In this document: positions 1 through 64,000 of the stretch, one piece after another | Layout of the letters: every line of letters begins with the position of its first letter | Numbering within the stretch: position 1 is the first letter of the stretch | Source: Novakomyces olei | Taxonomy: Eukaryota > Ascomycota > Novakomycetes > Novakomycetales > Novakomycetaceae | Length of the DNA: 64,000 bases | Direction of reading: 5' to 3' | Assembly: GCA_016906335.1 (NCBI GenBank) | Contig: JADEYG010000001.1 | Coordinates: forward strand, 1 to 64,000 | The notes under the pieces: model-generated | What the model was told of the DNA's origin: nothing | Seen by the model: only the letters and a program-made list of their open reading frames with translations | Databases searched by the model: none | Position numbers and translations under genes: made by a program

Positions 1-174
1 CTAACTAACCCTAACTAACCCTAACTAACCCTAACTAACCCTGACTAACCCTAACTAACCCTAACTAACTAACCCTAACTAAACCCTGACTAACCCTGAC
101 TAACCCTGACTAACCCTAACTAACCCTGACTAACCCTAACTAACCCTAACTAACCCTAACCTAACCCTAACCTT
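1..174. repeat. Telomeric repeat array at the chromosome end
   Basis: Tandem 10-nt units CCCTAACTAA with interspersed CCCTGACTAA variants, ending in irregular CCCTAA/CCTAA units before unique sequence starts near 175. The C-rich strand reads inward from the end, as expected for a left chromosome end. On the G-rich strand the units are TTAGTTAGGG and TTAGTCAGGG; the latter is the known Yarrowia lipolytica telomere unit. The inner edge overlaps the 3' end of the TLH-like reading frame. Confidence 0.96.
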
Positions 175-2544
175 GTCAAGAAGTGCGGCTGGCGCGTTAG
201 TATCAATTTTTTGACTGAGATATCGCTTATCCATTTTAAAAAATGTAATCCATGCTTCGCATGCTTTTTGGCTGTTATTCAATACAAGATCTGGTATATT
301 TGCAAATCCCGTACTGTTACCGTAAACTGAATCGTGCGTAGAAGTCGCGTGATTCGACAGCTGAATAAGGTTTCCCGCAATACCGCTATGAGCCAGATCG
401 TCTTCGTCGCTGCTGTCATCCATATCTCCCAGTGCTTTCTCAAAGTTTTGGTTTGCAAATTTAACATTAATGATTGAAGCCGATATTTGTCGCCATGAAG
501 ACACTGAAAGACTTGGCACACAAGCGTGTGAACAACATTGTGCAAGATATCTTGATAAGTTTCTGGCATCCCATAAAGTACCATTAGACATGAATAAAGA
601 TGGTTGGTCTCTTCTCAACCCTACAATTCCTTCAAGGTAGAATAAAAATGGTTGTACATACACAATATAATTCAACAGCAGATCACCAACATCTTCAGGC
701 AAAAATCGGCTTATAGCTCGCGGTCTTCCAGTCAGATTTTGAGTTTTAGTATACGTCGTCCCAATGACCATTTTGCCATCCTTGATAAAAATATTGCGTT
801 TCCGTGAACCGTTCTTGTACCAGATTGTAGTTGTTTCTGTCCCTCGCAGTGGCGGGGCTGAAATCGATAACAACGTATATGCATACCGAAGGAACATATC
901 TGCGGAATACAAGTAACTTTGTACTTTTGATCGATCCCAATCTCCCATTCTGTCATGAAAAAAAGCCGTTACAATCGTATTCGCTGTCAAAAGCTTATAC
1001 AAATATTTTTCCGTCTGATGTAAATACCGCTGGTTTTCGGGTGCGACACCAAACCACCATCCAAACTCTGTATTGTAAATAAAATCGTATAAATGTCTAG
1101 TGCATAAAAATTTGAATTCGGTGTCAAACATAAGAGCAGTTCTCAAAACTTTGAAAGCTTGCTTCACAGATGAAACGTATAGCCGGGTAACTTCATACAT
1201 AAAAATAGAGGTTTTATGGTATGACACTTGATCTTTGTTTGTGTTCCATATACATTGGTCAGTATTCATATAATATTTTGAGAATTGAAAAAGATAAACT
1301 CTCCAATTCAACAGTATACCGATTGACGTACTCTTCCCCGGATTTAAAAATTGCTCCACCAGAGTATTTAAGCCTGAACTCGTATCTCCTGGTAAACGAT
1401 GCGCTTCTTTGAAAAGAGCTAGTTGCGCACAATAAATCAACCCAGATAGTATTGTATTGAAACTGGTCGGTTTCTTCCATCCTTTAGATGGGTCGCCTTC
1501 ATCCAAGCATGCCCGTGACGCACAGAATCTTAGAATGGGCGAATCAAAATCGTTTTCGTGAATTGGTTGCTGAATGAGACTCAAGCTAATATTGAATATA
1601 AAGGACCGAGCAAGACTCAACATTCCGGCCTTCAAAGCAAGTATGCATCCATTCACATTTAGGTTTCTGCATTCACTTAATTCGTGAGAACAATACTTAA
1701 AGTAATACTCAACTGCACCGGCCCAATACGAAAAATAGCGTTGCCGGGTAGAACTTTGAATTGTTCGCCGAAAATAATGAACTCGGCCTGACTGATCTGG
1801 CACAAAACTGCTCAGTTTGGTTGCCATAGCCGAGGTCATTTTCCCTCCTGACTCGTCGCACATCGCAAAAATCTCTTCGTACATAAAACCAACTTCTTGA
1901 CGTATAAGTACATTATACGATTCGTCCCAACTGTTCAAGATATTCCCGCCTGTAGTTTTTATGTGCACTTTATGAAAACCAAATTTTAGCACCCACGGGG
2001 GTGTATCTCTGTCATCTGAATTGTAATTCATCAAATTTGCTGGTAGAGTTGACTGAGTTTTCAAAATGAAATCTAGAGCAGCAGCAGTGGGGATTTCCGC
2101 TTGTGGTTTATATACGCGAAAATAACGAATAAACTGTTTTTCAGAGAAAAACGACTGAAGTAAGGCACTTTGTATTTCGTGCTTACCCAGTCCATCGCGA
2201 TGGCAAGCAGAGACGTGCTGCTGTAGACATTTTCGAGATGTTGAAGCAACTTTAAGACATATTTTGCAATAGTAACCCTCTTGAACTTTCAAAAAAGGAA
2301 TTCTTTCACACACTTCGCTCAGACTCGGAGTGTGCTTTAAAATCGTTGTCACTGGGGAAACCATCTGTGAATTAGCAGTAACATAAGAAACAACAAGCTT
2401 AAGGGACCCAGACCTGAGTCTATGTGTATGTCTGTAATGCCTTTCTACCGCATTATTTCCAATGCCGGCTTTGAGGCAGACACAACAAATTCTACACACC
2501 ACCAGATGCAAGCCCCCAAATTGCTCAATCTTGACATACTCCAT
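136..2544 (-). CDS. Telomere-linked helicase (TLH)-type protein, N-terminal half, truncated by the telomere
   Basis: Reading frame of 802 residues with no RecQ helicase part. The N-terminus has two zinc-finger-like modules (Cys-x2-Cys followed by His-x4-His near residues 18-41 and 93-115). A block with the motif KMTSAMATKLSSFVP follows near residue 235. Further on is a conserved PPLRGTE...YTKTQ...RFLPEDVG stretch (about 565-640). This layout is what I know from the region upstream of the helicase domain in fungal TLH/RecQ proteins, where it resembles a tyrosine recombinase core (Arg in PLRGTE, Trp-Arg-Gln-Ile as the later box). The last dozen residues (VRVRLGLVRVS) are read from telomere repeats and the stop codon lies inside the array, so the gene was broken and healed by telomere addition. 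An alternative is a Crypton-like recombinase; the family call rests on motif memory only. Confidence 0.7.
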   Translation of the reverse strand: MEYVKIEQFGGLHLVVCRICCVCLKAGIGNNAVERHYRHTHRLRSGSLKLVVSYVTANSQMVSPVTTILKHTPSLSEVCERIPFLKVQEGYYCKICLKVASTSRKCLQQHVSACHRDGLGKHEIQSALLQSFFSEKQFIRYFRVYKPQAEIPTAAALDFILKTQSTLPANLMNYNSDDRDTPPWVLKFGFHKVHIKTTGGNILNSWDESYNVLIRQEVGFMYEEIFAMCDESGGKMTSAMATKLSSFVPDQSGRVHYFRRTIQSSTRQRYFSYWAGAVEYYFKYCSHELSECRNLNVNGCILALKAGMLSLARSFIFNISLSLIQQPIHENDFDSPILRFCASRACLDEGDPSKGWKKPTSFNTILSGLIYCAQLALFKEAHRLPGDTSSGLNTLVEQFLNPGKSTSIGILLNWRVYLFQFSKYYMNTDQCIWNTNKDQVSYHKTSIFMYEVTRLYVSSVKQAFKVLRTALMFDTEFKFLCTRHLYDFIYNTEFGWWFGVAPENQRYLHQTEKYLYKLLTANTIVTAFFHDRMGDWDRSKVQSYLYSADMFLRYAYTLLSISAPPLRGTETTTIWYKNGSRKRNIFIKDGKMVIGTTYTKTQNLTGRPRAISRFLPEDVGDLLLNYIVYVQPFLFYLEGIVGLRRDQPSLFMSNGTLWDARNLSRYLAQCCSHACVPSLSVSSWRQISASIINVKFANQNFEKALGDMDDSSDEDDLAHSGIAGNLIQLSNHATSTHDSVYGNSTGFANIPDLVLNNSQKACEAWITFFKMDKRYLSQKIDTNAPAALLDKVRVRLGLVRVS

Positions 2545-3334
2545 GACTGTTTGGCAAAGTGAATTTACTACCGCTAAGATACATAATTAATAAGCTAAAG
2601 AATAAGAATTACATTACACATAAATGAAATTTCGCAATAGCTTCGTCTTGAATATATATTTTTTGAATATATTTATATTAGTCTCCATGCTTAATAAATA
2701 CTTATATTTATACCATATACATTCCTACATACATTATTCCCCCATACATTAATCCCCATACATCATTTTACCAAACATTATTCCTCCATAACCCTAACCC
2801 CCATTACCATTCTCTATTTTATAAACTTCTTCCCCCAACATGCTATCATTCTCTTATAATAAATTACTAACCCTAACATTCATACACTTAGAACTAAATA
2901 ACCCTAATTCTTCTCACTTTAACCATAGCCCTACCTCCTAACTCCATCAACTTCCATCTGCTTCCCTCAACTCTTCCAAAATCTTTCTTTCTTCATCTCC
3001 CATCACTTTTCCACATCCCCTCACACCCCTTCAATCTATTATTATTCACATTTTCCGCCCTTTTAAAACTTTTACATCATCATTTTTATTTGATCCTTTC
3101 TAAACTTTAACCAAATATTATAAAATACTAAATAATATTTAAACAATCTTCCTTTCAATAACTGTCCTTTATCAAACATTTTTTTGGCAACTTCTACATT
3201 ACTCTATTCCCATTTTCTATTTCCCTTTACTTCCTATCTCAACTCCAACTCTCTCCCTCCCTTTCATATCCAACAATCTCAATATAATTCTCTACTCCAT
3301 TCGATCATAAATAACCCTAACCCTAAATAAATAT
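2545..3334. other. AT- and C-rich subtelomeric spacer without a gene
   Basis: No reading frame of note. The top strand is strongly biased to A, T and C. It holds scattered telomere-like CCCTAACCC seeds (about 2790, 2868, 2893, 3312) and short CATACATTA units at 2725-2780. The stretch at 2610-2656 resembles 4583-4629, where the same sequence forms the 3' junction of the second TLH-like copy. Confidence 0.7.
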
Positions 3335-3900
3335 CACCGTACATTAATCCCCCATACATTAATTCCCCATACATTATTCCCATACATTAATCCCCCATAT
3401 ATTATTATACCATACATTATTATACATACATTATTCCTCCATACATTATTCCACCATATATTATTATACCATACATTATAATGCCATATATTATTATACC
3501 ATATGATTCTACCATATATTATTATACATACATTACTTTACAATAACTTTACAATACATTATTCTACCATATATTATTTACCATACATTATTATACATAC
3601 TTTACTTTACAATACATTATTATACCATACATTATTATACATACATTATTCACTTTACAATACATTATTTTACCATATATTATTATACCACACATTATTA
3701 TACATACATTATTATACATACATTACTTTACAATAACTTTACAATACATTATTCTACCATATATTATTATACCATACATTATTATACCATACATTATTAT
3801 ACATACATTATTCCTATACATTAAATTACCATACATTATTATACTATACATTATTATACATACATTGCTTTACAATAAATTATTCTACTATACATTATTA
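3335..3900. repeat. CATACATTATTATAC minisatellite
   Basis: Dense imperfect tandem copies of CATACATTATTATAC with variants such as TTTACAATACATTATT. It is followed directly by the 350-bp subtelomeric repeat. The same minisatellite recurs at 18085-18170 and 18890-19160, and in reverse orientation at about 23040-23215. Long frames read across it are artefacts of the period. Confidence 0.9.
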
Positions 3901-4262
3901 TAATGCCACATAAAATGCATCCTGCGCCGTCATGAGCTTTTTATAAATCTTTAAACCCATATATCTTTATAACTAATAATCCAATCTTGTAAACAAATAT
4001 ATATTTCCACTCCTACTGCTCCCCTCTATCCAACCATACACTTTTTGTAAAAACACTTGTTCTTTCGACGTTTTGTCACCTCTACACATGGACTACACAC
4101 TCTTAATTTTTCTTATTTTTCTGACGTTTTTCTTATTATACTTTATTACTATGGGGCTCTCTCTATAATATTTTTATTATATTATCAGATAGCTATAATA
4201 TGTGTAGACCATCTTGTATAATAATTATATTTTATAAATTCAGCAACCCTACCCTCGCCGCA
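3901..4262. repeat. Subtelomeric 350-bp repeat, copy 1
   Basis: Starts at TAATGCCACATAAAATGCA and ends near CAACCCTACCCTCGCCG. It aligns over its whole length with 18171-18526 and 19159-19512. All copies share the blocks CATGAGCTTTTTATAA, CCAACCATACACTTTTTGTAAA, TTCGACGTTTTGTCACCTCT and CATGGACTACACACTCTTAA. A micro-frame starting at the last ATG (4088) encodes about 26 hydrophobic residues. No larger gene is present. Confidence 0.85.
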
Positions 4263-4333
4263 ATATGGTTTGCCAATGTTTTGGAATTAAGGCGGAAACT
4301 ATTTTTGCTCTTACGTCGTTCTTACCCCCGTTT

Positions 4334-4630
4334 ATGCCAATTTCCTTAGCATTCCCGCGCAATTTCCCATATTATAATTTGGAATTTAGTCGGAAAATTC
4401 TCCCTAAAAAACCCTGCCTCCACGTTTCTCCTACCATTCTTATTAGAATTACGCCATAATTCGCGGGAATGCTAAGGAAATTGGCATGACCCCCCCCTCA
4501 TACATTAATTATTTTTCGAAATGGAATTATGGCGTAAAGGAAAAGCGAAAACCCTGACTAGAATTATACATAATAAGAATCGCATTACATAAAAATGGAA
4601 TTTCGCCATAATTCCGTCTTGAATATATCT
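4334..4630. repeat. Modular hairpin repeat, copy 1
   Basis: A perfect 26-bp inverted repeat (4334-4359 against 4462-4487) encloses a module holding an AAAACCCTG core (4406-4415) and the near-palindrome AATTACGCCATAATTCGCG (4448-4466). CATGACCCCCC and CATACATTAATT follow the right arm. A second module then repeats the plan (AATTATGGCGTAA at 4523, AAAACCCTG at 4548, TTTCGCCATAATTCC at 4602). Copies at 5688 and 19581 share the order and spacing but not the arm sequence. The element ends inside the truncated TLH-like copy 2. Confidence 0.8.
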
Positions 4631-5598
4631 AGATATAAACCAATATAAAAAAGAAACCGTCGCGCAGTATCAAATAGACCAGCTTTGATTGCAAGTACAG
4701 TCCCCTCGACATTAGCCCTTTGAGCGTCGTCACAGTTCAACATCAGTCGAGTAATGAAAAATCGAATTGCCTGAGCCCAGTACGAAAAATATCTTTTCTT
4801 AGTCGCAGGTAAAGTTGTTCGTCGAAAGTGGCGCACTCGTCCAGAATTGTCCGGCACAAAACTACTCAGTCTAGTCGCCATAGCTGAAGTCATTTTCATA
4901 TTGCTTTCATCAAATATATTGTTATATAAAAGCTCGATTTGTTCATCAATACTGTCAAGCACTGTGGATTCGAAATTGCTCAGGTTTTCCGTTTGTAAAC
5001 AGACTCGATCAAACCCAAACTTCGTGACCCACGGTGGAATGTCTCTTTGATCGACATCACTTTCTGTTGCAGCACTGGGAAGGGTTATAAGGGTCTTTTC
5101 CAAGAACTTTCCTACAACGCCCTCCGCGGCTGAATTTGAGCTTGGTTTTAAACCATCTTTCGCAGCAACACGAAAATATTTCAGAAATTGATTCTCTGTA
5201 AAACAAGTTTGTAGGGGTGAACAAACAATATGATCTTTTGATGTTCGAACAGTATGTTCTTTTGAGATATGCTGCTCAATGACCTTTCGCGATGTTGAAG
5301 CAGCATCATAGCAAAAACTGCAGTAGTAGCCTTGGCAAACCTTTAGAAATAATAACGGTTCAACCACTTCACGCAGGCTCGGCGTGCTCCAATATATATT
5401 CAAAACAGGAGCGATATTCACGTCGTTTGCATTAATTACAGAAAGTGCAATTTGAAGTTCAGTTGACTTTAGCTTATGCGCCTGACGCAAATGCCTTTCG
5501 GCTGCGTTGGTTCCAACCTCGACCTTTACGCATGCCCGACAAGCCTTGCAAGCAACTACCTTTAAACCAAAGGCCTCCTCGATTCCCAAGTACTCCAT
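4585..5598 (-). pseudogene. Second TLH-type copy, 3'-truncated
   Basis: Reading frame of 337 residues that aligns with the first third of the telomere-adjacent TLH-like protein. It has the same start (MEYLGIEEAFGL against MEYVKIEQFGGL), two Cys-x2-Cys/His-x4-His modules and the KMTSAMATRLSSFVP block. Similarity stops near residue 320 (FLFYIGLYL), where the frame enters the hairpin-repeat module and terminates after about 15 unrelated residues. The recombinase-like and helicase parts are therefore absent. The divergence between copies is considerable, so this is an older paralogue rather than a fresh duplication. The frame before the junction is uninterrupted, so a short finger protein could still be made. 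Confidence 0.7.
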
Positions 5599-5687
5599 GA
5601 CTGAGTATATCTGTTCAAGTCTTTAATTACTACTAGAAACATGCTGTAATCTATTTTCGATATAATGCGAATCTTATTATTAATAGT

Positions 5688-5994
5688 GTGAATTTCCTTG
5701 CCGTCGTCGCGATTTTTACCATATATTAACCTGGAATTATGCAGTAAAATCTACCCTCGAAAACCCTGTTTGACTATTTGTTATTCAATTCTTATTAGAA
5801 TTACGCCGTAATTCGCGACGACGAGCAGCAAATTCACATGACCCCCCTCCCATACATTAATTAATTTTCAAACTGGAATTACGCCGTAATTCTACGTAGA
5901 ACACCCTAACAAAAAATATAGCTAATAAAAACTACGATACATATATTTCGAATTACGGCGTAATTCGCGCAGGAATATGTATAGCTGCCTGAAC
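5688..5994. repeat. Modular hairpin repeat, copy 2
   Basis: Inverted arms at 5688-5711 and 5814-5837 pair over 8 and 10 bp with a 6-nt mismatched centre. Inside are AATTATGCAGTAAAAT, AAAACCCTG (5760-5768) and the palindrome AATTACGCCGTAATT. After CATGACCCCCCTCC come a second AATTACGCCGTAATT (5876) and a third AATTACGGCGTAATT (5951), ending in GGAATATGTATAG. The same terminal motif closes the copies at 18873 and 19874. Element A starts immediately after it. Confidence 0.8.
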
Positions 5995-8784
5995 CAGCAA
6001 AGCTGAATGGGCATTCTATGACCCACAGAGAATTCCAATCTTGGAGAACCTCTATGGTCAAATGGCTTACTTATGCGAAGACAGGAGGAAATGTTACAGG
6101 AATCTCAGACATTGATCTCATCAGTATGTTTCTGGAATCAAACGCATTAATCTATGCAGAAGAACTTAGAGACAATGACAACTTGACGGCTAACCAAATG
6201 CTGGATCATCTGGAACGAAGCATTGTTCCCAACGATTACCTGCCAAAAGCCTACAGCAGATTTGTTACATTTTCCCAAGGAACGAGAAGCATCAGTCAAT
6301 ATGCTACACAACTTAAGCTCAAGTCAATGGAACTAGAAATAATTAATGAAGCAATATTGGTTCAACAATTCATTCATGGACTCAATGAGAAGATAAAACC
6401 ACAAATAATGGGATCTTTGAGAAGCGCATTTGGCAACCAGCCTGGCAACAATACTGGGATGACGAAATGGAAATGGCAGAGTGTGGTAGAAGTCGCAACT
6501 GGCTATGACTTTACTGCAACAAGACCATACATTGGAAATATCGCTCCAAGACCAAACAATCAACGAATTGAAGCTAGAACAAGCATGTCAGAGAAAAAGG
6601 AGCCAGAGAAACCTTCACTGAGAACGAGATGTACATTTTGTCGCAGAACTGGACACACGTATGAACAATGTTTCAAACGAAAGAATGAATCAACCATTAG
6701 TGCTCTCAAAGATGACGATGAAATGGATAGCGAAGAAATAAGATTGGATTATCAATGCTCTGCTGTTCAAAGCAAAAGCCAACAGTTTCTCGTAAATCTA
6801 CCAATTGAAGTAAATGGTAAAGAGATCAAATGTCAAGCCCTTATTGATACAGGAAGTGACATTGATGTTATTGATTCAAATTTCTGCAATGTTCACAAAC
6901 CAAAGTATGAAGAGAGTGACCACAAAATTCAAATGGCATTTCAAGGATCAAAGACAATCAGCAGATATATGGCTAGAATAAAATTCAAAGGAAATGAATT
7001 AAATTGTGCAGTAGCCAGACTGCGAACTTCTGATCTCCTAATTGGTATGGGAACCTTGAGCAAGTTAGGAGCAATAGTCAACACCAGCAGAAGACAGGTC
7101 AAATGGCAGATGAACAAAGATACAGAAAGCATTTACGAAGACCAAAGCATTCCAGTGGTTAGCTCCATAACAATCGATCCGAAGAAGAAAATTGAGGCCA
7201 AATCAATTACAAATGAAAACGCAATTGATTCAGACAAGGTACTGGAACTCTTACAAGAGAATTTTCCACAAACCTTGATCAAAGAACCTCCAAGCAAGTT
7301 ACCAATTATGAGACCAGTCGTGGCAACTTATGAACCAATTGATCCAAACAAGAAATATAACATCAAAAAATGGTATCCAAGCAAAAAGCTTATGATGCCT
7401 TTAAAGATGAAAATTGATGATCTATTACAAGCAAAAATGATATCAATATCTACAGAAGAACCTAGTGCAATATTATTCCCAATTCTTAAAGACAAAGAAA
7501 TGGTGAATAAACTTACCAATCCGAATGAGATTAAGAATTATTTACGATTTGTCAATGATGCTCGACCTCGCAATACAAATATGAAGCGATTTTACATTCA
7601 AGTACCGCGAATTGACATAGTTGTTCAGGACATAGCCAGAGCAAAGTATCGAACAAAAATTGATCTAAAGGATGCTTTCTTTCAATCTCGAATACAGCCT
7701 GGGCAAGAACATTATACAGCATTCTGGACACCATTTGGTATTTATCAATGGAATGTGATGCCACAGGGTGATCGAAATTCCACTGCAATACAACAACAAC
7801 TAATGGAGGAACTATTCAGACCATATATTGGAATATGGATGACCGTTTATGTTGACGACATAATAATATATGATGACGATGTCCAAGAACATCTGGATCA
7901 CTTGGTACTTGTATTTTGCATCATGGCCAAATGGGAATTGTATGCCAGTCCAACAAAGACCTTTCCATTTTGCAGAAGCTTTGTTGTGTTGGGAAGACAA
8001 ATCAGTGACGAAGGAATCAAAATGACCGACAAGTCAAAAAATTCCATACTAAAATTACAAGCCCCAAAGAACTTGAAACAAGTACAGAAATTGGTCGGAA
8101 TGCTTAATTGGGTATCAACTTTTATACCAAACTTATCCTCTCAAATTTCCATATTCACAGAAATGAAAGAATTTCATTGGGACGAAACGAAGCAAAAAGG
8201 GTTCAATGAAATTAAAAAAGCAGTCGAACAAGACATAGTGCTAAAACCATTTGAACCAGAACCCCTAAACAATGGCACAGAAAAATTGTTCATGGGAATA
8301 GATGCTTCGCTAGTCGGAACTGGAGGATGGCTAGGACAAGGAAAAGAGTGGCAAAGCTGCCGAATAATTGGATTCACTTCTAAGAAATTGGGCACAGCAG
8401 AGTCACATTACCCAGTTCACGAGCTGGAATATCTTGCATGCATCAGAGCATTAGATCACTTTGAAATATATGCCAGAGGGTATCAAGTAAATTGCTTAAC
8501 AGACAATAAGGCGCTAAGTCGTCTTCTCTATTCGAAAAACGTTATGTTATCAAGACGACATCTGAGATGGATGGACTTTTTAAATGAATTTGACATCAAC
8601 ATCATACATGTATCGGGCACGGCCAACGTTTTGGCAGATATATTGTCACGATCGCCTCCTGAATCAAATGTGTCCGCAATTAGCATGGAACAAAGTCCTG
8701 TCACACATCTGGAAATAAAAAATCTTTACCTAAATGATCCGTATTGGGCTGAAGTACTAACTTCGCTGAAAAATACTGATACAA
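5995..8784 (+). mobile_element. Ty3-type LTR element A, gag to RNase H part
   Basis: One reading frame (6018-8798) holds Gag with a CCHC knuckle (CTFCRRTGHTYEQC), an aspartic protease motif (DTGSD), reverse transcriptase (YVDDII) and RNase H (GIDASLVGTGG, TDNKAL). The integrase part lies beyond element B at 15319-16783. No 5' LTR was recognised between the hairpin repeat and the frame, and the element is split by a nested insertion, so it is an incomplete fossil. Codon use is A-rich compared with element B. Confidence 0.88.
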
Positions 8785-9173
8785 TGTCACGAGTGTGACA
8801 TGGCCTTAAGTAAGACAGCGAATGCTGCATTACTTAAGGATAAGGACTATATAGTTTTATATAGTATTTCATAGCGATAGCACTAGGTAGTGCTATACAG
8901 CACCACCTTGTGCTATTACTTAGTTCCATAGAAGTCGTAGTGTATAAAAGGCTTCGCGGAAGACTTTTTACACTACGCAATATCATAAGCTACAACGTGA
9001 AGTCTCCAGGTGTCTTAGGAGAATAGGCTTAGCTTCTAGCTGTAGTTCCCTTAGTCTTCACTCACCGGAACCCCTATCGAAAGGCAGCGTGCTATCTGCC
9101 GCCCAAGGGGATTACTCGTTGTCGCGGCTGAACTCAAGCCGTGAGTCACCTAGTTGCGGGCCGACCCGTAACA
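8785..9173 (+). repeat. 5' LTR of element B
   Basis: Begins TGTCACGAGTGTGACA and ends GACCCGTAACA (TG...CA borders). It holds a TATA box (GTATAAAAGG, 8942) inside a near-perfect inverted repeat at 8937-8977, which would fold the region around the transcription start. Sequence matches the 3' LTR throughout, implying recent insertion. Confidence 0.95.
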
Positions 9174-9269
9174 GTATATTGCGTCCACGTATTCGATACC
9201 GGTTCGGATCGAGTGGGTGAAGAGAACGAATCGAGAGGAAGTGCTAGTCAGTCAAACTAGGCTTACAAG

Positions 9270-10193
9270 ATGGAACAAGTTGATGTATCAGAGTTGAACC
9301 GTTTTTACCGAGCAACAGAGGAGAGATTTGCGATAATGGAAGCGGAAAACAAGTCTTTGAAAGAAAAGTTGCGTAGGGGTCAGAACGAGTTGGACCCGCG
9401 CGAACGAACGAAAGTTTTGGAGCCGAAGATGGCTAGTCCGCCCTTGTTCACGGGCGAGAGAAGTAAAGTGGATGAGTATTTGACTCAGGTGAAAATGGTG
9501 GTAACAGCGCAGCCGCAGCGATACGCCACGGACCGTGCGCGAGTTATGTTTGCCGCCTCTTTCCTGAGAGGCATTGCCTTTCGTTGGTTTAAGCCTTTTG
9601 TTGCAAAGAACGACCCGGCAATGCTCGATGATTTTGAGCGGTACTGTGACAGCATCGAGAAGCTGTATGGTGACCGAGACATGCGCGCTTCGGCGCAGAA
9701 GGAGATAAGAAGGCTACGTCAGAAGGGTTCAGTCGCTCAGTATGCGTCTGATTTTGAACGTCTTAGAGCCTATTTCGATTGGAACAACGAAGCGTTGGTG
9801 TCCCAGTTTATGGAGGGACTGAAAGATTCGGTGAAGGACGAGCTCGCTCATTCAGAGCCGCCCACGGAGCTGAGCGAATTGATAGATCACTGCATCAGAA
9901 TCGATACGAGGGTGTACGAGCGTGAAAAAGATAAGTCGCGTTTTCGAGGCAGGTTGGAGCCACGCCGCCCAGAACGTACAAGCAATTACACGCCTATGGA
10001 AATTGACACTGTGAGCGAGAAGAGAGTACCCGAAAGGAAGTCGATGTCTACGGGTGAGAAGAAATGTTTTAATTGCGGAAGGGCAGGTCACTTTGCAAGA
10101 CAATGCAGAGACAACACTGTTAACTTCAAAGGCCGAGAGTATGGCTACGCAGATGAAAACTCACGAGAAGCAAAAAAAAAAGAGAGAGCCTAA
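9270..10193 (+). CDS. Gag protein of element B
   Basis: 307 residues. A coiled-coil-like N-terminus (residues 1-45) is followed by the Ty3-type capsid region with ATDRARVMFAASFLRG, FKPFV and YASDFERLR. A CCHC zinc knuckle (CFNCGRAGHFARQC) lies near residue 270. The start ATG lies about 100 bp after the 5' LTR. An A-rich stretch near the end of gag precedes pol, which lies in a different frame. Ty3-family elements are known to express pol by programmed frameshifting at such a junction. Confidence 0.92.
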   Translation: MEQVDVSELNRFYRATEERFAIMEAENKSLKEKLRRGQNELDPRERTKVLEPKMASPPLFTGERSKVDEYLTQVKMVVTAQPQRYATDRARVMFAASFLRGIAFRWFKPFVAKNDPAMLDDFERYCDSIEKLYGDRDMRASAQKEIRRLRQKGSVAQYASDFERLRAYFDWNNEALVSQFMEGLKDSVKDELAHSEPPTELSELIDHCIRIDTRVYEREKDKSRFRGRLEPRRPERTSNYTPMEIDTVSEKRVPERKSMSTGEKKCFNCGRAGHFARQCRDNTVNFKGREYGYADENSREAKKKERA

Positions 10194-10201
10194 TTCAAAC
10201 G

Positions 10202-13200
10202 ATGGTAGAATTGGGCGGAAATGAAAATGCCATCAATGAAGAAGAGCATAGAATTGCGTCTGCACGAGCGGACTATGGGCATTGCGAAGTAAAGGTAGAG
10301 ATCGAAGGCATAACGACGCCCTTGAAAGGTCTAGTTGACTCGGGGGCATCTTCGAATTTCATTCATCCACGTTTGGTGTGGAGGCACAAGATTAAAACCG
10401 AAAGCCTACGCCAGCCTATTGTTCTTAAGGTTGTTGACGGAAGATGCATATCGTCTGGACCGATTCAACGCCAGACAGAGACTCTAAAATGCGTAATTCA
10501 AGGGAAAGAAACTCCTACAAAGTTCAAGGTTACCGAAATTGGCGAACACGACATTATCTTGGGGATTTCGTGGCTTAAAGAATATAATCCGCGAATCAAT
10601 TGGTCTACGTCTACTGTCGAATTCGAGAACAAGGAGCCTGACGTTAAAACGGAGTATGTTTGCGCAACTATAGTGGAATCCGAGTCAGAGCAACCCGGTG
10701 CGGTAGTACTGCCAGAGGAATACCAGGATTTCAAGGACGTTTTTGGCAAGGCAGAGGCAAATCAGCTCCCACCTCATAGGTCGTTTGACCACGAGATCAA
10801 GCTAGAAGCAGACTCTAAAATACCATTCGGACCAGTGTATGCTATATCTAGAGATGAGCAGGAGGAATTGCGAAAATATCTTGAAGAAAACCTTGCTAGA
10901 AGATTCATTGCGCGCTCTACATCGCCAGCCGGAGCCCCAATCCTATTCGTCAAGAAAAAGGACGGCAGTCTCCGTTTGTGTGTCGATTACCGAGCGCTGA
11001 ATAAGATAACAGTGAAGAATAGGTACCCACTACCACTTATTGATTCGCTCTTGGACAAACTATCTGGAGCCAAGTGGTTTACGAAGATTGATCTACGCGG
11101 GGCCTACAATCTTATTCGTATAAAGAAGGGGGACGAGTGGAAGACGGCTTTTCGCACTCGTTTTGGTCACTTTGAATACCGAGTAATGCCGTTTGGGCTG
11201 ACAAACGCCCCGGCCACGTTTCAGGACTTCATGAACGACACATTTCGTGATTTACTAGATATTACAGTTTTGGTTTATCTAGATGATATTCTAGTCTATT
11301 CAAAAACTAAAGAGCAGCACATTTATGACGTACGCCAAGTTTTGGGAAGGCTACGCGATCGAAAGTTATATGCTAAAGGCGAAAAATGTGAATTCCATAA
11401 ACAAGAGGTGTCATTTTTGGGTTACGTATTGTCTGTTACTGGAGTGTCTATGAGCAGGGACAAGACAGAGCCTATTGCGACTTGGCCAGCTCCAAAATCG
11501 GTACATGACATACAGGTATTTTTGGGATTTTGCAACTATTATCGGCGCTTCATACCGAACTTTGCGAAAACGGTGAAACCGATCACGAATCTATTAAAAA
11601 AGGACACACCCTTTTGTTGGAATGACGAAAGTGAGCAGGCTTTTAAAGCATTAAAAGACCTATTTGCTAAAGAAATTATGTTGCGACATTACGATCCGGA
11701 GAAACAATGTGTATTGGAGACTGATGCCTCCGACTACGCATTGGGAGCAGTGTTGCTACAAGAAAATGAAAACGGAAGAGAACCAATTGCATTTATCAGT
11801 CGGCAGATGGAAGCAGCCGAGATAAACTACGATATATATGAGAAGGAATTGTTGGCAATTGTTTGGGCCTTTAGGACTTGGCGCCATTACCTCCAAGGCC
11901 ACCCAAAGAAGATTATCGTTTACACGGACCACCGTAATCTTCAAACTTTCACGACGGCAAAGGTACTGACGCGTCGACAAGCTCGCTGGCAAGAAACGCT
12001 GGCCGAATATAGCTTCGACATCGTTTACAGGCCGGGCATCAACAATGGAGGGGCAGATCCTCTCAGCCGACGGCCAGATTACGCTTTAACTAAAGATGGC
12101 AGCCACAGTAAGGCACAATTCCAGCCATTGCTATCGTCAAGCCAGCTGAAATGCTTTGCAACAGATGAGACCCAGCTTCTTGACGAGAGAAATTATGCTA
12201 AACCAAAGGAACGCAGGAGAATATTGGAGGCGTTCCACGACCACCCACTGGCAGGACATTTTGGCGAGGCCAGAACTCTGGAACTGATCACCAGGAATTA
12301 CAAATGGGACGGTATTACAAGAGATGTAAAGGAATATGTCAAAAATTGCCCTACATGCATTCGAAATAAGGTATCCCGAAGGATCAAAGCCGGCATGCTA
12401 CAGCCACTGAAGATTCCGGACAGGCCTTGGTCGTCAATATCAATCGATTTTATTGTTAAGTTACCTATTTCCGATGGTTACGATTCAATCCTTGTTGTAG
12501 TGGACCGTTTCTCGAAAATGGCGCACTTTATACCGTGCAAGGAAAAGATTTCTGCTACAGAAGTGGCATATTTATTTATTAAGCACATTTTCCGACTACA
12601 CGGCCTCCCCGAAGAAATAGTATCGGACCGAGATACTCGTTTTGTTAGTAAGTTCTGGACTGCACTAGCCGAAAATCTACAAATAAAGCTATGCAAATCC
12701 ACGAGTCATCACCCGCAAAGCGACGGGCAGACCGAAAGAACGAATCAGACCCTTGAACAATACTTGAGGTGTTACATCAATTATAATCAGAACAACTGGG
12801 CACGATTATTGCCGTTAGCTGAGTTTGCTATCAATAATGCACAAAGTGCCAGTACTAAAATGTCTCCATTTTTTATTGCCGTTGGTTATCACCCACGATT
12901 TTCTTACGAGTTTCAAGCCACGAGCAATGTACCGGCCGCAAATGAGTTTACCGCGAAACTCCAGGAAAGATTTATGACTTTACGCGCCGAGTTACAGAAG
13001 GCTCAAGACCGAATGAAATTTTATTACGACGCTAAGCGACGCGACGCCGCTACTTACCAGCCAGGCGACCTAGTTTGGATTAGAAGACAGCACATTAAAT
13101 CCAAAAGGCCGTCAGACAAACTTGACCATACAAAAATTGGTCCCTTTCCCGTATTGGAAAAAATTGGCACGAGCGCATACCGTGTTAAACTGCCCGCGAC

Positions 13201-13471
13201 CATTAGAATCCATCCCGTGTTTAACGAAACACTGCTGGAACCGCACAAAGGAGATCGTTTTTCACGAGACGCGTCCAGTGCAACCGTACCTGACGTTATC
13301 CAAGATGAGGAAGAATTCGAAGTAGACTACATATGCGATCACAAGGGATCGGGCTCGACAAGGCGCTATTTGGTTCATTGGAAGGGTTATACAGAAAATG
13401 ACCGCACATGGGAACCGGTAGCGAACTTAGGAAACGCTAGCGAAGCTTTAGCAGAGTATCTTAAACGCTAA
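10202..13471 (+). CDS. Pol polyprotein of element B (protease, RT, RNase H, integrase, chromodomain)
   Basis: 1,089 residues. In order: retropepsin motif VDSGASSNFIHP (about 45), RT with LVYLDDILVYS (about 358), RNase H with ETDASDYALGAVLL (about 508) and TDHRNLQTF, integrase zinc-binding His-His/Cys-Cys region (HPLAGHFGEARTLELI, CPTCIRNK), the D,D-35-E core (SIDFIVKLP, VSDRDTRF, HPQSDGQTERTNQTLEQYL), and a C-terminal chromodomain (RYLVHWKGYTENDRTWEP). The chromodomain marks it as a chromovirus, a group that targets heterochromatin, which fits the subtelomeric position. Confidence 0.95.
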   Translation: MVELGGNENAINEEEHRIASARADYGHCEVKVEIEGITTPLKGLVDSGASSNFIHPRLVWRHKIKTESLRQPIVLKVVDGRCISSGPIQRQTETLKCVIQGKETPTKFKVTEIGEHDIILGISWLKEYNPRINWSTSTVEFENKEPDVKTEYVCATIVESESEQPGAVVLPEEYQDFKDVFGKAEANQLPPHRSFDHEIKLEADSKIPFGPVYAISRDEQEELRKYLEENLARRFIARSTSPAGAPILFVKKKDGSLRLCVDYRALNKITVKNRYPLPLIDSLLDKLSGAKWFTKIDLRGAYNLIRIKKGDEWKTAFRTRFGHFEYRVMPFGLTNAPATFQDFMNDTFRDLLDITVLVYLDDILVYSKTKEQHIYDVRQVLGRLRDRKLYAKGEKCEFHKQEVSFLGYVLSVTGVSMSRDKTEPIATWPAPKSVHDIQVFLGFCNYYRRFIPNFAKTVKPITNLLKKDTPFCWNDESEQAFKALKDLFAKEIMLRHYDPEKQCVLETDASDYALGAVLLQENENGREPIAFISRQMEAAEINYDIYEKELLAIVWAFRTWRHYLQGHPKKIIVYTDHRNLQTFTTAKVLTRRQARWQETLAEYSFDIVYRPGINNGGADPLSRRPDYALTKDGSHSKAQFQPLLSSSQLKCFATDETQLLDERNYAKPKERRRILEAFHDHPLAGHFGEARTLELITRNYKWDGITRDVKEYVKNCPTCIRNKVSRRIKAGMLQPLKIPDRPWSSISIDFIVKLPISDGYDSILVVVDRFSKMAHFIPCKEKISATEVAYLFIKHIFRLHGLPEEIVSDRDTRFVSKFWTALAENLQIKLCKSTSHHPQSDGQTERTNQTLEQYLRCYINYNQNNWARLLPLAEFAINNAQSASTKMSPFFIAVGYHPRFSYEFQATSNVPAANEFTAKLQERFMTLRAELQKAQDRMKFYYDAKRRDAATYQPGDLVWIRRQHIKSKRPSDKLDHTKIGPFPVLEKIGTSAYRVKLPATIRIHPVFNETLLEPHKGDRFSRDASSATVPDVIQDEEEFEVDYICDHKGSGSTRRYLVHWKGYTENDRTWEPVANLGNASEALAEYLKR

Positions 13472-13599
13472 AAAGTTTCATGCTGAATTATTTTATTTGA
13501 TTTTTGTTTAATGACGGCGGTATTTCAACCATACTGTCCTAAATTGCGAGCAGATGTTATTCAACTACTATGCAAACTGTTTTATTATACCGAATATTC

Positions 13600-13635
<36 letters not shown>

Positions 13636-13689
13636 GGGAAAACTGCGTGTTTGCATCGTTAATATATGTAATGTATGAGTTAGCACGAT

Positions 13690-13775
13690 ATAGTCCTAAG
13701 TCACACACACTAGTGCCAAGTCACACACACTGGTGCTTTCTGGAACATTCCCACACAGAAAAACTATAAATACAG
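13690..13775 (+). promoter_or_regulatory. Candidate internal promoter for ORF3 of element B
   Basis: A tandem duplication of about 20 bp (AAGTCACACACACTAGTGCC then AAGTCACACACACTGGTGCT, about 13698-13738) is followed by a TATA box, CTATAAATAC (13764-13773), about 55 bp upstream of the ORF3 start. This arrangement looks like a stand-alone promoter rather than part of a genomic transcript. A long A-run lies just upstream at about 13602-13632. Confidence 0.5.
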
Positions 13776-13825
13776 TCGCACCCCCCGGTGCTATATCACT
13801 ACTTTACACACATATTTTTGAAATT

Positions 13826-14680
13826 ATGGAGGGACAAGAAATCGACTTGACAGCCGACCTTGAGGAGGGGGGTGAGCGCCCGCAAAAGCGATCGCGGGGC
13901 GCTAAGAATGTTGGAGAGCACATCTGCGCTCTCTGTCACAAAGGTCTTGGCAGAAAACAAGAGCTGCACCGACACCTAAAAGAAGTTCACCACGTTGACT
14001 TTAGACTGGCTGAACTTGTGTCGGAATGGGACCTCCGAACGTCGCGCATGCCGACCCACCGGACGGGTAGGAACATACTTTGGGCCGCGGCGGCTAAGGA
14101 GCATACATGGCTTGAGACCGTTACAGAGTCTTGGAAAGACTGTTTCGAGCGGGAGCCAACGTGGCCGGTCGTCATGGAGGACGTTACGCAACACGACCTT
14201 CAACTTTTTAACATCCGCGACCGAGCAAGATACACGGATATTTCGGTGGCTCGGTTCGTGGCGGGGTTCGTTTACGGCGCGGAGAAAATCGAATGGTACG
14301 CGGCTTACAATGTGCCGCCCTCGACGCAGGGCTTACTAACCTTGAGCCCGAGGGCCCTACCCGCTACAAATAATTACAAAAACCGCCCCGAAACGGACTG
14401 GAGCACGGTGGTCTCTCCGGCTGGGACGATCACGGACATACACGTGGACAACGTATTCTTGAGTCACGTGCTGGTTTGCGTGCTGGGAAGGAAATTGGTA
14501 TTCGCCTGGCCACCGTCGGCTGCGAACCTTGACTACTTCGCGCAGTACCACCACAAGGTGGGGGATATGTTTTTGTACCAGGGCATTCATGAGCTCCAGG
14601 GGCTACATGTTTGTGACCTGAAGAAGGGATTCGGCTGCTACATGGGACCCGGTTGGCTCTATGCAGTGATCTCCTTGTAA
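13826..14680 (+). CDS. ORF3 of element B: C2H2 finger plus JmjC-like domain
   Basis: 284 residues from the ATG at 13826; the frame stays open upstream to 13733, but the TATA box favours this start. Residues 1-25 are acidic then basic (EEGGERPQKRSRG). A C2H2 finger follows at about 35-57 (CALCHKGLGRKQELHRHLKEVHH). The C-terminal half resembles JHDM1/PHF8-type JmjC domains: SPAGTITDIHVDN supplies the His-x-Asp motif, and VLGRKLVFAWPPSAANL and a GPGW box follow in the expected order. JmjC proteins are usually Fe(II)/2-oxoglutarate histone demethylases; whether this one is active was not judged. It occupies the env position on the same strand as pol. I know of no standard Ty3 component like it, so capture from the host is likely. 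Confidence 0.65.
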   Translation: MEGQEIDLTADLEEGGERPQKRSRGAKNVGEHICALCHKGLGRKQELHRHLKEVHHVDFRLAELVSEWDLRTSRMPTHRTGRNILWAAAAKEHTWLETVTESWKDCFEREPTWPVVMEDVTQHDLQLFNIRDRARYTDISVARFVAGFVYGAEKIEWYAAYNVPPSTQGLLTLSPRALPATNNYKNRPETDWSTVVSPAGTITDIHVDNVFLSHVLVCVLGRKLVFAWPPSAANLDYFAQYHHKVGDMFLYQGIHELQGLHVCDLKKGFGCYMGPGWLYAVISL

Positions 14681-14929
14681 AACAGTGCGCTCACTGGTTA
14701 CAGCGAGATACCAGTTGGGCAGGAAAACACTGTAGAACGCCTAGTGAAGTGGGAATTGGAGACACTGTCGGCGGATTCGGACAACTCCGTGGCATTGGCA
14801 AATGTCTACGAGGAGCACACGATTGGGGCTCAGGAATGGAGAAGAGCCAGAGTGAAAGGGGCAGATAGATTAGGTAGAATCAGTAGAGAAGGCCTCAAAG
14901 AATTAGAGCCCACCCTGGGAGGGGGGTAA

Positions 14930-15318
14930 TGTCACGAGTGTGACATGGCCTTAAGTAAGACAGCGAATGCTGCATTACTTAAGGATAAGGACTATATAGT
15001 TTTATATAGTATTTCATAGCGATAGCACTAGGTAGTGCTATACAGCACCACCTTGTGCTATTACTTAGTTCCATAGAAGTCGTAGTGTATAAAAGGCTTC
15101 GCGGAAGACTTTTTACACTACGCAATATCATAAGCTACAACGTGAAGTCTCCAGGTGTCTTAGGAGAATAGGCTTAGCTTCTAGCTGTAGTTCCCTTAGT
15201 CTTCACTCACCGGAACCCCTATCGAAAGGCAGCGTGCTATCTGCCGCCCAAGGGGATTACTCGTTGTCGCGGCTGAACTCAAGCCGTGAGTCACCTAGTT
15301 GCGGGCCGACCCGTAACA
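14930..15318 (+). repeat. 3' LTR of element B
   Basis: Copy of the 5' LTR with the same length (389 bp) and, by eye, the same sequence. It is preceded by a purine-rich tract (GGGAGGGGGGTAA) that would prime plus-strand synthesis and is followed by the TACAA target duplicate, after which element A resumes. Confidence 0.95.
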
Positions 15319-17054
15319 TACAACTATTGATTTTAAACGAGCACAAGCAAAGTATTATCTAAAAGATGACCTGATACATCTCAAATTTGATAACCGCATT
15401 TGTGTGCCTACAGATTTCACTAACACGATAATACGGGAGTTTCATGATACGTACCATGGAGGACATGGGGGAATGAACAAGACAACAGCTGGAATAGCAA
15501 AAACCTACTATTGGCCAGGAATGTCAAAAGAAATCAAGGAATATGTGAAATCATGTGAGACATGTGCCAAAAATAAGATCACTCCTCACAAACCATACGG
15601 ATTGTTACAAGAAATAGATATCCCCAATACTAGATGGGAAACTATTGGAATGGACTTTATCACTGGACTACCTCTATCTGGTGATGAGCAATATGATGCT
15701 ATTATTTGTATTGTTGACCGACTTACAAAAAGGGCACACTTTTGGCCAACACACACTACAGTCACTGCAAAAGGCACAGCAACTTTATTTCTCAACAGAT
15801 ACTATTGCCTGCATGGACTACCACAAGCCATAATAAGCGACAGAGATGTGCGATTCATGTCAGCTTTTTGGCAACAAATTACAGCCATTCTTCAAATCAA
15901 ATTGAAACCATCATCAAGTTATCATCCTCAGTCGAATGGACAAACTGAGCGAACAAACAGAGTACTAGAAGATTATTTGCGACTATTCACATATGCAAAT
16001 AACAACAGCTTATCATGGCACAAGCTGCTTTCATTTGCTGAATTCAGTTATTCATCAAGCAAGCACTCTGCCATTGGCATGACGCCGTTTGAAGCTGATT
16101 TAGGTTACAATCCAAGAAGCCTAAGTGACCTTGCCATACCTCCAATCACAAACCAAGATGATTCAACATTTCTCGAAACTCTTGAGGTAAACAGAATTCT
16201 TTGCCAGGATGCAATCAGAACCGCACATGAATTATCAAAGATATATGCGGACCAAAACCGAATAAACATTGAATACAACGTCAATGATTCTGTTTATTTA
16301 AGCACCGCTAATATTCGCGAAATTCCTGAGCTTTTCCAAAATCAACTAACAAGGAAATTGCAATCAAAATTCATTGGACCATACAGAATTATAAAAAAGG
16401 TCAGCCCTGTTGCTTACGAATTGGAGCTACCTTCTGCTTTAAAGTATCACCATGTGGTACACATCTCTCAGCTAAAGAAACATACTCCAATGAACAAACA
16501 CAACCAGCGAGAACAACCTAAACCGAAAGCACTCCGACGCTACAAAAACAACACGGAGCTTTATGTCGTCGAAGAAGATCATGTCTGGGTTCGAGGACAA
16601 TCGAGATCGACAACACCAAAACCGGGCTACAAACTAATGTATCGTATTCGCTGGGAAGGTTACCAACCTGAAGACGACACGTGGGAACCAAAGCAGCACC
16701 TAGTACATTCACCCGAATTATTAAAAAGATACAATTCGACACACCTCGAATTAGTGGGGGAGGATGTTAGGAATCAAGATTGATCTAATCAAATCTAATC
16801 AAGATTGATCTAATCAAATCTAATCAAGATTGATTACTCATCAATGAGTCATCATTACTCATCAATGAGTCATCATTACTCATCAATGAGTCATCATTAC
16901 TCATCAATGATTCATCATCATTACTCATCATTTCCTTCCTATTTCCTTCCTATCTCCGTCCTATCTGCTTCACAAAAAGTCTATAAAAGGACCCAACTTC
17001 CCATAGTCTAAAAGATAGATCTCTTAGCGAGGTCTAATTTATATTGTTACAACA
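15319..17054 (+). mobile_element. Ty3-type element A, integrase, chromodomain and 3' LTR
   Basis: A reading frame (15404-16783) holds the integrase zinc-binding region (HDTYHGGHGGMNK, CETCAKNK), the catalytic core (GMDFITGLP, ISDRDVRF, HPQSNGQTERTNRVLEDYL) and a C-terminal chromodomain (YRIRWEGYQPEDDTWEP). A purine tract (GTGGGGGAGGA, 16754-16764) precedes a probable LTR, 16765-17054. That LTR begins TGTTAGGAATC, has a TATA box CTATAAAAGG (16981) and ends TTACAACA. Its U3 is built of short tandem repeats (CAAGATTGATCTAAT units, then CATTACTCATCAATGAGT units to about 16920). The LTR end is less certain than its start. Confidence 0.8.
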
Positions 17055-17224
17055 GTGAGTAATCCTCACTTAACAATGTGTGCTTACTTTATTACTTGAG
17101 CATTACTCATATATATATATATACATACTATGTGTCAGTATTATATACATATACTATGTATGCTTACTTTATTACTTGAGTATTATATATATATACAATA
17201 TATATATATACATAAAGGCAAAAA

Positions 17225-17295
<71 letters not shown>

Positions 17296-17330
17296 CAAAA
17301 ACACATATACATGCCTTACACTGCACATAG
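17055..17330. repeat. AT-rich microsatellite block
   Basis: A short direct duplication (GCTTACTTTATTACTTGAG at about 17081 and 17162) with TA-dinucleotide runs, followed by a pure (TAA)n tract at about 17226-17286. No gene is present. The frames read across it are low-complexity leucine or isoleucine runs. Confidence 0.85.
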
Positions 17331-17672
17331 TACTACATCTATTGCAGGACGTTTTAACCTTTGAAGGGGGGGTAATGTCAGGAGCTGACATGTGCTTGGC
17401 ACAGAAGTTGCACTCGTGCAATTAGTGTGCAGGCATTAGTTTTTAGTATAGAATATTCTAGATAGTTTTGCTTAGTAATTTAGAACGCTAAGCGGAAGTA
17501 TAAGTAGGGCCTTCTGGTATCTACTTTACTTACGCTTAGCCAACTAGTGAATATAACTGTTGTGCAATTATTCTATTGTATTCTCCTTTTTCCTGCTAGC
17601 CGTTACGATAAGCGGCGTGCAATTAAGCAGTTGTACTCAGGCGTCGAGGTTCGCCTGTGACACGCACTGACA
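17331..17672 (+). mobile_element. LTR and adjoining 3' end of a third Ty3-type element (C)
   Basis: A G-rich tract with TAA (about 17366-17375) stands before TGTCAGGAGCTGACATG, which mirrors the element B layout (TAA then TGTCACGAGTGTGACA). The LTR (17376-17672) ends in CGCACTGACA. It holds a large inverted repeat (17487-17507 against 17521-17540) around a TATAAGTA box. It is related in plan to the element B LTR but diverged. Only the 3' end of the element is present, so this is an old remnant. Confidence 0.6.
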
Positions 17673-17769
17673 TCACCCACCGCATCAGCGAAGGATACGC
17701 CACGATTCAAAGCTCTGGGACAGAGCACAGAGGGGAGGACCAGCATGAAAGGGCTTAATCCCAACATGG

Positions 17770-18084
17770 TGTTATGATAACCCAACATTTGGCTATCGCC
17801 AGTTTATCGCCTTGTAGCCATTTAAACCACTAACCTAAAGGGATTCTTATAGAAAATGACCTTCAAAGGGACTGGAGGATGCATTTGCTCGACCACCCGT
17901 GGTCTATAAATAGGGACCCATTCGTTCATAGTTCTACGTAGTTTAATATTAATCTTAGTGCTTGAAATCAAACAGCCTCAGGACGCCGTTATCCTATAGC
18001 TCCGCCTATTATTATAACAGCGCGCTGCTATCTTGGGATAGTTAGGTTACTTAAATTATATATATATTGGTTTGAGTCCTAACA
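17770..18084 (+). mobile_element. Probable solo LTR (D)
   Basis: A 315-bp segment beginning TGTTATGATAACCC and ending GAGTCCTAACA, with a TATA box TCTATAAATAGGG at about 17903. Borders and promoter position fit a Ty3-type LTR of the same general kind as the element A LTR. No internal region and no clear target duplication were seen. Directly after it the CATACATTATA minisatellite resumes. Confidence 0.5.
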
Positions 18085-18170
18085 TACCATACATTATAAC
18101 ATATATTATTATACTATACATTATTATACATACTTTACTTTACAATAAATTATTCTACTATACATTATTA
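18085..18170. repeat. CATACATTATT minisatellite, short block
   Basis: Imperfect CATACATTATAAC/CATACATTATTATAC units followed by TTTACAATAAATTATTCTACTATACATTATTA, the same lead-in that precedes the other copies of the 350-bp repeat. Confidence 0.85.
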
Positions 18171-18526
18171 TAATGCCACATAAAATGCATCCTGCCCCAT
18201 ACATGAGCTTTTTATAACTCTTTAAACCCTTATATCTCCATACCTACTAATCCAATCTGGTAAACAAATATATATTTACTCTCCTACTGCTCCCCTCTAT
18301 CCAACCATACACTTTTTGTAAAAACACTTGTTCATTCGACGTTTTGTCACCTCTACACATGGACTACACACTCTTAATTTTTCATATTTTTCTGACGTTT
18401 TTCTTATTATACTCTATTACTATGTTGCTCTCTCTATAATAACTATATTATATTATCAGATAACTATACTATGTGCCATGTGCGATGCAATAATATTATT
18501 ATTTATAATATACCCTTACCCTACCC
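18171..18526. repeat. Subtelomeric 350-bp repeat, copy 2
   Basis: Aligns over its length with copy 1 (3901) and copy 3 (19159), from TAATGCCACATAAAATGCAT to CCCTTACCCTACCCC. The micro-frame at ATGGACTACACACTC (18358) again encodes about 26 hydrophobic residues, with several changes against the other copies. Confidence 0.85.
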
Positions 18527-18873
18527 CAAGCAATGGCTGTGATGAATTTATCAAAAATCCACAGCCTATCAATATTTTGTCGAAATGTCAGCTTGCGCTA
18601 CTGTATTATGCAATAGCATCGCTGTATTCAGCGATATTTCGTCGAAATGTCGCAACTTTTTTAGGGGAACTTTTAGCAGTTTAATATATGGCAATCCACT
18701 AGCGCCTTGCGACATTTCGCCGAAATATCAGTGATAGGGTTTTCTCGAATTTTAGACAATGCAATTATTATACAAAAAAAATAATACCAGCTGACATTTC
18801 GTCGAAATGTCGCTAGTAATAATAGCTACAAATTATTGATTTTGCGGCATAATGCGCACTGGAATATGTATAG
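18527..18873. repeat. Variant hairpin module with four 19-bp palindromes
   Basis: Four copies of GACATTTCG(T/C)CGAAATGTC occur within 240 bp: 18573-18590 (half-degenerate), 18633-18651, 18711-18729 and 18793-18811 (perfect palindrome). They take the place held by the AATTACGCCGTAATT palindromes in the hairpin repeats. The segment ends with TTTTGCGGCATAATGCGCACTGGAATATGTATAG, the shared terminus of that family. Confidence 0.75.
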
Positions 18874-19158
18874 TAAATAACCCTAACCCTTTCCTCATAC
18901 ATTATACCCCAATACATTATCTCAATAAATAACCCTAACCCTAATTGAACAACTCCACCATACATTAACCCCCCATACATTAATACCATACTATAATCCC
19001 TATACATTATCCCCATACATTATTCCTCTATACATTATTCCTCCATACATTATTCTTCCATACATTATAACGCCATACATTATTATACCATACATTATTC
19101 CTCTATACATTATTATACATACATTACTTTACAATAAATTATTCTACTATACATTATT
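18874..19158. repeat. CATACATTATT minisatellite with telomere-like seeds
   Basis: AATAACCCTAACCC motifs (about 18877 and 18925) are followed by CATACATTATTCCTC/CATACATTAATCCCC units and the TTTACAATAAATTATTC lead-in to repeat copy 3. No gene was seen. Confidence 0.85.
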
Positions 19159-19512
19159 ATAATGCCACATAAAATGCACCCTGGGCCATTACATGAGCTT
19201 TTTATAAATCTTTAAACCCATATATCTCCATAACTAATTATCCAATCTTATAAACAAACATATATTTACACTCCTATTGCTGCCCTCTATCCAACCATAC
19301 ACTTTTTGTAAAAATGCTTGTTCATTCGACGTTTTGTCACCTCTACACATGGACTACACACTCTTAATTTTTCTTATTTTTCTGACGTATTTCTTATTAT
19401 ACTCCATTACTATGGTGCTCTCTATAATATTTATATTTTATTGTCATATAACTATAATATGTGTTGTATAATGAATATATTTTATAAATACAACAACCCT
19501 ACCCTTGCCGCC
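19159..19512. repeat. Subtelomeric 350-bp repeat, copy 3
   Basis: Same blocks as copies 1 and 2. The micro-frame from ATG 19349 is longer here (about 40 hydrophobic residues). The copies differ by base changes that alter residues, so conservation as a peptide is not evident. Confidence 0.85.
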
Positions 19513-19580
19513 ATTCTCTGCCCTGACATTATGCTGTAATCCTGTTTCAATGTGACGCTCTTTTTATAGCCTCCACTGTG

Positions 19581-19874
19581 AATTACCTTAACATACCCGC
19601 GCTTTTTCCCATACATTAACGGCGCATTATGCAGTAAAATCCGTCTCTGAAAACCCTCCCTACAAATTTCTACTGCATTTCTTACTTACATTACGCCGTA
19701 ATTCGCGCGTATGTTAAGGTAATTAGCATGACCCCCCCTCCATACATTAATTTATTTTTTGGACCGCGTTACGCCGCAAAATCAAACCGAAAACCCTGTC
19801 CAATTTTCAATGCTGTAATAATAACATAACAAATTATTGATTTTGCGGCATAATGCGCGCTGGAATATGTATAG
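19581..19874. repeat. Modular hairpin repeat, copy 3
   Basis: Inverted arms at 19581-19596 and 19709-19724 pair perfectly over 16 bp. Inside are CATTATGCAGTAAAATCC, AAAACCCTCC and CATTACGCCGTAATTCGCG. After CATGACCCCCCCTCC comes the second module with GTTACGCCGCAAAATC, AAAACCCTG and TTTTGCGGCATAATGCGC, ending GGAATATGTATAG. The layout is identical to copies 1 and 2, with a different arm sequence. Confidence 0.8.
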
Positions 19875-20116
19875 TCACATGATACAAAACTCATGTGCGA
19901 GTATCGGGTTTAAGCCATATAGAATAACGGCCTCAGACACTTGAGGCCGTTACATGATGAGGCCTTTATGGACACAATATGAAAGGCTCTCTATCCCCGA
20001 TTTGGAAGAAAATGAAGGACAACCACTCTTTCCTCCAGACTATAAGTCGCACGGCTTTGAAGAAGGTACATTTTCAATAGACTTATCGATCCACACTAAC
20101 GCTCTAAGATTGTACT

Positions 20117-20886
20117 ATGGCAGACCCAGACATCAGGGGAACAGATGGATCACAGCCGCGTAAGCATATGCCATCATTTCTTTTATACCATTACTAATTT
20201 AAAAAGAATTGTCTCAAGACTGGACCCGGCTTGGTCTATGCGCTGGTGCTCTTTTTCTAGATATATTAGACATTACTCTGGCGGGATTATTTAGAGACAA
20301 CGTGCCAGTGATATGCATTCGGAAGGCGGTAGCCTGTGGATTTTCTATTTGCGCAGCACGTTTACTTAGAAACGAACTACCCCCATCAAGGTTGTTCCAA
20401 GTGATTGGGGGCTCTACAATCGTAGGGATGTTCACGGCGGCGATTGGAGCCTACAAGGAACAAGGCGAACTTTTCAATTTGTGGGGATCATCTTTTAACG
20501 CTTCGGTGTATTGGAATCTTGTTTTTCTTCCGTTTACAGGACGGCATACACCTGCTTCTCTATTTATCCTCAAGTTTTTGGAATTTATCGGTGGCTTGCT
20601 CGGTATTATCGGTCTCCTGATCGATAACATGGTTAGAGCGTGTAATACCTTAAAGAACTATTTTGAAGACATAGATACAAGTAACGCAGAGGTCGCTGCT
20701 CAACTTGTTCAGGACGTACCAGTGGATACTAATGATGAGGCTAAAATCAATGCTTCGAGCGCGGCAGAGTCACATGAATTGCAGGAGGTAGCATCAGGAT
20801 CTCCGGCTGAATTCGAGAGTCATTTCTCGTCTGCATCGTCAAGCCCACGTCGTTCCGAAAGAATTGCCGCTTATTCAGAAGAGTAG
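20117..20886 (+). CDS. Unknown small membrane protein, two exons
   Basis: Exon 1 runs 20117-20159 and exon 2 20207-20886. The 47-nt intron has donor GTAAGC, branch TTACTAAT and acceptor AAAAAG, and joins the frame in phase (240 residues, starting MADPDIRGTDGSQ). Residues about 20-150 hold three or four hydrophobic segments (LGLCAGALFLDILDITLAG, a CGFSICAAR stretch, FQVIGGSTIVGMFTAAIGA, FLEFIGGLLGIIGLLI). The C-terminal 80 residues are acidic and end in a Ser/Arg-rich tail (SSASSSPRRSERIAAYSEE). I do not recognise the family. Clean splice signals argue that it is a working gene despite its position between repeats. Confidence 0.6.
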
Positions 20887-23270
20887 GGAATTCAGGCCAT
20901 ACAGCGGTTTCATTCAACGCTATTGTGTTTAATGTGTTTTTGTCGTTTTATTTGAGTTCAGAGCCAATAGCATGCTTTTTTTCATTTCTATTAAGAGATG
21001 TTCATCGTCAACAGCATCGATTCCGTTTCGGTTCACGAGACTCGTCGTTCAGCAAATTTAACGGGGGTTTTAGTCATTATTTGGTTTACTAGGAGTTATG
21101 TGGAATTTTTTTTTTTTTTTTTTTTTTTTTGCAGTTCACAATATATATCTATCATTCATACACTCGTTGGCAACCGTAGACGTTCTTCTTATCGTATCGG
21201 CTTTTCAGAGCTAGACTTTACTTCAAACCTACGTACAAACACTCTTCAAGTCGGTGCGTAACCCCAGCTTATCTGTTCAGTATAGCCAGGGCCGTGTATT
21301 ATTCCGATCCTCGCGAACTACCCGTGGAAAACAGTTACCTCGCCTTCAAGAATGGCACTGCTGGGACTTAAAGAAAAAATAAAAAATAAAGGCTGACTCT
21401 ACGCAAGGTCCACGGCTATATAGCTCAACGTCATCCAAGGTAAGTCTAAAGACAAAGCCCTGTGCAGGACTACAATGCGGCACTTGCCATACAGTCGCGA
21501 ATACCGGCAACCATGCAGGGGGCGCTGTCACATGGCAAGCACGTCGGATAAATAGCAACTATCGACCGTCTTAGCTTCTTGGAGGTCGGCTTACTATAGA
21601 TTCGGACAATGAGACTAGAAGAAGCCAGACTTGCGATTCTCTCTTAAGTCCTAGGCCGATTATGAATATTATTGGCAGCTGGGCTTACAATTATGATCAC
21701 AGCTTTCATAACTACAATGAAGCTTCAACAAACAACTGTCGTTGTTGATCGAAGATGTGACAACATCAAATAAAATACTTGGACTTGCTCACATTAGGCT
21801 TTTATGCATGAGTACAGAACGCAAATGGTACAGCAGGAACTCGCTTCTCTAAAAAAGACATCTGTGCCGATTTGGCAGCTGCCCAGCGACGTATGATACG
21901 TTAGGTCACGCAAAACTTCACCGGACACAGTAGCCTCAGGAGACCAGCCAAATTGTTGCAAGTGGAGTTGTGCTTTGTCGCGCATGCAGAGTAACACAAG
22001 CTTTTCTAAGAGCAGATGAGCTGTATAGATAACCAACCCAAGTTCACCATTTATGTTCCCCACCCTTAAGCTGTCAGACACTAAATTCTTATCGCTGCTA
22101 TCTTGCCCTGAAGATGGACTTTGGGGGAGTAATTTACTTGTTATCGTAATATAACAGCGTGGTCGATAGGTTAAATTAAAAGATAATGCAATTTGTTCAT
22201 AAAGCTCTTGCCTTTTTCGAAACGCAATTTGTTTCTAAGACTGTCTTGTCATTTAAATATAGCATATAATAACCATTGTTCATATTTATTTATACCAGAT
22301 CCATAGGGGGTTGGTCAATGGCCGTCTCAAGCCGTCCGTCTTCGATAATGCGAAGCAATGTTGATAAGATTGATAAGGAAACAAGGAATAATAGTTTCGC
22401 AATGTCCCACAAGTGGAACACAATCTAAACAGATTTTGGATTTTGCAATGTTAGACAACATGATTTATTTTCAAAAGCACTGGGAAGCAAAATCTACCTG
22501 GCTATCATGAGACTGTTCAACATTCATACCTTAGCATCCCACTCAAACTCTTATGTGGCCTAGCCAGACTATATATCTAAATAGAGCAGGTAGAAAATAA
22601 TCAACATAGTTCAACAATTATCATACTATAAATTATTATACTATACATTAAATGGTGGCTAGACGCAACAGCTCAAGTCGACCTGTGTTCGCAAGCAACA
22701 CTGCCAGCGCAACCGTATCGGGCTTTGGAGCAGGAAGGCGTCATCGGATGCTTGATGACGGACACACGAAAGCTTAAACGTTGTTTTATTTGTTTTGTAG
22801 ATGGGTTGTACGAATGGTTCTATCTGTTAAAATTCTATTTAAATGCGCATACTTATGCTATAGTTCATGCTTTTCCCTTCTTTCTGTCTTCTCTGTCGCC
22901 TTCTGAACCTTGACTCGGTGAAAACTCGAGCTCCGCAATGCTCCCGCACAATGTGAGGCTGTTCCTCGTCCAGCAGCATCCCAGCCCAATTCTACTGCGC
23001 TCTGCGACATTTCTTTGTTTATCGCGTCGCTCGTACGCGCTTCTATGGCAGTTTATTATATGACTGATTATTATTGTATGACTGAATATTATGGTAGATT
23101 ATTATATGGTACACGAATAATATATGGCATTAATATATAGTATTTATGTATGGTATTAATGTATGGTAGAGTAATGTGTAGCACAATAATGTTTAGCAGA
23201 ATAATGTGTGGTATATTAAAGATAGGAATTCTTTAGATTAGTTAGTTAGCTTTTCTAGTTCGCTGCATTC
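20887..23270. other. Gene-poor stretch with reverse-orientation minisatellite
   Basis: No gene supported. It contains a poly-T run (about 21106-21130), an unidentified minus-strand frame of 95 codons at 21794-22081, and at 23040-23215 degenerate minisatellite units that read as the reverse complement of CATACATTATT (AATAATGTATGGTA and variants). The inverted minisatellite marks the inner edge of the repeat-rich subtelomere. Confidence 0.6.
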
Positions 23271-23303
23271 GTGATTACACCAGACCAATATTACACCACG
23301 AAC

Positions 23304-24488
23304 ATGGCACAAAAAAGGCTCAAAATGGGCGGGCAAGCTGACAGAGCCCGTAAACGAGCAAGCCGATCTCCAGAGATACAAATCGAAACGCAAAATAATG
23401 AGTCTGTTAGCAGTGAACATAACTCGTCTCTAGCTGTCATTTCTTTCAAGCCTGAACCTTTTGACACTGCGATCGATTTGTGGCTTCCATCCGAAACGTC
23501 AGGGTTCGTCTCTGTCGCATCAGACTCAGGTGTGACTATATGTGTAATTCCTTCCGGGTTTATCGAGGCGGTTGAATATGCTGATTGCCGGTATCTACTA
23601 TTTGTTGTTTCATCGATTGTGAAGAACAAAGGGACACTGAAATTGAACGATGTGAAATGTAAACTTTGCGAAAAGTTGCAATATACCCGTTATATTTATC
23701 ACATTAGAGGTATTGTCTTGTAAATATTTTTTTTGTCCTAATTTCCTTAGATGAGCGGGGCATTCAATTGTGCGAAGGCCCGGAGTCCAAAAACCCTGCG
23801 TTGCCTTTCAAACGACCCAATATTGACGAATATTCATCTACTTATAGCAAATCATCGCGGAGCTCCGCTACTCAAGTAAAATCCTATTTGTCCTTAAATC
23901 GGCGTTATTTTTATTCTTGCTGACAAAGCCTGTCCAGAATAAATTTCGAAATACGGTCGGATATAGAGATAGTGGTTGTCTTATATCGGGCCGTCCGATG
24001 TTCTTGGATGGCTGTGAAGCGTGTCATATAATCCCGAAGAGCCGAGGCACTGAAGTAAGGCTTGGCTTCAATACTTTTGACTTTTTGACTTTTTGATGTT
24101 TTTCTTTCTTTCTTTGATGTAATTTGGCAGTTGTCTAATTATGTTTAGCTTCTTAGGCGATTGCTCCCAGAACCTATATCGCTAGTGGCGAACATTGACA
24201 ATATTCAGAATGGACTCATCCTGGAATCCGGGCTGCATAAGCTGTTTGACAAATATAGAATTGGGATATATTGCAGGGTAATAAAAGTAGAGCTTTAATG
24301 GTTTTGCTAATTATAAAAAGGATGGCGATTATGAGGTGCATTGCTTTGAATATCTTCCTCAATATCATGGAAAAAAGCTGAGACTTAACCCTTACTTTCG
24401 TGATTATTGGCCTTGGAGGGAATGCTTAAACTGGCATTACCGGCAATGTGTTATGGCTCGCCTCCGTGCTCATGTGTCTTTCATTTGA
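23304..24488 (+). CDS. HNH_2-type nuclease-domain protein, five exons
   Basis: Exons 23304-23709, 23751-23875, 23929-24054, 24149-24277 and 24321-24488; every junction keeps phase and gives 317 residues (an in-frame ATG at 23271 would add 11). Four of the introns are 41-94 nt long, most with a CTAAT branch point. The N-terminus is basic and low complexity (KRLKMGGQADRARKRASRSPE). The HNH_2 signature appears across exons 3 to 5: CLISGRPMFLDGCEACHIIP, then NIQNGLILESGLHKLFDKY, and a C-terminal LNWHYRQCVMARLRAH. In this family the Cys/His pairs hold the metal and the AxHIIP histidine is the general base. HNH_2 domains are common in fungal proteins of unknown role. The location beside the subtelomere suggests a fast-evolving accessory gene. 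Confidence 0.72.
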
Positions 24489-24599
24489 GTTTTGCTCATG
24501 TCTTTTGCTGTTCTCGAAATCTTTCTCGCGATTTTTATTTTAGAACTACCTGCTATAACAGCATCAATTGGCTTGTACTTAGTTCGTAACAAAACAAGC

Positions 24600-25020
24600 G
24601 GGGACGTCACACCAGGCGTAGAGCTGCAAGTAGCTCCGATCAATGAGCAGGCTCCTTACAAGTGTCGTAGGCTGTGGGAAACGGTTAAAAGTGCTTTGTT
24701 TTCGTGGTTGATGGTGTTGAATGGACAGGACGACGAGTTTTGCAAGAATTGGCTTAGGGCGGAACCCGTCTCCAAGAGCTGTAGGCTCACCCGAGACTGT
24801 TGATAATATTTTGCAAAATTGGATAGATGTCGCAGGTGTTGACGGATTTAACTTGGCCTATGCCACATCGCTTGTTACATTTTAAGACATGATAAAATTC
24901 TTTTCGCGAGAGTTGAGGAAGCGTGGAGTTCTATGGCAAAATTATGATGTTCCAGGTAGTTCAAGAGGGAAAATTATGTCATGGACGACCAGGGGCCACG
25001 TCTTCGACCTAGTCATCTAG
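24600..25020 (+). pseudogene. FMN-dependent monooxygenase (NtaA/SnaA/DszA family), C-terminal remnant
   Basis: From about 24745 one frame reads PRAVGSPETVDNILQNW, then VAGVDGFNLAYATSLVTF, and after one in-frame TAA (at about 24884) continues KFFSRELRKRGVLWQNYDVPG. This order (GTPE, VDGFN, LPEL, YD) is the C-terminal end of luciferase-like flavin monooxygenases such as nitrilotriacetate monooxygenase. The N-terminal TIM-barrel part was not found upstream, and the frame is broken at least once. It is a dead host gene in the transition zone. Confidence 0.6.
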
Positions 25021-26068
25021 GCCGTAAGTATACTTGGGATCAAGACGTTAAAAATAATGAAAGCAACAAGTGACAAAAGGTTGAGAAATTAGTATGCCCG
25101 ACAGGAAATTTTAAGGTCTAGTAAGAATAGGCTCAATTTCCACATTTAGATTGCACTTATAACCCTGAGTTTCGTGAATATAAATGCCAATGTCGCTAAA
25201 GAACTTTTATAACACCAATATGATAATAGGGAAACCTTAGGCTACTTGGGGTTAATTTACACAGTATTATTCTGGGTTCTTAATATATATTTTGACTCAC
25301 ATAATTAAGCCAATCATTAAGTTGAACATTTGCAATAAAAATTATAAATCTGCTCGCTGTACAACTCTCGCAATTAGAGGTTGCGAGGCCACGCGTCTCC
25401 CGACCAGTTAATCTTGGCGATTGAACTTTTGTTGCTTGGAGTAATAAACTTTCAAATGCAAGCCTGTAAAAGATGCTGTCTTGTGAAGAGCCTTATTTTC
25501 GCTAGTGAAACTGCCAAAGCACATGTGAGAGTTTTGCGATCGATGGTTTCTCCTAGGTGACCCCATTTATTTGGGCCGTGAGGTCAGTGTCTATTGTGCA
25601 ATTGATAATTTGAAAAGTCAGCCAGTCGTTTTCAAAGTCGCGACTGGAGATAAAGAGATTCGTCAAGAGGAGAGCTTTCTCGAGGATTTAGCATGTAAAC
25701 CTGGCGTCCCAAGGGTTGTTTCACTGGACCAGAGATAATCGCAGCATGGCTGTTCCCAAGTAGATCAAAGGTTAGAAGATCAAAGGTTCTGTTGAATCGC
25801 TGGCCAATTTCCACATTTATCGTTGTTTGCCATTCACAGACAGGAGACCCTAACTCTTGAACTCAATATAGGTATAATGTGTAGAGATTCTGTAGAGCCT
25901 TTATTTGGCTCGAAATATGTATGACTTAAAATTCTCTTAATGAACTTATCGGCTCCTCTTAAAATTTGTTTATTATGTAATCAATTAGGCGGCTATTTGC
26001 CCTCATATCGAACTAGAAGGCAGTTTCTGTTCTGACTTGACTTTTCCATTTAGATCTAACGCACTGAT
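25021..26068. other. Spacer with degraded coding traces
   Basis: No intact gene. A short open stretch at about 25555-25737 reads QPVVFKVATGDKEIRQEESF and then PGVPRVV, which faintly recalls the N-lobe of a protein kinase, but it is too short to name. The rest is AT-rich and shows nothing I recognise. Confidence 0.4.
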
Positions 26069-27582
26069 ATGCGCATAACGACTATTATAAATAATTTGTC
26101 TCAGGGAATAGGCTTCTTCACTGTGCTTAATTCATCGCGCGATGTCAAGCTACTTTTTGCTCAGCGGTTTTTACGACTTTTTGCTTATGGATCGACTTTT
26201 ATAATTCTTGTTCAATTTCTTTCCACTATCGGAAACTCTGATGAGCATGTCGGGCTATTTATGTTACTAACACTGATTGGAGACGCTATTATTAGCTTTT
26301 TCTTAACCCTCATCACAGATCGGGTCGGAAGGCGTAATGTTCTTGCTGCTGGCGCGGTGTTAATGGCGGCAAGCGGTATAATATTCTCTACCAGCAGCAC
26401 TTTCTGGATTCTTTGTTTGGCTAGTGTCTTGGGCGTGATAAGTCCAAGGTTTGTTAATAAGTTTCAGATATTTTTCAATTTGTTTTACTTCATAGTGGTC
26501 CCTATTCTAATTTCTGCAGCGGAAACGAAATTGGTCCTTTCCGCGCTGTTGAAGAGTCAATTCTTTCTCAACTGACCAACGAAAATGACCGAAGTGATAT
26601 CTTTGTGTGGTATTCAATGTGCGGATCTTGCGGAACAGCTCTGGGAACGATTTTTAGCGGCTGGTTCGTGCAGTATGTTTCTAACCTTCCAGACTGGACG
26701 GAGCTTGGAGCTTACCGACTCATTTACGTCCTTTACTGCGTTATGGGGATCGCAAAGCTAGGTTTTACTGTAGCGTTGGGCGAAAGCGTAGAGCTCCAAA
26801 TTGGCAATAATGGGCCTGATTACAATCTTGTTATGGCAATTGAAAATGACGATTTATCGAACCGATTACCAGAGTCTGCATTTTCCGACGATGAAGCACA
26901 AAGCACGGGATTGAAGCCGTATAAAGCACAAAATGGGAAATTTCACGTTGTATACAGGCAGATTTTCTTGACTGTACGACGGAAATTTTTACAATTAGTG
27001 CCTCAAATATCATCAAAATCGATTTCCATTCTTTTCCGTTTGATTTTCTTGTTTGCTCTTGACTCTTTTGCATCGGGTTTAGCTTCACCTTCATGGCTTA
27101 CTCATTTTTTCACCACTTACCATTACGTTTCACCCGCCGGTCTTGGGACGTTATTTTTTACCACAAATATTCTCGCTACACTATCGAACTTTGCTGCGCT
27201 TCCGCTCGCACGTCGATTAGGCCCGCTGAAAACAATGACCTTTACGCACCTGCCCTCGGCAATTTTTCTGGGTTTAGTCCCACTTCCAAATCCGAGTGAT
27301 GGTGGTACATCTCTCGCAATGGCATTTCTGAGCCTTCGTGCATGTACTCAGAGCATGGATCAGGCACCGCGACAGGCTTTTCTTGCGAAAGCCGTACAAC
27401 CACAGGAAAGAACAGCAATTTTGGGGATTGTAAATATTGTGAAGACAATTGCTCAAGCTGGTGGTATTGGATCAGCTGGCACTCTAGCAGCAAGGAATTT
27501 GTGGGGAATTATGTTTGGTGGTGCAGGGCTGTTGAAGGCGACATACGACTTTCTTATTCTCTGGACGTTTTTAAAAGTCTGA
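26069..27582 (+). CDS. MFS transporter, two exons
   Basis: Exons 26069-26448 and 26520-27582 (480 residues); the intron has donor GTTTGT, branch TTCTAAT and acceptor CTGCAG. Exon 1 carries the first transmembrane segments and the loop motif DRVGRRNV typical of the major facilitator superfamily. The junction restores the conserved stretch ISPSGNEIGPFRAVEES. Exon 2 carries a cytoplasmic loop (acidic, about 215-270) and the C-terminal six helices, with LPLARRLGPLKTM and a late DQAPRQAFLAK motif. The substrate cannot be told from sequence. It is convergent with the lactonase gene and lacks the TGTGGGAT motif shared by the neighbouring cluster, so it may be regulated separately. Confidence 0.85.
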
Positions 27583-27945
27583 CAGTACTATTCCCTATAT
27601 CAATCTATTATCGTGTTGTATCTAAAAGTGGATTATTCTCGACTAGTAACCAATGAGCACAGTGAAACAAATAAAAGCTAAATATACAAATTGCATAAGA
27701 GCTACTTCAGCACATCAGCTTTTCCCTCCTGTAACCCCTAATTTAGCCTTTGTATTCCTATCTTCTGTCCTTATTACGTCTTCAATAGACACGAAAAACA
27801 ACTTCTTCGAGTACGGAAATGTCTTGATATTACATGACGTAGCTTGCAAAGAGGGTTCGCTGCATGTTCCTGGATAGATCTTAATTAAATAATATCCAAT
27901 CTGCTGACATTTTGTACAAAAGTACAATATAGCTGGTTGGCAAAC

Positions 27946-29064
27946 CTATCCAGCAAACTCATTTTTGACCAGCCCATTTGCGTCCGTTTTAAGTCGAAAC
28001 AAATGCCCGCCTTGATCACCCGGACGACGTTGCAATTTGTCATAGGCAGATACAATATAAAGAACATTATTCTCAGCACCACCCCAAGTTGTACAGGCAA
28101 GATTTCGTGCTGGAAATACAATGCTCCTAACGCGCTTTCCTTGAGGATTGATAACAGCTACATTAGAGCCGTCATACATCGCAATCCATAAATTGCCCTC
28201 AGTGTCAGCTACCATTCCATCTGGCTGATCATCGCTACCTCGAGCGTCGTAAAAAATGCGCTTATTAGCCAAGTTTCCTGTTTCAAGATCAAAATCGTAC
28301 GAATATATGACCTGACTTAACGAGTCATTCAAATACATTGTTTTGTTATCCGGGCTCCAGGCCAGGCCATTACCACAGGCAAGCCCAGTTTCCATTATGA
28401 CACAGCTTTTATTGGCCGGATCGTAACGCCACAAACGGCCGATTAATTCTGGGTGAATAGTTTTGTCAACATTAGCAAGCCCCTTGGCCAAAGCATAAAC
28501 ATCGATCTCAGCCGCCCACATTCGCCCTCTAGCATCTACCCCACCGTCGTTAAAGCGCCGAATATTACGCTCAAATGTGGGGATAATTTCCTTAATTACT
28601 TCCAATTTCCCTGTCATTTCATCCATTAAGGCGATCCCTTGATAGTATAAGCAAACGTATGAATGAGTCTTTTTTTTCCGGAAAAACATGACAGTTACGG
28701 AATCCTCCAAGTCTAGAACGCGTAGACCAGGACGGGATTTATTGACGTTTGTTGTTTTACTCTTACTGATGTCAATGCTTTCATCAGCTGCGTCACTGCC
28801 GTCTTTGTTTAATTGAAGAATATGAAGCTGACAGGGCTGGCTTATACAGTCCAAATAATGAAGAGTCTTGTCTGAGTCTCGATATATAGGGCCCTCGCCC
28901 AGAACCATTGGCCTTTCGCACACATACCACGCATCATCGCCCTGGTCAAGAGTCATCTCTGATTTGTCCAATGTTTCGAGCAATCGTGGAATGGTGTCCC
29001 AATTTATAATATAGCTTCGACGTATTACTTGATAGTGCTGACTCTCGGCAACAAATATAGTCAA
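27946..29064 (-). CDS. SMP-30/gluconolactonase-like protein
   Basis: Single exon, 372 residues. The six-bladed propeller motifs of the SMP-30/LRE family (PF08450) are in order: LGEGPIYRD (Glu metal ligand, about 55), RFNDGGVDARGRMWAAEID (Asn, about 168), CGNGLAWSPDNKTMYLNDS (Asn, about 228) and QPDGMVADTEGNLWIAMYDG (Asp, about 278). Members hydrolyse sugar lactones or related esters with one divalent metal ion. No signal peptide is visible, so it is probably cytosolic. It is divergently transcribed from the C2H2 regulator with 161 bp between start codons. That shared promoter holds an inverted TGGGATTTATCCCA and an ATCCCACA, tying it to the catabolic cluster. Confidence 0.88.
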   Translation of the reverse strand: MTIFVAESQHYQVIRRSYIINWDTIPRLLETLDKSEMTLDQGDDAWYVCERPMVLGEGPIYRDSDKTLHYLDCISQPCQLHILQLNKDGSDAADESIDISKSKTTNVNKSRPGLRVLDLEDSVTVMFFRKKKTHSYVCLYYQGIALMDEMTGKLEVIKEIIPTFERNIRRFNDGGVDARGRMWAAEIDVYALAKGLANVDKTIHPELIGRLWRYDPANKSCVIMETGLACGNGLAWSPDNKTMYLNDSLSQVIYSYDFDLETGNLANKRIFYDARGSDDQPDGMVADTEGNLWIAMYDGSNVAVINPQGKRVRSIVFPARNLACTTWGGAENNVLYIVSAYDKLQRRPGDQGGHLFRLKTDANGLVKNEFAG

Positions 29065-29225
29065 TTTGACAGTTCCTTATCAATCAATAGTGGGATTTAT
29101 CCCATACAAACGTGGGCTATGAGCGGAACCCTCTCGAATCCCACAATACAGCGCGAATCAATAAACTTTAACAATTAGAGAAGGGTTTAAGGAAAAAACA
29201 GAGGGAAAGCGCGGGCATACAAATA
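29065..29225. promoter_or_regulatory. Bidirectional promoter with TGTGGGAT-type sites
   Basis: The 161 bp between the lactonase and regulator start codons hold the inverted repeat TGGGATTTATCCCA (about 29091-29104) and ATCCCACA (29138-29145). The same motif recurs upstream of the esterase, the transporter and the SDR. Confidence 0.55.
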
Positions 29226-31538
29226 ATGGGCGACCGACTGTACTGCACTTACACCGGCTGTCGTCGATCTTTTCTCCGTCGGGAGCATCTAAATCGCCAC
29301 CTCAAGAATCATGATCCAGCGAATGCATTAAGTTGCTCCATTTGCAACCGACGTTTCGCAAGAGCAGACGTTCTCCGGCGACACGAGACTGTGCATCGTT
29401 CCAGCAGTCATATTGGCAGCAAAAGTGATAAAGCCGCAATTAGAGGAACAGGCCACAATTTTTTATCGCCATTAGAGAGCTCTAAAGAAGAGGAGCGGCC
29501 AACACAAAGCCAAGCCATAAACGCCTCGGATCAAGATCTCTCTAGTCGTCAAGGCGCGTCTAATATTCATTCCAGTCTTCCAGATCTAAGAAACAATATT
29601 GCTGACCTCGGGTCAGCTCCGCGCATCTTTGGAGAGCAAGATGAGTTCAGAAGCAATAGCAACAGGGCATTGTCTTGGTTTGAGCAGCCAGCCGTCTCAT
29701 GGCTGGGAGACTCGACTATTGCTGGTTTGTCTTGCAATGATGATATAAGCTGGCTATTACGAACGGTTGAAGATGAACAATTAAGTTCCCCGCCAAGAGC
29801 TTTACTCGTACATGAGAAAATATCGCCTCCCACTGTTAGTACTCAAACCCTCCATTCTCCAGAACCTTTATCTGAACGCTCATTTGAGCAATGGACACTT
29901 TTATCGGAGTTAATTTTGAAGGCTCTTTATGGACCGTGTCCGGACTCGAAAGAGTTTCCGATCATTGTGGGATTCTCTCCATCGTCGGAAACTGGACCGG
30001 GTCCAAGACCCGATAACAATGCCTTTTTTGAACCGCAAAATCTCTGTCATCATTACGAGCTATACTTTAAAAATTACCATGATCATTTTCCCATTCTGCA
30101 CAAGCCAACATATCTCAAGAGCCCTGAGCGGTTACATCCTCTATTGCTGGTCAGCATTATTACTTTGGGAACATCATTTTCTGACGGGTATTTCAACGTT
30201 TCCGTAGTCATCCATCATCGGCTTCGATGGCTTGTTCTTGGCCATCGGTACCTAACTAGGGCACCACTATGGATTTTGCAAAGCCTTCTTCTTATTGAAG
30301 CGTTCGAAAAAATGCTGGGTCCAAGAGAGCTGCATGAGCTTAGTGCCACGTTTCATGGAGCAGCTGTATCGTTACTCCGGCGTGGCCAGAACACTGTACT
30401 GGAAACTTACAATAGCCAAACGTGTGCAACGAAGAAAAGGAAAAAGGTGAATATTCAATCCAACTGGGAGGTTTGGATCGAATTGGAGTCTACTCGGCGA
30501 TTGGTGTGTTTTGCTTTTATAATGGACGCACAGCATGCTGTTCTTTTCGGCCATAGACCGAGTATGTCGGCAAACGAGATTCAGATAGGCTTGCCCTGTC
30601 CGGACAATGCATGGAATTGTGAGTCTGCTGAAGACTGGTGGCAAACATATGGATGTTCTGGAAATGACCAGGAACCTTTATTTTTGTACTCACTCAAAAG
30701 TCTTCTTCAACAGAGACCTTTAAGCGCCCGGACATCCTTGTTTTCCAGACTTTTACTTTTACATGGGCTATTCAGTATTTCTTGGCAACTCCAAGAACAT
30801 GCCGCAGCCTTTTTTGGGATTAATTTGGAAATTGCTGAAGCCCCTTGGAAACTTAAAATGATCAAGGCAATCGAAACATGGTCATGTGGGCTTTTTACCA
30901 AACAGTCTATCGCACTTGATATTTGCGGTACATTATACCGTCTAGCATACGTCAATCTGCACTTAGATTACACTAATTTGATTGACGTGTTGGTCTATAA
31001 TGGCTATCCCTCTCTCGATGGCCGCGCTTTATGCCGGCGAGATTATCTTCGGGCTCAGGCCAGTGTAAGTGCTTGGGCAAACCGGCCAACCGAAGCCTTA
31101 AATTGTGTTCGAAATGCCCTACTTTTACTTCAAGAGGCTTTATTCTTTACTTCTAATCATGATACAAAAACCGGGAATGCTCCACCTTATTCAGCCGCTT
31201 TAGATAAAGTAGCATTTCGCCCATGGGCAGTTTTTGTTTGCACCCTTGTTTGCATCAGCTATTGCTCAGTTTGGGACGGAGGAAATGAAAAATCGTCTGA
31301 TGAAGATGATTTTCCTATTTCATCGGATAATGCACGTAATATATTTGAAGATTACATTATCCATGCTATACAAAAAATTTCACAATGGCTGGATGTTGGT
31401 CGGCCAAATCCACCTTGTATTGGCGATGCTATATCGCTACGAGCCATGTGTATGGTAGTGCGCGATGCACTATCCGGGACTCGGTGGGAGTTTATAGATC
31501 TGGCTTGCGAATGCCTTAGTCGTCTCGGTTCATTTTAA
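29226..31538 (+). CDS. C2H2 zinc-finger transcription factor with fungal regulatory domain
   Basis: Single exon, 770 residues. Two adjacent C2H2 fingers lie at about residues 7-29 (CTYTGCRRSFLRREHLNRHLKNH) and 37-58 (CSICNRRFARADVLRRHETVH). A linker of about 200 residues rich in Ser and Gln follows, then a region from about 245 to 600 that resembles the fungal_trans regulatory domain (HYELYFKNYHDHFPILHKPTY is its typical entry). This is the layout of Adr1-like activators, whose paired fingers read short G-rich sites. It is the obvious candidate reader of the TGTGGGAT motifs around it, including those in its own promoter, which suggests autoregulation. Confidence 0.88.
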   Translation: MGDRLYCTYTGCRRSFLRREHLNRHLKNHDPANALSCSICNRRFARADVLRRHETVHRSSSHIGSKSDKAAIRGTGHNFLSPLESSKEEERPTQSQAINASDQDLSSRQGASNIHSSLPDLRNNIADLGSAPRIFGEQDEFRSNSNRALSWFEQPAVSWLGDSTIAGLSCNDDISWLLRTVEDEQLSSPPRALLVHEKISPPTVSTQTLHSPEPLSERSFEQWTLLSELILKALYGPCPDSKEFPIIVGFSPSSETGPGPRPDNNAFFEPQNLCHHYELYFKNYHDHFPILHKPTYLKSPERLHPLLLVSIITLGTSFSDGYFNVSVVIHHRLRWLVLGHRYLTRAPLWILQSLLLIEAFEKMLGPRELHELSATFHGAAVSLLRRGQNTVLETYNSQTCATKKRKKVNIQSNWEVWIELESTRRLVCFAFIMDAQHAVLFGHRPSMSANEIQIGLPCPDNAWNCESAEDWWQTYGCSGNDQEPLFLYSLKSLLQQRPLSARTSLFSRLLLLHGLFSISWQLQEHAAAFFGINLEIAEAPWKLKMIKAIETWSCGLFTKQSIALDICGTLYRLAYVNLHLDYTNLIDVLVYNGYPSLDGRALCRRDYLRAQASVSAWANRPTEALNCVRNALLLLQEALFFTSNHDTKTGNAPPYSAALDKVAFRPWAVFVCTLVCISYCSVWDGGNEKSSDEDDFPISSDNARNIFEDYIIHAIQKISQWLDVGRPNPPCIGDAISLRAMCMVVRDALSGTRWEFIDLACECLSRLGSF

Positions 31539-31629
31539 TAATAGAATCAACCATATTCCACAAGGGGTTTGGTTCTCTAATTATCTCCCTTCAAATTTCC
31601 TTGAATTGTAAAGTGTATTATAATATGTT

Positions 31630-31730
31630 CTATTGTGGGATAACTCTTGATCCTGATTTTTATCTATTTATCTGTGGGATGTCTGACTTGTGATTCTTCT
31701 GCCTCCATTCCAGTAATAAATATCCCACGT
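31630..31730. promoter_or_regulatory. Three TGTGGGAT-type sites upstream of the esterase
   Basis: TGTGGGAT at 31634-31641 and 31673-31680 and ATCCCAC at 31722-31728, all within 130 bp of the esterase start. A TATATAA box lies at about 31740. Confidence 0.55.
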
Positions 31731-31761
31731 TAGGACCCTATATAACAATTCAGCCCTTTTC

Positions 31762-32778
31762 ATGGTTTTCAAGATTAAGATGGCAGCGACACCACCATAT
31801 CCTCTTGCTCCCGAAATTCTTCCTGTTCTCGATAAGGAGTATGAATCTTTTTACAATGAGCATATTATAAACCAGCAACAAGTCCAGCACCAGCCTGTTG
31901 CACTATCTCGTACTTCAGGTACACTAATTCCCGGCGCGTCGGAACCATTGCCCGTTGCAACTGTAAAGGATTTCGAAATCCAACATAACGATAAGGGTGG
32001 TGCCAGATTCAAAATTCGTGTATTCAGCCCACTTGGAGAGGCTCCCCCGGAAGGCTGGCCAATATTTTTATATATGCACGGAGGAGGATGGGTTCTGGGA
32101 AACATAAACACGGAAAATGTTCATTGCACCTACTGGTGCAATAGAGCGCATTGCATTGTAGTCTCCGTGGACTATCGCTTGGCTCCTGAAAATCCATTTC
32201 CAGCCGCAGTTGAAGATACATGGGAGGCATACAAGTGGGTTCTAGATAATGCAAAAGCATTGGGCGGAAACAGCAAAAAGATCGCAGCTGGTGGGAGCTC
32301 AGCGGGTGGGAATCTCACGGCGGTGCTGACGCAGATGGCTGTAGAAAAAGATCTTGGCAAAATCTTATTCCAAGTTCTTATTGTGCCTGTTACTGACAAT
32401 ACTGCGGATGAGCGATATGATAGCTGGAAGCGTTACGGAAATCAAACCCCAGCTCTTCCGTCAGAAAAAATGTTATGGTTCCGTAAGCACTACTTGCCAG
32501 ATGAAAAGACGTGGAAAGATGCGAGAGCTTCGCCAATATTTGGCGATAACGAAATAATTAAACATTGTCCACCGGCAGCATTTTTCTTGGCTGGACTGGA
32601 TGTTTTACGTTCTGAAGGTGAAGCGTACGCAGAAAAATTGCGGTCCCTTAACGTTCCCGTCACTTTAAAGATATATCCTGGAGTACCTCACGTTGTAATG
32701 GCTATGAACGGGGTTCTTACTCAAGGACAGAAACTAGTAGACGATGTTTGTGTTGCGCTTGCGGGGGCTTTTAAATAG
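31762..32778 (+). CDS. Alpha/beta hydrolase, HSL-type esterase/lipase
   Basis: Single exon, 338 residues (MVFKIKM start; an ATG six codons later fits the family start equally well). The hormone-sensitive-lipase family marks are clear: the oxyanion-hole motif MHGGGWVLGN (about 104), nucleophile motif GGSSAGGN (about 180), the acid in LAGLDVLRSEG (about 279) and the catalytic His in YPGVPHVVM (about 310). It should hydrolyse short acyl or aryl esters, possibly carbamates. There is no signal peptide. It lies between the regulator and the transporter on the same strand, and three TGTGGGAT-type sites precede it. In the cluster it may open or de-esterify a substrate brought in by the transporter. 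Confidence 0.9.
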   Translation: MVFKIKMAATPPYPLAPEILPVLDKEYESFYNEHIINQQQVQHQPVALSRTSGTLIPGASEPLPVATVKDFEIQHNDKGGARFKIRVFSPLGEAPPEGWPIFLYMHGGGWVLGNINTENVHCTYWCNRAHCIVVSVDYRLAPENPFPAAVEDTWEAYKWVLDNAKALGGNSKKIAAGGSSAGGNLTAVLTQMAVEKDLGKILFQVLIVPVTDNTADERYDSWKRYGNQTPALPSEKMLWFRKHYLPDEKTWKDARASPIFGDNEIIKHCPPAAFFLAGLDVLRSEGEAYAEKLRSLNVPVTLKIYPGVPHVVMAMNGVLTQGQKLVDDVCVALAGAFK

Positions 32779-33039
32779 AATAGCTTTATCTAAATAGTAC
32801 AATTGGTAATTCAATATTTTTGTAATAAAACTTTTGTTCAATAGTGGTGGTTTACTGTTGTAATAAATTGTGATTAGTTCCTCCCTCCAACCGTGTCGTA
32901 GTTGCCGCCTACTAGTCGTGCGAAGCGCCGAAAGGCTTATCGATGCAATTACTAATACAAAAACAAGCATTGTCTTATCCTCCTACACGTCGAGCTGTCA
33001 ATTGCTTAGAATTCTGGGTGGAGATAAGAAAGTGGCATG

Positions 33040-33092
33040 CGCTGAGTGGGATGATGACAGGCGAGAGAATCCCACACAAAGAATCCCACAAG
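33040..33092. promoter_or_regulatory. TGTGGGAT-type sites upstream of the NCS1 transporter
   Basis: GTGGGAT at 33046-33052, ATCCCACA at 33069-33076 and ATCCCACA at 33083-33090. The last two form a direct repeat spaced 14 bp apart (GAATCCCACACAAA, GAATCCCACAAGAA), about 100 bp from the start codon at 33189. Confidence 0.55.
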
Positions 33093-33188
33093 AAGATAAA
33101 GATAATATGACATTAGCAAGGTTATAAATCAACCGAGAGAAAATGTCAAATTGGAATTTATTTTTCTTCTCTGACTAAAATCTAAAAC

Positions 33189-34796
33189 ATGGATATTAAA
33201 AAATGGCTTCGAAGATACGAACTAGAGTCAACTCCGCTGCAAAACGAAGATTTGCTTCCTACACCGGTTGAAAAACAGACATGGAACTGGTTCAATTATT
33301 TCATGTACTGGTTTTCCGAATCATGGGCGGTTTCGACCTGGTCCTTGGGAAGTTCTCTTATGACGGCCGGCCTTAAAACCTACGAAGCCATACTAATTAT
33401 GTTTTTTGCAAACATGACCATTTCTTTGGCTATTGTCGCAAACGGCCGTGCTCCTGCAGTCTATCATATAGGCTTCCCCGTACTATCGCGCGTTGCTTTT
33501 GGTATATATGGTTCGATGGCAATGGTAGTTATCCGCGCGATCCTCGGCATTATATGGAGTGGAGTCCAAACTTTTTTCCTCGGACAGTTTATTGCAATTA
33601 TATTACGAACAATTTTCCCCAGTTTTTGGAGAATTACAAATCATATTCCAGCAGAACAGTATGTATCGCCACAGGAGCTTACCGGCTTTTTCCTCGCTTT
33701 TGTATGTCTGTTTCCTTTTATGTTTGTTCCGCACTACAGAATTCAGCACCTCTTTTCTGTTAAAGGCGCTATTATTCCTTTTGCAGGGATGGGCATAACT
33801 ATATGGGCATGCCAAGTGAATGGTGGGGTAGGTCCGTCTGACGCAATGGTGGACTACAGTGTTCGCGCTTCAGGCACAACAGCTTTTGCCTTCTCCGTCT
33901 TGGGCCAGATCAATAGTATTTTTGGTGCCACTTCTGCATTAGTTGTTACTGTTCCCGATCTTGCGCGATACGCAAATAAGCCAAATGCACAGCTGTGGGG
34001 TCAACTTTTTGGTTTGTCCTTGACCAACACTATCTGCGGCAGCTTTGGTATTATAACAACATCTGCCCTTTACCAGCATTATGGAGAGATGTATTGGAAC
34101 CCTTATGATTTGCTCAACGGAATCCTCGATCATGGTTATAATGCACAGTCTCGTGCCGGCTGTTTTTTTGCGGCTCTTGCATTTTCGTTCGCCACTTTGG
34201 GAACAACAATTGCCGGAAACATTGTGCCTTTTGCTGCAGATGCAACTTGCTTGATGCCCAAGTATATAAATATTATTCGTGGGCAGTTTATCTGTTTGTT
34301 TGTCTCTCTCGCGGTCGTGCCTTGGCGTATTATGCGGGATGCAACGACATTTTTAAACTTTTTAGGAGGTTACAGTATGTTTCAGGGACCGGTAGTTGCC
34401 ATTACTGTTACCGACTACCTTTTGCGCAACGGAAATATTGACCTGCAAGCACTTTACATCGCTAAATCCGGACCGTACTGGTATCGCTTTGGCGTGAATT
34501 GGCGAGCAATTGCGGCCTTTGTTATTGGATTTATCCTTCCTTTTCCAGGATTTTGTGCAGTTCTGGCCAAAAGTACCAGTGTCTCTGTTGCCGCATTTCG
34601 ACTCTATGATTTAGGCTACTTTTTGTCCGTTATGATGAGCACAGTGGCCTACCTTATTATATGCCTTGTATTCAGACTGCCCATGGTTACAAAGGAACCT
34701 TTTGAGAGTAAAGCAAGCTTATTGCTGGAGGGTTCGCCGGTGGACGAGAACATCAGTATTACACAAGTTACGGAGCAGTTACCGGAGAAATGTTAA
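33189..34796 (+). CDS. NCS1-family nucleobase/cofactor transporter (Fur type)
   Basis: Single exon, 535 residues with about 12 hydrophobic segments. Family marks: WNWFNYFMYWFSESWAVSTW in TM1, SSLMTAGLKTYEAI, the loop NGRAPAVYHIGFPVLSRVAFGIYG, then IWSGVQTFFLGQ. These match the fungal Fur-type NCS1 proton symporters (uracil, allantoin, thiamine, nicotinamide riboside and similar substrates). It is a plasma-membrane importer by family. It shares cis motifs with the regulator, lactonase, esterase and SDR, so it probably brings in the compound that those enzymes degrade. The exact substrate cannot be read from the sequence. Confidence 0.9.
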   Translation: MDIKKWLRRYELESTPLQNEDLLPTPVEKQTWNWFNYFMYWFSESWAVSTWSLGSSLMTAGLKTYEAILIMFFANMTISLAIVANGRAPAVYHIGFPVLSRVAFGIYGSMAMVVIRAILGIIWSGVQTFFLGQFIAIILRTIFPSFWRITNHIPAEQYVSPQELTGFFLAFVCLFPFMFVPHYRIQHLFSVKGAIIPFAGMGITIWACQVNGGVGPSDAMVDYSVRASGTTAFAFSVLGQINSIFGATSALVVTVPDLARYANKPNAQLWGQLFGLSLTNTICGSFGIITTSALYQHYGEMYWNPYDLLNGILDHGYNAQSRAGCFFAALAFSFATLGTTIAGNIVPFAADATCLMPKYINIIRGQFICLFVSLAVVPWRIMRDATTFLNFLGGYSMFQGPVVAITVTDYLLRNGNIDLQALYIAKSGPYWYRFGVNWRAIAAFVIGFILPFPGFCAVLAKSTSVSVAAFRLYDLGYFLSVMMSTVAYLIICLVFRLPMVTKEPFESKASLLLEGSPVDENISITQVTEQLPEKC

Positions 34797-35336
34797 TAGG
34801 TTTTTTGATGCGTTTTGTAGGTTTTATTGCTCTTTTCTTTTCATTCAGACTGGTCAAGTTAAAACATTTTTTGCTACGGTTACACTAGACTCAATTATAA
34901 TTTCTCCTAGAAATTTATGTGCTAAATCCGCAGAGTTAGCAAAGGTTCAAGTGAATTTAGTATCTGATTGTCATATTGTGGGCCGAGATCGTAGTATTGT
35001 GGGTATGGATAAATTCATAACTGTAAGCTTGTCTCCGCTCTGGTGTATGTTTCTTATCGAATTACGCAAATACGCTCCAAGTACTTGAGAGACTGCTTTT
35101 CCAACGAGCTTCATATAAAACCATAAATGTAAGGCTAACAAAGCATGAACAGCATCATAGGCTGTCTTCCCGCTAAAATTTATGTTTGCTTTTAAAGTTA
35201 ATTGATTTGAACTACAATAGAAACTGTGACAATTATCGAATCTTTAGTTTTTGGCTTGCAAAACTTTGATCATTATTCTTTCCTCTAGCAAAAGCGCTAT
35301 TTAATATATATAGTATATCATGACCACGCACGCACG
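34797..35336. other. Convergent spacer between transporter and SDR
   Basis: No gene. It contains two further TTGTGGG half-motifs (about 34977 and 34998), not in promoter position, which caution that part of the motif occurs by chance. Confidence 0.5.
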
Positions 35337-36158
35337 CTATGACAGTTTAGCGGACTTGGCCAGTCCCTCGCCGATAAACTGTGGGTTTGTAATTAAAAAC
35401 CCGCCATCAATCACAAAAGACTGCCCTGTGATATAAGATGCCTTTGTGCTGGCCAAAAATGATACCATTTCCGCAATCTCTGCTGGAGATCCGGGCCGCT
35501 TTAAAGGTAGTAGGGGCACGTGGTAGTCCAATGCTCGAGTTTCATCCATATCATTAACCTGTGTTGCTATCAAGCCCGGTGCAACAGCATTCACAGTTAT
35601 TCCTAGCTGAGAAAACTCGATCGCCAATGACTTTGTGAGACCTTCTAGGCCATGCTTTGAGGACACATAGCCTGCTGCCTCAGGTAAAGGAGTCCGTCCG
35701 TGAATTGAGCTGATGTTTATGATTTTGCCTTTAGTATGAGCGCCGTGCATGCGATTAGCAGCATGCTGCGACAATATAAAAGGCGAAATTAGGTTCACTT
35801 TTAGAGGAAACTCAAAATCAATTATAGACATTTTGGAAGCAGGCGCTAGTTTGGCAGCGCCTGCACAATTCACAAGAACCTCAAGTGGCTCGCCTTCAAT
35901 AAAATCATCAAAAGTCTGTGCGGCTTCCTCTGGCTTTGTCAGATCCATGTAGACGAGCCGGGCACGGCGACCAAAAGATTTCACTTTTTCAACAACACTT
36001 TCACCGTCTTGTCTTTTGCGATAGTAGACGACTCCAATATCGTACCCATCTCGTGAAAGTGCCAGAGCAATTGCTTTGCCTATGCCGGACTCTGAACCTG
36101 TAACAACGGCAAACATCCCGTTAATTGTTTTTGTCAGCTGATGATTCATTGGGAACAC
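35337..36158 (-). CDS. Classical short-chain dehydrogenase/reductase
   Basis: Single exon, 273 residues. It shows the SDR cofactor motif TGSESGIG (about 21), NCAGA (about 96, a variant of NNAG), the active-site Ser in ISSIHG (about 148) and the YVSSK catalytic pair (about 163). It then has the PG motif VAPGLIATQV and a C-terminal GQSFVIDGG. The Arg/Lys pattern after beta-2 (YYRKRQDG) suggests NADP(H) preference. It acts on an alcohol or ketone of unknown identity. An inverted pair of TGTGGGAT sites in its promoter places it in the same regulon as the lactonase and esterase. Confidence 0.9.
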   Translation of the reverse strand: MFPMNHQLTKTINGMFAVVTGSESGIGKAIALALSRDGYDIGVVYYRKRQDGESVVEKVKSFGRRARLVYMDLTKPEEAAQTFDDFIEGEPLEVLVNCAGAAKLAPASKMSIIDFEFPLKVNLISPFILSQHAANRMHGAHTKGKIINISSIHGRTPLPEAAGYVSSKHGLEGLTKSLAIEFSQLGITVNAVAPGLIATQVNDMDETRALDYHVPLLPLKRPGSPAEIAEMVSFLASTKASYITGQSFVIDGGFLITNPQFIGEGLAKSAKLS

Positions 36159-36199
36159 TATATAGCTGCATATTTATGCGCGAGATCTGATCAAACGCC

Positions 36200-36226
36200 A
36201 ACATCCCACAGGAGCTTGTGGGATGC
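36200..36226. promoter_or_regulatory. Inverted pair of TGTGGGAT sites upstream of the SDR
   Basis: ATCCCACA (36203-36210) and TGTGGGAT (36217-36224) face each other with a 6-bp spacer, about 45-65 bp upstream of the SDR start codon (minus strand). This is the clearest palindromic version in the cluster. Confidence 0.6.
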
Positions 36227-37363
36227 TTATCGTGATTGCACGTGTGGAGTCTTAGCGTTGGTTATTAATTATCGATAGAGATACTATGATACGATATTAT
36301 ACGGAAATCTAGAAGAAAATTGTTTTGTTCTATTCCTAATTTAAATTATTCCAGTGACTATATTGTTCATTAGGGTTAGTCAAGGCTGTGTTTGACAGTC
36401 TAAATGTTAGGGTTATGGTTAGTTCATTTAATCCTGAAATTATCTCGAATATCTCGAATACAGATTGTTTCAAAGCAATTGCTATTAGAATTTGATGGGT
36501 ACACCTAGCAGAATGTCCTTTGTCAGCCAACTTGACGTTTTAGTACAAGCTGTTTATTCCAACCCGCTAGAAGATTCGATTATCCTTTTAAAATTTGCAA
36601 GTTCAAGAGGTTATCAGATAAATAATCTAAATCTCAAATCAAGTCTCGTTTAGCTAAGTGAACATACAAACCGTACAACAGCCGCATATCGCTGTTAGGT
36701 GGGTATAAAAGTAATTTTCTTTTCGGTAATTAGGGGTTTTGAAGCTTGCAGAAAACTCATCAGATTAATAAAAAGCGCCTCTTCCTTGTAATCAGCGTCA
36801 ATCCAATTCCTCACTACTGCTTAATTCTGTTTAATATTTATGGCTATTAAACGAAATATGACTAATAGCAATAGCAGTTCAAGCGGCCATAAAATTAATG
36901 TTGGATTTAATATTTCCACTGATCTACCAACGAGCTACTCCACTGCATCACTTGATTCTGAGCAAACACGTCATTTGTATCCGGGTGCAGTTTGCAGTGC
37001 AGTTGACACTTTTCAGCCACATAGTCGCCTGTGTGAAGATCTTTGTCATTTAGACAAAATTCTAGCACTGCACTACCTGGTCATATTTTAGTGATTAAGA
37101 AGCTTTGCAATTTAATTTTAATATATCTATTGTTCCCATCAGACGGATCAGTAGCAGCTTACCTTGACTAATAGTTCGCGTGAACGGTAAGAAAACTCCC
37201 AAGTACCTCAATAAAAAACTTGCGGCCGCCGGACGATGCCTCCCAAGTTGCGTTGCCGGTATAAAACCTAAATGATTTTGTTAAAATTAAAAACTCCCCT
37301 AAAAAAAAAAAAAAAAAAAAAAAAAAAGGTTATATACCTGGTGTACATATAATTAATGTGGTA
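36227..37363. other. Spacer with a small hypothetical frame
   Basis: A TATA-like GGGTATAAAAG (about 36703) lies 135 bp upstream of an 83-codon frame at 36840-37091 (MAIKRNMTNSNSSSSGHK start, Ser-rich, no recognised family). Telomere-like TAGGGTTAGTCA occurs at about 36371 and TTAGGGTTATGGTTAG at about 36406. A poly-A run sits at about 37302-37327. Nothing else was recognised. Confidence 0.4.
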
Positions 37364-38029
37364 TTACAAAGTTGCTCGACATAGGAGCGAAAGCATACTG
37401 CTTGAGCTAATTTGGAATTTGCGTAATTCTGTTGTCAGAGCATCATCACAATTAATGCCTACCATAACAACGCTAGAACTGGCATCCGGCATGGCCAAAA
37501 CCTGTTGCACGTCTGGAATATAAGCATGCTTAAGAAAGAGCCATATGTGAGATGTGGCTTTGAGCAAAAACGGTTAGAGCAGCAGAAAACTGCAAGACAT
37601 TCACTTACTTCCACGATTATGTAACTTAGAATTAACAAGAACAAGACGCTGAAACCGAACATTATTTTGGCGTAGATTGGATATAATTTTGTGGTTGCAC
37701 AAATGATTGACGTACAAATCGGTTATCGCGTTGTCCATTACACCAGCATTAAGAACTATTCCTGTAAGATGTACATCTTTGGACTTGGCCAATGCATTGA
37801 TTCGACCCATAAACCTCTCTACATCCTCCGCCCTAGCAAGATCACAAGCAACTGCTTCGATTACGTCAGGCGCTGAGCAGAAATTTCGCAAGGACTGCAG
37901 TGGCACACTTGCATCACGAACGGGTATGAGAATATAAAGAGCCGTACTTTTTTTTGATTTTAATAAATTTTGGCATAGTTTCAGTCCGATGCCGCTAGTG
38001 GCACCCGTCACAACGTATACATCCTTCAT
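37364..38029 (-). CDS. Short SDR-family protein, two exons, possibly decayed
   Basis: Exons 38029-37609 and 37557-37364 (204 residues); the intron has donor GTAAGT, branch CTCTAAC and acceptor CAAAG. The N-terminal half is a good SDR Rossmann fold: TGATSGIG (about 9), VACDLARAEDVERF and VLNAGVMDN. The strand ending RLVLVNSKLHNRG lies where the catalytic Ser is expected. The YxxxK motif was not seen after it, and the protein is 60-100 residues shorter than typical SDRs, so it is either a degenerate copy or has a different C-terminus. It resembles the retinol-dehydrogenase/3-ketoreductase branch. Confidence 0.6.
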
Positions 38030-38562
38030 AGAATTCGTTAATAATGCAGATTGTTTTTATTTTTATTTTTTATTCTTTATTTTTTATTTTTTTATTATAG
38101 TTGCGACGTTGTTCTCGTTATTTTTAGACCAGATTATAGTGTCTAAAGTATATTGAAGAGCTCATTATCACTCGGACGAGTATAGCACGTGAGGTGCACA
38201 TGAGGGTGACTTTACATACATAATACCTATCTTTTGACGTCTATCACCATTCGCATCAACGCTTTCATCTTGAACCTGAGCGTTGCCAACGCTGTACTGT
38301 GCTTCAAACTAACAAAGACCATTGACCCTGACTGAGCTTTATATTAGGATAGTTCTCTTTGTAACTGACTCGTTGCAATTCATATATTTTCATCGAGCAG
38401 AGCCATCTTGGGCTATATTGATGTCCTATTATTTTCAATTAATAAAAAATCATAATCAAACTAAAGGTCTAGACTAGGGCAACGGACTGAACAATTATTT
38501 TGTGGATATTGATGTACTTGTACTATGGCAGCAATGCTTCTGCCCGTTCCCTGCAGCATCTT
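38030..38562. other. Spacer without a recognised gene
   Basis: AT-rich, with T-rich runs near 38060-38100, and no frame of note. It should hold the promoter of the SDR-like gene and the 3' end of the GH128 gene. Confidence 0.5.
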
Positions 38563-39485
38563 TTATGCTTTAATGTAAGCGTCTCCGAGGCGAGTCCTCA
38601 CACCACAGCCATTCAACAAGGAGGTGAAATGAGGATCCGGAGACAATCTTGCTGTAAACCAAGAGTATCGTAAAACATCCTGTCTCCTTTCGCAGATGGA
38701 AACCATGTCTTTCATCTGTTTGATTTGTTTTGCTTCCGTATTTATCTGGGCTCCGTCGCTCTGGCTATGCCAATTAGCCAACTCTGTTATCCAGAAAGGC
38801 TTTCCAAACTGCTTAAGCCTATCCAGCTGCTCATCTAGACCATAATCGTACCAGTGAAATCCGAGGCAGTCTATACGCGGCTGCCGTCCTCCATTCTCCA
38901 TAGAATATGCCTTTACGAACGAGGTCAGCCATACTATGGGGTCCTCATAACCTTTTAGTGTTCCCCAAGTGATTTGCGGTCCCACAATGGACACATTTGC
39001 ACGCGCAGCAATATCCTCGTACTTTGGCCAAAGCCTGGCCGCTTCCTGAGGCGATATGTTTGCCTGGTCAGTCAAATTTGGCTCGTTTAAAACGAGAATG
39101 TGCTTGGTCGATGGATTATTTAGGAGCCATTGCAAGACTTGGTCCTCGTCAAAGTTGAAATTCCAGAGCATGGGAATAAACCTCACATTACTGGCGGCTA
39201 AAAGAGCAGTAGGTAAAGACTGGTCAGGCCAAGGAGCCCAATTATAGTACCAGCATACTCCGGGTGCTAGAGCATCGAGATCCGCTCGGTCCCTAAGGTC
39301 ATATGCGAGTCCCTTTTTTTGACCTTTGCATGGCATCGTTTCAGGACGCGTCTCAAACCCGGCCGGCGATGACAGATTTTAGAACTGGGATTGACATTCC
39401 AAGAGTGGTTTATTGTGCGTTTGCATTCGCTTACTGACGACCAAAATACACAGAGTACACTGTAGTAAATCCACAACAGCGACAC
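38563..39485 (-). CDS. Secreted GH128-type beta-1,3-glucanase
   Basis: The main exon encodes a glycoside-hydrolase catalytic core (Glyco_hydro_cc, GH128). It has WYYNWAP near the start, the acid/base Glu in LVLNEPN, GFHWYDYG in the middle and the nucleophile Glu in FWITELANW. These enzymes cleave beta-1,3-glucan and act at the cell wall or outside the cell. A probable first exon (39485-39435, MSLLWIYYSVLCVFWSS) supplies a signal peptide, with donor GTAAGC. Splicing to 39351 keeps the frame and gives 279 residues. A nearer acceptor at about 39384 would hit a stop. If the upstream exon is not used, the protein would start at 39336 without a signal. Confidence 0.8.
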
Positions 39486-40742
39486 CGTCGCATAGTATAT
39501 TTGACTGTAGATTTTAGTTATTTACGTTTTAGCCGATCGGCAAACAGCACCGATGGGTCTAGTGAAGTAATGGCCTTGTCTATAACCACAGCGCAACATT
39601 TTCAGCTGGCGCATGAGCTTCGGGATCCCTTGATTGCACGTATTATGTTGGGAGTCTGATAGGTTTGAGCTGACGAGTCGGCTGGATAAACGACTAGACA
39701 ACCCACTGACTATCTATATTGCGCATATTGAGTCGTAGGCTTGTTTGGCTGCTTTTCAGGTATAATTCGCCTCGATCATTAATATTCGCCAGAATTCTTT
39801 TACTTTTTAGACGCCCAGTTGAGACCGGCCCTACGGCATTTGAGCTAATTACAGTGCACACTCTTATTTACCGTCAAAGTTGCTAGTCAATATCACATTC
39901 CAGTATCCATACGGCCTACGCATTAAAATGGTATAGCATCAACGAAATAATGTACGCTTGCGAGCAGTAATGCATGTGCTGAATAATAACCAAATTTAGT
40001 GGAGACAAAGTTGACGCGTGCCTATTCAAAAGCTTATCGAAAACACGTGCTAGTCAAGGTCAATTTGGTCATATTATGAATATATTGTCTCATTGAGAAC
40101 GCGGTCTAGTTACACACATTGCCGGTGTCAAGGGTGCAATATATACTGTGCGCAAAGGAGGACAGTATAAACCTCGGCATTCTACTCATAGCGTGTTTCG
40201 CAAAATCAACGGGCAGAATGCATTCGCCTGCGCACAAGCAGTTTTCTAATACACAATCTAAGCGTCGATCGTGTAAGGTGACACACCCACTTGTCTGGCT
40301 TCGGCACAAACCGTCTTTTCTTGGCCAATCAAGGCACTCTTTCGGCAGAGTCATTATGCAAGGGCAGCTGTGCTGCCATATAATTACCGTTACCAGCCTC
40401 GCCGTTGCGGGTTACATTATGGCACTGAAACATACCCGACTGCAAAATTACTTGGTCACATGATGGCAATGATGTAGTATGCGTATTATGTAAGAACGTG
40501 ATCGCGTTGCCAGCCAACCACCGCTTCCCGAAACGGTAAGCCCACAGTATTAGGCACAATTAGACATGTTTATATAGTAAACAGTCTAGACTCAGCTGTC
40601 AAAAGTGAGTCGCGTTTTGACAGGAAAGGAGATGAGCCTGCCACGCTTTTTAATTAACTTAATTTACAGAGATAAAGAGGGAAGGGTATATAACACGGGA
40701 ACGCGAGGCGGCTATCGGAAAAGCTAAAGTCTGGCAGAGAGC
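39486..40742. other. Divergent intergenic region between two glucanase genes
   Basis: No gene supported over 1.26 kb. A TATA-like GGGTATATAAC at about 40685 lies 55 bp upstream of the GH81 start. The long spacer between two divergently transcribed, secreted beta-1,3-glucanases probably carries the control elements of both. Confidence 0.5.
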
Positions 40743-43346
40743 ATGGCGCGGGCTCTGGCACTCTTTTTATCGGCGTTCGCTGCTCTTTCTACGCGAGCAG
40801 ACGCATCGGTATTGAGACGCGATTATCTGCCTTATTCACAGTCAGCCGATGCAGCGGCAGCAGCAGCGAGCGAGTTTCAAGCGGCGACTACGGCTTTCCC
40901 GCCAGAGCCGCCGATACAGACGCCGACGCCGATATACGTGACGACTCTTAATGCGACAAACGCGGCAACTTCGTCAGTGCTCTTTACCATCCCAACCGTG
41001 ACGCAGTCCATTCCGGATGCCGTATCATTATCCCGCCTTGCCGCACAGGTACAGGTGGTCACGCCCGTGGCTACGGGCACAGAGCAGAGCATTGAGACGA
41101 CAATTTCTCCCACCCAAGACGATGCAATTGACGTGGACACTGACGCGTCTGAGACTAGGCAGCGCAAAGGAGACGAGGTTATGGCTGACAGCGGCAAAGA
41201 AGCCAATGGAAAAGACGTATCCTCCTGGAAAAAGCTCGATAGAAGGGCGCAGATGGACTTGTTTGTCCCAATTGCCACGGAAGATCCTCGGAACACGTTC
41301 GGGTCAAGAGCCCACGTTGCCCAGCCAGTGAACGTAAACTGGTCCTGGCCGATTGAAACGAACAAGTTCTACGCTAATCTTATGCTCGGCAGCCGGTCAT
41401 ACCCAGCGTATCTTCAGCCTTACAATCTCTACTGGGACCAGAGCCGCTACGGCCTTTGTGTAAGCCATGTGGACGATGATCAAAAGGTGTTCAAGGACGG
41501 CAACGACCCTACAGAGTACTTTGTGAACGGTCTCGGCCTTTGCTCTATCGGAATTTCTGCAGAAAATTTTGACGCAAAGGCTAACCTCTCACTCGCTAAC
41601 CCGAGACCGCTCTCTGTCTTGGCCCGACTGCATAAGGATGGGGCTAGTGTAACGCTGCCTCTCGTCCTGGGCCAGGCCTTTATAACTGCCATTTACCAAA
41701 ATGCCCGGCCAAAGTTTTTCACAGGCTACGCCGTAACATCACTGACAAAACTCGACTATGCCGGTGCGTTCAAGTACCGTATCAGCCTGAACGATGGCAA
41801 AACGTGGGTTCTTTACGCGTACCCGTCAGACGCGTCTGCGCGTTTCTCCCTCTCCCTGAGTGGGGCACAGATGCTTATTGCAGATGGCATGTTTGACGGC
41901 TACATCCAAATTGCCAAGAACCCGATAACAATAAGCGCAGCTGCCTCAGAATCGCATTACGATGCTCACGCGGGCACTTATGCTATTGACGCTGTACCTT
42001 CTGGCACTTCAGACTACAATTCTGCCACTGCCAGCTATACACTGACCTTTACCGTTAACCAGTACGGGAACCGCTGGCTAGTTCATTGGGCCCTGCCTCA
42101 TATACAAGCCTCAATTTCTTCGTCAAGCTACAAACTGGCCGACATGCGAATGGCTTCGCCGTCGAAGGGGAACATGATCATGTACATTGGCAATAGCTGG
42201 ACAATGACAGAGACGGAACTGCCTACGGATATTGGGTTCCTGCCAAAGGGAGTGTCGAGTGCTTCTTACACGGCCGCACAAAAGACGGCAATACTACGAG
42301 CTGCTCAGGCAGATATTGCCCAGGATTTTGGAGCCCAAACCAATTTGAACTCTATGTATTTTGCCGGCAAAGCCTTGGCCAAATTTGCTCTAGTGTGCCT
42401 TTCCGTAAACGATGTACTAAAGAACAGCACATTGTCGGCTCTCTGTGTAAGCAAGCTGTCGGCTGCCATGTCACCTTTTATAAACAATCAGCAACAGTTC
42501 CCCCTGATTTACGACACAACGTGGGGCGGTCTTGTTAGCCGACAAGGTTTCACAAACGGGGCTCTCTCGGACTTCGGGAATACATACTACAACGACCACC
42601 ATTTCCACTATGGCTATTTTGTGCTAACCGCCGCTATCCTTGGCCACATTAACCCTAGCTGGTTATCTGAGCAAAACAAGCGGGTTATAAATCACATGGT
42701 CCGTGATGTGGCCAATCCTTCGCCCAACGATTGGTTATATCCACGCTGGCGCAGTTTTTGCTGGTTCCATGGGCATTCGTGGGCCAAGGGCGTCTTTGAG
42801 TCTGGCGATGGCAAAGACGAGGAGTCTACTTCTGAGGACTACAATTTCCTGTACGGCATGAAATTGTGGGGTAAAGTGATCGGGGATAAAGCCATGGAAC
42901 AACGCGCTAATTTGATGCTGGCAGTTGAACGCAGATCACTGAATTCATACTTTCTAATGGGGCCGAGCAATACGATAATGCCCCCGCAATTTACCAAAAA
43001 CTTTGTGGCCGGTATCTTGTTTGAGTACAAGGCCGATCACACCACGTACTTTTCCTCTCGCACTGAATGCATTGCCGGTATTCACATGCTTCCCTCTACG
43101 GGCATCAGCCCTTACATCCGTAGTGCCTCGTTTGTCTCGCAAGAATGGCAGGCTCAATTGGCCTCTGTTGCCCCGTCAGTTTCAGATGGATGGAAGGGGA
43201 CTATCTATGCTGACTACGCGATTGCAAATCCCTTGGTCGCATACAATTTTTTTACCAGCAACCAGTTTTCCAGCAACTATTTGGACGGCGGAGCTTCGCT
43301 CACGTGGTATTTGACTTTCACAGCCGGCCTTCTGAACCAGCAATAG
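40743..43346 (+). CDS. Secreted GH81 endo-1,3-beta-glucanase
   Basis: Single exon, 867 residues. It starts with a signal peptide (MARALALFLSAFAALSTRADA), then a Ser/Thr/Ala-rich linker to about residue 165. The GH81 domain follows: PVNVNWSWPIETNKFYANLM at its entry, YNDHHFHYGYFVLTAAILGH (about 618), and the catalytic region DEESTSEDYNFLYGMKLWG (about 698), where the conserved Glu residues lie. This matches Eng1/Eng2-type enzymes, which split cell-wall beta-1,3-glucan during septum separation or sporulation, or digest foreign glucan. There is no GPI signal at the C-terminus. Codon use is G/C-richer than in the cluster to its left. Confidence 0.93.
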   Translation: MARALALFLSAFAALSTRADASVLRRDYLPYSQSADAAAAAASEFQAATTAFPPEPPIQTPTPIYVTTLNATNAATSSVLFTIPTVTQSIPDAVSLSRLAAQVQVVTPVATGTEQSIETTISPTQDDAIDVDTDASETRQRKGDEVMADSGKEANGKDVSSWKKLDRRAQMDLFVPIATEDPRNTFGSRAHVAQPVNVNWSWPIETNKFYANLMLGSRSYPAYLQPYNLYWDQSRYGLCVSHVDDDQKVFKDGNDPTEYFVNGLGLCSIGISAENFDAKANLSLANPRPLSVLARLHKDGASVTLPLVLGQAFITAIYQNARPKFFTGYAVTSLTKLDYAGAFKYRISLNDGKTWVLYAYPSDASARFSLSLSGAQMLIADGMFDGYIQIAKNPITISAAASESHYDAHAGTYAIDAVPSGTSDYNSATASYTLTFTVNQYGNRWLVHWALPHIQASISSSSYKLADMRMASPSKGNMIMYIGNSWTMTETELPTDIGFLPKGVSSASYTAAQKTAILRAAQADIAQDFGAQTNLNSMYFAGKALAKFALVCLSVNDVLKNSTLSALCVSKLSAAMSPFINNQQQFPLIYDTTWGGLVSRQGFTNGALSDFGNTYYNDHHFHYGYFVLTAAILGHINPSWLSEQNKRVINHMVRDVANPSPNDWLYPRWRSFCWFHGHSWAKGVFESGDGKDEESTSEDYNFLYGMKLWGKVIGDKAMEQRANLMLAVERRSLNSYFLMGPSNTIMPPQFTKNFVAGILFEYKADHTTYFSSRTECIAGIHMLPSTGISPYIRSASFVSQEWQAQLASVAPSVSDGWKGTIYADYAIANPLVAYNFFTSNQFSSNYLDGGASLTWYLTFTAGLLNQQ

Positions 43347-44025
43347 GTGCGACCGATTGGACGCGTTGAAAAATTAAAAAAAAAACAATATATATGACGG
43401 CAATGACGGACGGTATGCATAGAATAGAAAGTTTTGTGGAGATTGAGATTGAGATTGGAAAAGATGGGAATTATACGAGAAATCAAGGGCATAAAAGAAT
43501 AGGGATTGTGGGAGCAGCATATTTGAACTGCTTCAATTTGTACAAGTCGTATGAATCATTGATTGATTCGAGGATCGCGATGAACATTAATATATGGCTT
43601 TGCTCAACTAATCTTCACGTCAAATTGATCAAATAGATTGATTATGCGTAGCCGATTGCCCAGTGTAGCCTTTGATCCTTCAAAACGTTTAGGGTTTACT
43701 TCCTACTAATGCCGTGACTGTTGCTATAAAACCTTATTTAGATCTAAATGTTACAAACGTGCTACTTTTACAGGATTAATCTGAGTAATGACGAATTTAC
43801 GGTAGTGGTAATGTATATATGTATGTTTCTTTATACCACACTAGATCAGGTAGAAAACCCTGTTCTACAGGTCGTGCCTACCATTGAGTCACGCACAATA
43901 TTCCAAATAAGGCAATTCTCCAAGAATCGTTTGACGATAATTCTAATATTCAATGACTGGCCTATCCATCACATCCAGTCGTCGGTCTATGGCATTCGCC
44001 TTGCAACAATACAACAACGCCAGTA
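43347..44025. other. Convergent spacer between GH81 and permease genes
   Basis: No gene. The small frames here look like chance. It holds the 3' ends of both neighbours. Confidence 0.5.
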
Positions 44026-46029
44026 TCACAAAACATACAGGAATTCTGGGTTTTCTCTGTCTGTTAAATCAAGGAATTCCTGGTTTTCAACGTGCTTGTA
44101 ATCAGGGCTGCGGATTATCTTCAACTTCTTTTGGTTCATCCACCAGCAATAAGCCCATATTATGATTTGCACGCCGCACTGCAAGCAGAGCATGATTAGT
44201 GTAACCTGCTTGGCCGTGCGGTAGTATGGCGCTTCACTATTTTTGGCCAGATGAGGGCCAATAAGATTGCCCACGCAGTAAGCGACAAGGTTCATTGCGG
44301 ATACCGTACTTTTCTTCGTGTAACCGGCCGTGTTTGTCGTAATTTGACTCAGCATCAACGTCCACATACAGGCACTGGTGCCTGTCAAATAAAGACCAGT
44401 CAATTGGGCGCCTTGATTGCCATTAGTGTACCGGTACATCAATCCATAGCCAACCAGGGTTGGCAGCATAGAAATAAGGGCAGCCAGATTACGAGATCTA
44501 AACTTGTCGGCGAAGAAACCAAAGAATACAGTGCTAACAATTTGCACTGCTCCAGTTGGTGCACTGTACAACAGACTTTGAGCATCATCGAGGCCCATTC
44601 CCACAAGAATGAGGGACGTGAAGTTTGTAGACAAACCATTAGGAATATCCGAGAATATTGATGCCAACACATACATCCAGCACAATGGATCCAGAAATGC
44701 TTCAATGCACTGGTACTTTTTGAAATGCTTGTTTTTAAGGCCCTGATTGTTTTCGCGCAGTCGTTCAACTGCCACGACACGTTCTCTCGGGGTCAAAAAG
44801 CGCGCAACCGCTGGAGAATCGGGAAAGTAAAAATAGAATAGAGCACCAAAAATGATGGTTAAACCACCACTGTAAATAAATACAAACTTAAAGGGTGGAA
44901 CTGCCGTAAAATTGTTGGCCTGAGTTCCCGTGTAAATTGCGTATGTCACGACTGCACCCACTATTTGCGCTGCTCCATTAAAGCAAAACCAGATACTGAG
45001 ACGGCTAGCTTGCTCGAATTTCCGATACATTGTGCCCGTGCACAGCATGAAGCCGACAGTGACACTGCTTTCCAGCATACCAAGAGCTGATATATTAGCA
45101 TATTGATAATAATAAAAAAAATAAGCATTTTTTTTTTTTTTTTTTTGCGGCTCTGTCCACTATTATGAGAGCATTTTGTTTTTAGAATTCTTATCATGGA
45201 CTCATACCCAGTCTAGCGGCAATCATGCCTGCAAAATTAAAGCAAGCCGCATGGAGTATGAGCACTGCGCCCCACAGCATTAAAAACGAGCCCAGCGCTT
45301 TCGATACTGGTAAGCGTTGTAAAATCCATGCTACAGGAAATTCAGCCGCAAGGTACCCCAAGTAGAAGGCGCTTCCAAGCCATTGGTAATTGTCACCTGG
45401 ACGTTAGATTTTCATAAAACAAATGTTATGAAATGTACAAAGAAAGCAAACCGATAAAATAAAATCGTGTTGGACAGAGTAGAAGGTATCTGAAGGATTT
45501 ATTCCCAATTTTTAATAAAAAAAAATATAAGAGATTTCAATTGCAGTTATTTTTAATAAAAAAAAAATAAAAGCAGTTAACATTTCGCACGCTTACCCTT
45601 CAAATTAAGTGTCTCGTTGAGCCCCATGACGGCAGTGTACCCAAGACTAGTTTTATCGAGAAATTGCCTGGCGGTTAGTACAAGCTTACAATTAATTTTT
45701 CGGTCAATATTCCTTCACATTGATAATTCAATTCGCTTTCATTTGAATACTTACAGGCCATAAAGAATACACAGGAGCGGCAAGACATGTAGATCAATTT
45801 TCCAACGGACACGGCGCTCTTCTTCTGGCGTTACAGGCTCATGAACCAAATTGTTTGTCTCGTACAAGAACTTGAGAGCCTCGTCGACATCTTCGAGTCC
45901 TCTGGTGCCAGTTGTTTCAATTGATTCTGCAGTCCCATTTTCTTTAACCTCCATTTGGCCGGCATTGTTTAGTACTTTTTCCGTGGCATTGTTAACCTTT
46001 TCTGTGGTAGATTCCATCGCCGCAAACAA
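44026..46029 (-). CDS. Dal5-type anion:cation symporter (MFS), four exons
   Basis: Exons 46029-45755, 45667-45597, 45396-45208 and 45086-44026; all junctions keep phase and give 531 residues, the usual family length. Introns have GTAAGT/GTAAGC/GTATGA donors and TACTAAC, TCTAAC or GCTAAT branch points; the third holds a poly-A run. Family marks: RKIDLHVLPLL-like start (WKIDLHVLPLLCILYGL), LQFLDKTSLGYTAVMGL across the first junction, YLAAEFPVAWILQRLP and SLILVGMGLDDAQSLLYSAP. The group imports allantoate, ureidosuccinate, nicotinate, pantothenate and similar organic anions. A long N-terminal tail (about 75 residues, Thr/Glu-rich) precedes TM1. Acidic and Lys-rich ends face the cytosol. Confidence 0.9.
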
Positions 46030-46926
46030 ATGGCTGTGTGCTTTTTTTTTTTTTTTTGATGCTTTTTATGTCCAAAATTTAGTTTTTTATATCTGTTTTA
46101 AACTTTGCTCGTACCTTTATAATTCAAAAAGCCGCTCGGTTTTGCTTTCCTGATCGACGTACGGATAAGCCTAATAGGGAAGATTTTTTCCCTCTTTATC
46201 AGAGACACCAGATTAGATAGAAGCGCATGAATGCGTGATTTACTAACGAGAACTTATGCACGATAACAATGCTTTGTGCAACTAACGCTTATCCGGTAGC
46301 GCAACCAACGGAGCTTCATAGATCACGCGTGCATATTGATAACGAATATCTGTTCCCCTTTACTGCTTTTCCAGGTTTGTCTCTTGGTTTATTCCTGTAT
46401 CGGTTAAACTTTTGTCTATTTGATTAGCTCTATACTGTCTTGTTCTTTCCTTCGATATCTTCTCGCAGCACGGACCTTCTGCTCGGCTATCTGTGCAAAC
46501 AAATTCGCGGCATGAAATCGCGTTACCCAATCTGATAAAAAATTTACTATAGATACGCGCTTTGCTTCTTCTAGCCAATTTCTTTATCGTTTCCCGAATA
46601 GGACGATTAGCCCCACAAAGCCGGAGAATTATGCCTTGCGCCTTATTCCCTATATGGATAAGGAGCTGGTTGAACGTAAAATGAACGGAAATAAGGGGGC
46701 TTTAAGCTCTGAAAGCCAGGTCCCGCATTACTTATGCATTAGTCATCGGCCTTCGATTTCTCGCTTAATTTTCTGCGTAAAATCCGTACCGTGACCAAAT
46801 TGCATTTTACGGCACAAGTGAAATGTTACAAGTTAACCCTAACTAACCCTTATTCATTTTTACGTATTATTTTGATTAAACTATACTTCACCTATAATGC
46901 ATCCACCCCGCCCCGTAATGACACCC
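46030..46926. other. Spacer with an interstitial telomere-like site
   Basis: No gene. TTAACCCTAACTAACCCTTA at 46834-46853 matches two units of this chromosome's own telomere, far from the end. The rest is unremarkable. Confidence 0.6.
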
Positions 46927-48642
46927 TTATATTTCCCGAACTGCAATCCACGCAAAATAAACAAGACCCATACTTACACCGAGTTCCATTGTACACGACC
47001 ACGCTCGCCTAAATCTCGCCCTCATTTCCTGGGCCAGTTCAAGAATTCCCAGCGGATCGCGCACATTAATGTGGAGTAAGCGCCGCCACGACCGGCTTTG
47101 TCGGTAGACTGTAACTTTCTTGCAATAAGACCGAGAGGCCATCTCCTTTCCACACTTTTTCGGTCGCCCATTTTTGTTGTTATTCGGCCACCCACTCAGA
47201 TACTGGACGCGACGCTCAGCACGACCACGTCTTTGTAGCATATTTAACCAGTTTGCGTCTGCTTCATCGTCTGCACTAAGCACAACAGGCCCCAAATGTT
47301 GTTGTGGCCGTTGAGGGAAAAGCTGCCCATTCAGTCCTAAACCATGCTGCCGTGAAATTGACGGACCTAAAATATCTCTCAATGCTGCATATTGCCTCTC
47401 CCTCCAACTCAGAAACTTGCAGGCTGTTTCGTGGCGGAACCAGTCGGCGTGATCTGCATTGAAAACAAGCTCAATCAAGCCAGAAAGGCTCGATGCGTCA
47501 ATACTCTCCGGTTCCTTGTCCGGCAAACAAACCGTTAAGGGTAAAAGGGGCGGCTGATTGGCTTCATTGTCCAAATTGTGGAACAGCTTTTCATACGTAT
47601 TACCAAACAAAAAGCAGTGTGCTTTGGCCCGAGCCAAGTCTGTAAGAATAGATTTCTGTAGTCGGCGTAACGATTCTGGATCATCGTTGTTGGCAACAAC
47701 GACAGGAACTACACTGGCAAACTCACAAAGCCGGTTTATAGCCCAAATATCGTGTCTTCGTACGGAGCCACGAAATACGTATAAAACGCAATCGATGTTT
47801 GACAGTCCTCCGTCTGAAGAGCAAAGTAGGCTCTTTATAAACTCTCGCACGTTCCTGTTCCCCCCATCATGTGCAAAAAGCGAGTCTGTAGCCATAAACT
47901 GCCGCTGCACGTACTGCAAGGCTGATTGGTTTTCGTCTTCAATTTTACAGTGAACTACAGTAAGATTTGGAAGCAAAAGCAGCCTCGGGCTTTCTGCCAT
48001 CTGGTGAGAAGAGTCCACTAAATCATCGACCCCTGCTGCTGCCTCTGCTTCCGCCTGTAAATGCCACTGCGGTAGCCGGGAAGTGCATCCTTTTAAAATG
48101 GAATAACGAGCATAGCGTTCATAATCAATCTGTATAACATCAGCATTTTGCTCGAGCAGGGCTGCAGCCAAAGAAGCCTTTGTGGAGTCAGGCTGGCCGG
48201 CCACATATACCCGCATATGACCGACGCGTTTACCGTTCTCTGTCTCCGTTTTACGTGCGCCGAGCAGACGAAGCTGCGGCATAACTAGGCAAACATCAGC
48301 GTCCGCTTGCAGTAGCGGAGACTGCTGTTGTGAGTTTAATGACGACTGGTTTTGTGCAGGCGATGTTTGATTCGGGAATTTATGTTCGCCATTACGAACA
48401 CTCGGCGAGGCCAAAAGCAGAGACGATGAGGAAAAAGAGGCAGAGCAAGTCGACCCTTGATCAGGAGAACTCAAGACTGAAGCTCCCACCGTGTTTGGCA
48501 TACTATTGACACCAAAATCGCTTGAAGTATCAACATCGCTGGCCGTCTCTGTCCTTATTGATTCACTGCAATAAGGCGACGCCATCATGCGGCTATTCGC
48601 GCTTCTCAGTAACGGATACGACGGCACTCGTGTCTGAGCCAT
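46927..48642 (-). CDS. Septin-like protein with degenerate nucleotide-binding loop
   Basis: Single exon, 571 residues. The N-terminal 130 residues are Ser/Gln-rich and disordered. A G-domain-like core follows: MRVYVAGQPDSTKASLAAAL sits where the P-loop should be but lacks the GxxGxGKS/T form. Later come NIDCVLYVFRGSVRRHDIWA and VVPVVVANNDDPESLRRLQK, in the order of septin G3 and the VIAKAD box. A basic region (GRPKKCGKEMASRSYCKK) precedes a C-terminal hydrophobic segment (LGVSMGLVYFAWIAV) that could anchor it in a membrane. I read it as a septin-superfamily pseudo-GTPase. The family call rests on pattern only. Septins act as filaments at the bud neck or septum. Confidence 0.5.
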   Translation of the reverse strand: MAQTRVPSYPLLRSANSRMMASPYCSESIRTETASDVDTSSDFGVNSMPNTVGASVLSSPDQGSTCSASFSSSSLLLASPSVRNGEHKFPNQTSPAQNQSSLNSQQQSPLLQADADVCLVMPQLRLLGARKTETENGKRVGHMRVYVAGQPDSTKASLAAALLEQNADVIQIDYERYARYSILKGCTSRLPQWHLQAEAEAAAGVDDLVDSSHQMAESPRLLLLPNLTVVHCKIEDENQSALQYVQRQFMATDSLFAHDGGNRNVREFIKSLLCSSDGGLSNIDCVLYVFRGSVRRHDIWAINRLCEFASVVPVVVANNDDPESLRRLQKSILTDLARAKAHCFLFGNTYEKLFHNLDNEANQPPLLPLTVCLPDKEPESIDASSLSGLIELVFNADHADWFRHETACKFLSWRERQYAALRDILGPSISRQHGLGLNGQLFPQRPQQHLGPVVLSADDEADANWLNMLQRRGRAERRVQYLSGWPNNNKNGRPKKCGKEMASRSYCKKVTVYRQSRSWRRLLHINVRDPLGILELAQEMRARFRRAWSCTMELGVSMGLVYFAWIAVREI

Positions 48643-49882
48643 TGCAGCGTAGGTAAAGGCAGGCGGGACGAATAGGGTAAATTGGGTTAAAAAAGGTCAA
48701 AAGCACACGTCGACCGAAAATTGTATTTCGACAATAATATTTTGACAATATTTGGTCAATAATATTTTGACAATATTTGGTCAATAATATTTGATCAATA
48801 ATATTTGGTCAATAATATTTGGTCAATAATATTTCGACAATAATATTGGGTCAATAATATCGCGACAATAATATTTTCAGCAGCGCTCTAACGCTGCCGG
48901 ACTGTGACCAGACGGCTCAAAATTGCTGGCAAGAGTATTCAAGCTGTACAGGTATCGCAATAACCGATATCGCGTCAAACGCCCAGAGCCAAAGACGATA
49001 CAAGTGCAAAAAGGGCTAAAGACTACGTTCGCAGTCCAGCGAGAAACGGTCTCCTTCCGACTTGTCCACCCACTCTGTCCCGCTCGCGTCAGCCCTTTCC
49101 GCTGCTCGCTACTCGCCGGTAAAAGTCCAATACTACGAACGTTCGGTGTGCTGCGAGTAATGCATCAACAGGGCGCCAAATACGCGCGGATGTAGTATAG
49201 AAAAGCCACTAGAAAACGTGGCAAAAATTAGAGCGAGAACAAAAAAGGGAGGTGGTGACGAGGAGCAAGCGTATTAGTTTAGTCAGCACGCGTCCGGCTT
49301 GCTTGCGCTTTTAGGCACACGATAGCCTTAGCCTTGACTTAAAGCGAAATCGCGAGATTATGGATTAGATCAAAGGTGGGGCCGTTCCGTGAGATTTTTG
49401 ATAAGCAATATAAATTAGACCATATATACGCAGACGAAACATGCGCGCGCGATGATAAGTTTGTGCAAGTAATGTAACTTATATCTGATTAGATACACAT
49501 TAGTCATACACATCATAATAATAATTTCTGCGGATAACGTCACACACTTTAACCAAGTAAGACGAAATACGCGTGACGCTGTAGTGCTGAAATCGGTACT
49601 CTATTAATTAATAATTAAATCGATAATTACCAGTCAATGGGACTATCTGCAGCAGAGCCAGGCGTAACATCATTAAAGATCAAATTAAGAGTTGTTTAAA
49701 GGCGAAACGGTCTCAACTTTTGATTTAAGTATAAGCTTGTTTATTTAAGAATTAGTTTATATATTTGAGAAATAGTTTATTTATTTAAATCTTATTTTAT
49801 TTATTTCAATCTTATTTGATCTGTCGAATTTATTGTTCATTTTATTTATCAATTAGTCTTTATTTAATATTTAATATACAAC
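48643..49882. other. Spacer with minisatellite and AT-rich tail
   Basis: Between the septin-like start and the CWC22 end. 48722-48870 is the GGTCAATAATATTT minisatellite. 49730-49860 is rich in TTATTTATTT. In between there is no supported gene; a 90-codon frame at 48923-49195 has no recognised features. Confidence 0.5.
48722..48870. repeat. GGTCAATAATATTT minisatellite
   Basis: About eight to ten imperfect units of GGTCAATAATATTT, alternating with GACAATAATATTTT. It lies about 80 bp upstream of the septin-like start codon, on the promoter side. Confidence 0.85.
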
Positions 49883-52384
49883 CTATCGTCGCCACGGTGC
49901 ATGAAGACCCTCATCGTCGTCTGCTCGTCTTTTTGCCGGCGGAGACGCTGGTGAAGGAGACCGGGAATAGTTCCTTTTATACCTCTGTGTACCGTGACGG
50001 CTTCTAGGCGACCAATGGCGCTCATCACGGCCACGTCTATTGTATGAAGACCGGCTCGCTGATCGGTCCCGACCCCGATCTCGCCTTGACTGCACCCGCT
50101 CTCGTCCCGGTCGAGGCGGTAATCGAGAATAGCTCTCTGACCTGTCTTGTCGACCAAAACTGCTGTTGCCATCTCTCCTTGACCTCGAATCCTCTCGCCG
50201 GTTACGCGGAGACGAATACCGTCGCCCTCGCGAATTGTACTCTTTTGCACGGGCAAACCTTTGCCTTGAATCGCGGGCCAAAGACCGAGACCGAGACCGA
50301 GACCGAGAAAGAGATGGGGAACGGGAAAAAGATCTTGAACGAGAAAAAGATCTTGAACGAGAAAAAGATCTTGAACGAGATGTGCCGCGTAATCTGGGCG
50401 AAGGAGATCGTGAGACTGAACGCGAAACTGAACGCGAAATTGAACGCGAAACTGAACGCGACCTCGAACCAGAGTAAGATGAATAAGAGCTCACTGAGCC
50501 AGAGTCACTATAATAACTGCTAGCAGGAGAGGGCGAGCGTGAAGGCTTTGGGGGTAAAGGTTTAGGCATATTAACAAGATCCTTTCGCATTTGCTCTGTG
50601 ATTGCACCCAGGCCGATAGAAGTGAAAAAATTAATAGAAAACCGGGTATTTCTTGCATCGTCAAGCGGAAATATTCCACCCCGCAGGGCATCTGCTAGTT
50701 GAGGGTCCTGAAGACGCGTATTCAAAGCCTTCAAGCCCAATGTTTCTGCTAAATTTTGGAAAAATATTTTAATAAAAATACGTGAACTGCTTGTCGTGTC
50801 CTCCTCTGTCAAATGCACGAGCCCTAAAACCTGCCAAGAAATAGAGTCCGAGGACAAGAGATGCCCAAAGAACTGTCCGATATTTCGCAGCCGGCTAATC
50901 TCGTACCGATGAATAGTGGAATAGTATGTTCCAAAGGCCTGTTCAAAGCACTCCCTCCACATACGATTCAGTTTACAAAAGCGTTCACCAATTAATCCGT
51001 AGAATTTCAAGTACGTGCGCTCCTGCGAACAACATTCAATAATCATGTTACACAACTCAATCTCCTGGCCAGGGTTTATTGAAAGCTTCATGAGCTTATG
51101 GACACACTCCTCGTGATCGACACTGGACATTATAGTAAGATAAATGGTTTTCCGAAGATTTACAAGGTTTGTATTGGTCTCATCTCGAATCTGCACCTTT
51201 TGCCCAGCTGCAGTTCCCGGTTCTCCAGCTCCAGCAGTGCCGTCTGCCTCCTCTTCCTCCTCCTCGTCACTAGAATACTCGCTTGCACTGCCATCCTCCT
51301 CACCCTCGCTGTCCTCACCCAATATTTCTGCCCTTATTTTACCATAATGGTCCTCGTTTTCGAGATAGTCTTCGTCAAACTTGAAAACGTTCAGCCCTTC
51401 TTGGCCATTCAGCTCATCGTCCAGGCTCAAATAGTGCGTTATCTGATCGTCTTCTTCAACAAGATCCAGTTCCTCCACCATCTGGGGGTTATCTTTGAAC
51501 CCATCTTTGCGAACTTGAAACAGCACTTCAATCATGTACTGCGTTCGTTTTTCAATGGCTCCTTCGTGCAAAATGGCCCTAAACCGATCGAATATTCCAT
51601 TGCTGGCTCGCGGGGAGACTTCAGCCAAAAGCTGCCCTACTTGCCGCATAAATCCAACCGCAATTTCCACCGAATCATCACTAGGCCGCTCTAGCAAAAG
51701 CGCGAGTATCTGCAACACTACAATTTCATGTGCAACCCGGAAATTAGCCAGTTGCCCGATAAACATGGAACTGGAGATACAGGCCGCCTTATCATTGCGC
51801 CTAAAGCCTCTGCGAAACTGTACGACTAATCGGGAGAGTAAGAGTTCGCCTATCTGTGGCAGTTTGGTGTTTATAACGGCCACAATAGCAGCGTATATAG
51901 GCGTAAAAGGCAGCGCTGCTGCCTGAGCTCTCATAATAGACCGGCAAAAGAGACCACGGCCACGGATTAAATTAGCCTGAAACAGCTCTGGTACAATGGC
52001 CTTGATATTGGCCTTGCTGGCCTTGTTTATTAGACCATTTATGGCCTTTCTCAATCCTTCCCACTGGATAATCTGATACTCACGAGTGCTCTGGTCCGTA
52101 AACTGCGCCTGCAACGCTCGAAGCCGAGCCGGTGGAACGTATGTGCCCCCTGCACGGGTCTCCATAAGCCTTTGAAACTCGGCTTTTGCATCAAATACTT
52201 TGCGCTCGTCTGTTTCTCTTTCGCTCTGCCTTTCCTGAAGTTGCCGCTCACGTTCGCGAGCTCGAGCAGGATCGACATCGGGTAAACGTACTCTGTCGTT
52301 CCTAAAAGACGTACCGTTCGGCGACGAGCTTCTGCGCGGCAGAGGCGGCCGCTCAACGACACTTTGCACGGTTTGTTCCGCCAT
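49883..52384 (-). CDS. CWC22: Pre-mRNA splicing factor CWC22
   Basis: Single exon, 833 residues. A basic, charged N-terminus is followed by the MIF4G domain (about 110-330: REYQIIQWEGLRKAINGLIN, IPELFQANLIRGRG-like, FIGQLANFRVAHEIV). An acidic linker (about 355-385, SDEEEEEEADG) precedes the MA3 domain (about 400-590: LRKTIYLTIMSSVDHEECVHKL, RSGQ-like ISWQVLGLVHLTEEDTTSSSRIFIKIFFQNLAE). The C-terminal 180 residues are an RS domain of repeated RSRSFS units, as in human CWC22 and unlike the short budding-yeast protein. CWC22 is an essential spliceosome component that binds the exon-junction helicase eIF4A3 in animals. An RS tail fits an intron-rich genome. Confidence 0.95.
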   Translation of the reverse strand: MAEQTVQSVVERPPLPRRSSSPNGTSFRNDRVRLPDVDPARARERERQLQERQSERETDERKVFDAKAEFQRLMETRAGGTYVPPARLRALQAQFTDQSTREYQIIQWEGLRKAINGLINKASKANIKAIVPELFQANLIRGRGLFCRSIMRAQAAALPFTPIYAAIVAVINTKLPQIGELLLSRLVVQFRRGFRRNDKAACISSSMFIGQLANFRVAHEIVVLQILALLLERPSDDSVEIAVGFMRQVGQLLAEVSPRASNGIFDRFRAILHEGAIEKRTQYMIEVLFQVRKDGFKDNPQMVEELDLVEEDDQITHYLSLDDELNGQEGLNVFKFDEDYLENEDHYGKIRAEILGEDSEGEEDGSASEYSSDEEEEEEADGTAGAGEPGTAAGQKVQIRDETNTNLVNLRKTIYLTIMSSVDHEECVHKLMKLSINPGQEIELCNMIIECCSQERTYLKFYGLIGERFCKLNRMWRECFEQAFGTYYSTIHRYEISRLRNIGQFFGHLLSSDSISWQVLGLVHLTEEDTTSSSRIFIKIFFQNLAETLGLKALNTRLQDPQLADALRGGIFPLDDARNTRFSINFFTSIGLGAITEQMRKDLVNMPKPLPPKPSRSPSPASSYYSDSGSVSSYSSYSGSRSRSVSRSISRSVSRSVSRSPSPRLRGTSRSRSFSRSRSFSRSRSFSRSPSLSRSRSRSRSLARDSRQRFARAKEYNSRGRRYSSPRNRREDSRSRRDGNSSFGRQDRSESYSRLPPRPGRERVQSRRDRGRDRSASRSSYNRRGRDERHWSPRSRHGTQRYKRNYSRSPSPASPPAKRRADDDEGLHAPWRR

Positions 52385-52771
52385 AGCAGGAGTTTGCCGT
52401 TTGCCTATTTTATTTATTTTTATGCGCAGTATATAATACTAGTTGTTCTTTGGCAATACTATTGTTACATTACAAAAAGTACACTGGTACATACGAAATT
52501 GTTTTAATATAAATTAATAATTAATTAATTAAAATTAAAGTACACAATATTATAAATAAAATATGATATTCTTTAGTATAAAAAACAAATAGTAATTTAT
52601 AAATTATACTGAAAATCATACGTGAGGCGGTCTTGCAACCGGTCGGACTGAAGAGGCGTAGATGAAATACGAAAATAGTCTATTATACAACCAAAACGTG
52701 CACGGCTCATCCAATTGGCGAAAGCGCAAGTAGAGATTATCTTTGCTACCAACATTTGTCCAAAGCCATGT
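52385..52771. other. Short AT-rich spacer
   Basis: Separates the CWC22 start from the sirtuin stop, both on the minus strand. Very AT-rich around 52500-52600, with no gene. Confidence 0.6.
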
Positions 52772-54177
52772 CTATAAATAGTCAAACACACTGCCGAATA
52801 CTTGACTGCTTTTCAAGGGGATCCGTATATCGCCCTGGGCCTCGTTCAAAAGCTCATCTTCGTCCCGCACAAACCCGGCCCAGTTTACTATCGCCAAGGG
52901 CTTCCCCGCTTCTTTAGCAGTACGGACAAGTCTCAGGGCAGAGTAAGTGGTCAAACTCGAACCCACGACCAATAATTGATCAGCAGTATCAACCGCCTTT
53001 TGCGCAGCCGTACGCCAGTCTAAAGGCACCTGTTCACCAAAAAAGACAACAGACGGTTTTAAAATCCCCTGACCAGAAACCCAGGCTCCGTCCCTATCAG
53101 CTGTTGCCCTTTTATGGGCTACACACTCAGGACAAGCAGGGTACCTAAAGGTCTCGTAGATTTTTTTATTGTGAAGCTCAACATCGCCATCCGCATTTGT
53201 GTGCTGAGCGGAGGCGCTTGAATATACAACATTAGGGTTTAAACGCTGCAAGTCTTGTTGAAGTGCCTTTCGCGACTGCTTGTGACCACAGTCCACACAT
53301 TGTACCCGGTGGAGTGAGCCGTGGAGCTCTGTAAGAGCTGAAGAAGGTAAACCTTGCTGCAAACCATCAACGTTTTGCGTCACCTTTGTAATTAGAAGAT
53401 TAAAGACGGCATTGGTGGATTTGCAATTGAATTCAAAATGATTAGGAAATGAAATCATATTAAAAAAAAATTATTAGGAGACGTAGATTGAAATGGCATA
53501 GGCAATACAAAAGCATTTCCAAAAAAAATATCTAGTAATAAAGCAAAATTTTAATGGTCAGTTACGATATGGCTCAAGTACCCTCGCTGCAGCAGCTGTG
53601 CGATAGCTATATGCGTGCTATTGGGTTTTGCTTCTAATACTGGAGGGTATCCGTAAAACTGAATTGTTAGAAAAAGGCGCATTAAATAAATACTTATTGG
53701 CGGATGCTCCTGTCTGAGTACATGCAAAAGCATAATTGTACCCTTACAACACAACGAAAGCTCTGAAAACTAAAATGTTTGTCAAAAAGAGCAATGCTCG
53801 AAGCAAAACTGCACCAAACAAGAAAACGTTATAATACTCACACTTCGCGCCCAGTAACGCTGCCGCCACGGATGACGCGTACAAAATTCATGATAAAAAA
53901 CAGGTCTATAATGATCACTCTGTCTATACGTGCCTTGAGGGCCGCGGTAGTCGGGAATCCCACTGTCAGTAGACACACCGGCTCCAGCGAGTAAGCAAGT
54001 TTTGTTCCTGCCTCCACTATCCCGCGCCAAGAACCGAGCCAAAGCTTGTGCTGCTACTTTCGGTGAAGTAGCAGCTTCGGCAGGAATACTTTTCACTAGT
54101 GCTGATGCTTTGTTTGAACCATAGGGTACACGGAGCATTTTATTTTCCTGCGAATGTAAGGTTAGGCCGTGTCGCAC
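52772..54177 (-). CDS. SIRT4-like class II sirtuin, three exons
   Basis: Exons 54177-53842, 53658-53566 and 53383-52772, all in phase 0, giving 346 residues. Branch points are TTCTAAC and TTCTAAT. The NAD-binding start AGAGVSTDSGIPDYRG (about 63) is followed by the class II stretch YWARS, FYGYPPVLEAKPNSTHIAI and VTQNVDGLQQ. The catalytic His lies in ELHGSLHRV. Zinc ligands are CVDC and, about 50 residues on, CPEC; LKPSVVFFGE, VGSSLTTYSALRL and VNWA complete the fold. The Arg-rich N-terminus could be a mitochondrial signal. Class II sirtuins act in mitochondria as lipoamidases, ADP-ribosyltransferases or deacylases; which applies here is unknown. Confidence 0.9.
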
Positions 54178-54837
54178 TCGCTCATAAAACTGACAATTTC
54201 AAAACATTGTCCACAGTCAACTCAGGCGTTGGCGACCCTTGATCAATATACTTAATTTTAAGATTATTGGCGTTCGCTTGCTTTGGTTGAAAAGCACAAC
54301 GAGACCTTATCGATCGCTAATGATTGCCCCAAGGCAATTACGTCGATAATTATATATTACGGGTCAGCTATGCGGACGGGGCCCCGTGTATTTATTAGAC
54401 CATTAAGGGGGTCTTTGATTCAAGCGACAAAATGTAGAGAGAATGAATAATTATTTGTTTAAAGTTCGATAATAATGTGGGCTTGCGTTTATAATCTATG
54501 CACAAAATAGCACCGATTTCCAGTAAATTACTGGCGATAAAATGATTTACGGGCGTTTACTGAGTTCGCCCACCCAGAGTTGTATCTTTTCTATTACGTA
54601 GTTTGGTGCAAATTGCTAGTTTCAAGGAAATGTTATTGACATATGCACAAGTTAATGTACTAGACCCAAGGCCAGATTTCAAACAAATCCCTAGTCTGTG
54701 TCTTCAAGCCACAGCTGCATATAAATATGAGGGGAAACAATTGGATTTTCGAGCGTTCGTACAAAGATTTTGTACAAAACAGACGAATAGTAAAAAAAGG
54801 AGAATAGTGCAAAACTGCTTATGAACCTGATGTGCAG
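54178..54837. other. Spacer without a recognised gene
   Basis: A 73-codon plus-strand frame at 54603-54824 has no known family. Otherwise nothing was recognised. Confidence 0.45.
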
Positions 54838-56084
54838 TCATGCAAACAATCCAGCCAGACCTAACCCAAGCCCAGCTCCGATGACTAACGCAATAGCATA
54901 CTGGAGCACGTTGACAATAGCGACCCTCATAAATCGTGTGAAAGGCCGATGACCGAGAGCTCTCTCTTCAGCCATGACTGTCTGCAGCGTTGCAATAGGC
55001 CCATCGTACTCTCGTGAGATGGGAACAATCGGTCGGAATTCCGGGTCGAGTGCAAAAGCTTGAGCGGCCACTGCTCTCAAGTAGACGACTCTGAGCGGCA
55101 GTAAGAGCAAGAGTACGCAAGAAAGGCTAAAGAGTAAGAGTAAAGGAATCTGTATTATACGCCAGGCGGTATAATTAAGCTCGAGTTGGCGTGCAATAGC
55201 AGCCAACCAAGACTGCGACAGAGCGTAGCACACAATACTTGTAGTGCGCGAGAGGCAGTTTATGGCCAGCAGGGGCAGAATCAAATTAGGCCAGGAGCGA
55301 TAGGCTTTAAGCAAAGTCCACAGCTCACGGAACCAGTAATTTCCCTGCCGGCCGAGCATAAGTTTAACACGTATAATTTCAAGTGGCAGTAGTACTGTAG
55401 TGATTAAAAGCGAGGAGAGCAGGACAATGACAGCAAACGAAACCTTCCAACCTATCTTGTTCTCTCCCGGGATGGGAACATTTAAAGCCCGGGATAAAGG
55501 CTTTGTAAAGTCCAAGGCGGCGGCGAGAGACACGTACACCAAGTTGATGGAAAGACCCCTATAAAATGCTCGCCAGCCGTCGATACTACGCAAGTACCGG
55601 AAAGCAGAGCGAAGAGTACGCGTGTAAAAATCAGTGTTTCCTCCACGCTTGCTGTTTCCAGACTCAATATTCTCAGGCGCTTCCGGTCCAGGCGCAAGAT
55701 CGTCGTTAAGGTCGCCCACTGCCTCGCTTGTAGCTAATGACGCATAAGCTGTATTTCCTTCTGGTACAGTCTCCGTAGCCGTGAGCAGCTCAATCACGGA
55801 AAACGGGTACTTTATAGTGTTAGACAGACAGGAAAACAAATAGATTGACGACAAAATTGATCTTGAAATTCATTTTCACTTGATTGATTGATTTTTTATT
55901 CATCTTTTTATTTCATTTATTCATTCATTAATCCATCCATTATTATCATGTTCCTTTAACTTTGCTTTTAGACTTTGGTGTTTCTTGGCAAACTTACGGC
56001 CGTCATTTCGAGAACAAGAATTGTCAAAAGGGACACTGCGACCAAAGCAATCAAGGCAAATTGTTGGTCTCCGTCGAACGCCAT
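54838..56084 (-). CDS. Carrier-fold membrane protein, possibly Ugo1/SLC25A46-like, two exons
   Basis: Exons 56084-55998 and 55809-54838 (352 residues); the intron is 188 nt with donor GTAAGT, branch TCTAAC and acceptor TAAAG. Exon 1 encodes a hydrophobic first segment (FALIALVAVSLLTILVLEMTA) that joins YPFSVIELL. A Pro-x-Glu site also appears in LPLEIIRVKLML; these echo the PX(D/E)XX(K/R) repeats of mitochondrial carriers. GWRAFYRGLSINLVYVSL is a typical carrier repeat entry. The match is partial and the basic residues are changed, as in Ugo1, the modified carrier of the outer membrane needed for mitochondrial fusion. An acidic loop lies at about residues 45-95. The name is tentative. Confidence 0.5.
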
Positions 56085-56932
56085 TTTGGCGTTCGAAAAC
56101 AAGCAACGAATCAACCGCGTTCAGTGTACAACGTCACAGCTAAAATAAGCGCGATTTAGTGCCCTTCACCTATTTCGTTTTAATCTTGTGCCAAATTGTG
56201 CCAAAATTCAAACTGGGGATTACAACTGCTATTGTATATATTACTTTGTCGCACGTTACTACTGACGTTATTCGTGCACCGTATATTAAATGGATTAGAC
56301 TATATTGAATGGATTAGGCTATAGCCAACAAGCAATTAACGTTATTCAAGTAGCAGAAACAGCCGCCGCTCGTGATTCTCATACATCGCTGCTCCGACGC
56401 TCGCCTCCAAAAATTATTCAATCTCCTACATTTCGTCGCTTGAATCAAATAAATTTTTTAGATTATAAAAAGGTTGCTATTCATGTATGACGGACGCGTA
56501 ACAACAATTTACGTGTCAGGAGGCTCATCATACCTGTGGCTCATACCCCGTTTCTTTTTATGTAACAGCGCTGACCACGGTACGATGCCTCGCACTTTTT
56601 ACATACAAAATAAGATCTAGCACTTATTATTGTACAATGTGTCGCGACACAGTACACTTTTTATGTTGCACGAGACAATCGTCTAAAGTTTCGTGACATG
56701 ATTGATTGCTTGGAGAAATACGCTTATTTTATACTATTGACTGAACCCATTTCTACGAAAAATGCAGTAGAATTCTGTATAAATCGTTTAGGATTTTTAT
56801 ATTCTGTATTGTCTATAGAACAAGCATACTGATATCATCACCGCCATATATTAGAATAAATAGATATCAAACTATCTAACTATCTATATATATATCTATA
56901 TATATAACACACGACCAAAATTTTACCATACA
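56085..56932. other. Divergent spacer upstream of the eIF2-beta gene
   Basis: Between the carrier-like gene and eIF2-beta. It contains a TATCTATATA microsatellite at about 56875-56906 just before the eIF2-beta start. A 61-codon frame at 56305-56490 has no known family. Confidence 0.5.
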
Positions 56933-58003
56933 ATGGCAACGGCAGAGGCGTCTATAGAGGCGCCGACTGACGCGCCTGCGCTAGACGATGTAAGATGATA
57001 AATCCAGCTTTTAAAATCTGTGCTCTTCGGCCTTTATGCTAACGCGTTCAAGTTCTCGTTTGACTCGTCTTTGAAAAAAAAGAAGAAGTCTACAAAGAAG
57101 GTAGCCTTCAACGATGACGAGGAGGATCTCGAAACAAACCAAAAGGCTCCGGGCGCCGACTCGGCTGCTGATGGCGGTGTAGACGAAATGACAGAGATGT
57201 TTGCAAATATGAAGAAGAAAAAATCTTCAAAGAAGCAGTCTTCTGTAAACGACGGTCAGGATCAGGAAGCACAGTCGGAAGCACAGTCGGAAGAGGAAGA
57301 AGGAGATGGAGAAGACGGCGGAAAAGCGAACGGTGAAAATGGACACGACGAGGAGGCGAGAGAAGATCTTGATTTTGCTGCTGATTTGAAAAAGAAGAAA
57401 AAGAAGAAGAAGAAGGTTGATCTGTCAGCTTTTGACCAGGAACTCGGTGAGGCCGGCGGTGACGGACAAACGGAGGAAATCGAGACTGGTGAAGAAGCCT
57501 GGCAAAAATCGGATCGTGACTATCTTTACTCTGAGCTTCTCGCCCGTTTCTACCGAATGCTTCACGATATGAACCCGCACCTTGTGGACAAGCAGGGCAA
57601 GTTCAAAATGATTCCTCCCTCCATCGGTCGGGACGGTAATAAGAAGACGGTGTTTGCCAACATCAGTGATATTGCTAAACGCATGAATCGTAAACCCGAG
57701 CACGTTATTCAGTTTTTGTTCACTGAGCTGGGAACAACGGGGTCAGTGGACGCCAGTAGCCGGCTTGTTATTCGAGGCAGATTTCAACAAAAGCAGATTG
57801 AAAACGTTTTGCGAAGGTACATTTCAGAGTATGTTTCCTGCAAGACTTGTCGGTCTTTTGAGACAGTTTTGAGCAAGGAGAATCGTTTGTACTTTTTGAA
57901 CTGCAACGCCTGTGGCAGTCGACGATCTGTGCAAAGTATCAAGGCTGGTTTCCAGGCTCAAGTCGGGAAGAGAAGGCTGATGGCAGCAAAACAAGCTACT
58001 TAA
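56933..58003 (+). CDS. SUI3: Translation initiation factor eIF2, beta subunit, two exons
   Basis: Exon 1 (56933-56989, [19 protein letters not shown]) and exon 2 (57053-58003) are joined by a 63-nt intron with donor GTAAGA, branch GCTAAC and acceptor TTCAAG; the product has 335 residues. Three lysine blocks ([27 protein letters not shown]) are the K-boxes that bind eIF5 and eIF2B-epsilon. The conserved C-terminal domain ([30 protein letters not shown]) ends in a Cys4 zinc ribbon (CKTCRSF...[10 protein letters not shown]). It forms the eIF2 complex that delivers initiator tRNA to the 40S ribosome. Length is slightly above that of the budding-yeast protein. Confidence 0.96.
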
Positions 58004-58312
58004 TTTGCACTTGGGTCTCCTTTGTCTGATTCAAAGCTCTTGCCACGAATCATTATGGTCCGCACAGATTTACATTTTTAAGCAGTCCGTCAAGTTTGGT
58101 TGGATTCAGTCTGATAGTAAATACTGCTCATGGAAATACCCGTACCACAAATACTCTTTGATTAGAATTAGATCAGTCTTTTTCCTTGAAATTAAGGCCA
58201 ATAATGGGACACAAGTGAGATGCAGGTGTCATTACTCGTTCAGTCTGTTTGAGATAATCAATCTAAAAGCATAATCCATTAAAATGTATATACACACACA
58301 CAACCAACTACG
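58004..58312. other. Convergent spacer
   Basis: 3' ends of the eIF2-beta and PX-domain genes face each other. An 89-codon frame (58005-58274) opens directly after the eIF2-beta stop and looks like chance. Confidence 0.5.
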
Positions 58313-61300
58313 TTACAAAGAAACTGGTCCTTCGAGGACGGAATTGACGAGCGTAGCAAAAGGCTTTTCCAGTTTCTTTACTTCCTCAAGAGCCGGAAAC
58401 TGCGGCTCTGTAGCTTTTCTCCTCGCCTTGGCTTTGGCCTTTTTCTGCATTACTCTCTCCACGTCTAGCGGACTTAAGTCGATCGGCTTTGAATTATTCC
58501 CCGATTCATTCGCCTCTATTGCTTCTTCTTCCACTTCCACTTCAGCTTCTTCATAATCCTCTTCTGGATCGTCGAGTCCCTGAAACTCGAGCAGATCATC
58601 AGCATCCAGTCCAAAATCTGTTCCAGTGATCGTAGAATTAGGCACAGTATCTTGGGAACTCTGTACTGATAGCCTCGTCAATTTTAAGGCCGCTTTCTTT
58701 GCAACGTATAGCTTGTGTGCCCTATGATACTCCACCAAAGCCTCCAAGTCCCGCTTGAAAGCCGCATGATCCAAGTCTGCCGCTCGAGAAACCAGACTGT
58801 CCATGTCAATTTTCTTACCGGTTCCCTCTCTCATGAAATTAATAATTTCCTCGACCCATTCAATAAGCGAGGCAAAAAGGCCGCCGTCGTTCCTATGCAC
58901 TTCGTGGGCAAACCTCCAAAACGAATTTTGATGGCGAATTGTCAAATCTACAAACGCCTGGACAAGCTCATCAGCTGACGATAGTAGCACTAAATGTTAA
59001 AATCTTGTAGAATAGACTAAAATTGTGGGGGAAAATAGATATAAAATAAAAACCATATATATAAATATATATAATATCACGTTTGTAGATTAAAATGTTT
59101 GCTAACATAGAGAATTTTAAAGCTCGAATTGAACAATAGTGGCATATATATGACCAAAATCCCGAAAAAAAAAACAAATATTCATCAACGATGCTGACGG
59201 CTCCTTACTTTTCTTCTCTGAATCTTCAACGACCCGTATCAAATCGTCCACAAAAGCCGATAAATCCGAAATACTACTTTTAGCTCAATCCCAAAAAAAC
59301 ACTTTTTACCAGTCGTGAATATTGGCTGCGCGATAGACTTTGGCCAAGGGCTCAAAGAAGACCGTTACAAGATCTTTCATAAGAGCTCCAGTGGTACCCT
59401 TTTTATGTTAGACTGCTTTTAGAATGATATCTTGTATTTATATATCCCGATTATTTTGTCTTTCCGAACAATTTGTTTTTCGTAAAATTATTCTTTAATC
59501 TCTCGAGCTTGTTTCTCTTGTGCTCTTTCATTTCTCCTTCGTTTTCTCCTGCTTTAAATTAATTCCTACCTCAAAAACAAGATTTAGAAATTGCTGCTTA
59601 TCTCGCCGACGCGTATAAAGACGAACAAGTTGCGATAGATAGGCAAACAGCTTAGCTTCACCATCGAAGCTCAAATCATTCTCAATCGCATTTGTCCAGG
59701 CGATACAGGACATGAAAGGGTCAGCCAGCTCGCCCTCCTCTAAACCAGGTTCAAACATTTGTGATCGTAGAATAGCAATGACAATATGAATTTCATCGAT
59801 GGCAGCTTCCTGGTAAACAAGATCTTTCACATCGGAATCAGCTTCAATAAAAGCCCGAATCTTTTGTGCATATTTAGGGTTAGGCAGCTCGTTTTCCACA
59901 ATTTGAATAGTGCGGTTTATCTCATTCAAATCTTCTGAAAGACCCACACTGAAAAGGCGTTGCATTAAGCTTCGCGAGCCGAATGGCTGCGCCAGAAAAA
60001 TATCCAATATACCCTTCATCATCGTCATTGGATTTGATAAGCGCATTGTTAGCTTTAAAATTCCGTATGGAATAAGACCATGTACCCGTTTGAGCTGAGC
60101 AAGATTCTCAGAAGAATTATCCTGAGCAACAAAGAGATGGTAAATGGTTGAAGCAATTCTAGAATTTTAGTCTGTACAACTCAAAATATTTTCTCTTACT
60201 GGATGCGGGCCCATTCAATGACTTTCTGATACTCGGGCGGAAGAGATTCCACAGTTGATTTTTCGCGGATAACGCGAAACAGGCGGGAAAGTCCGTCTTC
60301 AATAAGACGTCAGTTTAACAAAAAAAACCAAAAAAACCAAAAAAATAAAGAATTATTAATGAGCATAGAACGATTATATACAACGTGTATAATTGTATTA
60401 ATCATACCCTTGCGCATTATTTCGTGACGAAAATATCGCATATGCTTGTCTAGATCCTTTGACCGGCTTTTCGCTATTTCATTAAACCTTATTTGGTCTT
60501 CGGCCCGCCTGTTATCCAATTCAAGGCGAAGTGCCTCGTCAGCCAGCTCTTCATCACTGAATTCACAAGTATTGGTGAACAAAAACTTTGTGAGAGCGCG
60601 AGAGACGAGCACGTCTGAATCCATACACAACGTCTGCAAATAGCCGCGTAAAGTGAGCCGATTACGTTCCCGAGGAAACGCTAAGGGGCCATTATTGCTG
60701 TCTGCGTCTGTTGCAGCAATGGAGCTTTGAGAAGAGGCGCTGCTTAATCCATTGGTGTTTGCTACGACGAATGACTTATCCTTGCGCGGAAGATAAGGTA
60801 GGTCTTTGCCCGCTAATTCATGGCGCAGCTGGAAGATTTAGTAAAGGCGCTGTACAATTTAAAACGAGAAAAGTCTCGGAAATTGAATATAGGTAAGAAA
60901 GAGATTGTAATAAGATGATCCAGAAATCTTGGTATCAAACGAAATATTGAAAAATATTGATTAATAGTGAACGATTAATAATATCATGATTGATTTGAAG
61001 TGCGAGTACCGCAAATTTAAATTTTAACACAAAACACGTAAAACATGAGAGGAACAAAGACATTGAATAGCATGAAATAAATCATCAGTGCAAACAAGTC
61101 TAATGCCAAGATGAAGAGGTAGAGATGTTGTACTAGTAACAAAATTCAACACTTACGTCCTTGTGAAGCTGCGCAAACTGTGTGTAACGGCGGGCAACGC
61201 ATACGTCGGGCTCCCCTGGGCGGCATGTCCTGATCAAGAAATCCTATTTGCATTAGACCAAACAAACGATATAAAATATTTAAAATTCTAAAACAGAACA

Positions 61301-62061
61301 GAACGGCTCTCAGCCAGTATGTAAACGAAATTTATAATCTCCATTCACAAGAATGGGAAACTTACAACATGTACCGCGTTCCGGAAGTTGCCACGGCTAT
61401 GGCTTATTCTCACAGAGGCCACATTAATAAAAACCCCGTTTAAAGTAAGGGGACGATTCACTGCTGCTCTCATGTGCTCATCTACAGTCTTGTCAATAAC
61501 TTCGCGATCAGCCGTAGTCAGACGAATACTGGATTCGCCGGGAAGAGCCTTCAGGCCAGAGTTCATTAGCAGTGCAATCATCTTGCGTAATTGCAGTAGT
61601 GCTTTATCGCGCTTTGTGATATCTTCCACATCCTCGTTACTTCGAGAAATTTCCTTGGCTTGAAACGAGCGTAAAAAGTCTTGGATTTTGACGCGCCAAA
61701 ACATTACAGGATCTGTAGCCGCAAGAAAGGGAAAAGTTACCATGAATCGTTGGAAAAAGAATCGTAATAGCGTCAAGTCCTGCGAATTCGAAAGTTCACT
61801 TTCTTTCTCCGAAAAAGGGTAGCCCAGTTTTTGAAGAGCATCTAGATCCGTTAGCCGGCCAAACTCAGACTCCAGCTGCCGCCGAAGCAGCTCCTTTTTG
61901 AGATAATGCCTTTCGACATCGTCCATGCCGGAACTTTCACGAGGACTTTTCGTGTCAACGCAGTTATTTCGGCTGTTTGATACGTTTGGATTATTCCACT
62001 TTTGAGCGTAACGCGTTTTCGTCAGGCGACGAGTCACTTTATGGCTTTCTTTTCTGCGCAA
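58313..62061 (-). CDS. PX-domain protein of the Lec1/DUF3818 family, eight exons
   Basis: Exons 62061-61366, 61243-61157, 60828-60408, 60296-60200, 60158-59570, 59398-59310, 59276-59209 and 58989-58313; every junction keeps phase and gives 907 residues. The PXB-like N-terminus (about 45-205, VERHYLKKELLRRQLESEFG) leads into the PX domain (about 215-350: FLIRTCRPGEPDVCVARRYTQ, LPYLPRKDK, RLTLRGYLQTL). The PX domain binds phosphoinositides. The DUF3818 region follows (about 430-700: LMQRLFSVGLSEDLNEINR, KDLVTVFFEPLAKVYRAANI, WRFAHEVHRND), then an acidic C-terminus. The order PXB, PX, DUF3818 is that of yeast Lec1 (YPR097W), linked to lipid traffic. The start could also be the internal MDDVERHYL. 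Confidence 0.85.
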
Positions 62062-62877
62062 TTAAATTCGTGTCCCAACGAGACTGAAGCAACGCACAGA
62101 CAACGGCTGATAAGGCCACTGATCCGCTTAAACTCACAGCGAAATTTGGCGAGGCTTCGTGTTAGATCGGCTTGGTATGGCTGGTCACGTAATAAGTGGA
62201 CGTAATATCTGGAGTATGTATGTGGGAGACTCTAGATCTCCAGAGTAAAATATCCATTATATGAAATTGACACAAGTTTCACAGATCTATACTGTCTAAA
62301 TACCTGAAGCTTTATTGACCTCCACAACTTTTACACTGAAATGAACGACTTTTCTACGATTTTACTGTCTTCGTCTTTTTGATTGACGGCAGCAGACTGC
62401 CTGGACTGGCTGGTCCAACTAATAATATCCCGAGTTTAATATATGAGATAATTGGACAGTGTTGCACGTAAATAAGCACTATGCAAATTATATAAATTAA
62501 TTTAGACGATCGAGTTTAGCAGATGATTCGTCGAGTCGCACAGCCAAATCTTTAAAAATTCTATGGCTGCAGAGGGCTGCAAGAAAATATTTTAGCAAAA
62601 GCATGCAGCCTTTACTCTATAAATTGCAACAAACTCGTTACCATTAATACCGATGATCTCTCCTTGACGTCGTAAACTGTTCATGACACCTGAGAGTCCC
62701 ATATTATAACGCGCCACGTGACCACGGCTTTTATCATTTATACTGGTCCATTTAGGTTTGACACAGATTTTGCGTTTTAATGCATTTATTTTATCAGATA
62801 GATAATATTGGTATAATGTGCATTTTAATATAAAATATATCACACGTTTAATACAGTAGCACCAGCACTCATGAAGA
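62062..62877. other. Divergent promoter region between the PX gene and FMT1
   Basis: No gene. It separates the divergent starts of the PX-domain gene and the formyltransferase gene. The minus-strand 83-codon frame at 62592-62843 has no recognised features. Confidence 0.5.
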
Positions 62878-64000
62878 ATGCTGCTTCCACGCTGGCGGCT
62901 ATGCCGCCCACATATCCAGCGGCATCAGTACTCAACAATTCAGCGCATACTCTTTTTCGGATCAGACGAGTTTTCTCTTCCTTCGCTTGAGCGATTAAAA
63001 GCAATGCAGAACGAACAGAAAATATCTAAACTCGAGGTTGTCTGTAAACGCGACAAGCGGTCCGGTCGGGGATACTCTGAGATTTCGCGAGGTATGCCGT
63101 GAAACAAATTCTAATTATATCGTATTCTGTTTTGGTTCTGCCATAATCTACATTGGCTCTTTTTCATCCCTGTTCCTTTTCTTTTTTCCCCCTTTTACCT
63201 GATTTAATTTAATTTAAATTAATTCAATTCAATTTGATTCAATTTGATTTGATTTGATTTGATTTGATTTGATTTGATTTGATTTGATTTGATTTGATTT
63301 GATTTGATTTGATTTGATTTGATTTGATTTGATTTGATTTGATTTGATTTGATTTGATTTGATTTGATTTGATTTGATTTGATTTGATTTGATTTGATTT
63401 GATTTGATTTGATTTGATTTGATTTGATTTGATTTGATTTGATTTGATTCAATTTGATTCAATTTGATTTGATTTGATTTGATTTGATTCGGGATATAGA
63501 GAACGATTGATTTATTTCTTTTAAACAGTCCCGTTTTGCTAAATTCTAGTACCTGTTAAATCTTATTGTTTAAAGCACAATCTCCCGTATTACGATTACG
63601 ACGAGCGCGAAGGTTTGAATGTAAAAGGGGAATACGACGTTGGGATCGCAGTCTCCTTTGGGAGCAAAGTGCCTCCCTCTGTATTGCAGCACTTTGTGCA
63701 TGGCGGTATTAACGTGCATCCTAGCCTTTTACCCCAATATCGGGGCCCTGCGCCGCTGCACTGGGCGATTCTGGACGGTGTCGACCGGACGGGAGTCACT
63801 GTACAAACTCTTCACCCTACTGAATTTGATAAAGGCGCTATTCTAGCACAGTCGGAAAGGTATTTGCCACCCAACGTAACCTTTCCCGAGTTGCGTGACA
63901 CACTGGCCAAAGATGGGGCAGAATTATTACAAAATGTCTTGGAAAAAGACAACCTTTCCTACTCTGAGCCCTCAATTTTCCAGGCAGCAGATGTACGGTA
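62878..64000 (+). CDS. FMT1: Methionyl-tRNA formyltransferase (mitochondrial), 5' part, runs off the window
   Basis: Exon 1 is 62878-63091 and exon 2 starts at 63550 and continues past the window end. The 458-nt intron has donor GTATGC, branch GCTAAAT and acceptor TTCTAG and restores VPVKSYCLKHNLPYYDYDE in frame. The N-terminus MLLPRWRLCRPHIQRHQYST is a mitochondrial targeting sequence. FFGSDEFSLPSLERL is the formyltransferase start; AVSFGSKVPPSVLQ, GGINVHPSLLPQYRGPAPLH and DRTGVTVQTLHPTEFDKGAI follow, including the catalytic Asn/His pair (INVHPS). The enzyme formylates initiator Met-tRNA in mitochondria. The visible part is about 220 residues; the C-terminal tRNA-binding domain lies outside. 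Confidence 0.92.
63236..63490. repeat. (TTTGA)n microsatellite inside the FMT1 intron
   Basis: A nearly pure pentanucleotide tract, (GATTT)n, about 40 units without interruption (roughly 63245-63448), flanked by related TTTGATTC/TTTAATTT units. It lies wholly within the first intron of FMT1 and makes up more than half of that intron. Confidence 0.95.

Follow-up and report, generated by a model that had tools for sequence, protein, structure and literature searches.

The window analysed here, by which we mean the whole stretch of 64,000 nucleotides, comprises positions 1 to 64,000 of the forward strand of contig JADEYG010000001.1 from Novakomyces olei (assembly GCA_016906335.1). It starts with a telomeric repeat and contains nested Ty3 elements. 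The repeats at chromosome ends (window 1-170 and the 3' end of locus L053) are a mixture of GGGTTAGTTA and GGGTTAGTCA units, reminiscent of Yarrowia, and a 345-amino-acid frame on the minus strand at 4585-5622 matches OrsD above the Pfam cut-off (PF12013, 2.9e-7), with BED and C2H2 matches that are sub-threshold. The element of interest, at 8785-15318, is of the chromodomain Ty3 type and has a third gene, ORF3, between pol and the 3' LTR; it is inserted in an older Ty3 element, the frames of which are found at 5985-8784 and from 15319 onwards. Its features are as follows:

8780-8784 (left) and 15319-15323 (right), no strand: target-site duplication TACAA, from sequence reading
8785-9173, plus strand: 5' LTR of 389 bp, TG...CA, with 100% identity to the 3' LTR
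9270-10193, plus strand: gag, a Ty3-type capsid with a CCHC knuckle (Pfam Retrotrans_gag 2.8e-16, Ty3_capsid 3.2e-12, zf-CCHC 2.7e-6)
10157-13471, plus strand: pol, with protease, RT, RNase H and integrase (Pfam RVP_2 4.8e-11, RVT_1 1.2e-39, RT_RNaseH 2.3e-39, Integrase_H2C2 1.4e-20, rve 4e-9)
13316-13468, plus strand: chromodomain at the integrase C terminus (Pfam Chromo 3.9e-12; MPP8 chromodomain E=5.5e-10)
13472-13825, plus strand: pol-ORF3 spacer with a long A-run, a 20-bp tandem duplication and TATAAATA, from sequence reading and comparison of spacers across families
13826-14680, plus strand: ORF3 of the window copy, 284 amino acids, ending early (367 in three sister copies)
13919-13990, plus strand: C2H2 zinc finger of ORF3 (Pfam zf-C2H2_4 below cut-off; pattern in 7 of 7 families)
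14393-14671, plus strand: JmjC core with Thr203, His206-x-Asp208 and Lys223 present and Tyr at 279, from alignment and profile matches
14681-14929, plus strand: remaining ORF3 frame past the early stop, ending in the polypurine tract, from an HMM match
14930-15318, plus strand: 3' LTR, from the paired repeat

With its Ty3-order pol, C-terminal chromodomain, and LTRs flanked by a short target duplication, the window element is a Ty3/Gypsy chromovirus. The LTR pair is 100% identical across 391 aligned bases and the element is therefore young, as an earlier note on this DNA had proposed. Gag and pol overlap at 10157-10193 in different frames (-1), where a run of ten A (10172-10181) is a candidate frameshift site. 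The chromodomain of the integrase, which the same note had recognised, finds that of MPP8 as its best match among solved structures and is also like the chromodomains of SUV39H1, CDY and HP1, all of which read H3K9me. Phenylalanine, tryptophan and tyrosine occupy what we take to be its aromatic-cage positions.

The in-frame gene reported between pol and the 3' LTR is present, starting with an ATG at 13826 in a frame that is open from 13700 and stopping at 14678-14680 after 284 residues. The tandem 20-bp duplication described ahead of it was also found, at 13698-13737, with 18 of 20 positions identical, and in one family (H) the same spacer holds a tandem repeat of about 70-80 bp (L036 8283-8433, 82% identical). 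The gene had further been credited with a TATA box of its own, which stands as a motif only: TATAAATA occurs at 13765-13772, 61 nt upstream of the ATG, and TATA[A/T]A occurs 61-88 nt upstream in five of the seven intact families introduced below (A, B, E, G and H, not C and D), the spacers being AT-rich.

Searched alone against the PDB with phmmer, the window ORF3 protein matches KDM2A first (E=7e-4, residues 190-282). A JmjC-only family profile of eight sequences matches 15 PDB chains when matches are counted up to E=1, and the best 12 of these are KDM2 and KDM7/PHF8 demethylases (KDM2A 3.1e-6, the KDM7 homologue 3n9l 3.7e-6, KDM7A 1.2e-4, PHF8 1e-3), the other three being a Cupin 2 barrel protein (1.8e-3), LIC10831 (4.9e-3) and SPy1581 (0.82). 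Within the host genome, hhalign of the ORF3 profile with a KDM2-like protein (L048) gives 96.3% (E=1.8e-9, 26% identity over 100 columns; reversed control 0.1%) and, on the same hhalign measure, 23% with another JmjC locus (L047); when the frames of four host JmjC loci (L045, L046, L047 and L048) were searched with the family profile using hmmsearch, only L048 was listed. All nine rows of our alignment (A1) share Thr203, His206, Asp208 and Lys223, and eight have His279, for which the window copy has a Tyr, while the HxD...H iron ligands are kept in intact representatives of seven families. The conserved Thr, HxD, Lys and His align with residues of the iron and 2-oxoglutarate sites of KDM2A, of which the Thr and Lys bind 2-oxoglutarate and the others iron.

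The Pfam JmjC model does not reach its cut-off on ORF3, matching one of eight members with a best E of 0.14, and the weak Pfam matches favour Cupin_8, Cupin_1 and Cupin_2 over JmjC; a search relying only on Pfam would have overlooked the domain. We nevertheless place ORF3 in the KDM2/KDM7 JmjC group because of its profile matches and active-site residues. In front of this core, residues 32-55 contain the pattern C-x2-C-x12-H-x4-H, which is kept in families A, B, C, D, E, G and H; the Pfam matches of single proteins to this finger are all below cut-off, and the whole-family profile matches Zif268-type fingers at 1.3e-6. Pfam returned no match above cut-off to F-box, CXXC or PHD domains in ORF3 (one PHD_P300 match was sub-threshold, E=0.029), and structure prediction from the window protein alone, as a single sequence, gave a pLDDT of 33. 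By profile and active site, the ORF3 family can be assigned as putative KDM2/KDM7-type JmjC oxygenases with a C2H2 finger. The earlier note had read a C2H2 finger and a JHDM1-like JmjC core with an HxD from the letters, and both are upheld, the JmjC similarity having been recovered by profile search as well as with the single protein. An envelope-like gene was also considered for ORF3 and rejected, as it matches a JmjC enzyme instead.

The window copy is a broken member of a well-conserved gene. Three sister copies (L002, L003 and L004), which a survey for the same frame showed to carry ORF3, are 99% identical to the window protein over its 284 residues and run 83 residues further to the 3' LTR, giving 367 amino acids, and in these intact copies the stop codon directly adjoins the LTR. 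Past the premature stop of the window copy the frame is still open, and a search of its frames with the family profile gave a match at 14681-14926 (E=3.2e-15). Relative to the three sisters, the window copy has 23 private substitutions between 12326 and 15317, of which 4 are in the integrase/chromodomain, 1 in the spacer, 6 in ORF3, 7 in the ORF3 tail and 5 in the LTR, a count that leaves out insertions and deletions, most of which fall in the spacer. Being truncated and having Tyr rather than the third iron ligand at the distal position, the window protein is unlikely to be an active demethylase. The earlier description of a histone-demethylase-like protein holds for the gene family and is not supported for this copy. 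As the insertion is recent and its ORF3 is nonetheless broken, the gene either broke after insertion, is supplied in trans or is dispensable; with functional ORF3 lost, the window copy would depend on its sister copies or be disappearing.

All the evidence on ORF3 elements comes from one genome assembly (14.34 Mb, 15 contigs), where a search with the window ORF3 as query gave at least 42 matches, this and the other counts from that search being lower bounds. Intact frames are found in seven families (A, B, C, D, E, G and H, of which C is a single copy) and an eighth, F, is broken; compared with the ORF3 protein of family A, those of the other families show 24-31% identity. Using tblastn of gag, PR, RT, IN, the chromodomain and ORF3 against the fetched loci, ORF3 was placed downstream of the chromodomain in family after family, and the chromodomain is present in all eight ORF3-bearing families. 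There are at least 95 integrase matches, and 63 of them extend to the end of the chromodomain (position 440 in a query of 449). Among those reaching it, 25 are at least 51% identical to the window integrase, and 22 of these 25 have ORF3 within 3 kb downstream. Of the three exceptions, two are family X copies and the third is an H-type element on contig C7 that is split by a nested insertion and has an ORF3 further on, in two frames. The idea that ORF3 is a host gene struck by insertions was rejected on the grounds of this downstream position.

No ORF3 of their own was found by the window-ORF3 search in any of the 38 integrase matches of 50% identity or less, and the sensitive family profile, which was run on fetched loci only, found none in five of their 3' ends (L031, L035, L042, L054 and L055, each fetched completely or partially). 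Downstream of one of the 38, on C7, an ORF3 match follows at 2.5 kb; we read this match as the remainder of the interrupted H element. Conversely, for 14 of the 42 ORF3 matches the 3 kb upstream contain no listed integrase match; most of these 14 are partial, and they include L029, a full-length G-type frame with a piece of RT upstream, and L043, with a chromodomain upstream. A decayed, family-A-like copy with several stops (L008/L028) lies on the 27 kb contig C10. Family X, of which two copies were examined, has no ORF3, its pol being followed by ~500 bp of AT-rich DNA, a polypurine tract and the LTR, and since it belongs to the same clade ORF3 is not essential to every element. Where its relatives have ORF3, family X (L052, L053 and L058) has a long (AAT)n/poly-A stretch, which offers a natural comparison.

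ORF3 copies tend to lie towards contig ends and near one another. With thresholds chosen by hand and 36 of the 42 matches used (the two on C10 and four that are second pieces of one copy being excluded), 29 copies have another at a distance of 100 kb or less (mean 14.2 and maximum 25 in 2000 random trials), and for 14 a contig end is at most 65 kb away versus 2.7 expected (random maximum 9 in 2000 trials), although this clustering may equally reflect purging from gene-rich DNA. Outside the genome, no homologue was found by a single-protein search with 1173 candidates or by a search with the nine-row alignment in which 7991 candidates were scored, and none of 24 pattern matches in viral_contigs or 15 in genome_contigs was confirmed; these collections are mostly prokaryotic or viral and the result therefore says little about fungi.

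The history of ORF3 was compared with that of the elements that carry it, using trees of RT plus integrase (integrase only for families C and II3). A first tree, which had 17 rows and included a distant outgroup, did not separate the ORF3-bearing rows from family X and left its base unresolved among family A, family X, B+C, D-H and the ORF3-less elements. With the distant row dropped and the remaining 16 rows rooted on ORF3-less chromodomain elements, the ORF3-bearing rows, including the interrupted H element (branch lengths 0.004 and 0 from H), are set apart together by a branch whose support of 85/92 is just below the threshold of the program; family X is their sister, and the clade including X is separated at 100/100. 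The tree of the ORF3 proteins has the same unrooted branching as that of RT and integrase, with supports of 82 to 100. The simplest account of these trees would be a single gain on the stem of the ORF3-bearing group followed by vertical retention; an earlier gain with subsequent loss in family X is a less simple alternative that could still hold.

Computation shows ORF3 to be under purifying selection. Eight dN/dS pairs were computed and the three within-family pairs used give 0.26 (A versus L005, 307 codons), 0.18 (E pair, 295) and 0.17 (G pair, 333); the value for A versus the window copy (0.44) rests on five changes, and the four between-family pairs were left unused, three being saturated and G-H having a dS of 3.2. 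The gene is also fitted to its element: in five of seven families (A, C, E, G and H) the frame stops at the junction between polypurine tract and LTR, in D it stops just ahead of the tract, and in B it passes the junction, the LTR starts being defined by paired repeats in A, E, G and H and by sequence motif alone in B, C and D. Upstream of the gene, the H spacer between pol and ORF3 (L030) contains sequence resembling the polypurine tract/LTR junction of the same family (GAAGGGGGAGTAATG); in the A spacer, a long A-run is followed by GGGGGG (window 13603-13640). Possibly these are relics of an older 3' end, which would hint at how ORF3 came to be added downstream of pol.

The host encodes an H3K9 methyltransferase, a chromodomain-SET protein closer to Clr4 (E=3.4e-82) than to DIM-5 (1.2e-46), and an Argonaute-type Piwi domain (4.7e-100). 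There is also a chromoshadow match (6.4e-8), which we do not count as a full HP1 because no chromodomain was seen in the same frame, and a search of the host genome for C5 DNA methylases gave no match. Taken together, these findings suggest that silencing in this fungus is probably by H3K9 methylation, in which case the appropriate defence for an element to carry would be a JmjC enzyme rather than one of TET type.

We lean towards the view that ORF3 is an integral accessory gene that would provide the element with a histone demethylase of its own, countering H3K9me silencing. The gene probably goes back to a single capture, with a KDM2/JHDM1-type gene as its most likely source, and would have been fused to, or acquired with, the C2H2 finger. 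Its product would be a putative Fe(II)/2-oxoglutarate-dependent JmjC enzyme, most likely demethylating histone H3 on the chromatin of the element, with H3K9me as the first candidate substrate and H3K36me as the second, and the finger would help to keep it at element DNA. The integrase chromodomain may bring new copies into H3K9me heterochromatin, where they would be safe but silenced, and ORF3 may relieve this silencing enough for transcription. Computation established the position, conservation, active-site residues and purifying selection of ORF3, the branching it shares with pol, and the H3K9 methyltransferase of the host; we infer for ORF3 an enzymatic activity, a substrate, a nuclear site, a DNA target and a benefit to the element, and that it works like an anti-silencing factor.

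Other explanations have to be weighed against this. A JmjC protein may be an inactive scaffold or may hydroxylate substrates other than histones, and many JmjC/cupin enzymes are hydroxylases. ORF3 could be catalytically active as a 2-oxoglutarate oxygenase on something other than histones, such as a translation factor, a silencing factor or a protein of the element, which would suit the leaning of the weak Pfam matches towards the cupin models and the Cupin 2 barrel chain that scores about like PHF8 (1.8e-3 versus 1e-3). However, the best 12 of the 15 solved chains being KDM2 and KDM7/PHF8 demethylases, and the KDM2-like locus being the only one of four host JmjC loci that the family profile listed, make this unlikely. 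It is also rather unlikely that the demethylase acts at integration, opening H3K9-methylated target chromatin, found by the chromodomain, for the pre-integration complex. The resemblance of the chromodomain to those of MPP8, SUV39H1 and HP1, its presence in all eight ORF3-bearing families and the clustering of ORF3 copies, also near contig ends, are consistent with such a role, but ORF3-less chromodomain elements are numerous (the 38 matches of 50% identity or less, and family X) and many of them lie, by coordinates, in the same regions, so that ORF3 is not needed for insertion there.

Catalysis might not be involved at all, ORF3 being instead a heterochromatin factor that antagonises silencing by binding, as has been proposed for some functions of fission-yeast Epe1. 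A finger of DNA-binding type and a JmjC fold would suffice for this, and the window copy, without its distal His, sits in a recently inserted element; yet the iron and 2-oxoglutarate residues are complete in seven families at 24-31% identity to family A, a retention that would be unexpected without catalysis, and we regard this explanation as very unlikely. Most improbable of all, and strongly disfavoured, is that ORF3 is a functionless passive capture of a host gene, or an independent host gene family with chance insertions of elements. The host does have a KDM2-like gene, the window ORF3 is broken, and there are the 14 of 42 ORF3 matches without a listed integrase match within 3 kb upstream. 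Against this stand the same position in 22 of 25 elements, the fit to the polypurine tract, the branching shared with pol, dN/dS values well below 1 and the intact frames of seven families.

A more specific form of the proposal, which we put forward only tentatively and with considerable doubt, is that the ORF3 finger reads a repeated motif in the LTR of its own element and in the ORF3 promoter, and recruits the JmjC demethylase there. This would be a family-specific and histone-directed form of anti-silencing, with integrase targeting and ORF3 escape as a matched pair. In LTR plus spacer, GTGCTA occurs 7 times in family A versus 0.6 expected, ATCCGCAA has 4 copies in family B, and CGCTA occurs 7-8 times in families D, E and H versus about 2 expected; these words were chosen after looking and the motif analysis is exploratory. 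In an unbiased test of the top words against 200 shuffles, the numbers of shuffles reaching the observed value for 7-mers and 8-mers respectively were 1 and 25 in A, 4 and 0 in B, and 2 and 2 in G, with nothing found in C (15 and 22), H (35 and 46), or D and E (197-200). The ORF3-less family X gave 21 and 1, so repeated words exist there too. The short words that recur in the LTR and ORF3 promoter region of A, B, D, E, G and H are GTGCTA, ATCCGCAA, CGCTA and TAAGCAAC.

If the proposal is true, a retrotransposon lineage would be fighting silencing by histone methylation, whereas the known counter-silencing of transposons (VANC, TET/JBP) concerns DNA methylation, and it would do so in a fungus whose small genome encodes a Clr4-like enzyme and an Argonaute and gave no C5 DNA methylase match. 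How chromoviruses that target heterochromatin stay transcribable would become directly testable, in a system that offers a small protein whose active site is defined, ORF3-bearing and ORF3-less families side by side in one genome, and naturally broken copies as controls.

Searches of open-access literature, judged by titles and the beginnings of abstracts of the best 1 to 25 of the 2 to 161 papers found in each, gave no report of a JmjC gene in a retrotransposon. The earlier view that a cargo of JmjC and C2H2 is not a standard Ty3 component is supported. Fungal chromoviruses have the same gag, the same order of PR-RT-RNase H-integrase, a C-terminal chromodomain and a 5-bp target duplication (PMC3248453); the lineage in the window adds a third gene with C2H2 and JmjC, unmentioned in the accessible part of that paper, which does describe nested 'complex' elements with additional, unnamed domains. 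The available portion of a paper on Yarrowia elements likewise makes no mention of a third ORF (PMC5014426). The position of ORF3 has a parallel in bdelloid LTR retrotransposons, where an enzymatic, non-envelope gene also lies between pol and the 3' LTR (PMC5408684). The bdelloid enzymes, a GDSL esterase and a DEDDy exonuclease, are unrelated to the fungal ORF3, and in the main text of that paper, as far as accessible, 'histone' and 'demethylase' each occur 0 times.

As to the protein itself, KDM2/JHDM1 and KDM7/PHF8 have in common with ORF3 a JmjC core with T, HxD, K and the distal H, from which ORF3 differs by one C2H2 finger in front. In terms of proposed function, the nearest likeness is to the TET/JBP dioxygenases of fungal DNA transposons and some Helitrons, which are likewise element-borne oxygenases proposed to undo an epigenetic silencing mark, their target being DNA methylation according to the portion of the source available (PMC12730594); ORF3 is of JmjC type, in an LTR retrotransposon, in a genome without a C5 DNA methylase match. 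The VANC proteins of Arabidopsis VANDAL transposons are also encoded by the element and act against silencing, with targets that often form tandem repeats, but they induce loss of DNA methylation, and a JmjC domain goes unmentioned in what is accessible of that paper (PMC5735166). An element-borne gene for an enzyme of histone-lysine methylation is known from the SET-domain genes of Phytophthora HarbingerS and MuDR (cited in PMC12730594, as partly available); those are writers in DNA transposons, whereas ORF3 is a putative eraser. Set beside these systems, the ORF3 elements suggest a family that carries its own histone-demethylase-like tool against silencing.
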